Assembly: GCF_963675165.1 (NCBI RefSeq)
Contig: NC_087389.1
Coordinates: 3,842,830 to 3,906,829 of the forward strand
DNA: 64,000 nt
Origin: Halichondria panicea
Taxonomy: Eukaryota; Porifera; Demospongiae; Suberitida; Halichondriidae
Direction of reading: 5' to 3'
Numbering within the stretch: the stretch's first letter is position 1; the number at the start of each line of letters is the position of its first letter. Made by a program: the position numbers and the translations under genes. Below the pieces are notes generated by a model. That model was not told the origin of the DNA. It searched no databases and saw only the letters and a program-made list of their open reading frames with translations. This document shows positions 1 through 64,000 of the stretch, piece after piece.

Positions 1-142
1 CACGCTATGAAGTAACAATTAAAATAAATGTAGCCATAGAAAACGGGGTTCTATGAATATCTAATGTATCGTGATACTATTGTTACATTAATTGCTCATG
101 ATCACTATCGATAAACATGCAGTGATTTAGATGCTGTAGAAT

Positions 143-1897
143 TCAATCCACAAAGTTAGACAATGATGCAAATCTGTTCTGAGTAGGGATCGAATATTGT
201 AATCGAACAGCATGGGCTTGGCGAACAGGTTCGACTGGTGCATCCGGGAGAAGCTCTTTCGTTATTGCATTGTACATAATCCTCCCTTCTTCGTCAAGCA
301 TTGAGTAGAGAGGATCGGGTAAGTTCACGAAAAATCTTTGAAATACTGTTGCAGAGAACATACGACCCAGGCTTGTGTAGGTAAAAGGGCAGCCGAGGAT
401 CTGGTTGAAAGTATTGGCAAGGTGAAGCATGCATTCCCATTGAGCTAAGTAGTGGATCCGATCAAGAGCCTTCATTTGGTTACGGCAATCCTTAATTTCA
501 TCACTGCCTTTACAGAGACACTTTTGAAGGCAGAGAATTAGAGCCAAAATGAAAGCCTTGAATCGATGGTCCACACTTGAGTGAATAGCCATCAACCAAC
601 ACCGGCTTGCAACTACTGCTAATTTCAGATCTTCAGAGACATTCTCCAATTCCGCTGAAATTTGCTTGCACTGAAATACACGTAAAACGATGTCTCTTTG
701 TTTTATTTTGGGCATATCAGGAATATTCAACAAATTGTGTGATCCAAGAATCTCTAAATGCTTCTCATTGAGCGAGGAGGAAACGTTGCGTTCTTCTAAT
801 TTACACAGCGATTTTTGCCTGACCCTCACAATAATTTCAGGGATACTGCCACTTTCATAGCAACTAATGAGAGCACCAATAGCATACAGAAGGACCGAAT
901 TGGTCACTTTCCAAGCAGACTCTCTCTTCATATCTTCAACAACTAGTAGATAATTCCAGATTTTGCTCCCCTTCAGAATATGGCCTACCAAGAAATGCAT
1001 TACATTGCGCGAAAACTCTCCTCTTTTGAAACGAGATACAATCCACTGAGGGACTGATGTACTAAATGCTGAGTGTTGAGACAGGTCTTCAAATGAATGA
1101 GGGACAACTTCATAAAACTTACGATCACTAGCGAGTTCTCCTTGATAATCATCAATGTTTAAAGAGGAGTTATTAAGCTTTTCAACTATTAACTCTACTT
1201 TAGCCTCCTGATCAATTCCTAGCTCAGGTAGTGCATGGCGACCGTGAAAGTCGTTGCCAAGACAGTATGGTAAGAAAAGGCGAATTTGAGGGTGGCTAAA
1301 GCTGCATGTTCGATCAAATTTCTGATAGTGAAAATACTGCACCTCTGTTTTAAGGTCTTGTAAATTGTGCGGTATGAGAATCAGTCCGTGGTTTATGTTA
1401 AAAATGAAGAAATCCGAGTCCAAACCTAAGACGGGACAGCCAAGATGATTTGCAAGTGACACCACATCTCGATCAGCTTCACCATCGGCAACAAAGAACC
1501 TAGCCCCAATGGTTTTACGAACAGCATCGACAAACACAACTTTTGCCAGATTAGGAACAATCATCTTGTTCTTTTTAAGCTGTTCAATCTGAGATTTGGC
1601 CCTACTCAACATCCTAAGTCGCTGTAAAACTCGATCATCACTAGTTGCTGCCTTTTCATTTTCATAATCAATACCATCGACTACCACATAGGCCTCGATT
1701 CCGATAGATTTTAGCATTGTAAAGAAATCTAGAACCTTCTCATAAAACTCACAATAATCACCCCATCCAATTCCACAAAACAGTTGATAGGACAAGCTAA
1801 ATCCATCAATGACAATCCTACTGGAAACTTTTTTCAGGGTTACAAACTCGAAGTGCCCCTTCTCGTTCATGTAGGTGGTTAAGGTCCGAATTCCCAT
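143..1897 (-). CDS. Asteroid-like XPG/FEN1-family nuclease (cassette gene 1, copy A)
   Basis: Intronless gene of 584 residues. I chose the ATG at 1,897 because the protein then begins MGIRTL, the usual XPG N-terminus; the frame runs 7 codons further only from a TTG. The FEN1/XPG metal-binding acidic residues are all present: D31 (VIDG), D74 (VVDG), E140 and D142 (GEADRD), D160 and D162 (LDSDFF), D216 (LGNDFHG). The C-terminal half holds the family motif HYLAQWECMLHLAN and a proline-rich PFTYTSLGRMF stretch. Asteroid/ASTE1 proteins are structure-specific nucleases linked to DNA-end processing in animals; the role here is inferred from family only. Its copy B counterpart is frameshifted, so this is the only intact version of gene 1 in the window. 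Confidence 0.85.
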   Translation of the reverse strand: MGIRTLTTYMNEKGHFEFVTLKKVSSRIVIDGFSLSYQLFCGIGWGDYCEFYEKVLDFFTMLKSIGIEAYVVVDGIDYENEKAATSDDRVLQRLRMLSRAKSQIEQLKKNKMIVPNLAKVVFVDAVRKTIGARFFVADGEADRDVVSLANHLGCPVLGLDSDFFIFNINHGLILIPHNLQDLKTEVQYFHYQKFDRTCSFSHPQIRLFLPYCLGNDFHGRHALPELGIDQEAKVELIVEKLNNSSLNIDDYQGELASDRKFYEVVPHSFEDLSQHSAFSTSVPQWIVSRFKRGEFSRNVMHFLVGHILKGSKIWNYLLVVEDMKRESAWKVTNSVLLYAIGALISCYESGSIPEIIVRVRQKSLCKLEERNVSSSLNEKHLEILGSHNLLNIPDMPKIKQRDIVLRVFQCKQISAELENVSEDLKLAVVASRCWLMAIHSSVDHRFKAFILALILCLQKCLCKGSDEIKDCRNQMKALDRIHYLAQWECMLHLANTFNQILGCPFTYTSLGRMFSATVFQRFFVNLPDPLYSMLDEEGRIMYNAITKELLPDAPVEPVRQAHAVRLQYSIPTQNRFASLSNFVD

Positions 1898-2963
1898 GAT
1901 CAACAATCGATACAGCAATTAAGTTCACAAAAACTTCCTGTCAGTGAATGATCTTGGCCACACACACTACTTGAACACAGTCAGTTTTTGTATAGCTATA
2001 GATCTAATGCACCATTAGCTGTGATCGCCAAAGCAGCAGTGAAATGAAACTAAATTCACTGACCGATAATTATAATACAAAACTGGCTACTATACCTATA
2101 TGGGGAAAAACAATTCCTGAAATTTTGAAAACCACCATATAAGTACTTATATAATAGTATTTGTTCGTTATATAAAAGAGCATTCTTAGAGGCCGTGACA
2201 TCAGCAATCTATACTACTGTAGAAACACATCATTCTTGGAATTGTGAATACCATTTAATAGTACCCACACCACAAAAAAGCCCAAAGGAGACAGCCTGAC
2301 AAAGTCTTACTGAAAAAATGGGAGTCAAAAAGCTGAGCACCTATAATTCTACAAGTTAATTTATTCTACTACCTTCAAAACCACCTTCAAAACCAACGAA
2401 CTGTCTCGAGAAGCTCAACGATTGTATGATTCTGTGTCTGTGTAATATTAGATCCACCCTTAACCCGTTACAAACTTAACTTCAATTGTTCATGTAGAAA
2501 TTTCTTCTGTTCAGCTACAACCGTATATATACAACCCCTTTTCGAATTACGAATCTACAGATGTATAGAATGCTAATTGATACAGTCATGCAATGCTACT
2601 TTGTTTCTTTCAATACTTTATTGTTATGTGTTGGCTGGACCATAATTTGCCATTTTTTGGCCTTGGACCATGGGCTATAATCCGTGGTAAGGCAAAATTG
2701 CTATCCCTCAAATAGGTGATACCATTGAAAGGTGGCAATGAAGACATTTACTTTTGAAATACACTCGAGGCAGGACAGAGTGAAATTTAGTGATAGGCAC
2801 ACCAATAGCCTGAATTATATGCAACTTAGTGTCTATAGAAATTCAAGCTTCATGAAATGCGTTTGTTTAGGCAAAATCACATGTTTACCCTATTTCCGTG
2901 TATCAAATGTGTGCCGTGACAGTATCATTCGCTGATACACAAAGATTAATACACAGTCATGTA
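1898..2963. other. Gene-free 5' flank of cassette gene 1
   Basis: AT-rich sequence between the nuclease start and the MITE. Only short spurious ORFs are visible. The same sequence recurs in copy B, where 955 extra bases are present after the point equivalent to about 2,197. No promoter element can be called with confidence. Confidence 0.6.
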
Positions 2964-3606
2964 CAGTGCATGCATCCAGTAGAATACCACAAATGTGTGA
3001 GTAGTTGTACTTAAATGTATCTTAACTAAGAAATTGCACTGATACCATTGTGTAGGTGAATGAATATAAAGCTTATTTAAAAATATTTCCCCAAAAGTTG
3101 TTAGTTGTTATTGTGAGAAATCAAAAACGGGGTGATCGTAAAAAAAAATGTGTGTAACATTAATTATCTCTGGAACTAAAGTATTTTTGGGACAATTTTT
3201 TCTTATCAAAAGTTAGAAAATTTATTTAAGTAATAATGTCTGGACCCTAGCCGTAAGATCTTCTTCAAATCTCTCCCTAACCGAAACGGAAAACTAGCAA
3301 TTGTTCGCACTGCAAAGGATGTGTACGCAACATTGAACCTTTTACATAATTATAGCCAAACTATCTATAGATGTTGTGAAAGTTCCAAAACGTAGCCGGA
3401 AACCATTGGCCTTTTCTCTCCCTATCCGATTACCCAATAACAATTGTTTACTCAACCTTAATACATTTTTGGATACCCTGTAGCTTATCATTCACCTATA
3501 CACATGCACTGGTATCAGCACATTTTCTTAGAATGGTTAGATATTTACATTTAAGTACAACTACTCACATATTTGTGGTATATAGTTTATAGGATTGGAT
3601 GCACTG
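2964..3606. mobile_element. Mariner/Tc1-like MITE, cassette copy A
   Basis: Ends are CAGTGCATGCATCCAG on the left and GGATGCACTG on the right, each flanked by TA. The two arms stay complementary for well over 100 bases (for example ACCACAAATGTGTGAG against its complement near 3,580). There is no transposase ORF. Related copies lie at 20,388, 32,772 and 60,743; the last has a clean TA target duplication. Confidence 0.85.
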
Positions 3607-3700
3607 TACACAATACACATTTTTTGGTTTTACTTTCACAACAGTCTCAGTCTTCTTACTAGGTATAGTCTTGGGAGCAGCATAGGTTTAACAAACAGGT

Positions 3701-5060
3701 TCAACTTGTGAGGAGAAGTTCTTTCGTTATCGCTTCGTACATACAAGCACCTTCGAAGTCAAACCTTGTATGAACGCCTGAACCACTTGTAAAAAACCTG
3801 TGAAATACTATTCCTGAGAACATTCGGCCCAGACTAGTGTAAGTAAATGGATAGTTCAGAATTTGATTGAATGAATTTGCAAGGTGGAGCATGCATTCCC
3901 ACTGTGCTAAATAGTGGATCCGGCGAAGGCGAGCCATTGAGGGTTCTTGGTAATGTCCCGCTTTATCTATCTGTCAAGCTCCCCTACACGTTTGAAAGCA
4001 AAAAACTATAGTGCTGAAATGAAAGCCCCAAAATTATAATCAACATTGTAAAATTTTCAGCCAGCATCGGCTTGCAATTACCGCTAACTTCAGCTTTTCC
4101 CAAAGTCTTTGAAACCGATTTGCAGTGAAATACACGTAAAATAATTTTCTCTCTATCTAGTAGGGGCATATCAGAGATAGTTTGTAGGTCATGTGACCTG
4201 AGTATACTTAAATGCTTTAACGAGATCTAGAGGTTGATTTCATTGTCGACAGGTGAACACAAGCAGTCCTGCCGACTTTTCACAACAATGCTGGGGATCC
4301 TGTCCCTTTGATAGCAACTAAGCAGAGCACCGATAAAATACAAAAGGATGGAATCAGTCAATTTCCAAGCAGATTCTAGTTTTAAATCTTCAACCACTAA
4401 TATATACTTTCAGATTTGTTTCCCCTCTAGAAGATCCACGGCCAAGAAATGCATTGCGGTATGAGAAAATTCTCCTCTCTTGAAACGAGATACAATCCAC
4501 TGAGGGACTGATGTACTAAACGCTAAGTGTTGAGACATGTATTCAAAAGAACGAGGAACAACTTCATAGAACTTACGATCACTAGCGAGTTCTGCTTGAT
4601 AATCATCAACGTTTAAAGAGGATGTTCTAAGTTTTTTATACTAGCTCTACTTTAGCATCTTGATCAATTCCTAGCTCAGGTAGTGCATGGCGACCGTGAA
4701 AGTCATTTCCAAGACAGTACAGTAAGAAGAGGCAGATTTTCGGGTGGCTAAAGGTGAACTTTTGATCAAATTTTCGACAGTCAAAATACTTTATTTAAAA
4801 ATTTTCGGGCATGACTATGATGCAATAGAAAAAATCCGAGTCCAAACCTAAGCCAAGATGATTTGCAAGTGACACCACATCTCGATCAGCTGTTTCACGG
4901 ACAGCATCAACAATTTAAACACTACTTTTGCCAGAGTAGGAACAATCACCTCGTTCTTTTTAAGCCGTTCAATCTGAGATTCGACCTTATACTCAACGCC
5001 TTAAGCCGCTGTAAAACTCGATCGTTACTAGTTGCTGCTCTGTACAAAATTTAAGACAGT
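3701..5060 (-). pseudogene. Decayed asteroid-like nuclease (cassette pseudogene, copy A)
   Basis: Read on the minus strand, this holds fragments of a second asteroid-like protein in order. The N-terminal linker (about residues 85-120 of the family) is near 5,040-4,920. Central pieces follow near 4,700-4,440, then the IILRVFHCKSVSKTL segment at 3,984-4,169 and the C-terminal RIHYLAQWECMLHLAN block at 3,701-3,937. The pieces are in different frames with several stops, and the first about 80 codons are not visible. It is most similar to the intact gene at 28,393 by eye. It shares decay with its copy B twin, so it was already dead before the duplication. Confidence 0.8.
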
Positions 5061-5296
5061 ATTCATCACCTCTGAAGCAGAATCTTTAGTCACATCTTCG
5101 ATGGCTAACAATTGTAAATTAAAACTATCTGGCACAATAAATACACAATGGACGCTGAATAAGGAAAAGAGGCAAAATAACAAGACAATGTATGTCTATA
5201 AGGTGCTATAAACCTAAGTTTATTCATTACTACACATCAGGTGACTATTTCGGATAACATAAATTGTTAATACACATTTATTATATTAACATCGAA

Positions 5297-7030
5297 ATGG
5301 GAGTACCCAAGTTGAAGAAGTTTGTGTCCAGTAGCAAAGGATGGGACACAATACAAGTGTCAGGCGAAGTAGTCATCGATGGCAACTCACTCTGCTATAA
5401 TCTGAACAAACAGCATGAGTGGAAGTTTGGAGGTGATTACAAAGAGTTCTATGAAACGGTTACAGTGTACATTCGAGAGCTCAAGGCATTAGGAATAGAG
5501 CCGTACATTGTGGTGGATGGTATGGATCACGATAACAGCAAGTATCAGACGTACATAGCGAGAAACGAAGAGCGTATCAATGGAATTGCTAACAGCCAAT
5601 CCCTAGGCACAGCACCACGCAACATTGTTCGTCCACTGTTCATACATACTGTGTTTCTTGATGCACTGAGAGACTTGAAGACAAAATTCTTCATAGCAGA
5701 CGGAGAGGCAGATCGAGATATTGCATCACTTGCCAATAGTTTATCTTGCCCTGTTATCAGTGAAGATTCAGACTTCTTTATTTTCAACATTGAAGCTGGC
5801 TACATACCATTGACAGGTGGTGACCAACAAACACGAATTGATTTTCAAAAGCCAGTCAAACGATTTCAGTATAAAGAATTCGATAAAAGCTTAAAACTGA
5901 ACGAAGAACAGCGGCTGTTCTTTCCTTTTATCCTAGGCAATGACTTCCATAAGGGTGTTTCACGGTCCTCACTGCAATTAACCTCACGCACACCACTCCA
6001 CGACATCTCAAGAAAACTAGCAATGCTAGATTTCAGCAATGCAACTTTGACACGATTCGTTTGTCCGAACCCCACAAGCCAGATGGAAAATATCAAATTG
6101 TACTACAGAGGGACAGCTCGATCATTTGATGACCTTGCATCTACCAGTTCACTTCTGGAGTTGTATCCACACACCCCGGAGTGGATCATGCAGGAGTACA
6201 AGAATGGTAGGTTCATGGCTCCAATAATGAGTCTTGCAACTTGCCCTACTACAAAGCGGTGGCGACACACAATAGTAGTCGAAGATTTCAGTCAACAAAG
6301 CGCGTGGAAGGTTACAAAAATTGGAAGAAAATTTATCATTGGGGCTTTACTTGGTGACCAAGCAAACAAGCATCAGATAGTGACAACCGAAATTAAGCCA
6401 CCACCACCTGACAACTCAAAACTTGCATTGGTGGACACCGAAGTCATCTTAGCTCCAAAGCACACCAAAATTCTACCTGTGCCACTAAAAGATGTTCCAC
6501 AAATGCCAGTCACCGTTCGCAAAGAGATAATGTATCGTGTGTTTCACTATACAGAGCCTGCTGAGTCGGACATTCCTGAGGGGCTACAGTTAGCCATGAT
6601 CGCAGGGCGCTGCTGGGTACGTAAAGTAGTTTGCGACAATACACACCTGATTCAGTCGCTCGTATGCTGTATTCTAACCTGCTATGGCCATTTTCAAATG
6701 ATTGATCGAAAAGACGGATGTAAGCTAGCTCAACATGAGATGCTGTTTTTTCTACACTCCTATGCTCAGTGGCAGTGTCTACTACATCACGTTATCGCGT
6801 TTAACCAAGTTCTAAGCCACCCCTTTCCATACACAAGCCCTGCTAGGCTATTCTCTTCAAGTTTACTTCTACACTTCTACCAGCAGACCTCACAGGTCCT
6901 ACAAGAAAAGATGGACACATTGGCAACGAGTATGCTACAAATAATTACAGAGAGCAAGTATTCTACTGAAAGTTTGAAAGATATTGAACTAGAGCCTTCG
7001 CAGACAAAGAAACGTCGCACTACATACTGA
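5297..7030 (+). CDS. Asteroid-like XPG/FEN1-family nuclease (cassette gene 2, copy A)
   Basis: Intronless gene of 577 residues starting MGVPKL at 5,297; the frame opens upstream at 5,264 but the XPG family begins at this methionine. Active-site acids are retained: D28, D74, E137, D139, D157, D159 and D216. The C-terminal half contains the AQWQCLLHHVIAFNQVL motif shared with the other asteroid-like genes here, and the protein ends in a basic tail (KKRRTTY) that could be a nuclear signal. It is divergent in sequence from cassette gene 1, so the two are old paralogues, whereas it is almost identical to the copy at 22,727. The biochemical role is inferred from family: metal-dependent DNA nuclease, probably nuclear. 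Confidence 0.85.
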   Translation: MGVPKLKKFVSSSKGWDTIQVSGEVVIDGNSLCYNLNKQHEWKFGGDYKEFYETVTVYIRELKALGIEPYIVVDGMDHDNSKYQTYIARNEERINGIANSQSLGTAPRNIVRPLFIHTVFLDALRDLKTKFFIADGEADRDIASLANSLSCPVISEDSDFFIFNIEAGYIPLTGGDQQTRIDFQKPVKRFQYKEFDKSLKLNEEQRLFFPFILGNDFHKGVSRSSLQLTSRTPLHDISRKLAMLDFSNATLTRFVCPNPTSQMENIKLYYRGTARSFDDLASTSSLLELYPHTPEWIMQEYKNGRFMAPIMSLATCPTTKRWRHTIVVEDFSQQSAWKVTKIGRKFIIGALLGDQANKHQIVTTEIKPPPPDNSKLALVDTEVILAPKHTKILPVPLKDVPQMPVTVRKEIMYRVFHYTEPAESDIPEGLQLAMIAGRCWVRKVVCDNTHLIQSLVCCILTCYGHFQMIDRKDGCKLAQHEMLFFLHSYAQWQCLLHHVIAFNQVLSHPFPYTSPARLFSSSLLLHFYQQTSQVLQEKMDTLATSMLQIITESKYSTESLKDIELEPSQTKKRRTTY

Positions 7031-7569
7031 ACTATAAGTATATATATATATCGTAAGGTGACAGGTATTATTATTAAATGCGACTTTAGAGTTTTATACC
7101 GACCATTTTTCAAATTATCCGTGAATTTAGTTTCCTCTCATTTGCTAACATCACATGCAGTAAATGTTAATAAATTTATAGAGTGCACATAATATGCAAT
7201 AGTGTATATTGAAATTTTAATTGAAATACATTGAAGATCATAAATGCACTAAAAACATAGTGATTCAGTATCGTTATGCATACAAGCAACAAAGTCATGC
7301 CACAGTGAAAGCAAAATTAAAATCAATACAATCCATGCACAATGAAATGCAAAAAATCGGTCACAACGATTAAAGTGTTTATGTGGTAATATTTCTCTTT
7401 ACAACCAGCTCCAAACCTATAGTCAAAATACAAGCTTCCACAATTACGCTATCATGCACAAACCTGTTAATATACAGCATTTTATTAGAATCTGTTCATC
7501 TCTTTCGGGAAAATGTGTTCCGACTCAATGCATGCATGGTCATGTATGAACAGAGCCATATATTATGCC
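7031..7569. other. Gene-free 3' flank of cassette gene 2
   Basis: AT-rich, with no coding signal beyond short chance ORFs. It is shared almost base for base with 24,461-25,030 in copy B. Confidence 0.5.
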
Positions 7570-8411
7570 AACAGAAGGAACAGTTGTTGATCACAACACC
7601 ACGAAAGAAAATTTACGGAACTAACTGTTCATCTCAACAACACCGACTGAGGAAGAAATATCTACTAATCGAAAAATCAATCTCACAGCTCAAAGAAAGA
7701 ATCGAAGTATTGCAGGATCTCTCGAAGCCTTCGCTGAATATCTACCGTAGACAATCAACAAATCTTGACTGTGCATGGCATAGAGATTGAATAATAAAAT
7801 AATATAATTATACTATTCATGCACTCCTGATTATAGCAACTGTTTTTAAATGTACCTGCAGGTGTAACAGAAGAACCCGTTGTTGATCACAACACCACGA
7901 AAGAAGATTTCAGAGCTGACACGTATCGAGCTATCTGTTCATCTCAACAACACGAAAGAAGAACACATCAATCAACAAATATCGACTGGGGCACAAAGTT
8001 CAGAGTTCATAATTATAATCATAATATATTACTATCAACGTAAATCGTCTCTCAAATTGCACTGTCTGCATGTGCATGCAAAGTCATATCATATCCCTGT
8101 AAAGCCAGTTGTTGATCACATGCAACAAGACGTTCACCGGCATAGAGTTCCTTATATCAAATACATAATAGATGCTCTGCACCCAAATCAACATAGCCTT
8201 AGCTTGTGACTTTAGTCTTTACATTACGTTTGCTTGCTTGAACAGAGCCACACGCATACCTGCCATCACGAAAAACCAGCTGTTGATTACAACACCACGA
8301 AAGAAGATTTCACATGCAGCTGACAAAGCTATCAGCTCATCTCAACAACACGAAAGAAACAAATTTCACCGTTGACAATCAAAATGCATAACTCGACTGT
8401 GGCATAGAGTT
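7570..8411. repeat. Degenerate interspersed-unit array (TTGTTGATCACAACACCACG), copy A
   Basis: Three to four irregular units each start with a match to TTGTTGATCACAACACCACG followed by AAAGAA (near 7,577, 7,877 and 8,279, with a shorter match near 8,110). Each then has a CATCTCAACAACACGAAAG-like block (7,631, 7,937, 8,338) and often ends near an ATCAACAAAT...CGACTG...GGCATAGAG motif. Unit lengths vary from about 130 to 300 bases, so this is not a simple satellite. The array lies downstream of nuclease gene 2 in both cassette copies. Confidence 0.75.
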
Positions 8412-8847
8412 AATTTATACTTTGACATGATTGCAGATTGCAGACGGACAGATCTTCACGAAATTTCTTGATAGAGTTCGACAAAATCATCAAACAGTAC
8501 TCACAAAAGTTATTTCGCAATAGCTAGTGTAAATTAAACTATTATAGCTACATAGACACAGTGGCATGGTGGCTAATCCACATACAAGTTTTTTACTTAT
8601 GCTAGTAGCTACACATACATGTCCAACAGCATGGTCACTTTATGAAACCAAGCGAAGGATCACGTGAGCTATAGTGTGTGGGATTTGATATCATAGAGAT
8701 CTCCACGATAATTGCACCAGTTGACAAAAGGAACCCACAGCATGTCCGGCTTGAGCAACGTGCCATGCACATGCATGCACAGTGCATGGTACTCTCAATA
8801 CTCATGGTAAGAGAATAAAGTTACCATTATATATATCATCGTTTTGG

Positions 8848-8904
8848 AGACTCTATAATTATATACAGACTCTATAATTATATACAGACTCTATAATTAT
8901 ATAC
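8848..8904. repeat. 19-bp tandem repeat, three units
   Basis: Three perfect units of AGACTCTATAATTATATAC. Copy B has only two units at the equivalent place (26,325-26,362), so the array has changed length since the duplication. Confidence 0.95.
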
Positions 8905-9489
8905 AAGGTATAGCTGTACACTCACACTATGTAAGAGTCAAAATAAATAACTTGGGTGCATTATAATTATGCTTCAACACTGCATGCACAAGTCGAATGT
9001 TTTATGCCGACTGCACTGCATGCAATAACATTACGGGTTATATATATATTTTTTATGACGTTATAATTATAAGCTTGTATGAAGTTAGATATAATCATGC
9101 AATTCACTATCTCAATTCCTCAAAGATGACTTGCATGCTTGTACGTGACTACAATCAACCAAAGTATGTCTGGAGACAGCTTATCAGAGGTCCTGTGTCA
9201 ACTATAATATTATTACCCGATCTGCGGCATAGTCCATGAGTCACATGAAGCACAACAATTCCAACCACATCAATTTCAACACAATTCACATACTGTACAT
9301 CTTAATGCCTATATATATAATAAGCAACTAAAAACTTGGATTAAAATCACTTAGTGGGACAATCGCTTCAAGTGCATTGGTTCACATACCAACGTTATAG
9401 CAGCACAAGCAAGGAGTAGAGAATAAGTAGTCACTACGTCCCAACTAAATTCGGACATATAGTGCTACGTAAAGCAAATGCATATTCAC
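8905..9489. other. Gene-free junction between copy A and the last visible exportin-5 exon
   Basis: Copy A ends at 9,034. The remaining bases are AT-rich intron-like sequence with no coding signal. An exportin-5 intron must begin at 9,489 (minus strand, donor GTGAAT) and run leftward through here. Confidence 0.6.
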
Positions 9490-12400
9490 CTTGCCCAGGT
9501 TCAAGTTTCTTCTGGACCATCTGCTCAGTGACGGTGAGAGCTTCTACAGCAGCTGTTCTTGGAATCAGAAGAGACACTTGACTAAGTATCTTTACCATCT
9601 TACCACAAAATGCTAGAAAGTAAGTTGTTGCACTTATATGTAATGTACATTTGCAAGTTAGTGCTGCACATACAATACAGTAAGCTTCATGTACAATACA
9701 ATTACCACACAGTTAGGGTTTAGATAAACAGTATGCTTACTCGCAAAGAAGAGCATAAAGTCATCCGCCCCATCAAAGTCCAGACGGGAATACTCTGAAC
9801 TGACATGGTCGTACACATCAGGGTCACCCACCTACAATACATGCAGGGCAAGCACAAGAGTTATATCAGTATATATGTGAGCACTTCTATAACTTCGTGA
9901 TAATCCAGCGGCATATATGATTAGTAGGCATGGGAAAAAGGGGCTGGTGCAGTATTAAAAACTTGGGGTGTCCATAGTCTCGAATACCAGCCGGTTCTCA
10001 TTGTAGCGTGGGAGGGAGAGAACCGTCTGGTTACTCTGGGCATACTTTTCTGTCCTCGGACGGAATGTTGGTAGAGTATATTCATTGGAGCCTTACCCGC
10101 AAGAATGTAACATAGCTTTCAAGAATATAACAGTTTTATTTAGTGCGCACTAAATTGTGGGTTATTATCACGTGATTAACAGGATGATCACATTCCTGAC
10201 TGACAGAACGCTCCGCCCAGAGTAACCAGACGGTTCTCTCCCTCCCACGCTACAATGAGAACCGGCTGGTATTCGAGACTAGGGTGTCCACATTTGGTGC
10301 CATTATCGAATTGTATGAAATCTTTGGAAAAGCCTCCAAAATAAGTGCACTACCTGCTTTCATTGTTTCAATGACACACGTTTTAATGACAGTAGGGCTG
10401 ACTTTGAAAGTTGAAGATAAAATCAACTATAGTATCTTAGCAACATGCACAATGAGATAAAACCTCTGCCAACCAAGCCCATGGCCAGCAGCACTGGCTT
10501 CCGCACATGCACAGGTGCTGATGAGGTCAACAAGATATCATACCACTGATCACTATGGTATGCAGGTAAAGGACACAACAACAGATAATATGGCGGAAAC
10601 TTGGTGAGGGATAAACATTATTGAGAAAATTAAGCTTTTTAAATCAAAAAATATGGCTATCAACAGTTTGCAAAATGTTCATTGTATGAATTAATGCTTG
10701 ATTTTCTCGAATGTTTCTCCCTCACAAAGCTTCCCGTGCTGACCTTGAGCAGTTTCTGTCGGGCTATTGTGAGGAGGTGTGTGAGGTGGTCCTTGAACAC
10801 TGGGTGGTCCTTCAGGTGATTGTGGGAGAGGAACGTGATCCACACATCAGCTGACGTCAGGCTCAGCAGCAGCATGTGTAAGCGGGAGGAATGAAGTTGC
10901 ATCAAAACTGTACAGGATGCTTGTTTTTAGACTAAAGTTGCAGTATGCCACTATGTTAGCGGATGCAAAATATTGTATAGTGGAACCCCTTTTAAAAGGC
11001 CACCAATGAAAAAGGCCAACTGTAATACAGGCACCAGTTGTGTATACAAAACAACCCTCAACAAAGGCTACTTCCGCTCACAACAGCAAAAAGTGTACTA
11101 CAAAAGCCAATGTACACCTTAGATTCAGTGTATGAAAGTAACTAGGCATAAATATATAATGCTACATGCACAATGACAGCGCTAGCTACCTGGCTGTCGT
11201 GCTTAGTGAACTCAGCCACAACCTGGAGGTACAGTTCCAGAGCCTCCGGAGGCTTGAATGTCAGAGAGTATGTCTGCAGGGACAAGAAACAAGGGCCTGA
11301 TAACAGACACACAACCATCATTGATACCACACAGATAACATTCCAGCGTATAAAGACTGACTGCACCACACTGAAAAAACATAACAGTAATCAGATGTCC
11401 CACCTGTCCACATAATGTACATATATGGCTACAAAGGTTGATAAGGGAATATTGTAGGGTTAGGTTTGCTATTGATGAGAAAGCTGTTTTTGAGCAAGCC
11501 CAATATTAACAGTGCCCCAGTCTCACAGGAGCTGTTTGAGCTAGTGCATCCCCACATTACAGACAGAGTAATTAATACTAAGAGTTTAAGCCTGACTATA
11601 TGTGGTACAATAGTGACGTTGGGAGTGGTGGTCTGTGCACTGCACATGAGGGCAGATCCCTGCACTCACCCAGAGCAGTGCCAGCTGAGAGGTGCCCAAG
11701 TGGACCAGGACTTGACACACCCTCTTCAGGAACACGTATTGCTCCTCCACCACACCTTGCGAGTTGGCCAGTCTGCAAACACAGATATGTACTAAATAAT
11801 AGTTTACATGCCTTCACTATACAACAGAGTACATTGACCTTCAAGGTCACACATGTACTTTGTCATATGACAAGACAAGCCTCGAATTTGTTAACACTAA
11901 GCTGCAATGCTAAAGATAAGATTACTATTATACACATATGAATGTTTGAGGGAATGAAAGTGGCAGCAATACGCATTCTATACATAATTGTACCAGCCCA
12001 AAAAAAGTAAAAGATTACCACAATGATGTAATGTCCTTCAAACCTTACATTGAAGCAGCCATGATTCCATTGAGAGCTTCAGTGGAGAGAAGCAATGAGA
12101 GAATCGTGGTCCTGTCTCCCTCTGTCTTGCAAACATCACCCTGAAATCAAGTTAACACTACTTAACTACCATTGTGTAGTCAAAGAACATGTGCTTGATC
12201 GACAGCAAAATAATACGTACTTTTCTGGAGAGGATAGGCAGTAGACACTCACAGGCGACAGTCTTAAGTTCCTCCATCCCTATGAGGTTGTAGAGGAGCT
12301 TAATGAGCTTGGCGTCCTCCATCAGGAGGGTGGGAAACTCCACCCACTCCACAAAGCTGACTATCGTGCTCAGGGCAGTTTGACGAAGGGGCTCCGACAG

Positions 12401-15400
12401 AGGAGACTGGGGGATAATAGGTAAATAGTAAGGTAAAAGAGAATGGACGAGTGCATCAGTCACGCTGTGATTTTTTTTGGCTTAGTTGAAAATAGGTAAA
12501 GATCACTTCGCATAAAAGCTAAATTCAGTACTAGATAATACCTCTAAGTTGCTAATGAGAAAAGTGAAGACTGTCTGAGACTGCTGGTTGAGGGCAGCTG
12601 CCATCTCCCTCTTACGCCCTGAGGTCATGCCAGACTCGTACCCGTGGATGTCCTCAGCCAGACGACGAAATATTAGCAACACCAGCTCCACCTGGGTGGA
12701 CTGGGAGGGGAGAGGTGTGACAGCATGCAAGGACTGTACTTGAAGTGGTGGCATAATAGTACGCCTAATAATTATACATATTGTATAAGTAGCGAGAAAC
12801 CATTGAAGTTAGACCAATATCGTATAGCGGGTAATTTTGGTCGACAAGCTGACTTCCTTTCCCCACGAAAACGTAAAGTGTGATTCACCGCAACGCAGTG
12901 CAGGCAATGCAATTTTTTACTTAAGAAAATCAGTGAAACGAATTTTTTACCCCATGAAAATTACCCGCTATACGGTACTTAAATGGAAGCTGTTAATTGG
13001 CTAAAACAAACTGTGTACATAATTTTAGTGTGCTAGTGTAACATCACATTTCTCCCCTACACCCATACACACAACAGAATCACTACAATTTCAGTGCATA
13101 AAGCAATAATTATATGAGTGTAAAGACTAAAGATTATCTTACCCCACACTTTGAGACAGTCCCCAAGTCAGTGATAAACGAATCCCATCTCTGCGGCCAC
13201 ATCTTTTTGGCTGTTTCCACGGTGACCCTAGCCAGAGCCTCCTTAACGAAAGTGGGCTCTTGATCATAAGGAAGGAGTTTCTGCAGCATGAAAGAGAAGG
13301 AGTTGTAGTGCAGTTGAGAAGCACTGACATGATATAATTAGAGTAAAACATCAGCTAGGACTGCATGGATACAACACACAATGTTGCAGGAGCGTAGCCA
13401 TCATTTTTTGAAGGGGACAAAAAGCGGTTGTAAAGTGACTGTTTACCAGCCGCGCAGCACCAAAAATGTTGACAGGAAGCCATGCTTCTTACTTATATAC
13501 CTAGTTGGGTGTGGCCCGATGTTCTATTTGCGCAGGCTAAGAACGAGAGCTAGTCTATAGATTTCGACCAGAATAGCTCACAGTTTAGAGACTACATGTA
13601 AATTGTTTTACTTGCCACTAGCTAGCTAACTGCAGCCATACTTGGACCTGTGGATTATCCCCATACTTGCAAGTCTTACTTACCCAGACATCCAATCAGT
13701 GGTTCAGCCATACATCTGAGTATCCCTTAAATTACCTGGGATCTTCCCCTAATGTGCATGCATGTATCCAAGTTACCTAGACCATCCGGCTTCCCGCATG
13801 GTCTGTCCATGCACCTATAGCCCTTGCGTCTGTACCAAAAGTTATCCAAACCATCCAGGATCTTCCTGGACTATTCTACCCTGACTACAGTAAGACAAGG
13901 AAGAAAAGGGGGTGCTCAGCTAGATAAAACTAGAGCACTAAAGTGCAAACCCTCAGCTGGTGACATGATAATACAGAAACCAGAGGAGTGATAATGATGC
14001 AGTGCATGTAGCATGTATGACTAGCACAGCAACTCAAGGAGCAATAAAACTAAACTAACAACTGAGACATGCACTGTGGACTGGGATCACAGCAAAGAAG
14101 CCTGGAGTCTTAGACTTAGAGAAGTATGGCTCCTGCCAGGCTGGAGAGTAGGATCCAGAGCTAGCTAAGAATCAGTCAACAGCAGCAACAACAACCAACC
14201 CAGGCCAGTCACAATTCTACTTTGACCCTATTCAATTGTTCCTGGTACGGATCACTTCAGCAGCAAATACATATACCGTATGGGTAGAAAATTTCGAGGG
14301 TGTAAATTTTCGTGCAATTCAATATTCTGTCTTATTTGGAAAATTTTGCGGGTAGTAAATTTCGTGGAGTTAGGGTGTGTCACTATCTCGCATGCGTAAA
14401 CAAAGCCTTTCGCGGGTTTTATATTTCGTGTTCTGCAGCCACCCACGAAAAACGCGAAATTAAAAACACCTCGAAATTTTCTACCCGTACGGTAGTCAAG
14501 GCCACGTGTAGCTATAGCTAGCTGCCAACATGCAAGTTCAAGCTTCTTAGCTTTTGCTCGACAAAGAAGCTTTAACATCAAAATCTGCCACTATTTAAAC
14601 CAAGATATTGTTGTATGAAGGCTATCCATGCTGTAAACGCAGTACTGTGGCATCCAGGTGAGTAGAAAAGCCCATCACAAACAAACAAACAAACAGACCA
14701 ACGGACTACTATACCCGTGGCCGCCCACGCGCGCCTCGGGTAATAACCTGAGGTGAGTATTAGAAATCCAGAAAAAAGGGGGGGATTTCCCCCTTTGCTA
14801 CGCCACTGTGTTGAATACATATAGATTTCAGCAAGCTATTCATTAGTACAACTGTTGATAAAGTATACATGTACAGTAGCCCCTCGTTAATCCGGTCGCT
14901 CTTGGGACTATGCAGTTTGGCCGCGTAAGCAAGGTGGCCAGAATTCAGAAAGTGGATAATTATATGCGTATAAAGTCCATTAAAAAATCTGGTTTATATA
15001 GGGCGATCAAAACTGACTAGTTTACGGGAATAGTGAGGTGACAACCTTTCAAGGCGAGTTTTGTGCAGTAGTGATCTAGCTAGCAATTGGTGCCAAACAA
15101 AACGGTTGGTATATTGTATCGAGGTGACCGTTCATAGGGGCGGATTAGCGAGAATCTACTATACTCACATTTGAGAGGAACTGAAGCAGGTTCAGTTGGA
15201 ACTCTCTGCCATCATCCAGACTCAAGCTCCTCCATCGATACCTAGAGAAGAGATACGGACGTATCAGTAATTAGAATATCAAGCTTAAATTAGATGGTAC
15301 GAAAAACTTCTGTATCATGTTCAACTGCTAATTAGAGTTGATGCAGTCTTTTGACAATAGAGCTGCCCGCTATTTTGTATCTTGCTTAGATAGTGGTGAC

Positions 15401-16371
15401 AACAGTTGGACTATACGAATGTAGAAGGTCTCTCTCTACTCATTGAGCATCCATCAACTCTCACTTTGTACAATATGAACACTCACTTAACAAAATGCTC
15501 CATGAGTTGCAATCCAAAGTGCCTGATGACAGGGACGTGCTCCTCGGACAGAATGAAGCCACACCTCAAACAGTACGGACTCTCATCTTTGAACTGCTCC
15601 ACTTTCTATAAAAACAAGAAATTAAAATTGACAGCTAAATGTATTTCAGTAATTCAGCAAAAGTGATACGCAAACAGGGACTTCAAACAAACAGTAGAAA
15701 TCAACAGAAATCAAGCATGAAATCCGATATCTTTCATGAAATCACAAAATCTCAAATGAAATCGTAACAGGACTAGGCAACCATGCCTTTTTTTAAAAGG
15801 GTGTGGTCTCCAGTGTAGGTGAAGATTACACCCTTTCTTCGAACCGCACTCATTGTCTCTATTGAGATGATTTTTGTGAAGAGATTGTCTCCTATCAGTG
15901 TGCAGTGAGCAGCTCTGAACGTTGAACGCGAACAATTAGCTAGAATCAGATGTCATTGTTCAATTACCACATCCCTAAAATGTCATGTTAACATTTACTA
16001 GGAGATTACTAGTAAGCTTACAACACTTTCATCATGACTTGTGCTAGTCATGTTACTTTGTGCACAATATTTGTGTAGAGCTATTGGTAGTTCGGCACTC
16101 TTCCGTTCTTATTCTTATTATTATAGATCTACTCTTTCTCCTAGTATTAAGCTAGATCATAGCCCTGGTTCCAGGCTAGATCTAGATCAGGGTCCATAGG
16201 CAATCTATCTAGATTAGGTCTTGGAAGCACAAAACCTACCTGACTACACTCTGCTCTCTCTGCCTGAATGGACGAGGGGTCCATGATCTTGTTGACACAG
16301 GATATGAGGTCTCGACACAGCAGCAACAAGGCATCCTGCTTCTCATGCTCAGAGGACCATTGGACAGCCAT
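9490..16371 (-). CDS. XPO5: Exportin-5, N-terminal 12 exons (partial)
   Basis: Karyopherin that, in animals, exports pre-miRNA and structured RNA with Ran-GTP. Minus-strand exons with GT-AG borders: 16240-16371, 15487-15605, 15169-15241, 13143-13280, 12542-12700, 12221-12406, 12049-12140, 11670-11772, 11190-11273, 10744-10907, 9741-9831, 9490-9612. Recognisable family segments include VIRHFGLQLMEH, ETAKKMWPQRWDSFI, TQVELVLLIFRRLAEDI, ACECLLPILSRK, EEQYVFLKRVCQVL and EYSRLDFDGADDFM. The start is the ATG of MAVQWSSEHEK; an in-frame ATG 13 codons upstream is possible. Phases agree at every junction except between the exons ending 11190 and starting 10907, which are one base out. About 488 of the usual roughly 1,200 codons are present; the rest must lie left of the window or be lost, since copy A follows. 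Confidence 0.85.
9975..10281. mobile_element. TAG...CTA MITE with 9-bp target duplication
   Basis: A 307-bp element whose first and last about 70 bases are near-perfect inverted repeats beginning TAGTCTCGAATACCAG. It is bracketed by GGGTGTCCA at 9,966-9,974 and 10,282-10,290. It sits in an exportin-5 intron and has no ORF. The 9-bp duplication points to a MULE-like (Mutator) superfamily. Confidence 0.9.
12819..12977. mobile_element. TACCGTATAGCGGG-type MITE
   Basis: Inverted ends matching CGTATAGCGGGTAATTTT and AAATTACCCGCTATACGGTA within an exportin-5 intron. Further copies, whole or partial, lie at 14,274, 37,694, 49,896 and 56,391. The ends are consistent with a TA target. Confidence 0.75.
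13387..14808. mobile_element. CAG...CTG element with 5-bp target duplication (hAT5-like), containing a nested MITE
   Basis: The left end is CAGGAGCGTAGCCATC and the right end GCTACGCCACTG, both flanked by TGTTG (13,382-13,386 and 14,809-14,813). The ends are only partly complementary. A second MITE with TACCGTATGGGTAGAAAATT ends is nested at 14,274-14,494. No transposase is visible. The element lies in an exportin-5 intron. The left boundary is less certain than in the other members of this group. Confidence 0.5.
14874..15161. mobile_element. Pogo/Tigger-like MITE
   Basis: The left end CAGTAGCCCCTCGTTAATCC follows TA, and the right end GGATTAGCGAGAATCTACTA precedes TA. The ends resemble the TCTCGNTAATCCG termini of pogo/Tigger elements. 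A related, less complete copy lies near 30,446-30,600 and a remnant near 55,135. Confidence 0.65.
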
Positions 16372-16448
16372 CTTCAACCTCGTGGTCTTGCAGCATTCAG
16401 CCCCTCCCACTTCCTAATTTTCAAGCATTCGCACTCTGTGGCATGCAC

Positions 16449-16469
16449 TAGCCTCGATTCCAGGCCGAT
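16449..16469. mobile_element. Solo TAGCCTCG terminal repeat at the left edge of copy B
   Basis: The 21 bases beginning TAGCCTCGATTCCAGGCC match the terminus of the element at 26,500 and of the palindrome at 59,083. Copy B starts at the next base. The nine bases before it (GGCATGCAC) do not recur beside the other ends. Confidence 0.75.
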
Positions 16470-16601
16470 ACGCTATGAAGTAACAATTATAGCCATAGAA
16501 AACGGGGTTCTATGAATATCTAATGTATCGTGATACTATTGTTACATTAATTGCTCATGATCACTATCGATAAACATGCAGTGATTTAGATGCTGTAGAA
16601 T

Positions 16602-18355
16602 TCAATCCACAAAGTTAGACAATGATGCAAATCTGTTCTGAGTAGGGATCGAATATTGTAATTGAACAGCATGGGCTTGGCGAACAGGTTCGACTGGTGC
16701 ATCCGGGAGAAGCTCTTTCGTTATTGCATTGTACATAATCCTCCCTTCTTCGTCAAGCATTGAGTAGAGAGGATTGGGTAAGTTCACGAAAAATTTTTGA
16801 AATACTGTTGCAGAGAACATACGACCCAGGCTTTTGTAGGTAAAAGGGCAGCCGAGGATCTGGTTGAAAGTATTGGCAAGGTGAAGCATGCATTCCCATT
16901 GAGCTAAGTAGTGGATCCGATCAAGAGCCTTCATTTGGTTACGGCAATCCTTAATTTCATCACTGCCTTTACAGAGACACTTTTGAAGGCAGAGAACTAG
17001 AGCCAAAATGAAAGCCTTGAATCGATGGTCCACACTTGAGTGAATAGCCATCAGCCAACACCGGCTTGCAACTACTGATAATTTCAGATCCTCAGAGACA
17101 TTCTCCAATTCCGCTGAAATTTGTTCGCACTGAAATACACGTAAAACGATGTCTCTTCGTTTTATTTTGGGCATATCAGGAATATTCAACAGATTGTGTG
17201 ATCCAAGAATCTCTAAATGCTTCTCATTGAGTGAGGAGGAAATTTTTCGTTCTTCTAATTTACACAGCGATTTTTGCCTGACCCCCACAATAATTTCAGG
17301 GATACTGCCACTTTCATAGCAACTAATGAGAGCACCAATAACATACAGAAGGACCGAATTGGTCACTTTCCAAGCAGACTCTCTCTTCATATCTTCAACA
17401 ACTAGTAGATAATTCCAGATTTGCTCCCCTCCAGAATATGGCCTACCAAGAAATGCATTACATTGCGCGAAAACTCTCCTCTTTTGAAACGAGATACAAT
17501 CCACTGAGGGACTGATGTACTAAATGCTGAGTGTTGAGACAGGTCTTCAAATGAACGAGGGACAACTTCATAAAACTTGTGATCACTAGCGAGTTCTGCT
17601 TGATAATCATCAATGTTTAAAGAGGAGGTACTAAGCTTTTCAACTATTAACTCTACTTTAGACTCTCGATCAATTCCTAGCTCAGGTAGTGCATGGCGAC
17701 CGTGAAAGTCGTTGCCAAGACAGAATGGCAGGAACAAGCGGATTTGAGGGTGGCTAAAGTTGCACGTTTGATCGAATTTCCGACAGTCAAAGTACCTCAC
17801 CTCTCTTTTAAGGTCTTCTAAATTGTCGGGCATGAGGATCAATCCGTGATCTATGTTAAAAATGAAAAAATCTGAGTCATAACCTAAGACGGGACAGCCA
17901 ACATGATTTGCAAGTGACACCACATCTCGATCAGCTTCACCATCGGCAACAAAGAACCTAGCCCCAATAGTTTTACGAACAGCATCGACAAACACAATTT
18001 TTGCCAGATTAGGAACAATCATCTCGTTCTTTTTCAGCTGTTCAATCTGAGATTCAGCCCTACTCAACATCCTAAGCCGCTGTAAAACTCGATCGTCACT
18101 AGTCGCTGCCTTTTCATTTTCATAATCAATACCATCGACTACCACATAGGCCTCGATTCCGATAGATTTTAGCATTGTAAAGAAATTTACAACTTTCTCA
18201 TAAAACTCATAATAATCACCCCATCCAATTCCACAAAACAATTTATAGGGCAAGCTAAATCCATCAATGACAATCCTACTGGAAACTTTTCTCAGGGCTA
18301 CAGACTCGAAGTGCCCCATCTCTTTCATGTAGGCGGTTAAGGTCCGAATTCCCAT
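16602..18355 (-). pseudogene. Frameshifted asteroid-like nuclease (cassette gene 1, copy B)
   Basis: Counterpart of the intact gene at 143-1,897, starting MGIRTL at 18,355. A single T is missing near 17,419 (GATTTGCTCCC against GATTTTGCTCCC in copy A). This splits the frame after about residue 310, within the SKIWNYLLVVED region. The N-terminal XPG part keeps all acidic active-site positions, so a truncated nuclease domain could still be made. Apart from that base and a few substitutions the copies agree. Confidence 0.85.
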
Positions 18356-18657
18356 GATCAACAATCGATACAGCAATTAAGTTCACAAAAACTTCCTGTC
18401 AGTGAATTATCTTGGCCCACAATACACTACTTGAACACAGTCAGTTTTTGTATAGCTGTAGATCTAATGCACCATTAGCTGTGATCGCCAAAGCAGCAGT
18501 GAAATGAAACTAAATTCACTGACCGATAATTATAATACAAAACTGGCTACTACCTATACGGGGAAAAACAATCCCTGAAATTTTGAAAACCACCATATAA
18601 GTACTTATATAATAGTATTTGTTCGTTATATAAAAGAGCATTCTTAGAGGCCGTGAC

Positions 18658-19612
18658 ATGCAATAAAATAACACAAATGGTCATACGATCATATGACATA
18701 TTAAAGCATCCACCCACACCGATTGTAAGGTTTGTCTTGTGACAGCTGGTGTCTTATTACAACAAATACCCATTGTAAGGTTTGTCTTGTGACAGCTGGT
18801 GTCTTATTACAACAAATACCAGAGTATCCAAATTTGAATAAATTTGTGTCAAGCTTCAGTTGAGGGGATTAGTAAAATGTGTACTTAATTTTCCACTCTC
18901 TCTTCCATAGGCAACTTACTGTCACCTTGTTGACTGAGTATACAAGGAATAAAACATGGATGGCATGGATCATGATGACAGCATGTAAATATCAGAAATA
19001 GAGCTCGAGAAAGAGTCAGCCAAATATTTAAGTATACAAGAAAACTTATAAAATAGTTACTATATATAATTATAGAGTCACCAACCTTAGCATTGTCTAG
19101 ATTCCCCTCTACCAAATCATCGGACATTATGATGGGTACATTCAATGATGTGTGGATGATTCTGTTGTATACTGTCACCTAGGTGGATGAACAACAGATG
19201 CTGAGTGCATAGTAGTGTTGTATGAACATTATGGACTAGTTGGACAATACACCCAGATGTACAACTCGATCAAGTGTACTCATTTTCATTGTTTAATAGC
19301 TATAACGTTCTCAGAACAATCAGAGGTGAAAATGCATGCTTTACACTTCACATTAAGAACAACTCACCACTTGAGGAGCTCAGCATTAGTGTTCCAGTTC
19401 AACACTCGAGGAATGCGACCAGACCCTCCCACTCTATGTACAACATGGAACTCCGACTGCACTCTGCATGCATGCGTATATAATACAATACTCACATTAA
19501 CATTGTGCACATTTCAAGATGTCTTGACCAAAGTCTAGAGCTTATAAGCATTACCAGGTCTGAGGAGTGCATTCTTACAGCTAGGTTCTGGGAAATCATG
19601 CATAAGGTCAAA
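18658..19612. other. 955-bp block present only in copy B
   Basis: Absent from copy A between its positions 2,197 and 2,215. It holds a perfect 50-bp tandem duplication (18,721-18,820). On the minus strand it also holds two exon-like pieces: about 19,368-19,431 (GRIPRVLNWNTNAELLK with a GTGAGT donor) and about 19,085-19,180 (VTVYNRIIHTSLNVPIIMSD after a CCTAG acceptor). I do not recognise the protein, and the two pieces do not join in phase. It may be a captured gene fragment or a host segment lost from copy A. Confidence 0.55.
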
Positions 19613-20387
19613 ATCAGCAATAGACTACTGTAGAAACACATCATTCTTGGAAGTGTGAATACCATTTAATAGTACCCACACCACAAAAAAGCCCATTGAC
19701 TTCAAAGGAGACAGCCTGACAAAGTCTTACTGAAAAATGGGAGTCAAAAAGCTGAGCACCTATAATTCTACAAGTTAATTTATTCTACTACCTTCAAAAC
19801 CTCCTTCAAAACCAACGAACTGTCTCGAGAAGCTCAACGATTGTATGATTCTGTGTCTGTGTAATATTAGATCCACCCTTAACCCGTTACAAACTTAACT
19901 TCAATTGTTCATGTAGAAATTTCTTCTGTTCAGCTACAACCGTATATATACAACCCCTTTTCGAATTACGAATCTACAGATGTATAGAATGCTAATTGAT
20001 ACAGTCATGCAATGCTACTTTGTTTCTTTCAATACTTTATTGTTATGTGTTGGCTGGACCATAATTTGCCATTTTTTGGCCTTGGACCATGGGCTATAAT
20101 CCGTGGTAAGGCAAAATTGCTATCCCTCAAATAGGTGATACCATTGAAAGGTGGCAATGAAGACATTTACTTTTGAAATACACTCGAGGCAGGACAGAGT
20201 GAAATTTAGTAATAGGCATACCAATAGCCTGAATTATATGCAGCTTAGTGTCTAAAGAAATTCAAGCTTCATGAAAATTAATGCGTTTGTTTAGGCAAAA
20301 TCACATTTTTACCCTATTTCCGTGTATCAAATGTGTGCCGTGACAGTATCATTTGCTGATACACAAAGATTAATACACAGTCATGTA

Positions 20388-21034
20388 CAGTGCATGCATC
20401 CAGTAGAATACCACAAATGTGTGAGTATAGTTGTACTTAAATGTATCTTAACTAAGAAATTGCACTGATACCATTGTGTAGGTGAATGAATATAAAGCTT
20501 ATTCAAAAATATTTCCCCAAAAGTTGTTAGTTGTTATTGTGAGAAATCAAAAACGGCGTGATTGTAAAAAAAATGTGTGTAACATTAATTATCTCTGGAA
20601 CTAAAGTATTTTGGGACAATTTTTTCTTATTAAAAGTTAGAAAATTTATTTAAGCTTAATAATGTTTGGACCCTAGCCGTAAGATCTTCTTCAAATCTCT
20701 CCCTAACCGAAACGGAAAACTAGCAATTTTGAGCACTGCAAAGGATGTGTAGACATGTACGCAACATTGAACCTTTTACATAATTATAGCCAAACTATCT
20801 ATAGATGTTGTGAAAGTTCCAAAACGTAGCCGGAAACCATTGGCCTTTTCTCTCCCTGTCTGATTACCCAATAACAATTGTTTACTCAACCTTAATACAT
20901 TTTTGGATACCCTGTAGCTTATCATTCACCTATACACATGCACTGGTATCAGCACATTTTCTTAGAATGGTTAGATATTTACATTTAACTACTCACATAT
21001 TTGTGGTATATAGTTTATAGGATTGAATGCACTG
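20388..21034. mobile_element. Mariner/Tc1-like MITE, cassette copy B
   Basis: Same insertion as at 2,964-3,606, carried along by the duplication, with TA at the left and a one-base change at the right TA. Confidence 0.8.
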
Positions 21035-21129
21035 TTACACAATACACATTTTTTGGTTTTACTTTCACAACAGTCTCAGTCTTCTTACTAGGTATAGTCT
21101 TGGGAGCAGCATAGGTTTAACAAACAGGT

Positions 21130-22472
21130 TCAACTTGTGAGGAGAAGTTCTTTCGTTATCGCTTCGTACATACAAGCACCTTCGAAGTCAAACCTTGTAT
21201 GAACGCCTGGACCGCTGACAAAAAAGCTTTGAAATAGTGTTCCTGAGAACATTTGGCCCAGACTAGTGTAAGTAAATGGATAGTTCAGAATTTGATTGAA
21301 TGAATTTGCAAGGTGGAGCATGCATTTCCACTGTGCTAAATAGTGGATCCGGCGAAGGCGAGCCATTGAGGGTTCTTGGTAATGTCCCGCTTCATCAATC
21401 TGTCAAGCTCCCCTACACGTTTGAAAGCAAAAAACTATAGTGCTGAAATGAAAGCCCCAAAATTATAATCAACATTGTAAAATTTTCAGCCAGCATCGGC
21501 TTGCAATTACCGCTAACTTCAGCTTTTCCCAAAGTCTTTGAAACCGATTTGCAGTGAAATACACGTAAAATAATTTTCTCTCTATCTAGTAGGGGCATAT
21601 CAGAGATAGTTTGTAGGTCATGTGACCTGAGTATACTTAAATGCTTTAACGAGATCTAGAGGTTGATTTCATTGTCCACAGGTGAACACAAGCAGTCCTG
21701 CCGACTTTTCACAACAATGCTGGGGATCCCGTCCCTTTGATAGCAACTAAGCAGAGCACCAATAAAATACAGAAGGACGGAATCAGTTAATTTCCAAGCA
21801 GATTCTAATTTTAAATCTTCAACCACTAATATATACTTTCAGATTTGTTTCCCCTCTAGAAGATCCACGGCCAAGAAATGCATTGCGGTATGAGAAAATT
21901 CTCCTCTCTTGAAACGAGATACAATCCACTAAGGGACTGATGTACTAAACGCTGAGTGTTGAGACATGTATTCAAAAGAACGGGGAACAACTTCATAGAA
22001 CTTACGATCACTAGCGAGCTCTGCTTGATAATCATCAACGTTTAAAGAGAGTAAGTTTTTTAAATACTAGCTCTACTTAGAGCATCTTGATCTATTCCTA
22101 GCTCAGGTAGTGCATGGCGACCGTGAAAGTCATTTCCAAGACAGTACAGTATATATATAAGAAGAGGCAGATTTTCGGGTGGCTAAAGGTGAACTTTTGA
22201 TCAAATTTTCGACAGTCAAAATACTTTATTTAACGGGCATGACTATGATCAATAGAAAAAATCCGAGTCCAAACCTAAGCCAAGATGATTTGCAAGTGAC
22301 ACCACATCTCGATCAGCTGTTTCACGGACAGCATCAACAATTTAAACACTACTTTTGCCAGAGTAGGTACAATCACCTCGTTCTTTTTAAGCCGTTCAAT
22401 CTGAGATTCGACCTTACTCAACGCCTTAAGCCGCTGTAAAACTCGATTGTTACTAGTTGCTGCTCTGTACAA
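21130..22472 (-). pseudogene. Decayed asteroid-like nuclease (cassette pseudogene, copy B)
   Basis: Twin of the pseudogene at 3,701-5,060, with the same order of fragments and the same main stops. The N-terminal linker fragment is in one frame at 22,275-22,472 and the C-terminal RIHYLAQWKCMLHLAN block is at 21,130-21,366. Confidence 0.8.
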
Positions 22473-22726
22473 AAATTAAGACAGTATTCATCACCTCTGA
22501 AGCAGAATCTTTAGTCACATCTTTGATGGCTAACAATTGTAAATTAAAACTATCTGGCACAATAAATACACAATGGACGCTGAATAAGGAAAAGAGGCAA
22601 AATAACAAGACAATGTATGTCTATAAGGTTCTATAAACCTAAGTTTATTCATTACTACACATCAGGTGACTATTTCGGATAACATAAAATTAATTGTTAA
22701 TACACATTTATTATATTAACATCGAA

Positions 22727-24460
22727 ATGGGAGTACCCAAATTGAAAAAGTTTGTGTCCAGTAGCAAAGGATGGGACACAATACAAGTGTCAGGTGAAGT
22801 AGTCATCGATGGCAACTCACTCTGCTATAATCTGAACAAACAGCATGAGTGGAAGTTTGGAGGTGATTACAAAGAGTTCTATGAAACGGTTACAGTGTAC
22901 ATTCGAGAGCTCAAGGCATTAGGAATAGAGCCGTACATTGTGGTGGATGGTATGGATCACGATAACAGCAAGTATCAGACGTACATAGCGAGAAACGAAG
23001 AGCGTATCAACGGAATTGCTATCAGCCAATCCCTAGGCACAGCACCACACAACATTGTTCGTCCACTGTTTATACATACTGTGTTTCTTGATGCACTGAG
23101 AGACTTGAAGACAAAATTCTTCATAGCAGACGGAGAGGCAGATCGAGATATTGCATCCCTTGCCAATAGTTTATCTTGCCCTGTTATCAGTGAAGATTCA
23201 GACTTCTTCATTTTCAACATTGAAGCTGGCTACATACCATTGACAGGTGGTGACCAACAAACACTAATTGATTTTCAAAAGCCAGTCAAACGATTTCAGT
23301 ATAAAGAATTCGATAAAAGCTTAAAACTGAACGAAGAACAGCGGCTGTTCTTTCCTTTTATCCTAGGCAATGACTTCCATAAGGGTGTTTCACGGTCCTC
23401 ACTGCAATTAACCTCACGCACACCACTCCGCGACATCTCAAGAAAACTAGCAATGCTAGATTTCAGCAATGCAACTTTGACACAATTTGTTTGTCCAAAC
23501 CCCACAAGCCAGATGGAAAATATCAAATTGTACTACAGAGGGACAGCTCAATCATTTGATGACCTTGCATCCACCAGTTCACTTCTGGAGTTGTATCCAC
23601 ACACCCCAGAGTGGATCATGCAGGAGTACAAGAATGGTAGGTTCATGGCTCCAATAATGAGTCTTGCAACTTGCCCTACTATGAAGCGGTGGCGACACAC
23701 CATAGTGGTTGAAGATTTCAGCCAACAAAGCGCGTGGAAGGTTACAAAAATTGGAAGAAAATTCATCATTGGGGCTTTACTTGGTGACCAAGCAAACAAG
23801 CATCAGATAGTGACAACCGAAATTAAGCCACCATCACCTGACAACTCAAAACTTGCATTGGTGGACACCAAAGTCATCTTAGCTCCAAAGCACACCAAAA
23901 TTCTACCTGTGCCACTAAAAGATGTTCCACAAATGCCAGTCACCGTTCGCAAGGAGATAATGTATCGTGTGTTTCACTATACCGAGCCTGCTGAGTCGGA
24001 CATTCCTGAGGGGCTACAGTTAGCCATGATCGCAGGGCGCTGCTGGGTACGTAATGTAGCTTGCGACAATACACACCTGATTCAGTCACTCGTATGCTGT
24101 ATTCTAACCTGCTACGGCCATTTTCAAATGATTGATCGAAAAGACGAATGTAAGTTAGCTCAACATGAGATTCTGTTTTTTCTACACTCCTATGCTCAGT
24201 GGCAGTGTCTACTACATCACGTTATCGCGTTTAACCAAGTTCTAAGCCACCCCTTTCCATACACAAGCCCTGCTAGGCTATTCTCTTCAAGTTTACTTCT
24301 ACACTTCTACCAGCAGACCTCACAGGTCCTACAAGAAAAGATGGACACATTGGCAACGAGTATGCTACAAATAATTACAGAGAGCAAGTATTCTACTGAA
24401 AGTTTGAAAAATATTGAACTAGAGCCTTCGCAGACAAAGAAACGTCGCACTACATACTGA
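22727..24460 (+). CDS. Asteroid-like XPG/FEN1-family nuclease (cassette gene 2, copy B)
   Basis: Intact 577-residue twin of the gene at 5,297, starting MGVPKL. All seven acidic active-site residues (D28, D74, E137, D139, D157, D159, D216) are retained. Visible amino-acid differences from copy A are scattered and mostly conservative, for example R to H, Q or L and G to E. Both copies being open over 1.7 kb while neighbouring pseudogenes decay suggests the protein is, or recently was, under selection; that is inference. Confidence 0.85.
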   Translation: MGVPKLKKFVSSSKGWDTIQVSGEVVIDGNSLCYNLNKQHEWKFGGDYKEFYETVTVYIRELKALGIEPYIVVDGMDHDNSKYQTYIARNEERINGIAISQSLGTAPHNIVRPLFIHTVFLDALRDLKTKFFIADGEADRDIASLANSLSCPVISEDSDFFIFNIEAGYIPLTGGDQQTLIDFQKPVKRFQYKEFDKSLKLNEEQRLFFPFILGNDFHKGVSRSSLQLTSRTPLRDISRKLAMLDFSNATLTQFVCPNPTSQMENIKLYYRGTAQSFDDLASTSSLLELYPHTPEWIMQEYKNGRFMAPIMSLATCPTMKRWRHTIVVEDFSQQSAWKVTKIGRKFIIGALLGDQANKHQIVTTEIKPPSPDNSKLALVDTKVILAPKHTKILPVPLKDVPQMPVTVRKEIMYRVFHYTEPAESDIPEGLQLAMIAGRCWVRNVACDNTHLIQSLVCCILTCYGHFQMIDRKDECKLAQHEILFFLHSYAQWQCLLHHVIAFNQVLSHPFPYTSPARLFSSSLLLHFYQQTSQVLQEKMDTLATSMLQIITESKYSTESLKNIELEPSQTKKRRTTY

Positions 24461-25029
24461 ACTATAAGTATATACCGTAAGGTGACAGATATAATAATAT
24501 AATAATTATATAGTTTAATATTAAATGCGACTTTAGAGTTTTATACTGACCATTTTTCAAATTATCCGTGAATTCAAATTTTACAGTTTCCTCTCATTTG
24601 CTAACATCACATGCAGTAAATGTTAATAAATTTATAGAGTGCACATAATATGCAATAGTGTACATCGAAATTTTAATTGAAATACATTGAAGATCATAAA
24701 TGCACTAAAAACATAGTGATTCAGTATCGTTATGCATACAAGCAACGAAGTCACGCCACAGTGAAAGCAAATTAAGATCGATACAATCCATGCACAATTG
24801 AAATGCAAAAAATCGGTCACAACGATTAAAGTGTTTATGTGGTAATATTTCTCTTCACCACCAGCTCCAAGCCTAGAGTCAAAATGCAAGCTTCCACAAT
24901 TACGCCATCATGCACAAACCTGTTAATATACAGCATTTTATTAGACATCTGTTCATCTCCTTCGGGAAAATGTATTCCGACTCAATGCATGGTCATATAT
25001 GAACAGAGCCATATATTATGCCAACAGAA

Positions 25030-25880
25030 GGAACAGTTGTTGATCACAACACCACGAAAGAAAATTTACGGAACTAACTGTTCATCTCAACAACACCGAC
25101 TGAGGAAGAAATATCTACTAATCGAAAAATCAATCTCACAGCTCAAAGAAAGAATCGAAGTATTGCAGGATCTCTCGAAGCCTTTGCTGAATATCTACCG
25201 TAGACAATCAACAAAAGAATCAAAGTATTGCAGGATCTCTCGAAGCCTTCGCTGAATATCTACCGTAGACAGTCAACAAATCTCGACTGTGCATGGCATA
25301 GGGATTTTATCAATATGAATAATTATACTATTCATGCACCCCTGATTATAGCAACTGTTTTTAAATGTACCTGCAGGTGTAACAGAAGAACCCGCTGTTG
25401 ATCACAACACCACGAAAGAAGATTTCAGAGCTGACACGTATCGAGCTGTCTGTTCATTTCAACAACACGAAAGAAGAACACAAAAATCAACAAATATCGA
25501 CTGGGGCACAAAGTTCAGAGTTCATAATTATAATCATATATTACTATCAACGTAATCGTCTCTCTGCAAAGTCATATCATATCCCTGTAAAGCCAGTTGT
25601 TGATCACATGCAACAAGACGTTCACCGGCATAGAGTTCCTTATATCAAATAGATGCTCTGCACCCAAATATCAACATAGCCTTAGCTTGCGACTTCAGTC
25701 TTTACATTACGTTTGCTTGCTTGAACAGAGCCACACGCATACCTGCCATCACGAAAAACCAGCTGTTGATTGCAACACCATGAAAGAAGATTTCACAGCT
25801 GACAAAGCTATCAGCTCATCTCAACAACTCGAAAGAAAAAAAGTTCACCGTTGACAATCAAACTGCATAACTCGACTGTG
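25030..25880. repeat. Degenerate interspersed-unit array, copy B
   Basis: Same irregular TTGTTGATCACAACACCACG units as at 7,570-8,411. Here a 65-bp stretch beginning AGAATCGAAGTATTGCAGG is tandemly doubled (25,151-25,215 and 25,216-25,280), whereas copy A has it once. Confidence 0.75.
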
Positions 25881-26324
25881 ACTCATTTATACTTGACATG
25901 ATTGCAGATTGCAGACGGACAGATCTTCACGAAATTTCTTGATAGAGCTAAATATCATTCGACAAAATCATCAAACAGCACTCACTAAAGTTATTTCGCA
26001 ATAGTTAGTGTAAATTAAACTATTATAGCTACATATATAGAGACAGTCACGGTGGCTAATCCACATACAAGATTTTTACTTATGCTAGCAGCTACACATA
26101 CATGTCCAACAGCATGGTCACTTTATGAAACCAAGCGAAGGATCACGTGAGCTATAGTGTGTGGGATTTGATATCATAGAGATCTCCACGATAATTGCAC
26201 CAGTTGACAAAAGGAACCCACAGCATGTCCGGCTTGAGCAACGTGCCATGCGCATGCACACAGTGCAAGGTACTCTCAATACTCATGGTAAGAGAATAAA
26301 GTTACCATTATATCATAGTTTTGG

Positions 26325-26362
26325 AGACTCTATAATTATATACAGACTCTATAATTATATAC
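26325..26362. repeat. 19-bp tandem repeat, two units
   Basis: Two units of AGACTCTATAATTATATAC; copy A has three. Confidence 0.95.
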
Positions 26363-26740
26363 AAGGTATAGCTGTACATAGTGTGAGTACACTATGTAAG
26401 AGTCAAAATAAATAACTTGGGTGCATTATAATTATGCTTCAACACTGCATGCACAAGTCGAATGTTCTATGCCGACTGCACTGCATGCAATAACATTACT
26501 AGCCTCGATCCCAGGCCGATCCGTCTCTAATTGAACGCTAGGTCGCCTCCTCGGCCTGGTATTGATTGTATCTGGGCGTGTATCTGGGCGTGCTCTTATT
26601 GGCTCCACCTCGCTCAGGTATTCGCTAAAAAAGAGCGAATTCCTGAGCGACTTAACACTAATGGTGTATGTATGAGCACCTACTCCGTAAAAGTAATTGT
26701 AATCTCATGAATAGCTCCGTAAAGCTAGCTAGCTACTACT

Positions 26741-27470
26741 ATGGCAATTTCAACGTCTTTTGATATCCAAGAAGCATTAGCATATGCACTGTCTTGTGTG
26801 AAGCAAGAAGGACTGATCCTCAAGGAACAGCAGGTCCGTGCTCTCAAGCTCCTGTCAGAAGGAAGGGACGTTTTTGTGTGGTTCCCAACTGGGTATGGCA
26901 AGTCTCTGTGCTATCAATTGCTACCCTTCTTGATGGACTACAAGCTTGGTAGGACTAAGGGTCTCTTGTCGCCAGAAGTGTAGTTCTTGTCATCTCTCCC
27001 CTTGTGTCTCTCATGATTGACCAGGAGTCTGAACACTAGAGGTGTTTCTGCTGCCATCCTCAGTAGTAATAAGGGAATCGACAGAAGTCTTGTTGCCACT
27101 AACAAAGATGTGTCGGATGGAAAGTACCGTCTGCTGTTCACTGCCCCAGAGGCTGTTGTTGAAGACTATCGTTGGAGGATGCTATTACTAGAGCCTCCAC
27201 TCAATTCCTCTTTAGTGGCAATAGCTGTGGACGAAGCACACTGTGTTTACAAGTGGTAAGTTATTAATAACTCCCGTTGTGATTATTATGTATGTTCTGT
27301 AGGAGCTCTGACTTTCGTCCTGCCTATGCACACCTAGGTGAGCTTAGAGCATTTGCCCCTCCTGGTGCTCCAATATTGGCTGCAAACTGGATAGTTTCTG
27401 ACCTACCCTCTAGCTCCACAGCGATTGCAGATGATGTCGAGGCACTGGCATTATGTGGACCATCAATGTG
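26741..27470 (+). pseudogene. RecQ-like DNA helicase, N-terminal fragment inside the element
   Basis: Motif I/Walker A is intact in the first ORF (PTGYGKSLCYQLLPF, about residues 49-63), then VVLVISPLVSLMIDQ (motif Ia), RGVSAAILSS, a DEAH box (VAIAVDEAHCVYKW) and, after a probable small intron at 27,257-27,301, SSDFRPAYAHLGELRAF and a motif III-like APILA. The pieces lie in different frames with shifts near 26,975 and 27,025, and everything after helicase domain 1 is missing. It cannot encode a working helicase. A shorter relative with its Walker A deleted lies at 59,725. Confidence 0.8.
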
Positions 27471-27501
27471 AGCTAAAAAAATAATTTTATTTACAACACT
27501 A

Positions 27502-27939
27502 TCACATTAAAAATTTCCTACTTTGTGCAGGAGTAAAAGCAAGCCTTTTTCCTCGAACCCCGATGGTACTCCTCTTTGCTGATGGACGCGAGCTCACAGT
27601 GAAAGGAGATGCGTCGGAACCACTCGTGTCCTTAGTCCTTTTCTTAGGGGCTGATCTTACTGGACTACTAGGGAGCTGCTCTTTGGACACTTGTTTCTGG
27701 TAGCTACGTCTGGCCAGGAGCCTGAACACCTCTATGGACTCTATCTTCTTGATACAAGAAAGACAGACAATCTTTGACAGGCCATCTGAATCACTAACAG
27801 GCAGATCCAATGCAAGACTGAGCCTCCCTGGAATATCTTCTTTGAGAGCCTTACTGCTGAACAAATGTTTATATCTTCTGTTTTGTATGGCATCAGTGCT
27901 GCAACATAACCTACAAAGAACAAACTTAGAAGCCATCAT
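27502..27939 (-). CDS. ZAD-like zinc-finger ORF inside the element
   Basis: A 145-residue open frame. The N-terminal half has paired cysteines CRLCC near residue 10 and CLSCIKKIES near residue 60, the spacing of zf-AD/ZAD-type treble-clef fingers. The C-terminal half is basic, with serine and proline (APKKRTKDTSG, SRPSAKRSTIG). No DNA-binding C2H2 fingers follow, so it is likely a truncated or captured piece. ZAD domains mediate dimerisation of transcription factors in insects; in sponges related domains occur in other contexts. Function not assigned. Confidence 0.5.
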   Translation of the reverse strand: MMASKFVLCRLCCSTDAIQNRRYKHLFSSKALKEDIPGRLSLALDLPVSDSDGLSKIVCLSCIKKIESIEVFRLLARRSYQKQVSKEQLPSSPVRSAPKKRTKDTSGSDASPFTVSSRPSAKRSTIGVRGKRLAFTPAQSRKFLM

Positions 27940-28073
27940 TAATTTTTTTATTCAATTTTCATTTGACCACATGGACTAATAATAATAAAGAAGTCACGCC
28001 CAGATACAATCAACCAGGCCGAGGAGGCGACCTAGCGTTCAATTAGAGACAGATCGGCCTGGGATCGAGGCTA

Positions 28074-28392
28074 ATACTGTAGGTTCAACAATACATGCAG
28101 TTGCTAAAAAAAACCCAACATGCATGGTTTTTGTCATTTTGATACCACACTGCTTTTTTGCTTTTTCATGATCAGTGTCTGTCAGAGAGTTGTTGATTTT
28201 ATGGTGTATTAAAAGTTCCCAGGATCCCATATCTGTTAGGAATTCATAGCATGTTGGTGTCTTGGTAACTGCATCCTTTTTGAAATTATGAATCATCAAT
28301 AATGACAGTAGTACACTCTTTTGAAGTAGAGTCAAACCACTATAATACATCATTAATTATACATTAAATAGAAACTGAGATTGTTGTCTAAG
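28074..28392. other. Gene-free upstream region of the third nuclease gene
   Basis: About 320 AT-rich bases between the right end of the TAGCCTCG element and the ATG at 28,393. No promoter motif can be assigned. Confidence 0.4.
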
Positions 28393-30123
28393 ATGGGGAT
28401 ACCAAAGCTAACTTCCTACATCAAGAAGACAGATCTTATTGTGCAAACAAATATCAGGAATATGTCAAGTATTGTCATTGATGGCTATGCTTTGTGCTAT
28501 AAGCTTCATCTTGGAGTTGAAAGTGGAGATTACTGTCAATTTTATGAAAAGGTTACCACTTTTCTTTCAGGCTTGAATCGTGAAATAGAAGTGTATGTTG
28601 TCATAGATGGTGTTGACTACGAAAATAGAAAAATGGAAACCGACAGACGTAGAGATGTACAACGTCTTCAGAAATTGTGGCGGGTTGATTCTCGAGTCGA
28701 AGAGCTTTCACCTTACGAGATTGTTATCTCTTTCATGGCCAAGACCGTGTTTATGGATGCTGTTTGTGATTCCTCAGTGAAATACTTCGTCGCTGATGGT
28801 GAAGCAGATCGGGACGTCGTCTCTCTTGCAAATCATCTTCGTTGCCCTGTATTTGGCTCTGATTCCGACTACTTCATTTTCAACATTGAAGGTGGGTACA
28901 TTCCCATTGATGATGGTAGAGGTGGAGTAACAAATCTGCATGGAGTAGTGCCTTGCTTTAATTATCATTCATTTGATTCTGCCTACAACCTCAGCTCTGA
29001 TGCTCGTCTTCTGATACCCTATTGTGTTGGAAATGATTTTCATGGTTCCAACGCTCTCCCTGAATTACAGATTGAACAAGATTCTTCGGTAGGAAATGTT
29101 GTCTCGAAACTTGCAGGTAGAGTGAATTTTGATGATTTCCAGAACAGAGTTGCAGAAGATTACAAGTTTTATCGTGTAGATCCTCACTCGTTTGAAGAAT
29201 TATCTCAGTCTAGGTTTTTAAGTGGTTTTAACCCCTTAGTCCCTGAGTGGGTCGTAATGCAATTTAAAGTAGGCCAGTTCTCGCACATTTCAATGAGATT
29301 TCTTGCAAGCAAGGATACTAAAACCTGGAAGTACACTATAGCCATCGAAGATGTGACTAAAGAATCCGCTTCAGAGGTGACGAATACTGTCTTTCCGTAC
29401 ATTGCTGGTGCACTGCTCAGCCTTGAAAAATGCCAAACTCCTCCTGTACGAGTTTACCGCAAGCCAAAGTCATTTGAGTTTGAAGCCAATGAAGTTGCTC
29501 TGTCAGATAGGCACAGGAATATTCTTGGCTCGTTTAACTTGCTGAATATCCGAGATTGTCCCTCGGAAGTTCGTGAGATGATCCTTTTACAAGTCTTCCA
29601 CTGCAAGTCTGTGTGTAAGACGCTACGGAAAATTCCAGACGAGTTGAAGTTAGCAGTAGTTGCTAGCAGATGTTGGTTAAAGAGCGTCATTCACAGCATT
29701 GATCATCAATTCAAGGCTTTCATTCTTGCACTAGTTTTCTGCTTTCACACGTGCTATTCTAGATCAGAGTTTCAAATTCCCCTTATCTTGAATCAAATGG
29801 GACGCCCTCGCAGGATCCACCACTTAGCTCAGTGGGAACGTATGATGCATCTAGTGATTGATTTTAATCAAATCCTCGGCTCTCCTTTTCCCTACACGAG
29901 TCTTGGTCATCTGTTTTCTACGACAGTATTTCTGAATTTTTTTACGAGCCAACCCGACTTTCTCTACTCTAAACTTGACGAAGAAGGTAGAGATATGTAC
30001 GATGCAATAACGAAAAAACTACTCCCTGGCGCACCAGTTGAACCTGTTCGTCAAGCCCAAGTTGTACGTGCTCCCAGACCGCAAGCAATTGTAACTCAGA
30101 ATAGGTTTGCTCAGCTGTCTTAG
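28393..30123 (+). CDS. Asteroid-like XPG/FEN1-family nuclease (third gene)
   Basis: Intronless gene of 576 residues beginning MGIPKL at 28,393 (the frame opens from a TTG four codons earlier). The acidic active site is complete: D30, D72, E137, D139, D157, D159 (SDSDYF) and D214 (VGNDFHG). The C-terminal family block reads HHLAQWERMMHL, then FPYTSLGHLFS. By eye it is closer to cassette gene 1 and to the cassette pseudogene than to cassette gene 2. It is outside the duplicated cassette and no second copy is visible, but the inverted fragment at 32,125 descends from the related pseudogene. Confidence 0.85.
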   Translation: MGIPKLTSYIKKTDLIVQTNIRNMSSIVIDGYALCYKLHLGVESGDYCQFYEKVTTFLSGLNREIEVYVVIDGVDYENRKMETDRRRDVQRLQKLWRVDSRVEELSPYEIVISFMAKTVFMDAVCDSSVKYFVADGEADRDVVSLANHLRCPVFGSDSDYFIFNIEGGYIPIDDGRGGVTNLHGVVPCFNYHSFDSAYNLSSDARLLIPYCVGNDFHGSNALPELQIEQDSSVGNVVSKLAGRVNFDDFQNRVAEDYKFYRVDPHSFEELSQSRFLSGFNPLVPEWVVMQFKVGQFSHISMRFLASKDTKTWKYTIAIEDVTKESASEVTNTVFPYIAGALLSLEKCQTPPVRVYRKPKSFEFEANEVALSDRHRNILGSFNLLNIRDCPSEVREMILLQVFHCKSVCKTLRKIPDELKLAVVASRCWLKSVIHSIDHQFKAFILALVFCFHTCYSRSEFQIPLILNQMGRPRRIHHLAQWERMMHLVIDFNQILGSPFPYTSLGHLFSTTVFLNFFTSQPDFLYSKLDEEGRDMYDAITKKLLPGAPVEPVRQAQVVRAPRPQAIVTQNRFAQLS

Positions 30124-31004
30124 TTTATTGTGTGTGCATACATGGTAGCAGTTCATGCAGTTGTGTAATAGTGCGTGCATGTGTGTTTACAATAGGTAGG
30201 TTTCCTTGTATTTATTGCATGGGATGTTTCAACAAGACGCAAAACTTTCGGCACACTGTATATATATAGATAAAACACTTATAGAGAATAATTTATATCA
30301 CTGTTGTTTTTCTTGTGAACAAGTTTCAGTTACCTTCCTTTAGTAAAACTTTATATTTTATTTTGCTGCATGCATGCATGCATGCGTACATGTATATAAT
30401 TATGATGATGATGATTGTGCATAAACAGTATCTGTAACGTTATGTAGTAGACTCTCGCTAATCTGGCTCTCTGAAGCACGGTCACCTCGATATACACGTC
30501 GTTTAGTTTGCTATAGTTACTGCACAAAACTTGCCCTGAAATGCAACCACTCGCTATTCCGTATATACCAGCCAGTTCTGGCTGCCCTAAACTAGATTTT
30601 TAAGTTATAGTTATGGAACCAGCTGTATAATAGCATATATTGACTGAAGCAGAGGGCTGAGTTCAATAAATTATAATTACTGCAACTAACAAGTACCATA
30701 GATTGAAGAGAGAGGGATTGGCAACGGAGGCAGTTTACGTGATGCTTTACATTGAGTTTACATACACAGATGGGCCTGAAACCCACCCGTGTTTCGCCCT
30801 AAAACTCCCGGGGAAACTTATTGTGTCTAATGCATGCTTCTTAAAGACCCCTCCAACACTTAAACAAATGCCCCCCCCCCTGATGGTGCATGGGTATATC
30901 ATTTAGAAATGAAGAAAACATAATCGTGATTGTCGTGAAGTAGCTAGAGGTACATACACAGAGCATGTTTTCATGCTTGTGCATGTTCCTACATGTATAC
31001 CACC
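30124..31004. other. Gene-free region with pogo-like remnant and a CATAGATTGAAGAG end
   Basis: Holds a CATGCATG microsatellite near 30,370 and a pogo-like MITE remnant at about 30,446-30,600 (TAGACTCTCGCTAATCTGG). A sequence starting ATAGATTGAAGAGAGAGGG at 30,698 recurs in inverse near 32,097 and may be the other end of one element into which the 31,005 element jumped. No genes are seen. Confidence 0.5.
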
Positions 31005-31885
31005 CAGGGGCGGATCCAGAGGTAGTTCGTTGGGTTCGTACGAACTACCCTTCCACTAAGTTGATACTTTATATTACACCTGGCGCTAGCTAGCTAGCTT
31101 ACTGTCATGACAATAGGGTACAAAGTTCTCTCTGCATAATGTGAGGGTGGGGCTGGTACTCTCTGCATAATATGAGGGTGGGGCTGGCTATATTGACTCA
31201 TCCAGCCATGGTCGCAGTGATAATTGAGCCTGGCCATGAATCCTAACAAAAGGTCTAGATTGCAACCCTCCATTGACTCCTGGTTAAAGTTTCAGGTAAG
31301 GGAAAGTTCATGGCACTGCATACTGAATGATAGACACTGTATAGATTAATTATAATTGCTATAATAATTATATTGACTAATATAATAATCTAGATGATCT
31401 ACAGCCAGTCTCCTCTTCAAGAGAACCACCAGCCACCACCGTCTCTTCTCCAGTCATCAACGTCTCTCCTCCAGCCACCACTGTCTCTCCTCGAGTCACA
31501 ACCATCTCTCCTCCAGTCACAACTATCTCTCCACTGGAACCACCAGCCACCTCCATCACCCCTCCATGTTCATCGAAGCAAGCAACGAGATCTTCCGCTG
31601 AGGATCAGCCAATGGAGCTCTCCTGAAAGAGAAGAAAGTGCAATCACTATCCCAGAGCATGAGAATGGCTTTGCCTTGTGTTCTTTCAGATATTATATAA
31701 TTTATGTTTTTGTATAATGTTTTTGTTGAAGGGAATGTGGTTAATTAATGGGCGTGGCATGTAAAAGGGGGCGTGGTCAGCCAAAAATTTCGGCGCTACA
31801 CGCCCAGTGACACTTCTTCTTGTCCACGCTTCGCGCGGCCAAGAAGTAAGAACCCCCCCTTCCCTAAATCCTGGATCCGCCCCTG
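31005..31885. mobile_element. CAGGGGCGG element with 5-bp target duplication (hAT5-like)
   Basis: Ends CAGGGGCGGATCCAG and CTGGATCCGCCCCTG are perfect inverts, flanked by CCACC at 31,000-31,004 and 31,886-31,890. Inside, 31,394-31,560 is a low-complexity run of 12-24-base repeats (units like TCTCTCCTCCAGTCAC), giving a serine/proline/glutamine-rich ORF that is probably not a gene. No transposase is present. Confidence 0.8.
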
Positions 31886-32124
31886 CCACCTATGATATGG
31901 TTGTGTTACTAAGTAGTGTGCTGTGTCCCAAATGGCCATAAGCATGAGGTTAAGTTCATGTGACTTTATAGACAGCAAAAAACAATGCTCAGAATTAGAC
32001 TCACACGTTAGGAGTAAGCCTCGATTGAAACCGCGCGGGGAAACACGGATGGCACCGGAAGTGCACCCCGTTTCCAATCCTTCTCTCTTCAATCTATGCT
32101 AGTGTGCACTGGTGTGCACTTATG

Positions 32125-32695
32125 GATAATGAAATCAACCTCTCGTCAAAGCATTTAAGTATACTCAGGTCACATGACCTACAAACGATCTCTGATATGC
32201 CCCTACTACTATAGATAGAGAGAAAATTCTTTTGCGAGTATTTCACTGCAAATCGGTTTCAAAGACTTTGGAAAAACATTTCAGAAAAGCTGAAGTTAGC
32301 GGTAATTGCGAGCCGATGCTGGCTGAAAAATATTGTTCACAATGTTGATTATAATTTCGAGGCTTTCATTTCAGCTCTAGTTTTCTACTTTCAAACGTGT
32401 ATAGTGGAGCTCGACAGATTGATGAAGCGGGATAACACCGAGAACATTCAATGACTCACCTTCGCCGAATCCACTATTTAGCACATTGGGAATGCATGCT
32501 CCACCTCGCGAATTCAAATCCTGAACTATCCATTTACCTACACTATAGTCTGGGCAGAATGTTCTCAGCAACAGTACTTCACATATTTTTTACAAGTGGT
32601 CCAGGCGTTCATACAAGGTTGGACTTCGAAGGTGCTTGTATGTACGAAGCGATAACGAAAGAACTTCTCCTCACAAGTTGAACCTGTTTGTTAAG
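32125..32695 (+). pseudogene. C-terminal fragment of asteroid-like nuclease (copy C)
   Basis: Corresponds to the 3' third of the cassette pseudogene. It preserves the RRIHYLAHWECMLHLAN block at 32,451-32,500 and ends ITKELLLTS at about 32,681. The upstream part shows a recognisable CRWLK/FHCKSVSKTL region with stops and shifts, for example before 32,451. The N-terminal nuclease domain is absent. Confidence 0.8.
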
Positions 32696-32771
32696 CCTAT
32701 GCTGCTCCCAAGACTATACCTAGTAAGAAGAGACTGTTGTGAAAGTAAAACCCCAAAATGTGTAATGTGTA

Positions 32772-33421
32772 CAGTGCATCAAGTCCATATTAGAGTATAA
32801 ACTATACCATAAATGTGTGAGTAGTTGACTTAAATGTAAATTTCTAACGATTCTAAGAAAATGTGCTGATACCTATAGGTGAATGATAAGCTACAGGGTA
32901 TCCAAAAATGTTTCCATAATTAAGGTTGAGTAAACAATTGTTATTGGGTAATGGGATAAGGAGAGAAAAGGCCAATGGTGTCCGGGAACTTTGTCACAAC
33001 ATCTATATAGGCTATGTAAAAGGTTCAATGTTACTTACATATCTACACATCCTTTGCAGTGCTCAAAATTGCTAGTTTTCCGTTTCGGTTAGGGAGAGAT
33101 TTGAAGAAGATCTTACGGCTAGGGTCCAAACATTATTAAGCTTGAATAAATTTTATAACTTTTGATAAGAAAAAATTGTCCCAAAAATACTTTAGTTCCA
33201 GAGATAATTGATGTTACACACATTTTTTTTACGATCACCCCGTTTTTGATTTCTCATAATAACAACTAACAACTTTTGGGAAATACTTTTAAATAAGCTT
33301 TATATTCATTCACCTACACAATGGTATCAGTACAATTTCTTAGACTAATCTTAAGATACATTTAAGTACAACTACTCACACATTTGTGGTATTCTACTTA
33401 CTAGACTGGATGCATGCACTG
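32772..33421. mobile_element. Mariner/Tc1-like MITE, copy C
   Basis: Inverse copy of the element at 2,964-3,606, with TA on both sides (32,770-32,771 and 33,422-33,423). Confidence 0.8.
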
Positions 33422-33660
33422 TACATGACTGTGTATTAATCTTTGTGTATCAGCGAATGATACCGTCACGGCACATTTGATACACAGAAATAGGGTAAGC
33501 ATGTGATTTTGCCTAAACAAACGCATTTCATGAAGCTTGAATTTCTATAGACACTAAGTTGCATATAATTCAGGCTATTTGTGCCTATCACTAAATTTCA
33601 CTCTGTCATGCCTCGAGTGTATTTCAAAAGTAAATATCTTCATTGCCACCTTTCATAAAT

Positions 33661-33952
33661 TCATTTCTTCATCATTTCCTCAGCATCGGACAAATATCTT
33701 ACAGAACCACTAAGTTTAACAAACGGAACTCTGCCGGATACTCTGTCATGAAGAGTAGACTTGGGAACATCAAACGCATCAGCTGCCTCGCGAATACTTA
33801 ACTCTTCATTCAAAACAGCATCGTATGCTAACTTCAGCCGTTCTTGGGTACATTTCTTATATTTTTCTGGCTGTGATGGTTGGGGAGAGCTCACATGAGC
33901 AGATTTTGAAGACCTTAGGATTCTATCCTTCAACAGTGGATACATTCCACAC
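33661..33952 (-). pseudogene. Pipsqueak-type HTH exon, truncated by copy C
   Basis: A minus-strand exon after a TTTGCAG acceptor encodes about 96 residues. The core TQERLKLAYDAVLNEELSIR, followed by EAADAFDVPKSTLHDRVSGR, is a psq-type helix-turn-helix as found at the N-terminus of Tigger/pogo-like transposases and derived proteins. The following SVRYLSDAEEMMKK matches the usual linker. The reading frame stops at the junction with copy C, so any downstream exon or domain was cut off here. Pogo-like MITEs elsewhere in the window fit the same superfamily, but a direct link is inference. Confidence 0.6.
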
Positions 33953-34677
33953 CTGCAAACAATTAACACACAATTAACAGTTAGAGAAATGGCTGAAAAT
34001 GTAATTTAACTTACAGATGCTGCTCTGTAAATGGTTGCTGATCTGTAAACAGTGTTCATTGGCGACTCCTTGCTCTCCTTGCCATGTGGTATAAACTGCG
34101 CATGACAGGAAAATGGCATTTGATAGGAGGGCGTGTCCGCAATGTAAAAAGCATACCTAGCATTTTGTATCAGCTTTTTTGACAAAACTAGAAGGAGTTG
34201 AGAGCTGAATTTTGTTTGTGCTTGCAGCCCAAGGCCTGGTCTTTCTATCCATACATAGTAGCTTAGATAAGTCCTAGCTAGCGCTATACAAAAAATCCCT
34301 GTCCAAGACAGCTAGAGTTGTACGATCATGGTGTGTTCCGAATGTCCTTTATTTTGAGCTGGCATGTCTAGAGCAAGCACGATTGAGACTTGATAGTTGG
34401 TTGTGCAGCAAGGCACATACAGTAGCTACATTTACATACCCTACAATCACTGTAGAATCTTGATGGTCATGAGACAGAGTGTACGAAAACCGCTAGTGTC
34501 CGATCATTGGTAAATTACTCTAGCTCTCTTGATTTTGCCCCCCGAGCTTATTAGGTGTGGCTGGGGGCCACACCTAATAAGGTGTGGCCCCCAGACTAAA
34601 GTTACCCCATGCCATGCCCAAGAGTTCATTGACCCTGGAATTCTGACTTGTGCCTAGCTAGCTAGCTAGCTAGTGTA
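33953..34677. other. Intron and intergenic DNA with a strong inverted repeat
   Basis: No genes are seen. At 34,547-34,581 CTTATTAGGTGTGGC pairs with GCCACACCTAATAAG across a 5-base loop, immediately followed by a third GGTGTGGC copy. It lies about 100 bases upstream of the acetyltransferase ATG. A (TAGC)n run (34,655-34,674) abuts the ATG. Confidence 0.6.
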
Positions 34678-35346
34678 ATGATGGAAACTGGTGTAAAATA
34701 TCAAATGATCAAGCCAGAGAAATTCCAAGAGGCGATTAATCTGTTTAATGATCAATTTCTCACCTACGAGCCAATGTCCAAAGCTATTCAAGTCCCCAAG
34801 CATAACACAGCAACTGATCAGACAAAACATTACTACTTGGAACAGGGTTTATCTTGGTGCGCGGTGGATGAAAAAAGTGGTAAAATGGTAGGCATTAGCA
34901 TTAATTGCTGTGAATCACTAGCTGATTTACCTGATGTGCCTCCAACCTTTGATGAATATGTTGAACGTGGATTCTCAAGGGAATGGTCTTCGATGCTGGT
35001 CTTGTTGGACAGTGCATTGGAAATAAAAAGCATATTGATAGCAAATCAAGAAAGCAGGATGTATGAAGTATTTGCAGTGAGTGTCCATTCTGATTACAAG
35101 AACAAAGGTATTGCCAGTAAGTTAGTCAAGCAATCACTAGAGCATGCCGTGGCTCTTGGGTTTACATTGGCTGGAGTACTTTGTACAAGCATTTACACCC
35201 AACAACTGTTCGAAAAGCAAGGTTTCGAGAAGGTGAAAGAAATATTTTATGCGAGTTATGTCGATGGAAAATCGAATACGGTTATCTTCAAGAATGTGGA
35301 AGAGCCTCACAAGTCTTCAATAAGTTACATTAAAAAAATCCACTGA
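34678..35346 (+). CDS. Arylalkylamine N-acetyltransferase-like GNAT protein
   Basis: Intronless, 222 residues. GNAT motif A is VSVHSDYKNKGIASKLV at about residues 134-150, where the KNKGIA loop would hold acetyl-CoA pyrophosphate. Motif B is IYTQQLFEKQGFEKV at about 172-186. An N-terminal TYEPMSKAI segment (E31) aligns with the DEPL catalytic-glutamate segment of insect-type AANATs. Length fits that family. Likely reaction: acetyl-CoA-dependent N-acetylation of a small amine in the cytosol; the substrate cannot be read from sequence. Two adjacent ATGs make the start uncertain by one codon. No introns and a compact frame suggest either retroposition or ancestral lack of introns. Confidence 0.75.
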   Translation: MMETGVKYQMIKPEKFQEAINLFNDQFLTYEPMSKAIQVPKHNTATDQTKHYYLEQGLSWCAVDEKSGKMVGISINCCESLADLPDVPPTFDEYVERGFSREWSSMLVLLDSALEIKSILIANQESRMYEVFAVSVHSDYKNKGIASKLVKQSLEHAVALGFTLAGVLCTSIYTQQLFEKQGFEKVKEIFYASYVDGKSNTVIFKNVEEPHKSSISYIKKIH

Positions 35347-36196
35347 AGAAAACAGTGCTAGAAGTATGACCTGGCGCTGTAACTATAGCTTTTATTAAGT
35401 ATACTGTACCACATTGTATGCATATAACATTGCATGTGCATGTATGGATGGAATATGAACTGTATTAATATAGTCTGTCCTTAACCCTAACCCTAACCCT
35501 AATTGTTACACAAGTTTTGCATGCATGCGTTGTTGCATGGGTGTTGTGGGTAGGCCTGTGCCAAATATTCAAATTTGTTCACCTATTATTCATTCACATT
35601 TGATCAGCCTATTATTCAACTTCATCACCAAATTGATGTCACCTATTATCAAATTATTTAACATACATCGCAGCGAAATAAAACACCTATAAAATATATA
35701 GCACACAAAAATGGGATTAAGTCAATTTCAGCAGCGAAATAACAAACTTTAACACAAAAAATGTGGTCTCAACATTGATTGGACTAACCCTTTCCTTGCC
35801 ATTCGTGAAATCTGGAACAGGAGCGTCTTTAGGTCGATCAATTAGTGTGGATCCGGCCTCACCACGCCTCCATGTCATTCTATTAGTCTAGATCCGGCTA
35901 GCAATTCTAGCTGGGACTCCCAGTTCTAGCTCCTTTTGTTTAGCGTGTCAGAGACTGGGAGAAGATGATTGGCACTCCCTGGCTCCTTTGGATGTACAGC
36001 TGTCCAGATCCCTAGAACATACCCTCCATTCTGACGAGTTATCAGTGCATAGGGTGCTTACTAGATTCTTGCCAGCCAGTACAGTTCAAGCTACACACAG
36101 CACCGCTCAACTATTCTCTACCCCATTATCTAGCTAAATCTGGTCCAACTAGACAGCAGACACAGCTAGTTAATTCAGTAAAGCCAGGGGTAGCCC
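35347..36196. other. Gene-free region with short interstitial telomere-type repeat
   Basis: Contains about 3 units of CCCTAA at 35,483-35,502 (animal TTAGGG type on the other strand). Also an AT-rich tract around 35,560-35,660 with CCTATTATTCA motifs that recur near 37,600-37,660, possibly ends of an old element around the 36,197 insertion. No genes are seen. Confidence 0.5.
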
Positions 36197-36947
36197 TAGT
36201 TGGGCGGAGTCCAACCAACGCTTCGCTCATGGTTGGGTATCAGTACATGTAGCAGTTTTGTTCCCACTGCAAGAAATTTGCAGCCCAATCAGATTGCTGC
36301 GTTCAAGTGGGAAACCTTACAGCTCAATTTAGCTGACAAGGCGAGCTGGGACACTGTATTTCTCTGGAGAATGCAGAAACAGCTCCTGCTGGATATCTAG
36401 GCTACTAGAAAAGAAGCATAGTCTATCTTAGCATCTATGAATGAAGCTTGAACAGTATGTATTAATTAATTAAAAGGACTTGTCTTTGTTTTAAGTTTTG
36501 TTGTGCTACCAATAAGATTAGATCATTAGTTTGGACAAAACCTGTGTTATGTATGCCTTCTTTGGTCTTCGAAAAGCTTCTCAGAAGCCTTGGGGTAGTC
36601 TTATAGCTGGCTGTACCTCTCCTTGTGCTAGATGTCTAACTATTATGAAAAAGTTTATTTCTGCCTGTACTAAATCTTATATTACAGGCTAAAGTATTCT
36701 TCTACTTTCTCTAAGAGTCTGAGGTCTTTCTTGAATTCCAAAACAACTATAGCTAGATCCAGTCAGCTAGAATAGCCATCCAAATAGTTAATTGATTTCT
36801 TTATATCGCACCCCTGAGCCATGCGGTTGTCAGCCACTTAAAGATTAAACAATATTCATACTCTGTCTCAAGTACCGGTGGAACAAAACTGCTACGTGTA
36901 CTGATACCCAACCCAGAGCGCAGCGTTGGTTGGACTCCGCCCAACTA
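36197..36947. mobile_element. TAGTTGGGCGG element with 9-bp target duplication
   Basis: A 751-bp element with about 75-base inverted ends beginning TAGTTGGGCGGAGTCCAACC, flanked by GGGTAGCCC at 36,188-36,196 and 36,948-36,956. The interior has no convincing protein. It is the long form of the 60-bp insertion in the GMPPB exon at 56,866; a solo end lies near 39,968. Confidence 0.9.
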
Positions 36948-36956
36948 GGGTAGCCC

Positions 36957-37693
36957 TACTTCTACGGTTGTTCAGTACCCACGGTAACAATTCCTCTGGG
37001 CTGGGCTAACTAGTTGAGCCACGCCTCCCAATTCTCAAGGCTAGGTACATGTCTCTGTCTAGCTGCTTCTTCAGCTTCTTGCTCAGTTTTGTGGCTTAGA
37101 GAAAGGCCAGCTACTCAGGGGGAAGAGTCCAGATGAAAGTCTGGCAGCCAGGTGACGTCCAAACGGTCAGTTATTCTTTCCACCAACTTTTTAATTAATC
37201 TAGTCTAGTCCTGCTTGCACTGCTACTACTACTACTGCTACTCTTCCTACTACTAACTGCTGCTACTCTTCCTAGCTAGTCAAAGGTTTCCTTTTTTTTT
37301 TTTTTTTTTTTTTATAACTACATATGCACAAAGAGACATCAAAGCTTACATCAAAGGACACAGATTTTTAGCCTACTTGACTGATAAGGCGGTTACCTAG
37401 ACTACAGTTTGTTTGTCAGGGAGGAGCTCACATACAACTTCATCTAATTCATCATAACGATTCCTTACCCATTGTTGTAATTTCTACAACAGATTGCCAA
37501 GGAAAGAGCTAACATCAGGTTTACTGCCCACATGTAAAATGTGGGCGTATTCTGAGCTACTGCGCATGTGCAACTCAATGAATATCATTAAACTGTTTTC
37601 ACAGTGCCTATTATTCAAATTGTAAAAAAGACTGCCTATTATTCAAAAAATTATTCCGGAATATGTGGGACAGGGTGGTATTACTACAGATTT
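36957..37693. other. Gene-free region with poly-T run
   Basis: Contains a run of about 23 T at 37,291-37,313 and CTACTACT-type simple repeats at 37,215-37,265. No coding signal. Confidence 0.5.
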
Positions 37694-37999
37694 TACCGTA
37701 TATAGCGGGTAATTTTCGTGGGGTAAAAAATTTGTTTAACTCGAAAAAAGTGATTTTTGTTAGTAAAAATTTCGTTTGACTTCATTGCATGTGTTCCGAT
37801 AGCCTCGTCCCAGGCCGAGTTGTCTCGAAAATAACACTATAGGTTGCCAACTATAGTATTTTTCAACTTCATTGCCTATTAAATAAAAATCAGCCTCTGA
37901 GAACGAAGCTAGCGTTCCGGTAAACCACGCCTATATTTTTGTGGAGGTCAGCTTTCCCACGAAAATAACCTCACGAAAATTACCTGCTTATATACGGTA
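37694..37999. mobile_element. TACCGTATA-type MITE with a nested TAGCCTCG end
   Basis: Outer ends TACCGTATATAGCGGGTAAT and ATTACCTGCTTATATACGGTA are inverts. Inside, at 37,800, a TAGCCTCGTCCCAGGCCG sequence marks the left end of a second element; its right end is not visible. Confidence 0.6.
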
Positions 38000-39695
38000 T
38001 ATAGACATTTAAGTCAAGCAGGTGACTCTTTCTGAGTATATAGTATAACGACCACTAATTGCATTTGCGCAAACATTGGCTGATAGGAAGCTATATAGGC
38101 TTACAAGTACTTATACCTCAGAATTAGCGTTTTGTGTTTACTCACAGCTAAACCGCTTCTGACACAATCTGAACCACCTCTGGGTTGGCTAATCCAGATT
38201 ACCGTTTACACAAACGCGGATAGGTTTAATCCGGATTCCAACCCGGATTGAAGGCCTTGTGTATATAAACGGGGCATTATATACATTCAAGAGTCACCGT
38301 GGTGCTTATGCACATGCATGCATAGCTGTTGACACACTTCATGCATGTATAGTTATATATACACATGCACAGTTGTAAACTGTATTTCCTATAACTATAG
38401 TCTCCAGCCACAGTAAAAATAATTACCAGACTGAGTGTGTTTTATATACTCCAAACCACTTTGCACCCATGCATGCATGCACTATAGCCGATACAACATT
38501 TCTGCATGTGCAATCGGTTATAGTGTGCTTTAAACTATATAAGTAAGATGCATGAGGTAAGCTTCTTAGCTTTTATTAGACAACGAAGCTTTAACAAAAT
38601 ACTATGAATATAAGTGGGTAATGGAATTATTTCGAGACTTTCGCGAAAAGAATGCGGAAAGCAGCCTTTTTTGCAGTACATGCATGTATATATAATTATG
38701 CTATATTAATTTCGTGGGTATATAAATGGTCACGGTACATACTTAATCAGGAAAACGTACTGCGAACATTTATACCCTTGAAATGTACCCGCTACGGTAC
38801 AGTTGCATATAATTATAGTCTATATTGCACCTATATAATTGTATGATGTGCTATTTTAGTGACTGGAGAGTGACAGCAATTAATCCCGTATCACATCCCA
38901 TCCAGTAATTGCACGCTGTCAATGACAACATATTGTTATTGAATAACGGCAGCGGCCGAAAATGTTAGTAAAAACTGCAGATAACTTCATCATACACGAT
39001 TGAAATCAAGTATACTAATTATACTAAGGTGACATGTTTTCACAGGTATATTAATTGCTATTTCTGCTATTCAGCGAATGCGTAAAAATGTGTACTCACA
39101 GATAATTGGAAAATGCAATGAATCTCATTCAAACCACTTGCGAGATTAGAAACACCATGAATAATTCACAACTTGAGCAGAATTTAATACCAGCTAAACA
39201 GTAAAATCGCCAAAAAAATCTATCTGTGAACTACATATTTATTTTTCATTGCGGTCAGACATTGTAAAACCATACCCACATGATGTCATAGATTAAGATG
39301 CTGATAGGCTGAGCAGCTAAGCTATATACCACACTCAATATAGAGTGGGCGTTGAAGAGTGAATACCGTATTATACTAGAATGTTTTGAGAGCATCAAAC
39401 ATTTGCGAACTTTGCGAGGGCTGATCAATTCGCAGCAATAAGATTCACACGATCCTTGCCAGAACGCAATAGTTAGATCGCAAAGGGTAAACTTTTCTGC
39501 TGATTTGGCTCATTCACAAAGGTTTTTCACCAGCAAAATATTCTAGTAATACGGTACATAAAATTCCACTGGAACAACAACTCCACATGCATGCACACTG
39601 TTGCCAGACCCTGAGTGAGTGAAGGAGTGGGACTAGCGAGACTAAGTCTACTTTTGCCGTACTTCCGGTGCATACATCGACATGATCGATCATAT
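38000..39695. other. Gene-free AT-rich region
   Basis: No supported gene on either strand. There are several TGCATGCA clusters and a few chance ORFs shorter than 70 codons. Confidence 0.4.
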
Positions 39696-39940
39696 CTTAC
39701 CTGACTATAATTATACACTCTGCTCTCCTGCTTGATTGGACGATGATCTTGTTGCCAGACACAGGTAATGAGGTCTCAACACAGCAAGCCAACAAGGCAT
39801 CCTAAATCGACCATTGCATACAGCCATCCATATCCATCATAGACACTACAGTAGAATCTGTATCTATGCAGCCTCTAGCCATCTTGCATGCAACCGGCGG
39901 TATCTTTTTGCAGCATTCAGCCCCTCCCACTTCCGTATTG
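39696..39940 (-). pseudogene. Decayed copy of exportin-5 exon 1 and 5' flank
   Basis: Matches 16,230-16,415 with many changes: the TTGCAGCATTCAGCCCCTCC flank, the ACAAGGCATCCT, GATGATCTTGTTG and ACTCTGCTCTC stretches occur in the same order and orientation. Indels break the frame and no exon 2 follows. It is a processed or duplicated fragment of the real first exon about 23 kb away. Confidence 0.7.
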
Positions 39941-40102
39941 GGGAGAGTGTGACCACCCCCACTGACTAGTTGGGCGGAGTCCAACCAACGCAGGTTGGAC
40001 CGCATCATCATGACGCTTTCAGTCACGTGATAATTATAAACTTTATAGAATTCCTTTGAGGTCAAAGGTCAGGCAAGTAAGACCACTTCTGGCTACTTGC
40101 AG

Positions 40103-40300
40103 CAGGGTGTCATACAGGATTTTGAAGTAGAGGGGGGAAATAAGAAAAGTAACCAGAAAATTTTGCTAAAAAAAAGGTCAACTGTTATTTCATAGTATGT
40201 AAAATTGCCAGCTATGGACCCTCAGTCAGCAAAAAAGGGGGGGGAAATTGGAGATAGGGGGGGATATCCCCCCTTCCCCCCCCCCCTGTATGACACCCTG
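40103..40300. mobile_element. CAGGGTGTC MITE with 5-bp target duplication
   Basis: A 198-bp element whose ends CAGGGTGTCATACAGG and CCTGTATGACACCCTG are inverts, flanked by TGCAG at 40,098-40,102 and 40,301-40,305. It has G-run and C-run interiors and no ORF. Confidence 0.85.
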
Positions 40301-40434
40301 TGCAGCAGTGTCTCTGTACAGCCTACAAAACAGTGGAGCATCGAGGTGCCTACCGTAAGACCTTGATTTAAAGCGATCCTCCAAATATGCGACACCCCGA
40401 GGGGTCCGCCACTCCTTAAAATCTTGTACGCCTG

Positions 40435-40610
40435 TGGGCAAAATCTCCTTAAAATCTTAAAATCTCGAAAAATCATCTTAAAATCTTAAAATCTCGCAAA
40501 ATCTCCTTAAAATCTTAAAATCTCGCAAAATCTCCTTAAAATCTTAAAATCTCGCAAAATCTCTTTAAAATCTTAAAATCTCGCAAAATCTCTTAAAATC
40601 TCTCCCTAAA
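40435..40610. repeat. 29-bp minisatellite
   Basis: About five units of a 29-base repeat built from TTAAAATCTTAAAATCTCGC with minor variants, decaying at its right end. The flanking CGAGGGGTCCGCCAC is inverted near 42,905-42,925. Confidence 0.9.
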
Positions 40611-41376
40611 ATCCGTAATCTATGTTTCCATCTCCATAAATCTTGGTTACAGCATGCAGCTGCAGAGTGTTGCTCGAGAGCTAGAGCCCACTGAATAGTA
40701 TATTACTGTCATTGCTGTTTCCTCTACTACAACTGCACTGTAAGTCGAGTAAACTTACTAGCAATGGTGTATGGACTGGTGTAAATCTAGCTCTAAAAGT
40801 AATGTAGGATGCAGTTTATTTGCATATAATTATTATTATTGCTAAAATAGTTGATACAATTGCAGGAGTTTACTGTTGCACAGCTATAGGTTGTCTTTAT
40901 CACTGGATCCTCCTCCTCCGTCTGATCCATACAATAAGTAAGCTAAACTATAATTATGCAGTGTTCTTTGTTGAACTGACTGCATATTCATGCTGTAGTC
41001 CGGACCAGTTGAGCTACATTCAACTCTTTGGAACATCTTTACTAATAGACGTACATCTGATCGCAATATAGTGGGTAAGATGAACTATTAAAAAGTATTC
41101 TGTTATTGATTGAAACATTTGTGCGTATGCATGCATGCAGGTACAGTATATATGCACATTCAAGCTTGTCTCTGCTACTACCTCAACTATATACGTACTT
41201 GAGTACTACTCGTCAGCTTTGTTTACATTCTGCATTGCCAAGAATTAAGTGGTAAGTTGCACATGCAGTGGTGTATATAACTAATCGTTGTGTTTATGAC
41301 TGTATAATTATAATAATTATATAGATCATGGCATCTGAGTTGACAACCAGGACAAATTAAGGAAGAAATTGATTTT
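40611..41376. other. Gene-free lead-in to the Ulp1-PHD pseudogene
   Basis: No clear exon. A MASEL-like start at 41,328 is followed at once by a stop. TGCATGCATG and AT-rich microsatellites are present. Confidence 0.4.
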
Positions 41377-42382
41377 TTGTCTCTGATGCGTGAGAAACTC
41401 CCAACTTATGTGGTGAACTGCATGCTTGCATCTGGTTTTGATGTTCCTGAGGTTGTATGCTCAATGGATGTTACTGACAAGCCTGGAAACTCGGACAAAA
41501 ATGGTGGTACCAAAGAATGTGAATGTTTTATAAACAGTTCGACAGTAACCATCGACACAAGCACAAATTCTGATATTACTATCATTTCAGACTCAAGTGA
41601 TTCATCCGAGTCAAGAAAATTGATCATTTTCATCTCTACCACCAAGACCACAGTATTCTGCTAAGCCATAATGCCTGGTTGAACGACAATCATGTAAATT
41701 GTGCCCAATACTTGCTAAAAAAGCAATTCACTCATCTGCATGGCCTACGGTGCTCTGTGTTACAACAGTCGCAATATATCAGTCCTCTCTCACAGGAGTC
41801 TCTACAAATTTTGCACGTTTCTAGCAACCATTGGATAGCTCTGTCTACACTTCAGTGCAGTACCACAAATTTGATTCCCACTGCATGTCTATATACGACT
41901 CATTGTGTAGGGGAATAAGCATGGACACTCAAACACTTTTGGCCAAGTTTCTAGCAAATGGAACAAGAGACTCAGAGCAACAACTTTCCGTCGCTGTAGC
42001 AAATGTGGCACAACAATCAGGCGCTTCAGACTGTGGATTGTTTGCTATCGCTTTCATTACGCATTTAGCACATAGCCTAAACCCCTGCTACTGCAATTTC
42101 AAACAAAATGCAATGAGAGAGCATTTCTTGAAATGCATTGACCAAGCAACCATGACACCCTTTCCGACTAACTCACAAAGAACAGCCAGATTAGCGATAA
42201 CAAAAGAAATAGTGGAGATTCAATTGTATTGCTATTGTAGACTGCCTGATAATGGCTCAAAAATGGTTGAGTGTGAGAGCAGCAGGTGTAAACTGGGAGG
42301 CTGGTTTCACCTCAAGTGTGTCAATGCTTTCGAAGTGAAGAAAAACAATAAATAGATCTGTAACAATTGTAGAGGAGTATAA
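41377..42382 (+). pseudogene. Ulp1/C48-type protease with C-terminal PHD finger, decayed
   Basis: A serine-rich leader at 41,377-41,640 is followed, after a frame change, by SHNAWLNDNHVNCAQYL and the catalytic-histidine block SNHWIAL (41,829-41,845). After another frame change come YDSLCRG (aspartate) and QQSGASDCGLFA (glutamine and catalytic cysteine, about 42,013-42,050). A PHD finger follows: CYCRLP, MVECES, CKLGGWFHLKCV. The frame stops at TAG 42,353-42,355, where PHD fingers have tryptophan, and the final ICNNC lies just beyond it. Ulp1 enzymes cleave SUMO-like modifiers; Ulp1-PHD fusions are often transposon-associated in animals. At least two frameshifts and one nonsense change make function unlikely. 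Confidence 0.7.
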
Positions 42383-42716
42383 TTTTTACAATTCACAATG
42401 CAATGCATTTTCATTTCACAATGCCCCCTATAATTATACTTTAAATTCATAATAATTATACATAATAATTTATATATATAAAGCTATATACCTATACTAT
42501 ATAGCTATAGACTTATAATTATCAGTATAGCTATAGTGAAACCCATAATAACTAGCTAGCTATAGCTATAGATCCACTGCACGTCATGCAGGAGAATTTG
42601 GAAGAGCTGGAATAAGAAGGACAGCTGGTAGAAGAATAGTTTAAACCTGGAACAACATGAACAATGTGTTGCCGTGATGATATAGACTTTATAGAGCTGT
42701 TATGGGCCCCTGCAGT

Positions 42717-42880
42717 CCTTGAAATCTTCTGAAATCTTTTGAAATCTTCTGAAATCTTCTAAAATCTTTTGAAATCTCTAAAATCATTGAAATCTTCCAA
42801 AATCTTCTGAAATCTCTAAAATCTTCGAAATCTCTGAAATCTGTAAAATCTTGTAAAATCTCCTGAATCTCGAGATTTTA
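42717..42880. repeat. GAAATCTTCT short tandem repeat array
   Basis: Imperfect 10-11-base units (GAAATCTTCT, GAAATCTTTT) in the same strand sense as the 40,435 array, placed on the other side of the Ulp1-PHD remnant. Confidence 0.8.
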
Positions 42881-43956
42881 AAATCCCGTACACAAATTTT
42901 CATAGTGTCGGACCCCTCGTGCGACACCCAGGAGCTCAGCAATTTTCTGACCTCTAAAAGTAGCGACAGCTGCGTTGACAATTATTTTTTAATGTCGCGT
43001 TCTTAAATAGAGGTAAATGTAGATCTAGCCACTCCCTAGCCTCGATTGTAGCCCACTGGAGTCCTGAAATCGAGGCAAGTAGACTCTGTAAAGTTACCTC
43101 CAATTAGATGCGACCCTCTAAATATGCGACACCAGGACTTCAATATAATTTTTCAACCTCCAAAAGGTGCGACCTCCGGCAATTTTCTTATGAGCGCACG
43201 TGATAAAACCTGCCGGTGGATGACGCGCGTCCAACCTCCTCTGGTAAATGTACTATACAGAGGAGAGGAATGCCAGTGTCAAAAGGTCACTAATTAAAAC
43301 ACCATGTTTTACATGTAAAACCAAAACTGAGTTTACCCTCGCGCCCCTGAGTTTATACACCACCAATAGCTTGATCCTCTTTATAATCACAACAGAAATC
43401 GGTTGAGCTATCGCGCCCCAGAGGAATCAGCTTGAGAGAGGAGATCCAGGATTTAATTGCAACCTTTGACCTTTTATTGCATTCTTCTAAACCACAAGAT
43501 ATGGAAAATAGCCTGCCGTGGCTAGAGAATAAATTTTGATATACTGGCTTGCTGCACTGGATAGATCTAGGTGTATAGTAAGCTTTCCAAGCAGGCAACA
43601 GCAAAGAACAGAAGCGCTAAGCTGCTATATGCAGCAAAGGTCAAGAACCCAGAACAAGAATGTTTAATCCTTCATTAAACGTGACCCTATTGACCCTGGC
43701 ATTCCTCCTCTGACTTTACATGTACTAGGTCTAGTCAGAGTAGTCTTGTCTAGATCTAGTCTACGTCTGTGTTGGACACTGAGGTTAGTTACTATATCAA
43801 TGATGTATGTATAGAGTGCATTGTTTACATTTATACACATACAGTAGTCATAAAGTCGTAAACAATTGATTGCAAATTGCAAGGACGGCACTAAGAGTGT
43901 TCACCACTTTACGAGTTGCTGCTCCAAGACATCTGCTTTTGAGAGAGCGGAGGAGC
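42881..43956. other. Gene-free upstream region of selenoprotein O
   Basis: Contains interspersed repeat pieces with GCGACCC...AAATATGCGACACC motifs (42,920 and 43,105-43,190), also present at about 40,375. No gene is seen. Directly before the SelO ATG an open arginine-rich frame runs back to a stop at 43,867. Confidence 0.5.
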
Positions 43957-50395
<6,439 letters not shown>

Positions 50396-50573
50396 ATCCT
50401 GCCACATCAGGTGAAACGTGAAACATGCGTGTGTTACGTATTTAGGTTAACACGGTCATTATTTAGCATAATTTTTGCAGTGTGCTGTGCTGTTGAAGCA
50501 GAAATGCGAACAGTCAAACAAGAAATCACAAGTCTTTTTGAGACAGTATAAAGAACTGCATTTGTAAAGACTT

Positions 50574-50630
50574 GTTTATGACGGAATCGCTGTAAATCCC
50601 GCATAGGGAGCAGCTTTTCTTGAAAGTTCT
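50574..50630 (+). promoter_or_regulatory. Candidate type II SECIS element in the SelO 3' UTR
   Basis: ATGA at 50,578-50,581 is followed by an imperfect helix: CGGAATCGCTGT (50,582-50,593) against GCAGCTTTTCTT (50,610-50,621), with three mismatches. AAA at 50,594-50,596 follows, then a small extra stem TCCC/GGGA (50,597-50,600 with 50,606-50,609) and TGAA at 50,621-50,624, fitting the KGAW side of the SECIS quartet. This is the form II layout. It starts 183 nt after the stop codon. The lower helix is weak by eye. No folding was computed. Confidence 0.6.
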
Positions 50631-50789
50631 TGTTTGTCTGTATAATTATAAACGTATACTTTTTATGCAAGTGTACAGTGTGTAATATAAACTGTTATCT
50701 GTTTGTCATACCGTGTCATCAAAATTAAAAGTAATTTAGACCAACTGCTTGTTTTTGAACAGAAACTAAAACAATTGTGCATGCACCGT

Positions 50790-51003
50790 ACAGTTATGAT
50801 AGCTGGAGATTTGTATGCTATGCTGGTTATAATGTTTTGTTTATGTTGCAACATAATTATGAAATTGTTTTACAGTTATGATAGCAGCTGGAGATTTGTA
50901 TGCCATGGGTTAATAATTAGTGTTTTGTTGATGTTGCAACATATACAGTTATGATAGCTGGAGATTTGTATGCTGTGCTGGTTAATAAGTATTTGCAACA
51001 TGT
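50790..51003. repeat. Three-unit tandem repeat upstream of the membrane-protein gene
   Basis: Units of about 73-82 bases begin ACAGTTATGATAGCTGGAGA at 50,790, 50,872 and 50,945, each with TTTGTATGC and (except a shortened third) a TTGCAACAT end. They lie 45-260 bases before the ATG at 51,049. Confidence 0.85.
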
Positions 51004-51048
51004 TCCAGTACATTATATTGGTCTTTCTCGCAATTTAAATACACGATA

Positions 51049-54000
51049 ATGAAGTTGCATGGCTATAGCATCAGTTCCACTATGACCCTCACACTGCTTT
51101 ATGCGTGTGCAACTCTTCAAGGCCTGCCTCTAGCTACTGCTGGTAATTCTGAACAAGCTAATAGTACCACTTATTATGTGCGAGGAAAAGACACAAACTC
51201 GTCATTGTGCCCTGCTGACGTTGAAATCGGCCATTGTCAGACACTTGATTTCTACGCTGAAAATGGACGTTTTACGAGCCATCGTTCTTTCGTCTTTTTA
51301 AGTGGAACACACCAACTATCTCAAGAAGTTATTCTTAGAGGCATTACAGGATTATCAATGGTTGGAGTTCAAGGTTCCACTAACTGCTCAATAATTTGTA
51401 CCACTGCCTCAGCCGGTTTTGCTTTTTTTGACGTCACATTTCTGCATATCAGTGACTTAAATATCCACAATTGTGGTATACACAAACAAGACTTTCAACT
51501 AGCTGCAGCTTTGATTATTAAGGACTCAACTAATGCATCTCTTAACAGATTAGTAGTCACAAACACGACGGGAGGCTATGGCCTCATAACAATCAACACA
51601 CACGACCTTCTCTCTATCACCAACTCAATATTTGCTTACAATAAAAATGACTCACACTGGGAAGGAGGGAACACGAGGATAATCTTTAGCGTTTGCGAAG
51701 ATTTTGAGCCCAAGTTTGTTGTCATCAAAAACACTACTTTTCATCATGGGTACCAGTATTATAGGGTGTTCCGAGAAGTTGGCTGCGGAGGGTTGACGAT
51801 TGAATTCAACTGTTACAACGTTAAAGTGAGCGTAGAGGATAGTGAGGCAAGCTACAACACAGCATATTTCGGAGGCAATATTGATGTTGTGTTTGGACTG
51901 CTAACAAACAATTCCTTGCGGTTACATAATGTTACAAGCACACACGGGATGGGTGGTCGGGGGACAGGCCTTTTCATAACCATCAAACAAAATGTAGGTA
52001 TAGATGATGAGTACTCATGTGATACGCATATGTGCTCTGCTATGGAAAACGTTATCTTGAATTTTTCAAATCTACATTTCAATCGAAACCAAAAGTCAGC
52101 TTTTATAATTGAGGATAATTCCTACCCCGGTACAGTGTGCGTGAATCAGTATGCTGTGATTAAAGATTCGGTTTTCTTGGAGAACTCCAGTCCTGCTTGG
52201 TGGGGCGGCTCGGCTGTCCGTTTAGCTTACAGCCCATTGTCTCCGGCTGTTAAAGATTTTGCAATACTTTATACGACTTTTACAAACTGCACTTTCTCGG
52301 GACACTTTAAAAATAGCCATAGAATGGATTTAATCGCTTCTGTTATGTATTTCGAACTGGTAAAGAATGTGACGATTGAGAACTGTTCAATTGGCAACAA
52401 CAACATGTCGGGCATTCAAGCATACTCAAGTAATGTGCACTTCAAAGGAAGTACCAACATTTTTAGAAATACAAACTACTATGGAGGTGGACTGCTACTA
52501 CTGCAAAATTCATTCATGTTCATGAGTTTAGGCACGACAATCAATTTTTGTGATAATCATGCAGTAACAGTGGGAGGAGCGCTATTTTCTGACTTTGATC
52601 TTCAAATCCCAACAAAATCCCCATGCTTTTACCAGCTCGATATTTCTGGACCAAGTGCGAATAACAATTTGATTAGTACCATAAAAGTGAACTTTCAGAA
52701 CAATACATCTGGACTAGCAGGATCAGCTATATTTGGGGGCAGAATAAATTCTTGTTACTCCTACAGACACAGTTATGTCAGCAAACTTTTCGAAAAGGTT
52801 TTCAAAATAAACAACACCGTGAATGATCCATCAGCCATTACTTCAGATCCCTATTATGTCTGCTTTTGCATAGATGAAAGCAGACTCCCAAATTGCGCTG
52901 TTGGTTCTCACAATGTCAGCGTGTTTCCTGGCGACAATTTCCAAGTCTCGGCTGCCACTGTTGGTAGCAGTAGAGAAGGTACTATCCCAGGTGTTGTACA
53001 CTCACAGTTCATCAAGTCATACCAAAATACGTCATTCGGTTATCTTCAAGCAGCACAGAACAGTGTAGGAAGATACTGCAGTACTCTTAATTTTACCATA
53101 TATTCTTTAGACCCGTCCGTGAGCTTTTATCTATCAACTGACAAATTATCTTTTTTCTCGCTATTTGTTTTCGACTCCAAAATTGTCACTGTTACTTTTC
53201 TTGATTGTCCACCCGGATTTGAAGTCCATTTTTCTTCTGGAAGACCCAAATGTGATTGCGAAAAACAACTCCAAATTCATGACGACAGTATTCAGTGTTT
53301 GATTACGAGCCAAGTGATTGTACCACCTCCAGGCTCCTGGGTAGGCTACTACAACACTTCCACCCCGGATACGGTCGTCAGGGGGGCACTCTTTCATCGA
53401 TATTGCCCCTACAATTACTGTCACTCAAATCAGTCGTACATTTCTCTCAATAATACCGACATGCAGTGCTCCTCCAACAGATCTGGGATAATGTGTGGAG
53501 AGTGTCAAAAAGGTCTCAGTCTCACCCTTGGCAGAAATAAGTGTGTAAAATGCTCGAGTATTAGCCTGCTATTCATTATTGTGTTCGCCTTAGCTGGGGT
53601 TGCATTAGTTGTGCTGTTGTTTGTGTTGAGGCTTACGGTAACAGAAGGAAGTATTAATGGATTAATATTTTACATGAATGTCTTGAAGATGAACCAAGCA
53701 CTTCTTCTGCCAGGAAACGAAACAAATTTTCTGAGTGTGTTTACTGCATGGATGAATTTGGATCTGGGAATCGATTTATGCTTTTATGATGGAATGGACT
53801 CGATAGCAAAAACATTCTTACAGTTCGTTTTCCCTGCATACATATGGTTGCTTGTTATTTTGGTGATAGTTCTCGCAAAAAGGTTTCGATTCATTTCAAA
53901 CTTAGTTGGACAAAGAGCAGTTCAAGTTCTAGCCACTCTGTTGCTTCTCTCTTATACAAAACTTCAAAGAGTGATTGTTACATCTCTCACGTATACCACT

Positions 54001-54720
54001 TTGTTATATCCCGAGGGCTCAATCCATTATGCTTGGTTGTACGATGGAAATATAAACTACCTTGAAGGGAGGCACATTGCTCTGTTTGTGGCAGCTATTG
54101 TTTGTTTTATTTTGTTGATTTTACCGTATACGATTCTGCTAACATTCTTCAAATTCTTTCAAGCTTGCTCTGATAAGAAACTGATGTCATGGATGAACAA
54201 TCTTAAACCAGTCATCGATGCATACGCTGGTCCTTATAAGGACAATCTTCGATTCTGGACGGGTTTCCTGCTCTTTTCTCGAACAGTACTAATTGTTACC
54301 CTTACCCTCAATTGGACGGCGTCACCAGACTACAACCTTTTTGCAGCAGCTCTGGAAGCCATCATCCTCATCATGATTGTAGGCTCTCTTGGTGGCATTT
54401 ACAAATATTCGCTTTACAACTTCCTCGAAACTTTTTGTTATTTCAATGTAGCTGCTGTGGCTTTGATTCTGCTTTATAACAAAGAGCATCAATACGCTAT
54501 CCTAAATGGATCGATGGGTGTTTTATTTTTCATATTTTTAGTAGTTATTTTCATCCATTTATTCAAGTACACCCCAATTCGTTTGTGTGTTTCCTGCATT
54601 AGGAGGAGGTTTACTGAAGATGAAGCCAACAGAGGAAACGATGAAGACTTATTATTTGATGATCGATATGAAGCCGTTGTGGAGTCTGATGAGAATGAAC
54701 TCAAAGACACTGTTGGTTGA
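51049..54720 (+). CDS. Large secretory-pathway protein: beta-helix-like ectodomain, Cys-rich module, about 8 membrane segments
   Basis: Intronless, 1,223 residues. A signal peptide is likely at residues 1-32 (TMTLTLLYACATLQGLPLA). Residues about 40-600 are rich in Asn-Cys-Ser/Thr turns with recurrent patterns such as NVTIENCSIGNN and NTTF, typical of right-handed parallel beta-helix (PbH1) repeats, and have many N-glycosylation sites. Residues about 715-835 are cysteine-rich, ending CGECQKGLSLTLGRNKCVKC. Hydrophobic segments lie near residues 838-860, 923-945, 957-975, 1008-1035, 1068-1089, 1098-1119, 1128-1145 and 1155-1174, followed by an acidic cytosolic tail. I do not recognise a named family; a surface receptor or adhesion role is inference. 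A broken copy of residues about 710-990 lies at 59,971. Confidence 0.85.
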   Translation: MKLHGYSISSTMTLTLLYACATLQGLPLATAGNSEQANSTTYYVRGKDTNSSLCPADVEIGHCQTLDFYAENGRFTSHRSFVFLSGTHQLSQEVILRGITGLSMVGVQGSTNCSIICTTASAGFAFFDVTFLHISDLNIHNCGIHKQDFQLAAALIIKDSTNASLNRLVVTNTTGGYGLITINTHDLLSITNSIFAYNKNDSHWEGGNTRIIFSVCEDFEPKFVVIKNTTFHHGYQYYRVFREVGCGGLTIEFNCYNVKVSVEDSEASYNTAYFGGNIDVVFGLLTNNSLRLHNVTSTHGMGGRGTGLFITIKQNVGIDDEYSCDTHMCSAMENVILNFSNLHFNRNQKSAFIIEDNSYPGTVCVNQYAVIKDSVFLENSSPAWWGGSAVRLAYSPLSPAVKDFAILYTTFTNCTFSGHFKNSHRMDLIASVMYFELVKNVTIENCSIGNNNMSGIQAYSSNVHFKGSTNIFRNTNYYGGGLLLLQNSFMFMSLGTTINFCDNHAVTVGGALFSDFDLQIPTKSPCFYQLDISGPSANNNLISTIKVNFQNNTSGLAGSAIFGGRINSCYSYRHSYVSKLFEKVFKINNTVNDPSAITSDPYYVCFCIDESRLPNCAVGSHNVSVFPGDNFQVSAATVGSSREGTIPGVVHSQFIKSYQNTSFGYLQAAQNSVGRYCSTLNFTIYSLDPSVSFYLSTDKLSFFSLFVFDSKIVTVTFLDCPPGFEVHFSSGRPKCDCEKQLQIHDDSIQCLITSQVIVPPPGSWVGYYNTSTPDTVVRGALFHRYCPYNYCHSNQSYISLNNTDMQCSSNRSGIMCGECQKGLSLTLGRNKCVKCSSISLLFIIVFALAGVALVVLLFVLRLTVTEGSINGLIFYMNVLKMNQALLLPGNETNFLSVFTAWMNLDLGIDLCFYDGMDSIAKTFLQFVFPAYIWLLVILVIVLAKRFRFISNLVGQRAVQVLATLLLLSYTKLQRVIVTSLTYTTLLYPEGSIHYAWLYDGNINYLEGRHIALFVAAIVCFILLILPYTILLTFFKFFQACSDKKLMSWMNNLKPVIDAYAGPYKDNLRFWTGFLLFSRTVLIVTLTLNWTASPDYNLFAAALEAIILIMIVGSLGGIYKYSLYNFLETFCYFNVAAVALILLYNKEHQYAILNGSMGVLFFIFLVVIFIHLFKYTPIRLCVSCIRRRFTEDEANRGNDEDLLFDDRYEAVVESDENELKDTVG

Positions 54721-55913
54721 ACATGAAGTAGTATATTACAACATATCACACTGAGCACAGCTCTAGTTCATGCATGCATGGTTAGTTCATTATGGCAGTT
54801 ATACTTTGTGTATAATTTGATGAGTATATATATTATAACAAAAACAATTTAATGGACATTTTACGTGCATATAATTACACCCCAAATGCAGTTAATGTTA
54901 TACATTTACCGGTACATGCATTTACTAACTCTATAATAATTATAATATATATATATATATAATCAATGTTTCAGGTAGCTCCGTGTATAAGACCCTTGCA
55001 TGCACATGTGTATGTACAGGTCCTTGATACTGAGATAACCTCTCCTAATCATGCATGCACTCCCAGTGTAACGATAGCTGGCACGGAATGCAATTCATTT
55101 ACTATAATTATCATGCATGTGCATGACTACAGTATAGACTTTCGCTATTCAGGCTCTCTAAAGTACGGCCACTTCAATACCGGCCATATATAGTTTGGCA
55201 TGGATTGCCGAAAATTACCCACTATACGGTATTTTTTGAAAACGTTTAGTTTAGTTTTGTAGAAATGATGTAGCACTAGACTGGAAACTACTCCCTTCAC
55301 TGCGCTCTGGGGACTGGTAAGCTGCCGTGTTGAGAGTTGTCCCGTTGGAATGCAATTAGAACAAACCACAAAATGCGTAATGCGTGGGGGATATTTCTTC
55401 AGCCTCGAGAACAGACCGCCAGTGATGTACCTATACTCGAGGCCGATAATATTTTGTGCAGTAAAAGTTAGCGCGTGGGCGGTGGCACATGACTATTTGT
55501 GACGTTTTCATTCTTGTGGGAGCGTGAAATTCTTCACGCACTGGGACAAGTCTCAACACAGCAGCTTGTCAGTCCCCAGAGCGGGAGTGGTTGTCAGTCT
55601 AATGTCAGGAGTGCATGCACTCCTGCTAATGTATAATTATAGCATTACAACAAAATTATTGCCAGTTAATCAACTGAAACGTTTTCATTTTGCATTCAGG
55701 ACAATACAGAGTTTAGGGGGAAAATAATTATGTCCTCATAGCATCCAACTATTGAGATTCCCCCAAAGTATTATACTAGCACAAAGCTCACAAGGTTAGA
55801 CAAATTCAATGCAAAATGTGCAATTGTCTCAAAAACAGACTGATATAATTATGTGAGAATTAGATACTAGCTAATTGCACAACGCAGAATGTATGTCAGA
55901 TATTCAATAAATG
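54721..55913. other. Gene-free region
   Basis: AT-rich, with TA dinucleotide runs near 54,945, a pogo-like remnant near 55,135-55,165 and a solo TACCGTATA-type end near 55,205-55,232. No genes are supported. Confidence 0.4.
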
Positions 55914-56390
55914 TCACATGATAATTTGTGGTTCTGGCACCGAGGTACCAATGTCTTGTGTGGGAGTATGCGGCCACCGTTAATGTACAACTCATCTTGA
56001 ATGATAACATCTTCCCCGAGCACAGAAATGTTCTCCATCCTCACCTATACAGGAAAAACACCAGATAATGATGGCATAGATAAAATTTAATGCATTTGTA
56101 AACTATAATGATAAACAACATTTATTGATTACATTTGTAAAAAGGGAATTAATGCATGGTGCAAAAGAGTTGGGAAATGATCGACCATGATGGTTGCAAA
56201 AAAGGATGCCAAAGTTCAAAATCCATGAATGGCTGCTGTTCTCTATGATCCAAAACAGTGCAGCTCTCTTCTTACTCTTGCAGCTACCAATAGCTAATGT
56301 TCTAGTGCAGAGCTAACTACTAAGTAGAGTAGCAACACTCTATAGAAGATTTTGCTACAAACTATTCTGAAAAGGCTGGTATATACACTG

Positions 56391-56554
56391 TACCGTATAA
56401 CTGGAAAATTTGGTGAATTAGCCATTTGAACTGACTTGGTGGTTTTTTAATGTGGCGTGGGTACTACAGCAATGACGTTGCGTCCACCGGAAAACTTTAA
56501 TTTGGCGATATTGTGTAAAATTCGCCACATTTTACATTTTCCAGTTATACGGTA
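56391..56554. mobile_element. TACCGTATAACTGG-type MITE in GMPPB intron
   Basis: Inverted ends TACCGTATAACTGGAAAATT and ACATTTTCCAGTTATACGGTA-like bases, 164 bp in all. No ORF. Confidence 0.75.
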
Positions 56555-56865
56555 ACTCAAAATCGAAGCATTACTTTACAAATTTAAATGTGACTAGAAG
56601 CCTATACAAGCTCTTACTTCAATTTCATTGATCATTGAGCAACTGCAGCAGTCTACACAGACAGACAAACACACACACTATAACGTATACCTCACTGCAC
56701 ATGCAACACACCGAGGTATAACAATTATAACCTTAGAGGTACAGTGTAATAGCGAGAATACAAATTCAATAATGCATCTCAGTACTTACCCATTTCCCGA
56801 CAGTTGATTTCCAGCCAATGATGCTGGACTGCACCCAGGCATGTGACTTGACGGTGGACCCACAC

Positions 56866-56925
56866 TAGTTGGGCGGAGTCCAACCAACGCTTAGAGCGAA
56901 GCATTGGTTGGACTCCGCCCAACTA
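56866..56925. mobile_element. 60-bp TAGTTGGGCGG MITE inside a GMPPB exon
   Basis: A near-perfect palindrome of 60 bases with TAGTTGGGCGG and CCGCCCAACTA ends, bracketed by GACCCACAC at 56,857-56,865 and 56,926-56,934. Insertion plus duplication add 69 bases, so the exon keeps its frame, but the added stretch contains a TAG on the coding strand. Confidence 0.95.
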
Positions 56926-59082
56926 GACCCACACAGCACTGTGGACTTTGACAAACACACTCCTGCAAATGCAACAGTGAAATACATGGTTGGATCAGCA
57001 TGGTTAGATCAACTCAGAGTATAACGCTCTAAGGAACGTGCCTAGAAAAAACTAGTCTAAGACTCAAATGTGGCCTATAAATCAGCCTGGAGGCTGGGGC
57101 TTTGTCAATAAGTTGAAGCCCCAAACCTGGTCTCAAATACAAGACCGCATGGGTTACATTGTTCAAAAGAATTCCTTGGCCACGATTCTAACATTACCCT
57201 ACAGTCATGCCTACCATCTTCTATCACAACGTTTGGTCCGATGACCACACTCGGTCCGATTCAGCAGTCCTCACCAATCTTAGCAGTGGGGTGCTACAAT
57301 AAGAAAACAGGAATAACCATGCATTGTTACATGCACATGTTCATAAAAGAAACACAAACTCTATGCATGGGTACTACATTACAAATATGCCACACTCACT
57401 GAAACCCACGTATAAAGTGTAACACTCGCAAAAAGCATCATGCACCTGTACGATAGTCTGCACACAATACGAAGTATGTACATGTACAGTACACAACTAA
57501 ATAACACACGTACCACAAGAACATTTCCAACAAAATTATCTCCCTTCGATAACTTTGCTGGGTGATTGTCCGCAAGATACGACAAGTACATCCCCACACC
57601 TGTGACAAAGTCTTTGGGCTGACCAATATCCATCCAGAAACCTGAAACCAGAGATAGTTAAATCATGTGATGGTCATGTGATTAGTAAGTCACCTTGTAA
57701 GCTATAGGTGAATAATTCTCCTTTTTTTGCCATATATGGGAACACTTCTTTCTCAATCGACATGAATCTAACCTGTAACCATAGCACAAACATAGATAAC
57801 TAACTATACGTGCATGTTGGACAAAGAAGAGAGTGAATGAATACATGCAGTCGGCCAAGAGTATAACTAACTATACGTACATGTATGCCATGGACAGAGA
57901 AGAAGAGTACATGCAGTCGGCCAGGGTCATGATTGTCATACAAATACTGAGTATAGGTTTTAGCGAGTTGATGATGGAGGGCATACAAGAAACAACCTAC
58001 AAGGGAGCTCAATACGAACAAGAATCCTCTGAATAAGGAACGTATTAAAGTGTACTTTTACTTTATTTAGACGTTTGCTGTAGTATTTTAACTAGCAGGT
58101 TAAGCAACTAAAATGCAAAAGAAAGCATACTTATACATGCAGTACTGTAAATAAAAACTGTGCTTCGGGGCGTAGCCGCAGGAGGCATATGGCAAACCTG
58201 TTCGTGTGCCTGTCTATTCCAGCTCTACATTGTAACTGCTCGGCGGTTGCAATAAAAATACAAGCACATGTAAGAGCTTAATTCTAGCCACGTTTTCATT
58301 AGCAGATTTGCAAACTAAAGCTTTCTCGAGTTATGGCTAGTTTTACTTACAGTGAGGCTGTTGCCGTCTTTTCAGAATCATGCCTATAACATCATCTTTT
58401 CGCACTATGAGTTAGCTTCCATTAAGGTGAATCTACGAGAGTACGAAAACAGCTGCAAAGTCACTATGAGAAAGCAGCAGCCACTACTGAACCTTGACCT
58501 CTTTGCACATCCACCTGTTTTTTTTTATCTTCGCACATTTACCCCTTTTCTCAGTATTATGCTCATGCTATATAGATCCACCCTTTTCTACAAATTTACA
58601 ATTAATCATTTCTTCCTCTAACAATAATAATACTTGGTAAGCGAAACAAACAAGCCAGAACAAAATATGCCAGAGACAGTTAGCACCGCGATGCTTAAAC
58701 ACTCGTTATAGTTAAGAAACAAGCAGACAGACAAGCAATAGTTATGTTACTGATTCTAAAACAAACCTCAATCCTCTTCAGAACTGATGGGTTAAAGATG
58801 TACATGCCTGCGTTGATCTTGTTCGACACAAATACTTTTGGTTTCTCCATAAATCTCTGTATCTGTCCACTTTCCTCATTGTACACCACAACCCCGTATT
58901 TGGACGGCTCTTCCACCCGAGTCACCTGACATAGGAGAGGAGGTTTTTTTTACATGTACACACTAAGAGCTTGAGTGATCAAAAGTATTGTAATTAGGTA
59001 GTATTGTAAGGTGGTTAAACAGTAGCTCTAAAGTGATACTTGTACGTTTATGTATGCTATCAGCAATCAGCTATACATGTAG

Positions 59083-59146
59083 TAGCCTCGATTCCAGGCC
59101 GCAAAGAGAAAGGCGCCTTTCTCTTTGCGGCCTGGAATCGAGGCTA
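59083..59146. mobile_element. 64-bp perfect palindromic TAGCCTCG MITE
   Basis: The sequence from 59,083 reads the same on both strands, with ends TAGCCTCGATTCCAGGCC and centre AAAGGCGCCTTT. It is flanked by TACATGTAG at 59,074-59,082 and 59,147-59,155, a clean 9-bp target duplication. It is the shortest member of the family of the 26,500 element. Confidence 0.95.
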
Positions 59147-59471
59147 TACATGTAGCTATTATAACTATGATACGGTGTATATAACTGAGCTCAGAAAACT
59201 GCTGAGCGTATCTGTATGGAGGCCTGGTCAAATAAGTTATTGAACTGACCACAATGGTTCCTTCTTTCCCGTGAGCTAGCTTTGTGCGCCTCTAGCATCT
59301 TGGTGAAGGGGTAGTTGCAGATTACGTCATTGTTGAGGACAAAGAAAGGGGAGAAGTCAGCATCCAATATGTCTCGGGCAAGGGCAAGGGGACATGAAAG
59401 ATGTGTCAAATTATTTATGGTCCATACAAAGTAAGGAATGGCCACTTTCATGGGGTATACATGTACTACTC

Positions 59472-59970
59472 TAGCCTCGTTCCCAGGCCGATTTTTCTTT
59501 AATAGAACGAAGTTGAAAAATACGGCCTGGTTGATTGTATCATAGATTGAAGAGTTAGACTAACTCGTCAATCTATGATTGTATCTGGGCGTGATTATTT
59601 TTTACCCTGTATAAGTTTAATACCATAATTTACATGTAGCTCTGTGTATGCGCTCGAGTACTAAAATCTAGTACTAAAATCTAGCCATCGATTATATAGC
59701 TAGCTGGCTATGGCAAGTTAAGTTGTGCAAGAAGGTCTCGCTCTCATGGCAGAACAGACGCATGCTCTCCAGCTCCTGTCAGAAGGAAGAAACGTCTTTG
59801 TCTGGTTTTCAACATGGTCTCTTTGCTATCAATTACTGCCCTTTGTGATAGACTACAAGCTAGTAGGTAGGACCACACTGCCGGCCCTTGTCGACAGGTG
59901 TGTTGTTTTTGCAAAATCTCTATGCTTTTGTTTTTCGGTTCCTACAACCACGCCCAGACACAATCAATAC
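59472..59970. mobile_element. TAGCCTCG element remnant with RecQ fragment and a nested palindrome
   Basis: The left end TAGCCTCGTTCCCAGGCCG is at 59,472. A 37-bp palindrome beginning CATAGATTGAAGAG is nested at 59,541-59,577 with a 7-8-bp ATTGTAT duplication. A RecQ-like fragment (59,725-59,880) reads EQTHALQLLSEGRNVFVW, but its Walker A GYGK is deleted (FSTWSLCYQLLPF). The inner part of the right terminal repeat (CACGCCCAGACACAATCAA) is at about 59,949-59,969; its outer 60 bases are missing, and the membrane-gene copy starts at once. Confidence 0.75.
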
Positions 59971-60742
59971 CAAAATTGTCACTGTTACTTTTCTTGATTG
60001 TCCACCCGGATTTGAAGTCCATTTTTCTTCTGGAAGACCTAAATGTGATTGCGAAAAACAACTCCAAATTCATGACGACAGTATTCAGTGTTTGATTGCG
60101 AGCCAAGTGATTGTACCACCTCCAGGCTCCTGGGTAGGCTACTACAACACTTCCACCCCGGATAAGGTCGTCAGGGGGGCACTCTTTCATCGATATTGCC
60201 CCTACAATTACTGTCACTCAAATCAGTCGTACATTTCTCTCAATAATACCGACATGCAGTGCTCCTCCAACAGATCTGGGATAATGTGTGGACAGTGTCA
60301 AAAAGGTCTCAGTCTCGCCCTTGGCAGAAATAAGTGTGCAAAATACTCGAGTATTAGCCTGCTATTTATTATTGTGTTTGCCTTAGCTGGGGTCGCATTA
60401 GTTGTGCTGTTGTTTGTGTTGAGGCTTACGGTAACAGAAGGAAGTATTAACGGATTAATATTTTACATGAATGTCTTGAAGATGAACCATTTTCTGCAGG
60501 GAAACGAAACAAATTTTCTGAGTGTGTTTACTGCATGGATGATTTGGATATAGGAATCGATTTATGCTTTTATGATGGAATGGACTCGATAGCAAAAACA
60601 TTCTTACAGTTTGTTTTCCCTGCATACATATGGTTGCTTGTTATTTTGGTGATAGTTCTCGCAAAAAGGTTTCGATTCATTTCAAACTTAGTTGGACAAA
60701 GAGCAGTTCAAGTTCTAGCCACTCTGTTGCTTCTCTCTTATA

Positions 60743-61460
60743 CAGTGCATCCAGTCTAAAGAGTAGAATACCAAAAATGTGTGAGTAGTTGTACTTAAAT
60801 GTAAATATCTTATGATTGGAACATTTCTAAGAAAATCTGCTGATACCATTGTGTAGGCGAATGAATAAGCTACAACATATCCAAAATTGTTTCCATGACA
60901 ACATAAGGTGGTGGGTTTGTGGTAATTAATAAAACAGTACCCAATTGTTATAGTGGGTAATCGGTTAGGGAGAGAAAAGGCCAACGGTTTCCGGCTAAGG
61001 TTTGGAACTTTGTCACAACATCTATAGATAGTTTGGCTATCATGAAAGATTCGATGTTACTTAAATATATCTACACATTCTCCGCAGTGCTCAAAATTGC
61101 TAGTTTTTAGTGCCGTTTCGGTTAGGGAGAGATTTGAAGAAAATCTCATGGCTAAGGTCTAAAAATTACACGGAGTAAGCTTGAATAAATAATTGTTTAA
61201 CTTTTGATACAAAAAATATTTCCAGAAATACTTTAGTTCCAGAGATAATTGATGTTACGTACATTTTTTTACGATCACCCCCATTATCTCCAAAATTATT
61301 TCGCACTACAATAACTTTTGGGGAAATATTTTTGAATCATGTAGCTTATCTTTTACCTATGGTATCAGCACAATTTCTTAGAAATGTTCCAATCTTGAGA
61401 TACATCTAAGTACAACTACTCACCAATTTTTGTATTCTACTCTCTAGACTGGATGCACTG
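60743..61460. mobile_element. Mariner/Tc1-like MITE with clean TA duplication
   Basis: A 718-bp element with ends CAGTGCATCCAGTCT and AGACTGGATGCACTG, TA on both sides. The parent gene at about 53,955 gives the empty site: CTTATACAAAAC. This confirms a 2-bp TA duplication for the same family found in cassette copies A, B and C. Confidence 0.95.
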
Positions 61461-61529
61461 TACAAAACTTCAACGAGTGATTGTTACATCTCTCACATAT
61501 ACCACTTTGTTATATCCCAGGGCTCAATC

Positions 61530-62432
61530 CAGGGGCGTACACAGGGTGGTGCTTAGGGTGCTCCAGCACCCCCATCCAGACTCTGGTGCTCCAGCACCCT
61601 ATACAGACTCAGAGAAGCTCAAGTAGATAGTTCAACCATCACTGGCTGGCTAGAAGGAAGCTACACTTACTGCAGCTATCTACAGCTTAATAGTGATAGT
61701 TACAATAACTTTATACCAGTTAGATCTAGCTAGCTAGCTAAGCTGGCCTAAAAAACTTACTTTTCTTCGATCGTTACTGGGATATCCATGGGAACTAGTA
61801 AAGAGTGGGGAGGGGCTCAATAATAAGGCTAGGCAGCAGGAAGTGGTTTGCTGTATCAAACACATAGAACACTTGATTGCTTCACAACATGCAGCACAAC
61901 AAGGTTCTTGGATCCAGGTACATGAGGTATAGTATAATTATATAATTAAGCCTACATGTATGTACAATAAATTAATAATAATCAATGTTTGCAATGTAAA
62001 CTACAAAGTCTCTTTTCCTCAACATCAAGGTACTGGTGGTCATACTTTGTACGCTGCCTGTCACCTCCTGGTAAGCTGATCAATCTTTTAGTGGCCTGAA
62101 AAGAAAAGAATCAAGACTGTCGTCAGATCAAGCAAAGGAACAAACGTTTATCATCACTTACACTTCTACATTTACACAGAGTAGACTAGACATGATTGCA
62201 TTGACATTTGACATACCTTAAGAAGAGTTGGCTAGAGTTTGCCATCCCAGGCGAATTGAGCTTCTGGTCATAAACATTCTTGACTTGCTGATGTTGTATA
62301 TACTGTCAGTACTGTGCACCATCTAGAAAACAGTGGGCGTTGCCGACAAAAGGGGCGTGACTTCCAGGAAGTGGGCGTGGTTTAAATTTTGCGGCGCGCT
62401 TCGCCATTCACTGAATCCTAGGATCGCCCCTG
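61530..62432. mobile_element. CAGGGGCG element with 5-bp target duplication
   Basis: A 903-bp element with ends CAGGGGCG and CGCCCCTG, flanked by CAATC at 61,525-61,529 and 62,433-62,437. The parent gene at about 54,020 gives the empty site GGCTCAATCCATTATG. No transposase ORF. Confidence 0.92.
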
Positions 62433-62727
62433 CAATCCATTATGCTTGGTTAACGTTTCAGGTTACTGGGTGGAGGCTGGGCTTTGGGTAACTTCAGTCA
62501 TACTATGCCAGTATCTAGATAGTGGCACAGTTCACCATTTGACCTGTGCCATATGGCAGATATTGGCACAGTGTTTCCTTTGATCTGCCCGCTCAAAATG
62601 CAACAAAAACCACTTTTGGTATGTATTTCCTGTCTTGGTTTATACAATACTTGTGGTAAGGTAATACTATAGCTAGTGGTATGTATTTCCTGTCACACTT
62701 GGATCTTGGGTGACTGCCAGATTTAGA

Positions 62728-63648
62728 ATGTATAGGAAGTTTGCTGTGTTGCTACTAGCTTCAACCATACATACTACAGCTGTATGGTACCTAGCCAAAT
62801 TATCTTTTGAAACCCAATGTGAGCATCTGGATCACAAGCAATGGAGCCAACCAACAGATGCCACAGCTGTATCCAATGACTTACCTGAAACAGCTAATAT
62901 TCCAAATAATGTACTACTCGTGATGGTCATTTCAACACCCGAGAACAGAGCTAGGAGAGATGTGATTAGGAAGACTTGGGTGGGTAGCTATGTCGAACAT
63001 AAAAAGAAGTTTGCAGTCAAATTTGTTATAGGAGCCCTTGATCTAAATGTTAATGAAACAGAGTCGCTGATTTCAGAGAATAAGACGTTTGGCGATGTAT
63101 TACTTTTGACCGATCACCTGGATTCATACAAGAATCTCACCAGGAAAGTTTTACATACCTTTGTGTGGGTAGACAAGAACACAAACTACTCCTTTGTACT
63201 GAAACTTGACGACGACTCATTCCCTAAGTTGGATCAGATTGAATTGGAATTGAAAAAAAGAACTAACCGAAAACCTCTCTACTGGGGTTTGGTTGCATCA
63301 CGAGGTACCCCAATGAAAGAAGGGCCGTGGGCGGAACCACATTGGAACTTGTGTGACACTTATCTGCCGTATGCATTGGGAGGGGGTTATGTATTATCTA
63401 AAGACCTTATACACAGAATTGCTATCAATGCTCACGGTCTTACACTCTACAACAATGAAGATGTCTCAGTTGGAGCTTGGATCAGTCCATTCAACTTGGA
63501 AAGAAAAAATGACAAACGATTTCGTGCAGATATGCAAAAAAACTGGCATCACGATCAGTGCAAGGACTATCTTCTTGTTCATCATCTGTCTATTGAAGAT
63601 GCTAAGAAAACTCATGAAATAATGAAGAATAAAGGTGTTTTGTGTTAA
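62728..63648 (+). CDS. Beta-1,3-galactosyltransferase (GT31 family, B3GALT6-like)
   Basis: Intronless type II Golgi enzyme of 306 residues starting MYRKF at 62,728 (the frame is open 6 codons further only from GTG). A signal anchor lies at about residues 5-23. GT31 motifs in order: VMVISTPENRARRDVIRKTW (66-84), the metal-binding DDD in VLKLDDDSF (161-163), YALGGGYVLSKDL (215-227) and NNEDVSVGAW (242-251). The pattern is closest to B3GALT6, which adds the second galactose of the glycosaminoglycan linker, but other beta-1,3-GalTs share these motifs, so acceptor specificity is not certain. Sites NVNET and NLTRK could be N-glycosylated. Confidence 0.85.
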   Translation: MYRKFAVLLLASTIHTTAVWYLAKLSFETQCEHLDHKQWSQPTDATAVSNDLPETANIPNNVLLVMVISTPENRARRDVIRKTWVGSYVEHKKKFAVKFVIGALDLNVNETESLISENKTFGDVLLLTDHLDSYKNLTRKVLHTFVWVDKNTNYSFVLKLDDDSFPKLDQIELELKKRTNRKPLYWGLVASRGTPMKEGPWAEPHWNLCDTYLPYALGGGYVLSKDLIHRIAINAHGLTLYNNEDVSVGAWISPFNLERKNDKRFRADMQKNWHHDQCKDYLLVHHLSIEDAKKTHEIMKNKGVLC

Positions 63649-63735
63649 GGTTCTATTCCTTCTTATTTTATCATAATTATATGAGTGCAATCACCACCAT
63701 TGATTAGTAATATCAAGAGTTCACTAATATATACA

Positions 63736-64000
63736 CAGGGGCGTAGGCAGGAATTTGAGGAAGGGGGGGGCTGAGCTGTTCGCGCCAGAAACTACTTGGC
63801 GCGGAGCGCCGAAAATTCCGGTGACCAGGAGCCACACCCCCTAATTAATGACTCATTGCGCATGTGCAAGAAATAGCCACACCTTGCTTCAATTAATAAT
63901 ACTGCTAAAGCTAGCTAGCTAGCCGTAGCTAGCTAGCTTAGTTCTGTTGCACTAAAGAATCAAAGTTACTAGTATAGTATAGCTAGCTCTTGGACATGCT
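63736..64000. mobile_element. Left end of a CAGGGGCG element, cut by the window edge
   Basis: Begins CAGGGGCGTAGGCAGG, like the elements at 31,005 and 61,530. The right end is outside the window. Confidence 0.6.

Follow-up and report, generated by a model that had tools for sequence, protein, structure and literature searches.

The SelO gene of the sponge Halichondria panicea raises the question of whether the TGA found in frame near its 3′ end is an ordinary stop or a codon for selenocysteine (Sec). We examined the locus in a window of 64,000 nucleotides, by which we mean the whole stretch of DNA that was analysed, and followed up the findings made there in the rest of the genome and in prokaryotic genomes.

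Gene model and C-terminal tail of SelO

The gene was modelled with 19 coding exons (Table 1). All of its introns begin with GT and end with AG (18/18 donors and 18/18 acceptors), the frame is unbroken to the TGA, and TCT TCG TAA follows directly after it, giving the C-terminus G-T-V-V-T-[TGA]-S-S-TAA. The first-pass annotation had described a 19-exon SelO model that stays in phase and ends T-TGA-S-S-TAA, and this description held up. The joined exons encode 631 residues with the TGA counted as Sec. Residues 37-577 of the product match Pfam SelO (PF02696) at 413.6 bits, against a cut-off of 22.8, and the product is also matched by solved SelO/YdiU structures representing 4 distinct sequences, with an E-value of 3.5e-100 for PDB 6eac. 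The NCBIfam YdiU family scored 511.6 bits, and two narrower SelO models fell below their cut-offs. Residues K85, E108, N225 and D234 (row 1 numbering) are invariant in a 6-row alignment (A1) that includes the window's SelO; we take these columns to be K113, E136, N253 and D262 of Pseudomonas syringae SelO, residues of its nucleotide and metal sites. The product probably has a kinase fold and AMPylates proteins.

To ask what stands at the TGA in related proteins, SelO homologs were collected from two sources. SelO relatives were found by tblastn in 97 plasmid records, and five of the 15 listed were used. A prokaryotic genome scan matched at least 592 stretches, 590 of them relatives, and the best 80 SelO loci by similarity to a Methylococcus SelO were compared, although this is an uneven sample. 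The third-last residue is Cys in every one of these 80 loci, with the tail reading Cys-Ser-Ser in 76 and Cys-Gly-Thr in 4, and the Sec position pairs with the sole invariant Cys column of alignment A1 (C465 of row 1). An in-frame TGA at the Cys of homologs, which is what a eukaryotic selenoprotein should have, was found against both sets (80/80 and 5/5). Prokaryote genomes were also scanned with the window's SelO protein for sponge DNA, which returned 23 pattern stretches and no relative.

Several other features were observed in and around the gene. Directly upstream of the SelO ATG and in frame with it, 43870-43956 forms 29 open codons that include 7 arginines and one acidic residue but no ATG. 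Judged by its composition, this stretch resembles a mitochondrial leader, and it is possible that it belongs to a missing 5′ exon or to a non-AUG start of SelO. Intron 18 holds a MITE-like element of ~245 bp with inverted ends (49893-50137), and at least 39 further long matches to it were found in the genome at 85-91% identity, some shorter than the element, a count that is a lower bound with 40 of 846 candidates scored. On the 5′ side of SelO, overlapping ORF pieces broken over frames occupy 41344-42355; by eye they resemble an Ulp1-type peptidase with a PHD-like tail, and they are perhaps a transposon remnant. Short AAAATCTT-type repeats were seen by eye on both sides of these pieces, at 40440-40620 and 42720-42870.

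Table 1. Features of the SelO locus, all on the forward (+) strand, in window positions
Feature	Position	Strand	Basis or remark
SelO gene, 19 coding exons	43957..50395	+	splice sites and frame; Pfam, PDB and NCBIfam matches
SelO exons 1-7	43957-44065, 44268-44499, 44674-44812, 45003-45036, 45218-45329, 45679-45802, 46019-46134	+	
SelO exons 8-14	46308-46411, 46836-46956, 47142-47190, 47325-47359, 47422-47462, 47528-47594, 48137-48220	+	
SelO exons 15-19	48500-48620, 49021-49088, 49198-49240, 49334-49444, 50210-50395	+	
In-frame TGA, almost certainly read as Sec (third-last residue)	50384..50386	+	frame; Cys in homologs
Predicted enclosing stem (50510-50524/50627-50641, 14 pairs) and side hairpin (50528-50575)	50510..50641	+	fold prediction only
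SECIS element, form II, presumed 3′ UTR	50570..50633	+	Rfam RF00031 (SECIS_1), full model 1-64
5′ half of non-Watson-Crick core, ATGAC (A-UGAC)	50578..50582	+	sequence; Rfam AUGA alignment
Helix II	50583-50593/50610-50620	+	9/11 pairs standard
Apical AAA	50594-50596	+	within 50583..50620
Mini-stem TCCC/GGGA	50597-50600/50606-50609	+	form II feature
3′ half of core, TGAA (UGAA)	50621..50624	+	sequence; Rfam alignment
Candidate poly(A) signals AATATA (50684) and ATTAAA (50724)	50684..50729	+	motif match only; 3′ of SECIS, 5′ of next ORF

The SECIS element and the predicted fold around it

On the same strand as SelO, in its presumed 3′ UTR, Rfam SECIS_1 matched 50570-50633 with 21.6 bits, under its gathering score of 35. 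Searching 4227 families on both strands of 2.5 kb gave it an E-value of 0.59, from which we calculate a chance of ~1.4e-4 when SECIS_1 is the sole family considered and of ~2e-5 when only one strand of the 650-nt 3′ interval is counted. Across the whole window, every Rfam family stayed under its gathering score. The SECIS core starts 194 nt after the TGA, which is a workable spacing. Here the earlier reading had named ATGA, a paired helix, AAA, a TCCC/GGGA stem and TGAA in SECIS order; all of these were located within 50578-50624, and the covariance model independently recognises the same place, though under its gathering score. Folding at 37 °C in five contexts predicted pair probabilities of 0.77-1.0 for helix II (its nine standard pairs) and of 0.99-1.0 for the mini-stem. 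A figure legend of PMC8659212 describes form 2 SECIS elements by an additional short helix within their apical loop, and the predicted mini-stem provides such a helix in the SelO element. Compared with RF00031 as a family, the element is alike in its full-length match, its AUGA...AAA...UGA core and its mini-stem, but differs in its low score and in its weak canonical helix I, where 2 of five pairs are non-standard in the Rfam alignment.

We then considered how far this match stands out. The genome searched comprised 131.5 Mb in 39 contigs, and with 133 of 1782 first-look candidates scored, SECIS_1 listed three matches at E<=10 (33.6, 31.4 and 21.6 bits), none over the cut-off and the SelO element third with an E-value of 7.4. 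Of 14 prokaryotic control genomes, 4 also gave matches at E<=10 and 0 did over the cut-off, so a SECIS_1 match of such size is no proof alone and it is the position that carries it. In a search at E<=1 the elements of a glutathione peroxidase and of an AhpC/SelL-like gene were listed; the SelO element, in 9.2 kb, was not. Our own SECIS motif scan, which was written after the candidate was seen, found 4 places in 128 kb (both strands), including the SelO element, and the place at 28766 scores higher. As a fold, the 76-nt SECIS is unexceptional (z -1.75), with 13 of 200 shuffles folding as well. A repeat-derived hairpin 3′ of SelO was also considered and rejected, as 50396-50780 has one match in the genome, itself.

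A motif scan found AATAAA absent between 50397 and 51060, which counts against the proposed reading, and the candidate poly(A) signals 3′ of the SECIS (Table 1) are non-canonical. A 22-nt motif in three direct copies (a 50-nt repeat in two) occupies 50789-50993, between SelO and the next ORF. This ORF is a single exon of 1223 aa at 51049-54720, just 3′ of SelO, and by eye its product has a secreted beta-helix-like part and then membrane segments.

In a longer context of 140 nt, the SECIS is predicted to sit in a three-way junction with a free energy of -45.8 kcal/mol (z -4.84, 0/200 shuffles as stable). Folds as stable or better were found in 4 of 1696 stretches of the window at like G+C and in 69 of 3650 overall, a sample that may include the SelO SECIS element itself. 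It is conceivable, though we consider it unlikely, that the SelO SECIS works in a branched form, in which the core would lie in the three-way junction, a strand ~50 nt upstream would supply the 14-pair base stem, and the side hairpin at 50528-50575 would replace the usual 5′ internal loop. Such a form would be a variant of a SECIS-directed reading of the TGA and not exclusive with it. Besides the stability of the 140-nt fold and how few like-G+C stretches match it, the branched form is favoured by the genome holding no second copy of 50510-50641, and by helix II and the mini-stem being kept in every context. With that said, it is a thermodynamic prediction, and when the upstream arm is held unpaired a different base stem forms at -29.1 kcal/mol; in the context 50540-50660 another stem is predicted, with the AUGA bases paired. 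The junction would also consume bases of Rfam's helix I, and the structure could be a neutral one of the 3′ UTR. Long-context folds of the glutathione peroxidase SECIS lose helix II, so such folds can mislead; the AhpC/SelL-like SECIS of this genome shows a long helix I of the ordinary kind. In a paper found by a literature search for "three-way junction" together with SECIS and selenoprotein, the phrase occurs only in a reference title.

Selenocysteine machinery and other putative selenoprotein genes

The first-pass annotation had tied its reading to the presence of SECIS-binding protein 2 (SBP2) and tRNA-Sec in the genome, and both were recovered, the former as an SBP2-like L7Ae domain and the latter with anticodon TCA. 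The tRNA-Sec model gave 9 genome matches at E<=10, 4 of them over the cut-off, but it also matched in all controls (14/14, over the cut-off in 5/14) and is therefore not decisive alone. ARAGORN was run on four of the nine loci and called the best (contig C17, 73.4 bits) tRNA-Sec and the other three tRNA-Ser. For SepSecS, 6 exon matches passed the cut-off, and contig C2 holds all of them, one with an internal TGA (controls 3/14). The fourth domain of eEFSec (eEFSec_4th) had one match, on contig C3, covering 35 of 119 positions with 44.2 bits (controls 0/14). There were 13 genome matches for L7Ae, of which 12 were translated; the one at 6075592 of contig C9 scored 22.3 bits (E 0.01), and when joined with the next exon piece it was nearest to the SECISBP2 of PDB 7zjw (E 1.3e-18), the next hit having an E-value of 0.23. 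The eukaryotic PSTK model had no genome match (0/1) in this exon-by-exon search, where a miss is weak evidence. The machinery thus includes tRNA-Sec and SepSecS, with eEFSec and SBP2 found by one domain each and PSTK not detected.

Other genes of this genome also carry an in-frame TGA at Sec positions. The top SECIS_1 match sits 3′ of a glutathione peroxidase gene (Pfam GSHPx) reading V-N-V-A-S-K-TGA-G-L-A-Q-K-N-Y, and the second sits 3′ of an AhpC/SelL-like gene (Pfam AhpC-TSA_2) reading N-L-S-TGA-G-P-C-N-K-H, which is below the cut-off of the NCBIfam SelL-related model. A SelW-like (Rdx) gene on contig C5 reads C-G-G-TGA-G-Y. Rfam found no SECIS at the SelW-like locus, and the motif scan found three candidates in 9.6 kb, one of them ~60 nt past the apparent last exon. 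The base before the core UGA is U (UUGAU) in the AhpC/SelL-like SECIS (locus L010, 1501-1569, contig C15) and in one SelW-like candidate (locus L128, 7059-7124, minus strand, contig C5), which has a SECIS fold in 100 nt that is lost in 140 nt. PMC3473315 describes A at this place, with G in algae and sponges as the alternative, and a literature search returned no paper that has UUGA as a whole word together with SECIS and selenoprotein.

These results allow the alternatives to SECIS-directed decoding to be weighed. It is very improbable that the TGA is an ordinary stop, with the SelO tail lost and a SECIS-like hairpin arising by chance. The score under the gathering score, the matches in four control genomes and the modest z of the 76-nt fold would all agree with a stop. 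However, a lost tail should drift, and Ser-Ser-TAA is kept exactly where 76 of the 80 homologs have Cys-Ser-Ser; the SECIS shares the strand of SelO, follows the TGA by 194 nt and is one of three listed in 131 Mb; and other genes of the genome also carry TGA in frame at a Sec site. Taken together, the Sec/Cys homology, the retention of Ser-Ser-TAA, the SECIS and the Sec machinery lead us to reject the stop. More improbable still is a bypass of the TGA that needs no SECIS, whether through general readthrough or an alternative last exon, for while the latter is compatible with the locus judged from DNA alone, a SECIS-class hairpin with all core parts is present, as are tRNA-Sec, the SBP2-like L7Ae domain, the eEFSec domain and SepSecS.

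Several independent facts agree and carry the conclusion: the TGA stands at the Cys column, Ser-Ser-TAA is retained behind it, the SECIS has the expected form and strand, and the genome uses Sec. We consider it very likely that the gene is the sponge SELENOO (SelO) and that its product is a true selenoprotein, with Sec inserted at the TGA under direction of the SECIS. The claim of a sponge SelO selenoprotein with a form II SECIS is thereby supported by the SECIS match, the Sec/Cys pairing and the Sec machinery, PSTK being undetected. In the mechanism that we propose, SBP2 bound to the form II element of the presumed 3′ UTR would recruit eEFSec with Sec-tRNA-Sec, the UGA at 50384 would be decoded as selenocysteine, and the TAA would then terminate translation, leaving a Sec-Ser-Ser tail.

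SelO in sponges, other animals and prokaryotes

A sponge Sec-SelO was already tabulated in 2012: Table 1 of PMC3473315 gives one in Amphimedon queenslandica and one in each of five other invertebrates. With the Amphimedon protein, a SelO from a sponge was already classed among the selenoproteins, and the present case is correct, ordinary and expected. The passage of that paper on SECIS cores reports GUGA in 12 of the 21 SECIS detected in Amphimedon, with SelO not among the 12 it names there. The core of the window's SelO SECIS has AUGA. SelO is generally conserved outside ecdysozoa, with Cys replacement in two parasitic flatworms, as stated in PMC3828610.

Vertebrate SELENOO is alike in having a Sec-Ser-Ser tail (Sec667) on a SelO domain, according to PMC13391479, but differs in that the window's ATG-start model is without a clear mitochondrial leader. 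The prokaryotic SelO/YdiU adenylyltransferases (PDB 6eac, 6iii) share the domain and the position of the tail, and differ in having Cys for Sec in 85 of 85 homologs with tails examined; Sec-containing SelO has been reported in certain bacteria, as mentioned in PMC12013277. The same PMC13391479, a commentary on a Cell paper, states that NAD+ hydrolysis by SelO requires the Sec-Ser-Ser tail (residue 667) and that AMPylation does not. The sponge tail, by analogy to the vertebrate protein, would be the part needed for NAD+ cleavage, and an annotation ended at the TGA would lose these three residues.

A branched SECIS, if real, would widen the range of architectures known for SECIS elements of eukaryotes. 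The weak helix I of the SelO element suggests, as do the UUGA-type cores of the AhpC/SelL-like SECIS and one SelW-like candidate, that standard SECIS models may miss the elements of such animals. As for SelO itself, the case fits Sec-SelO as an old animal trait.
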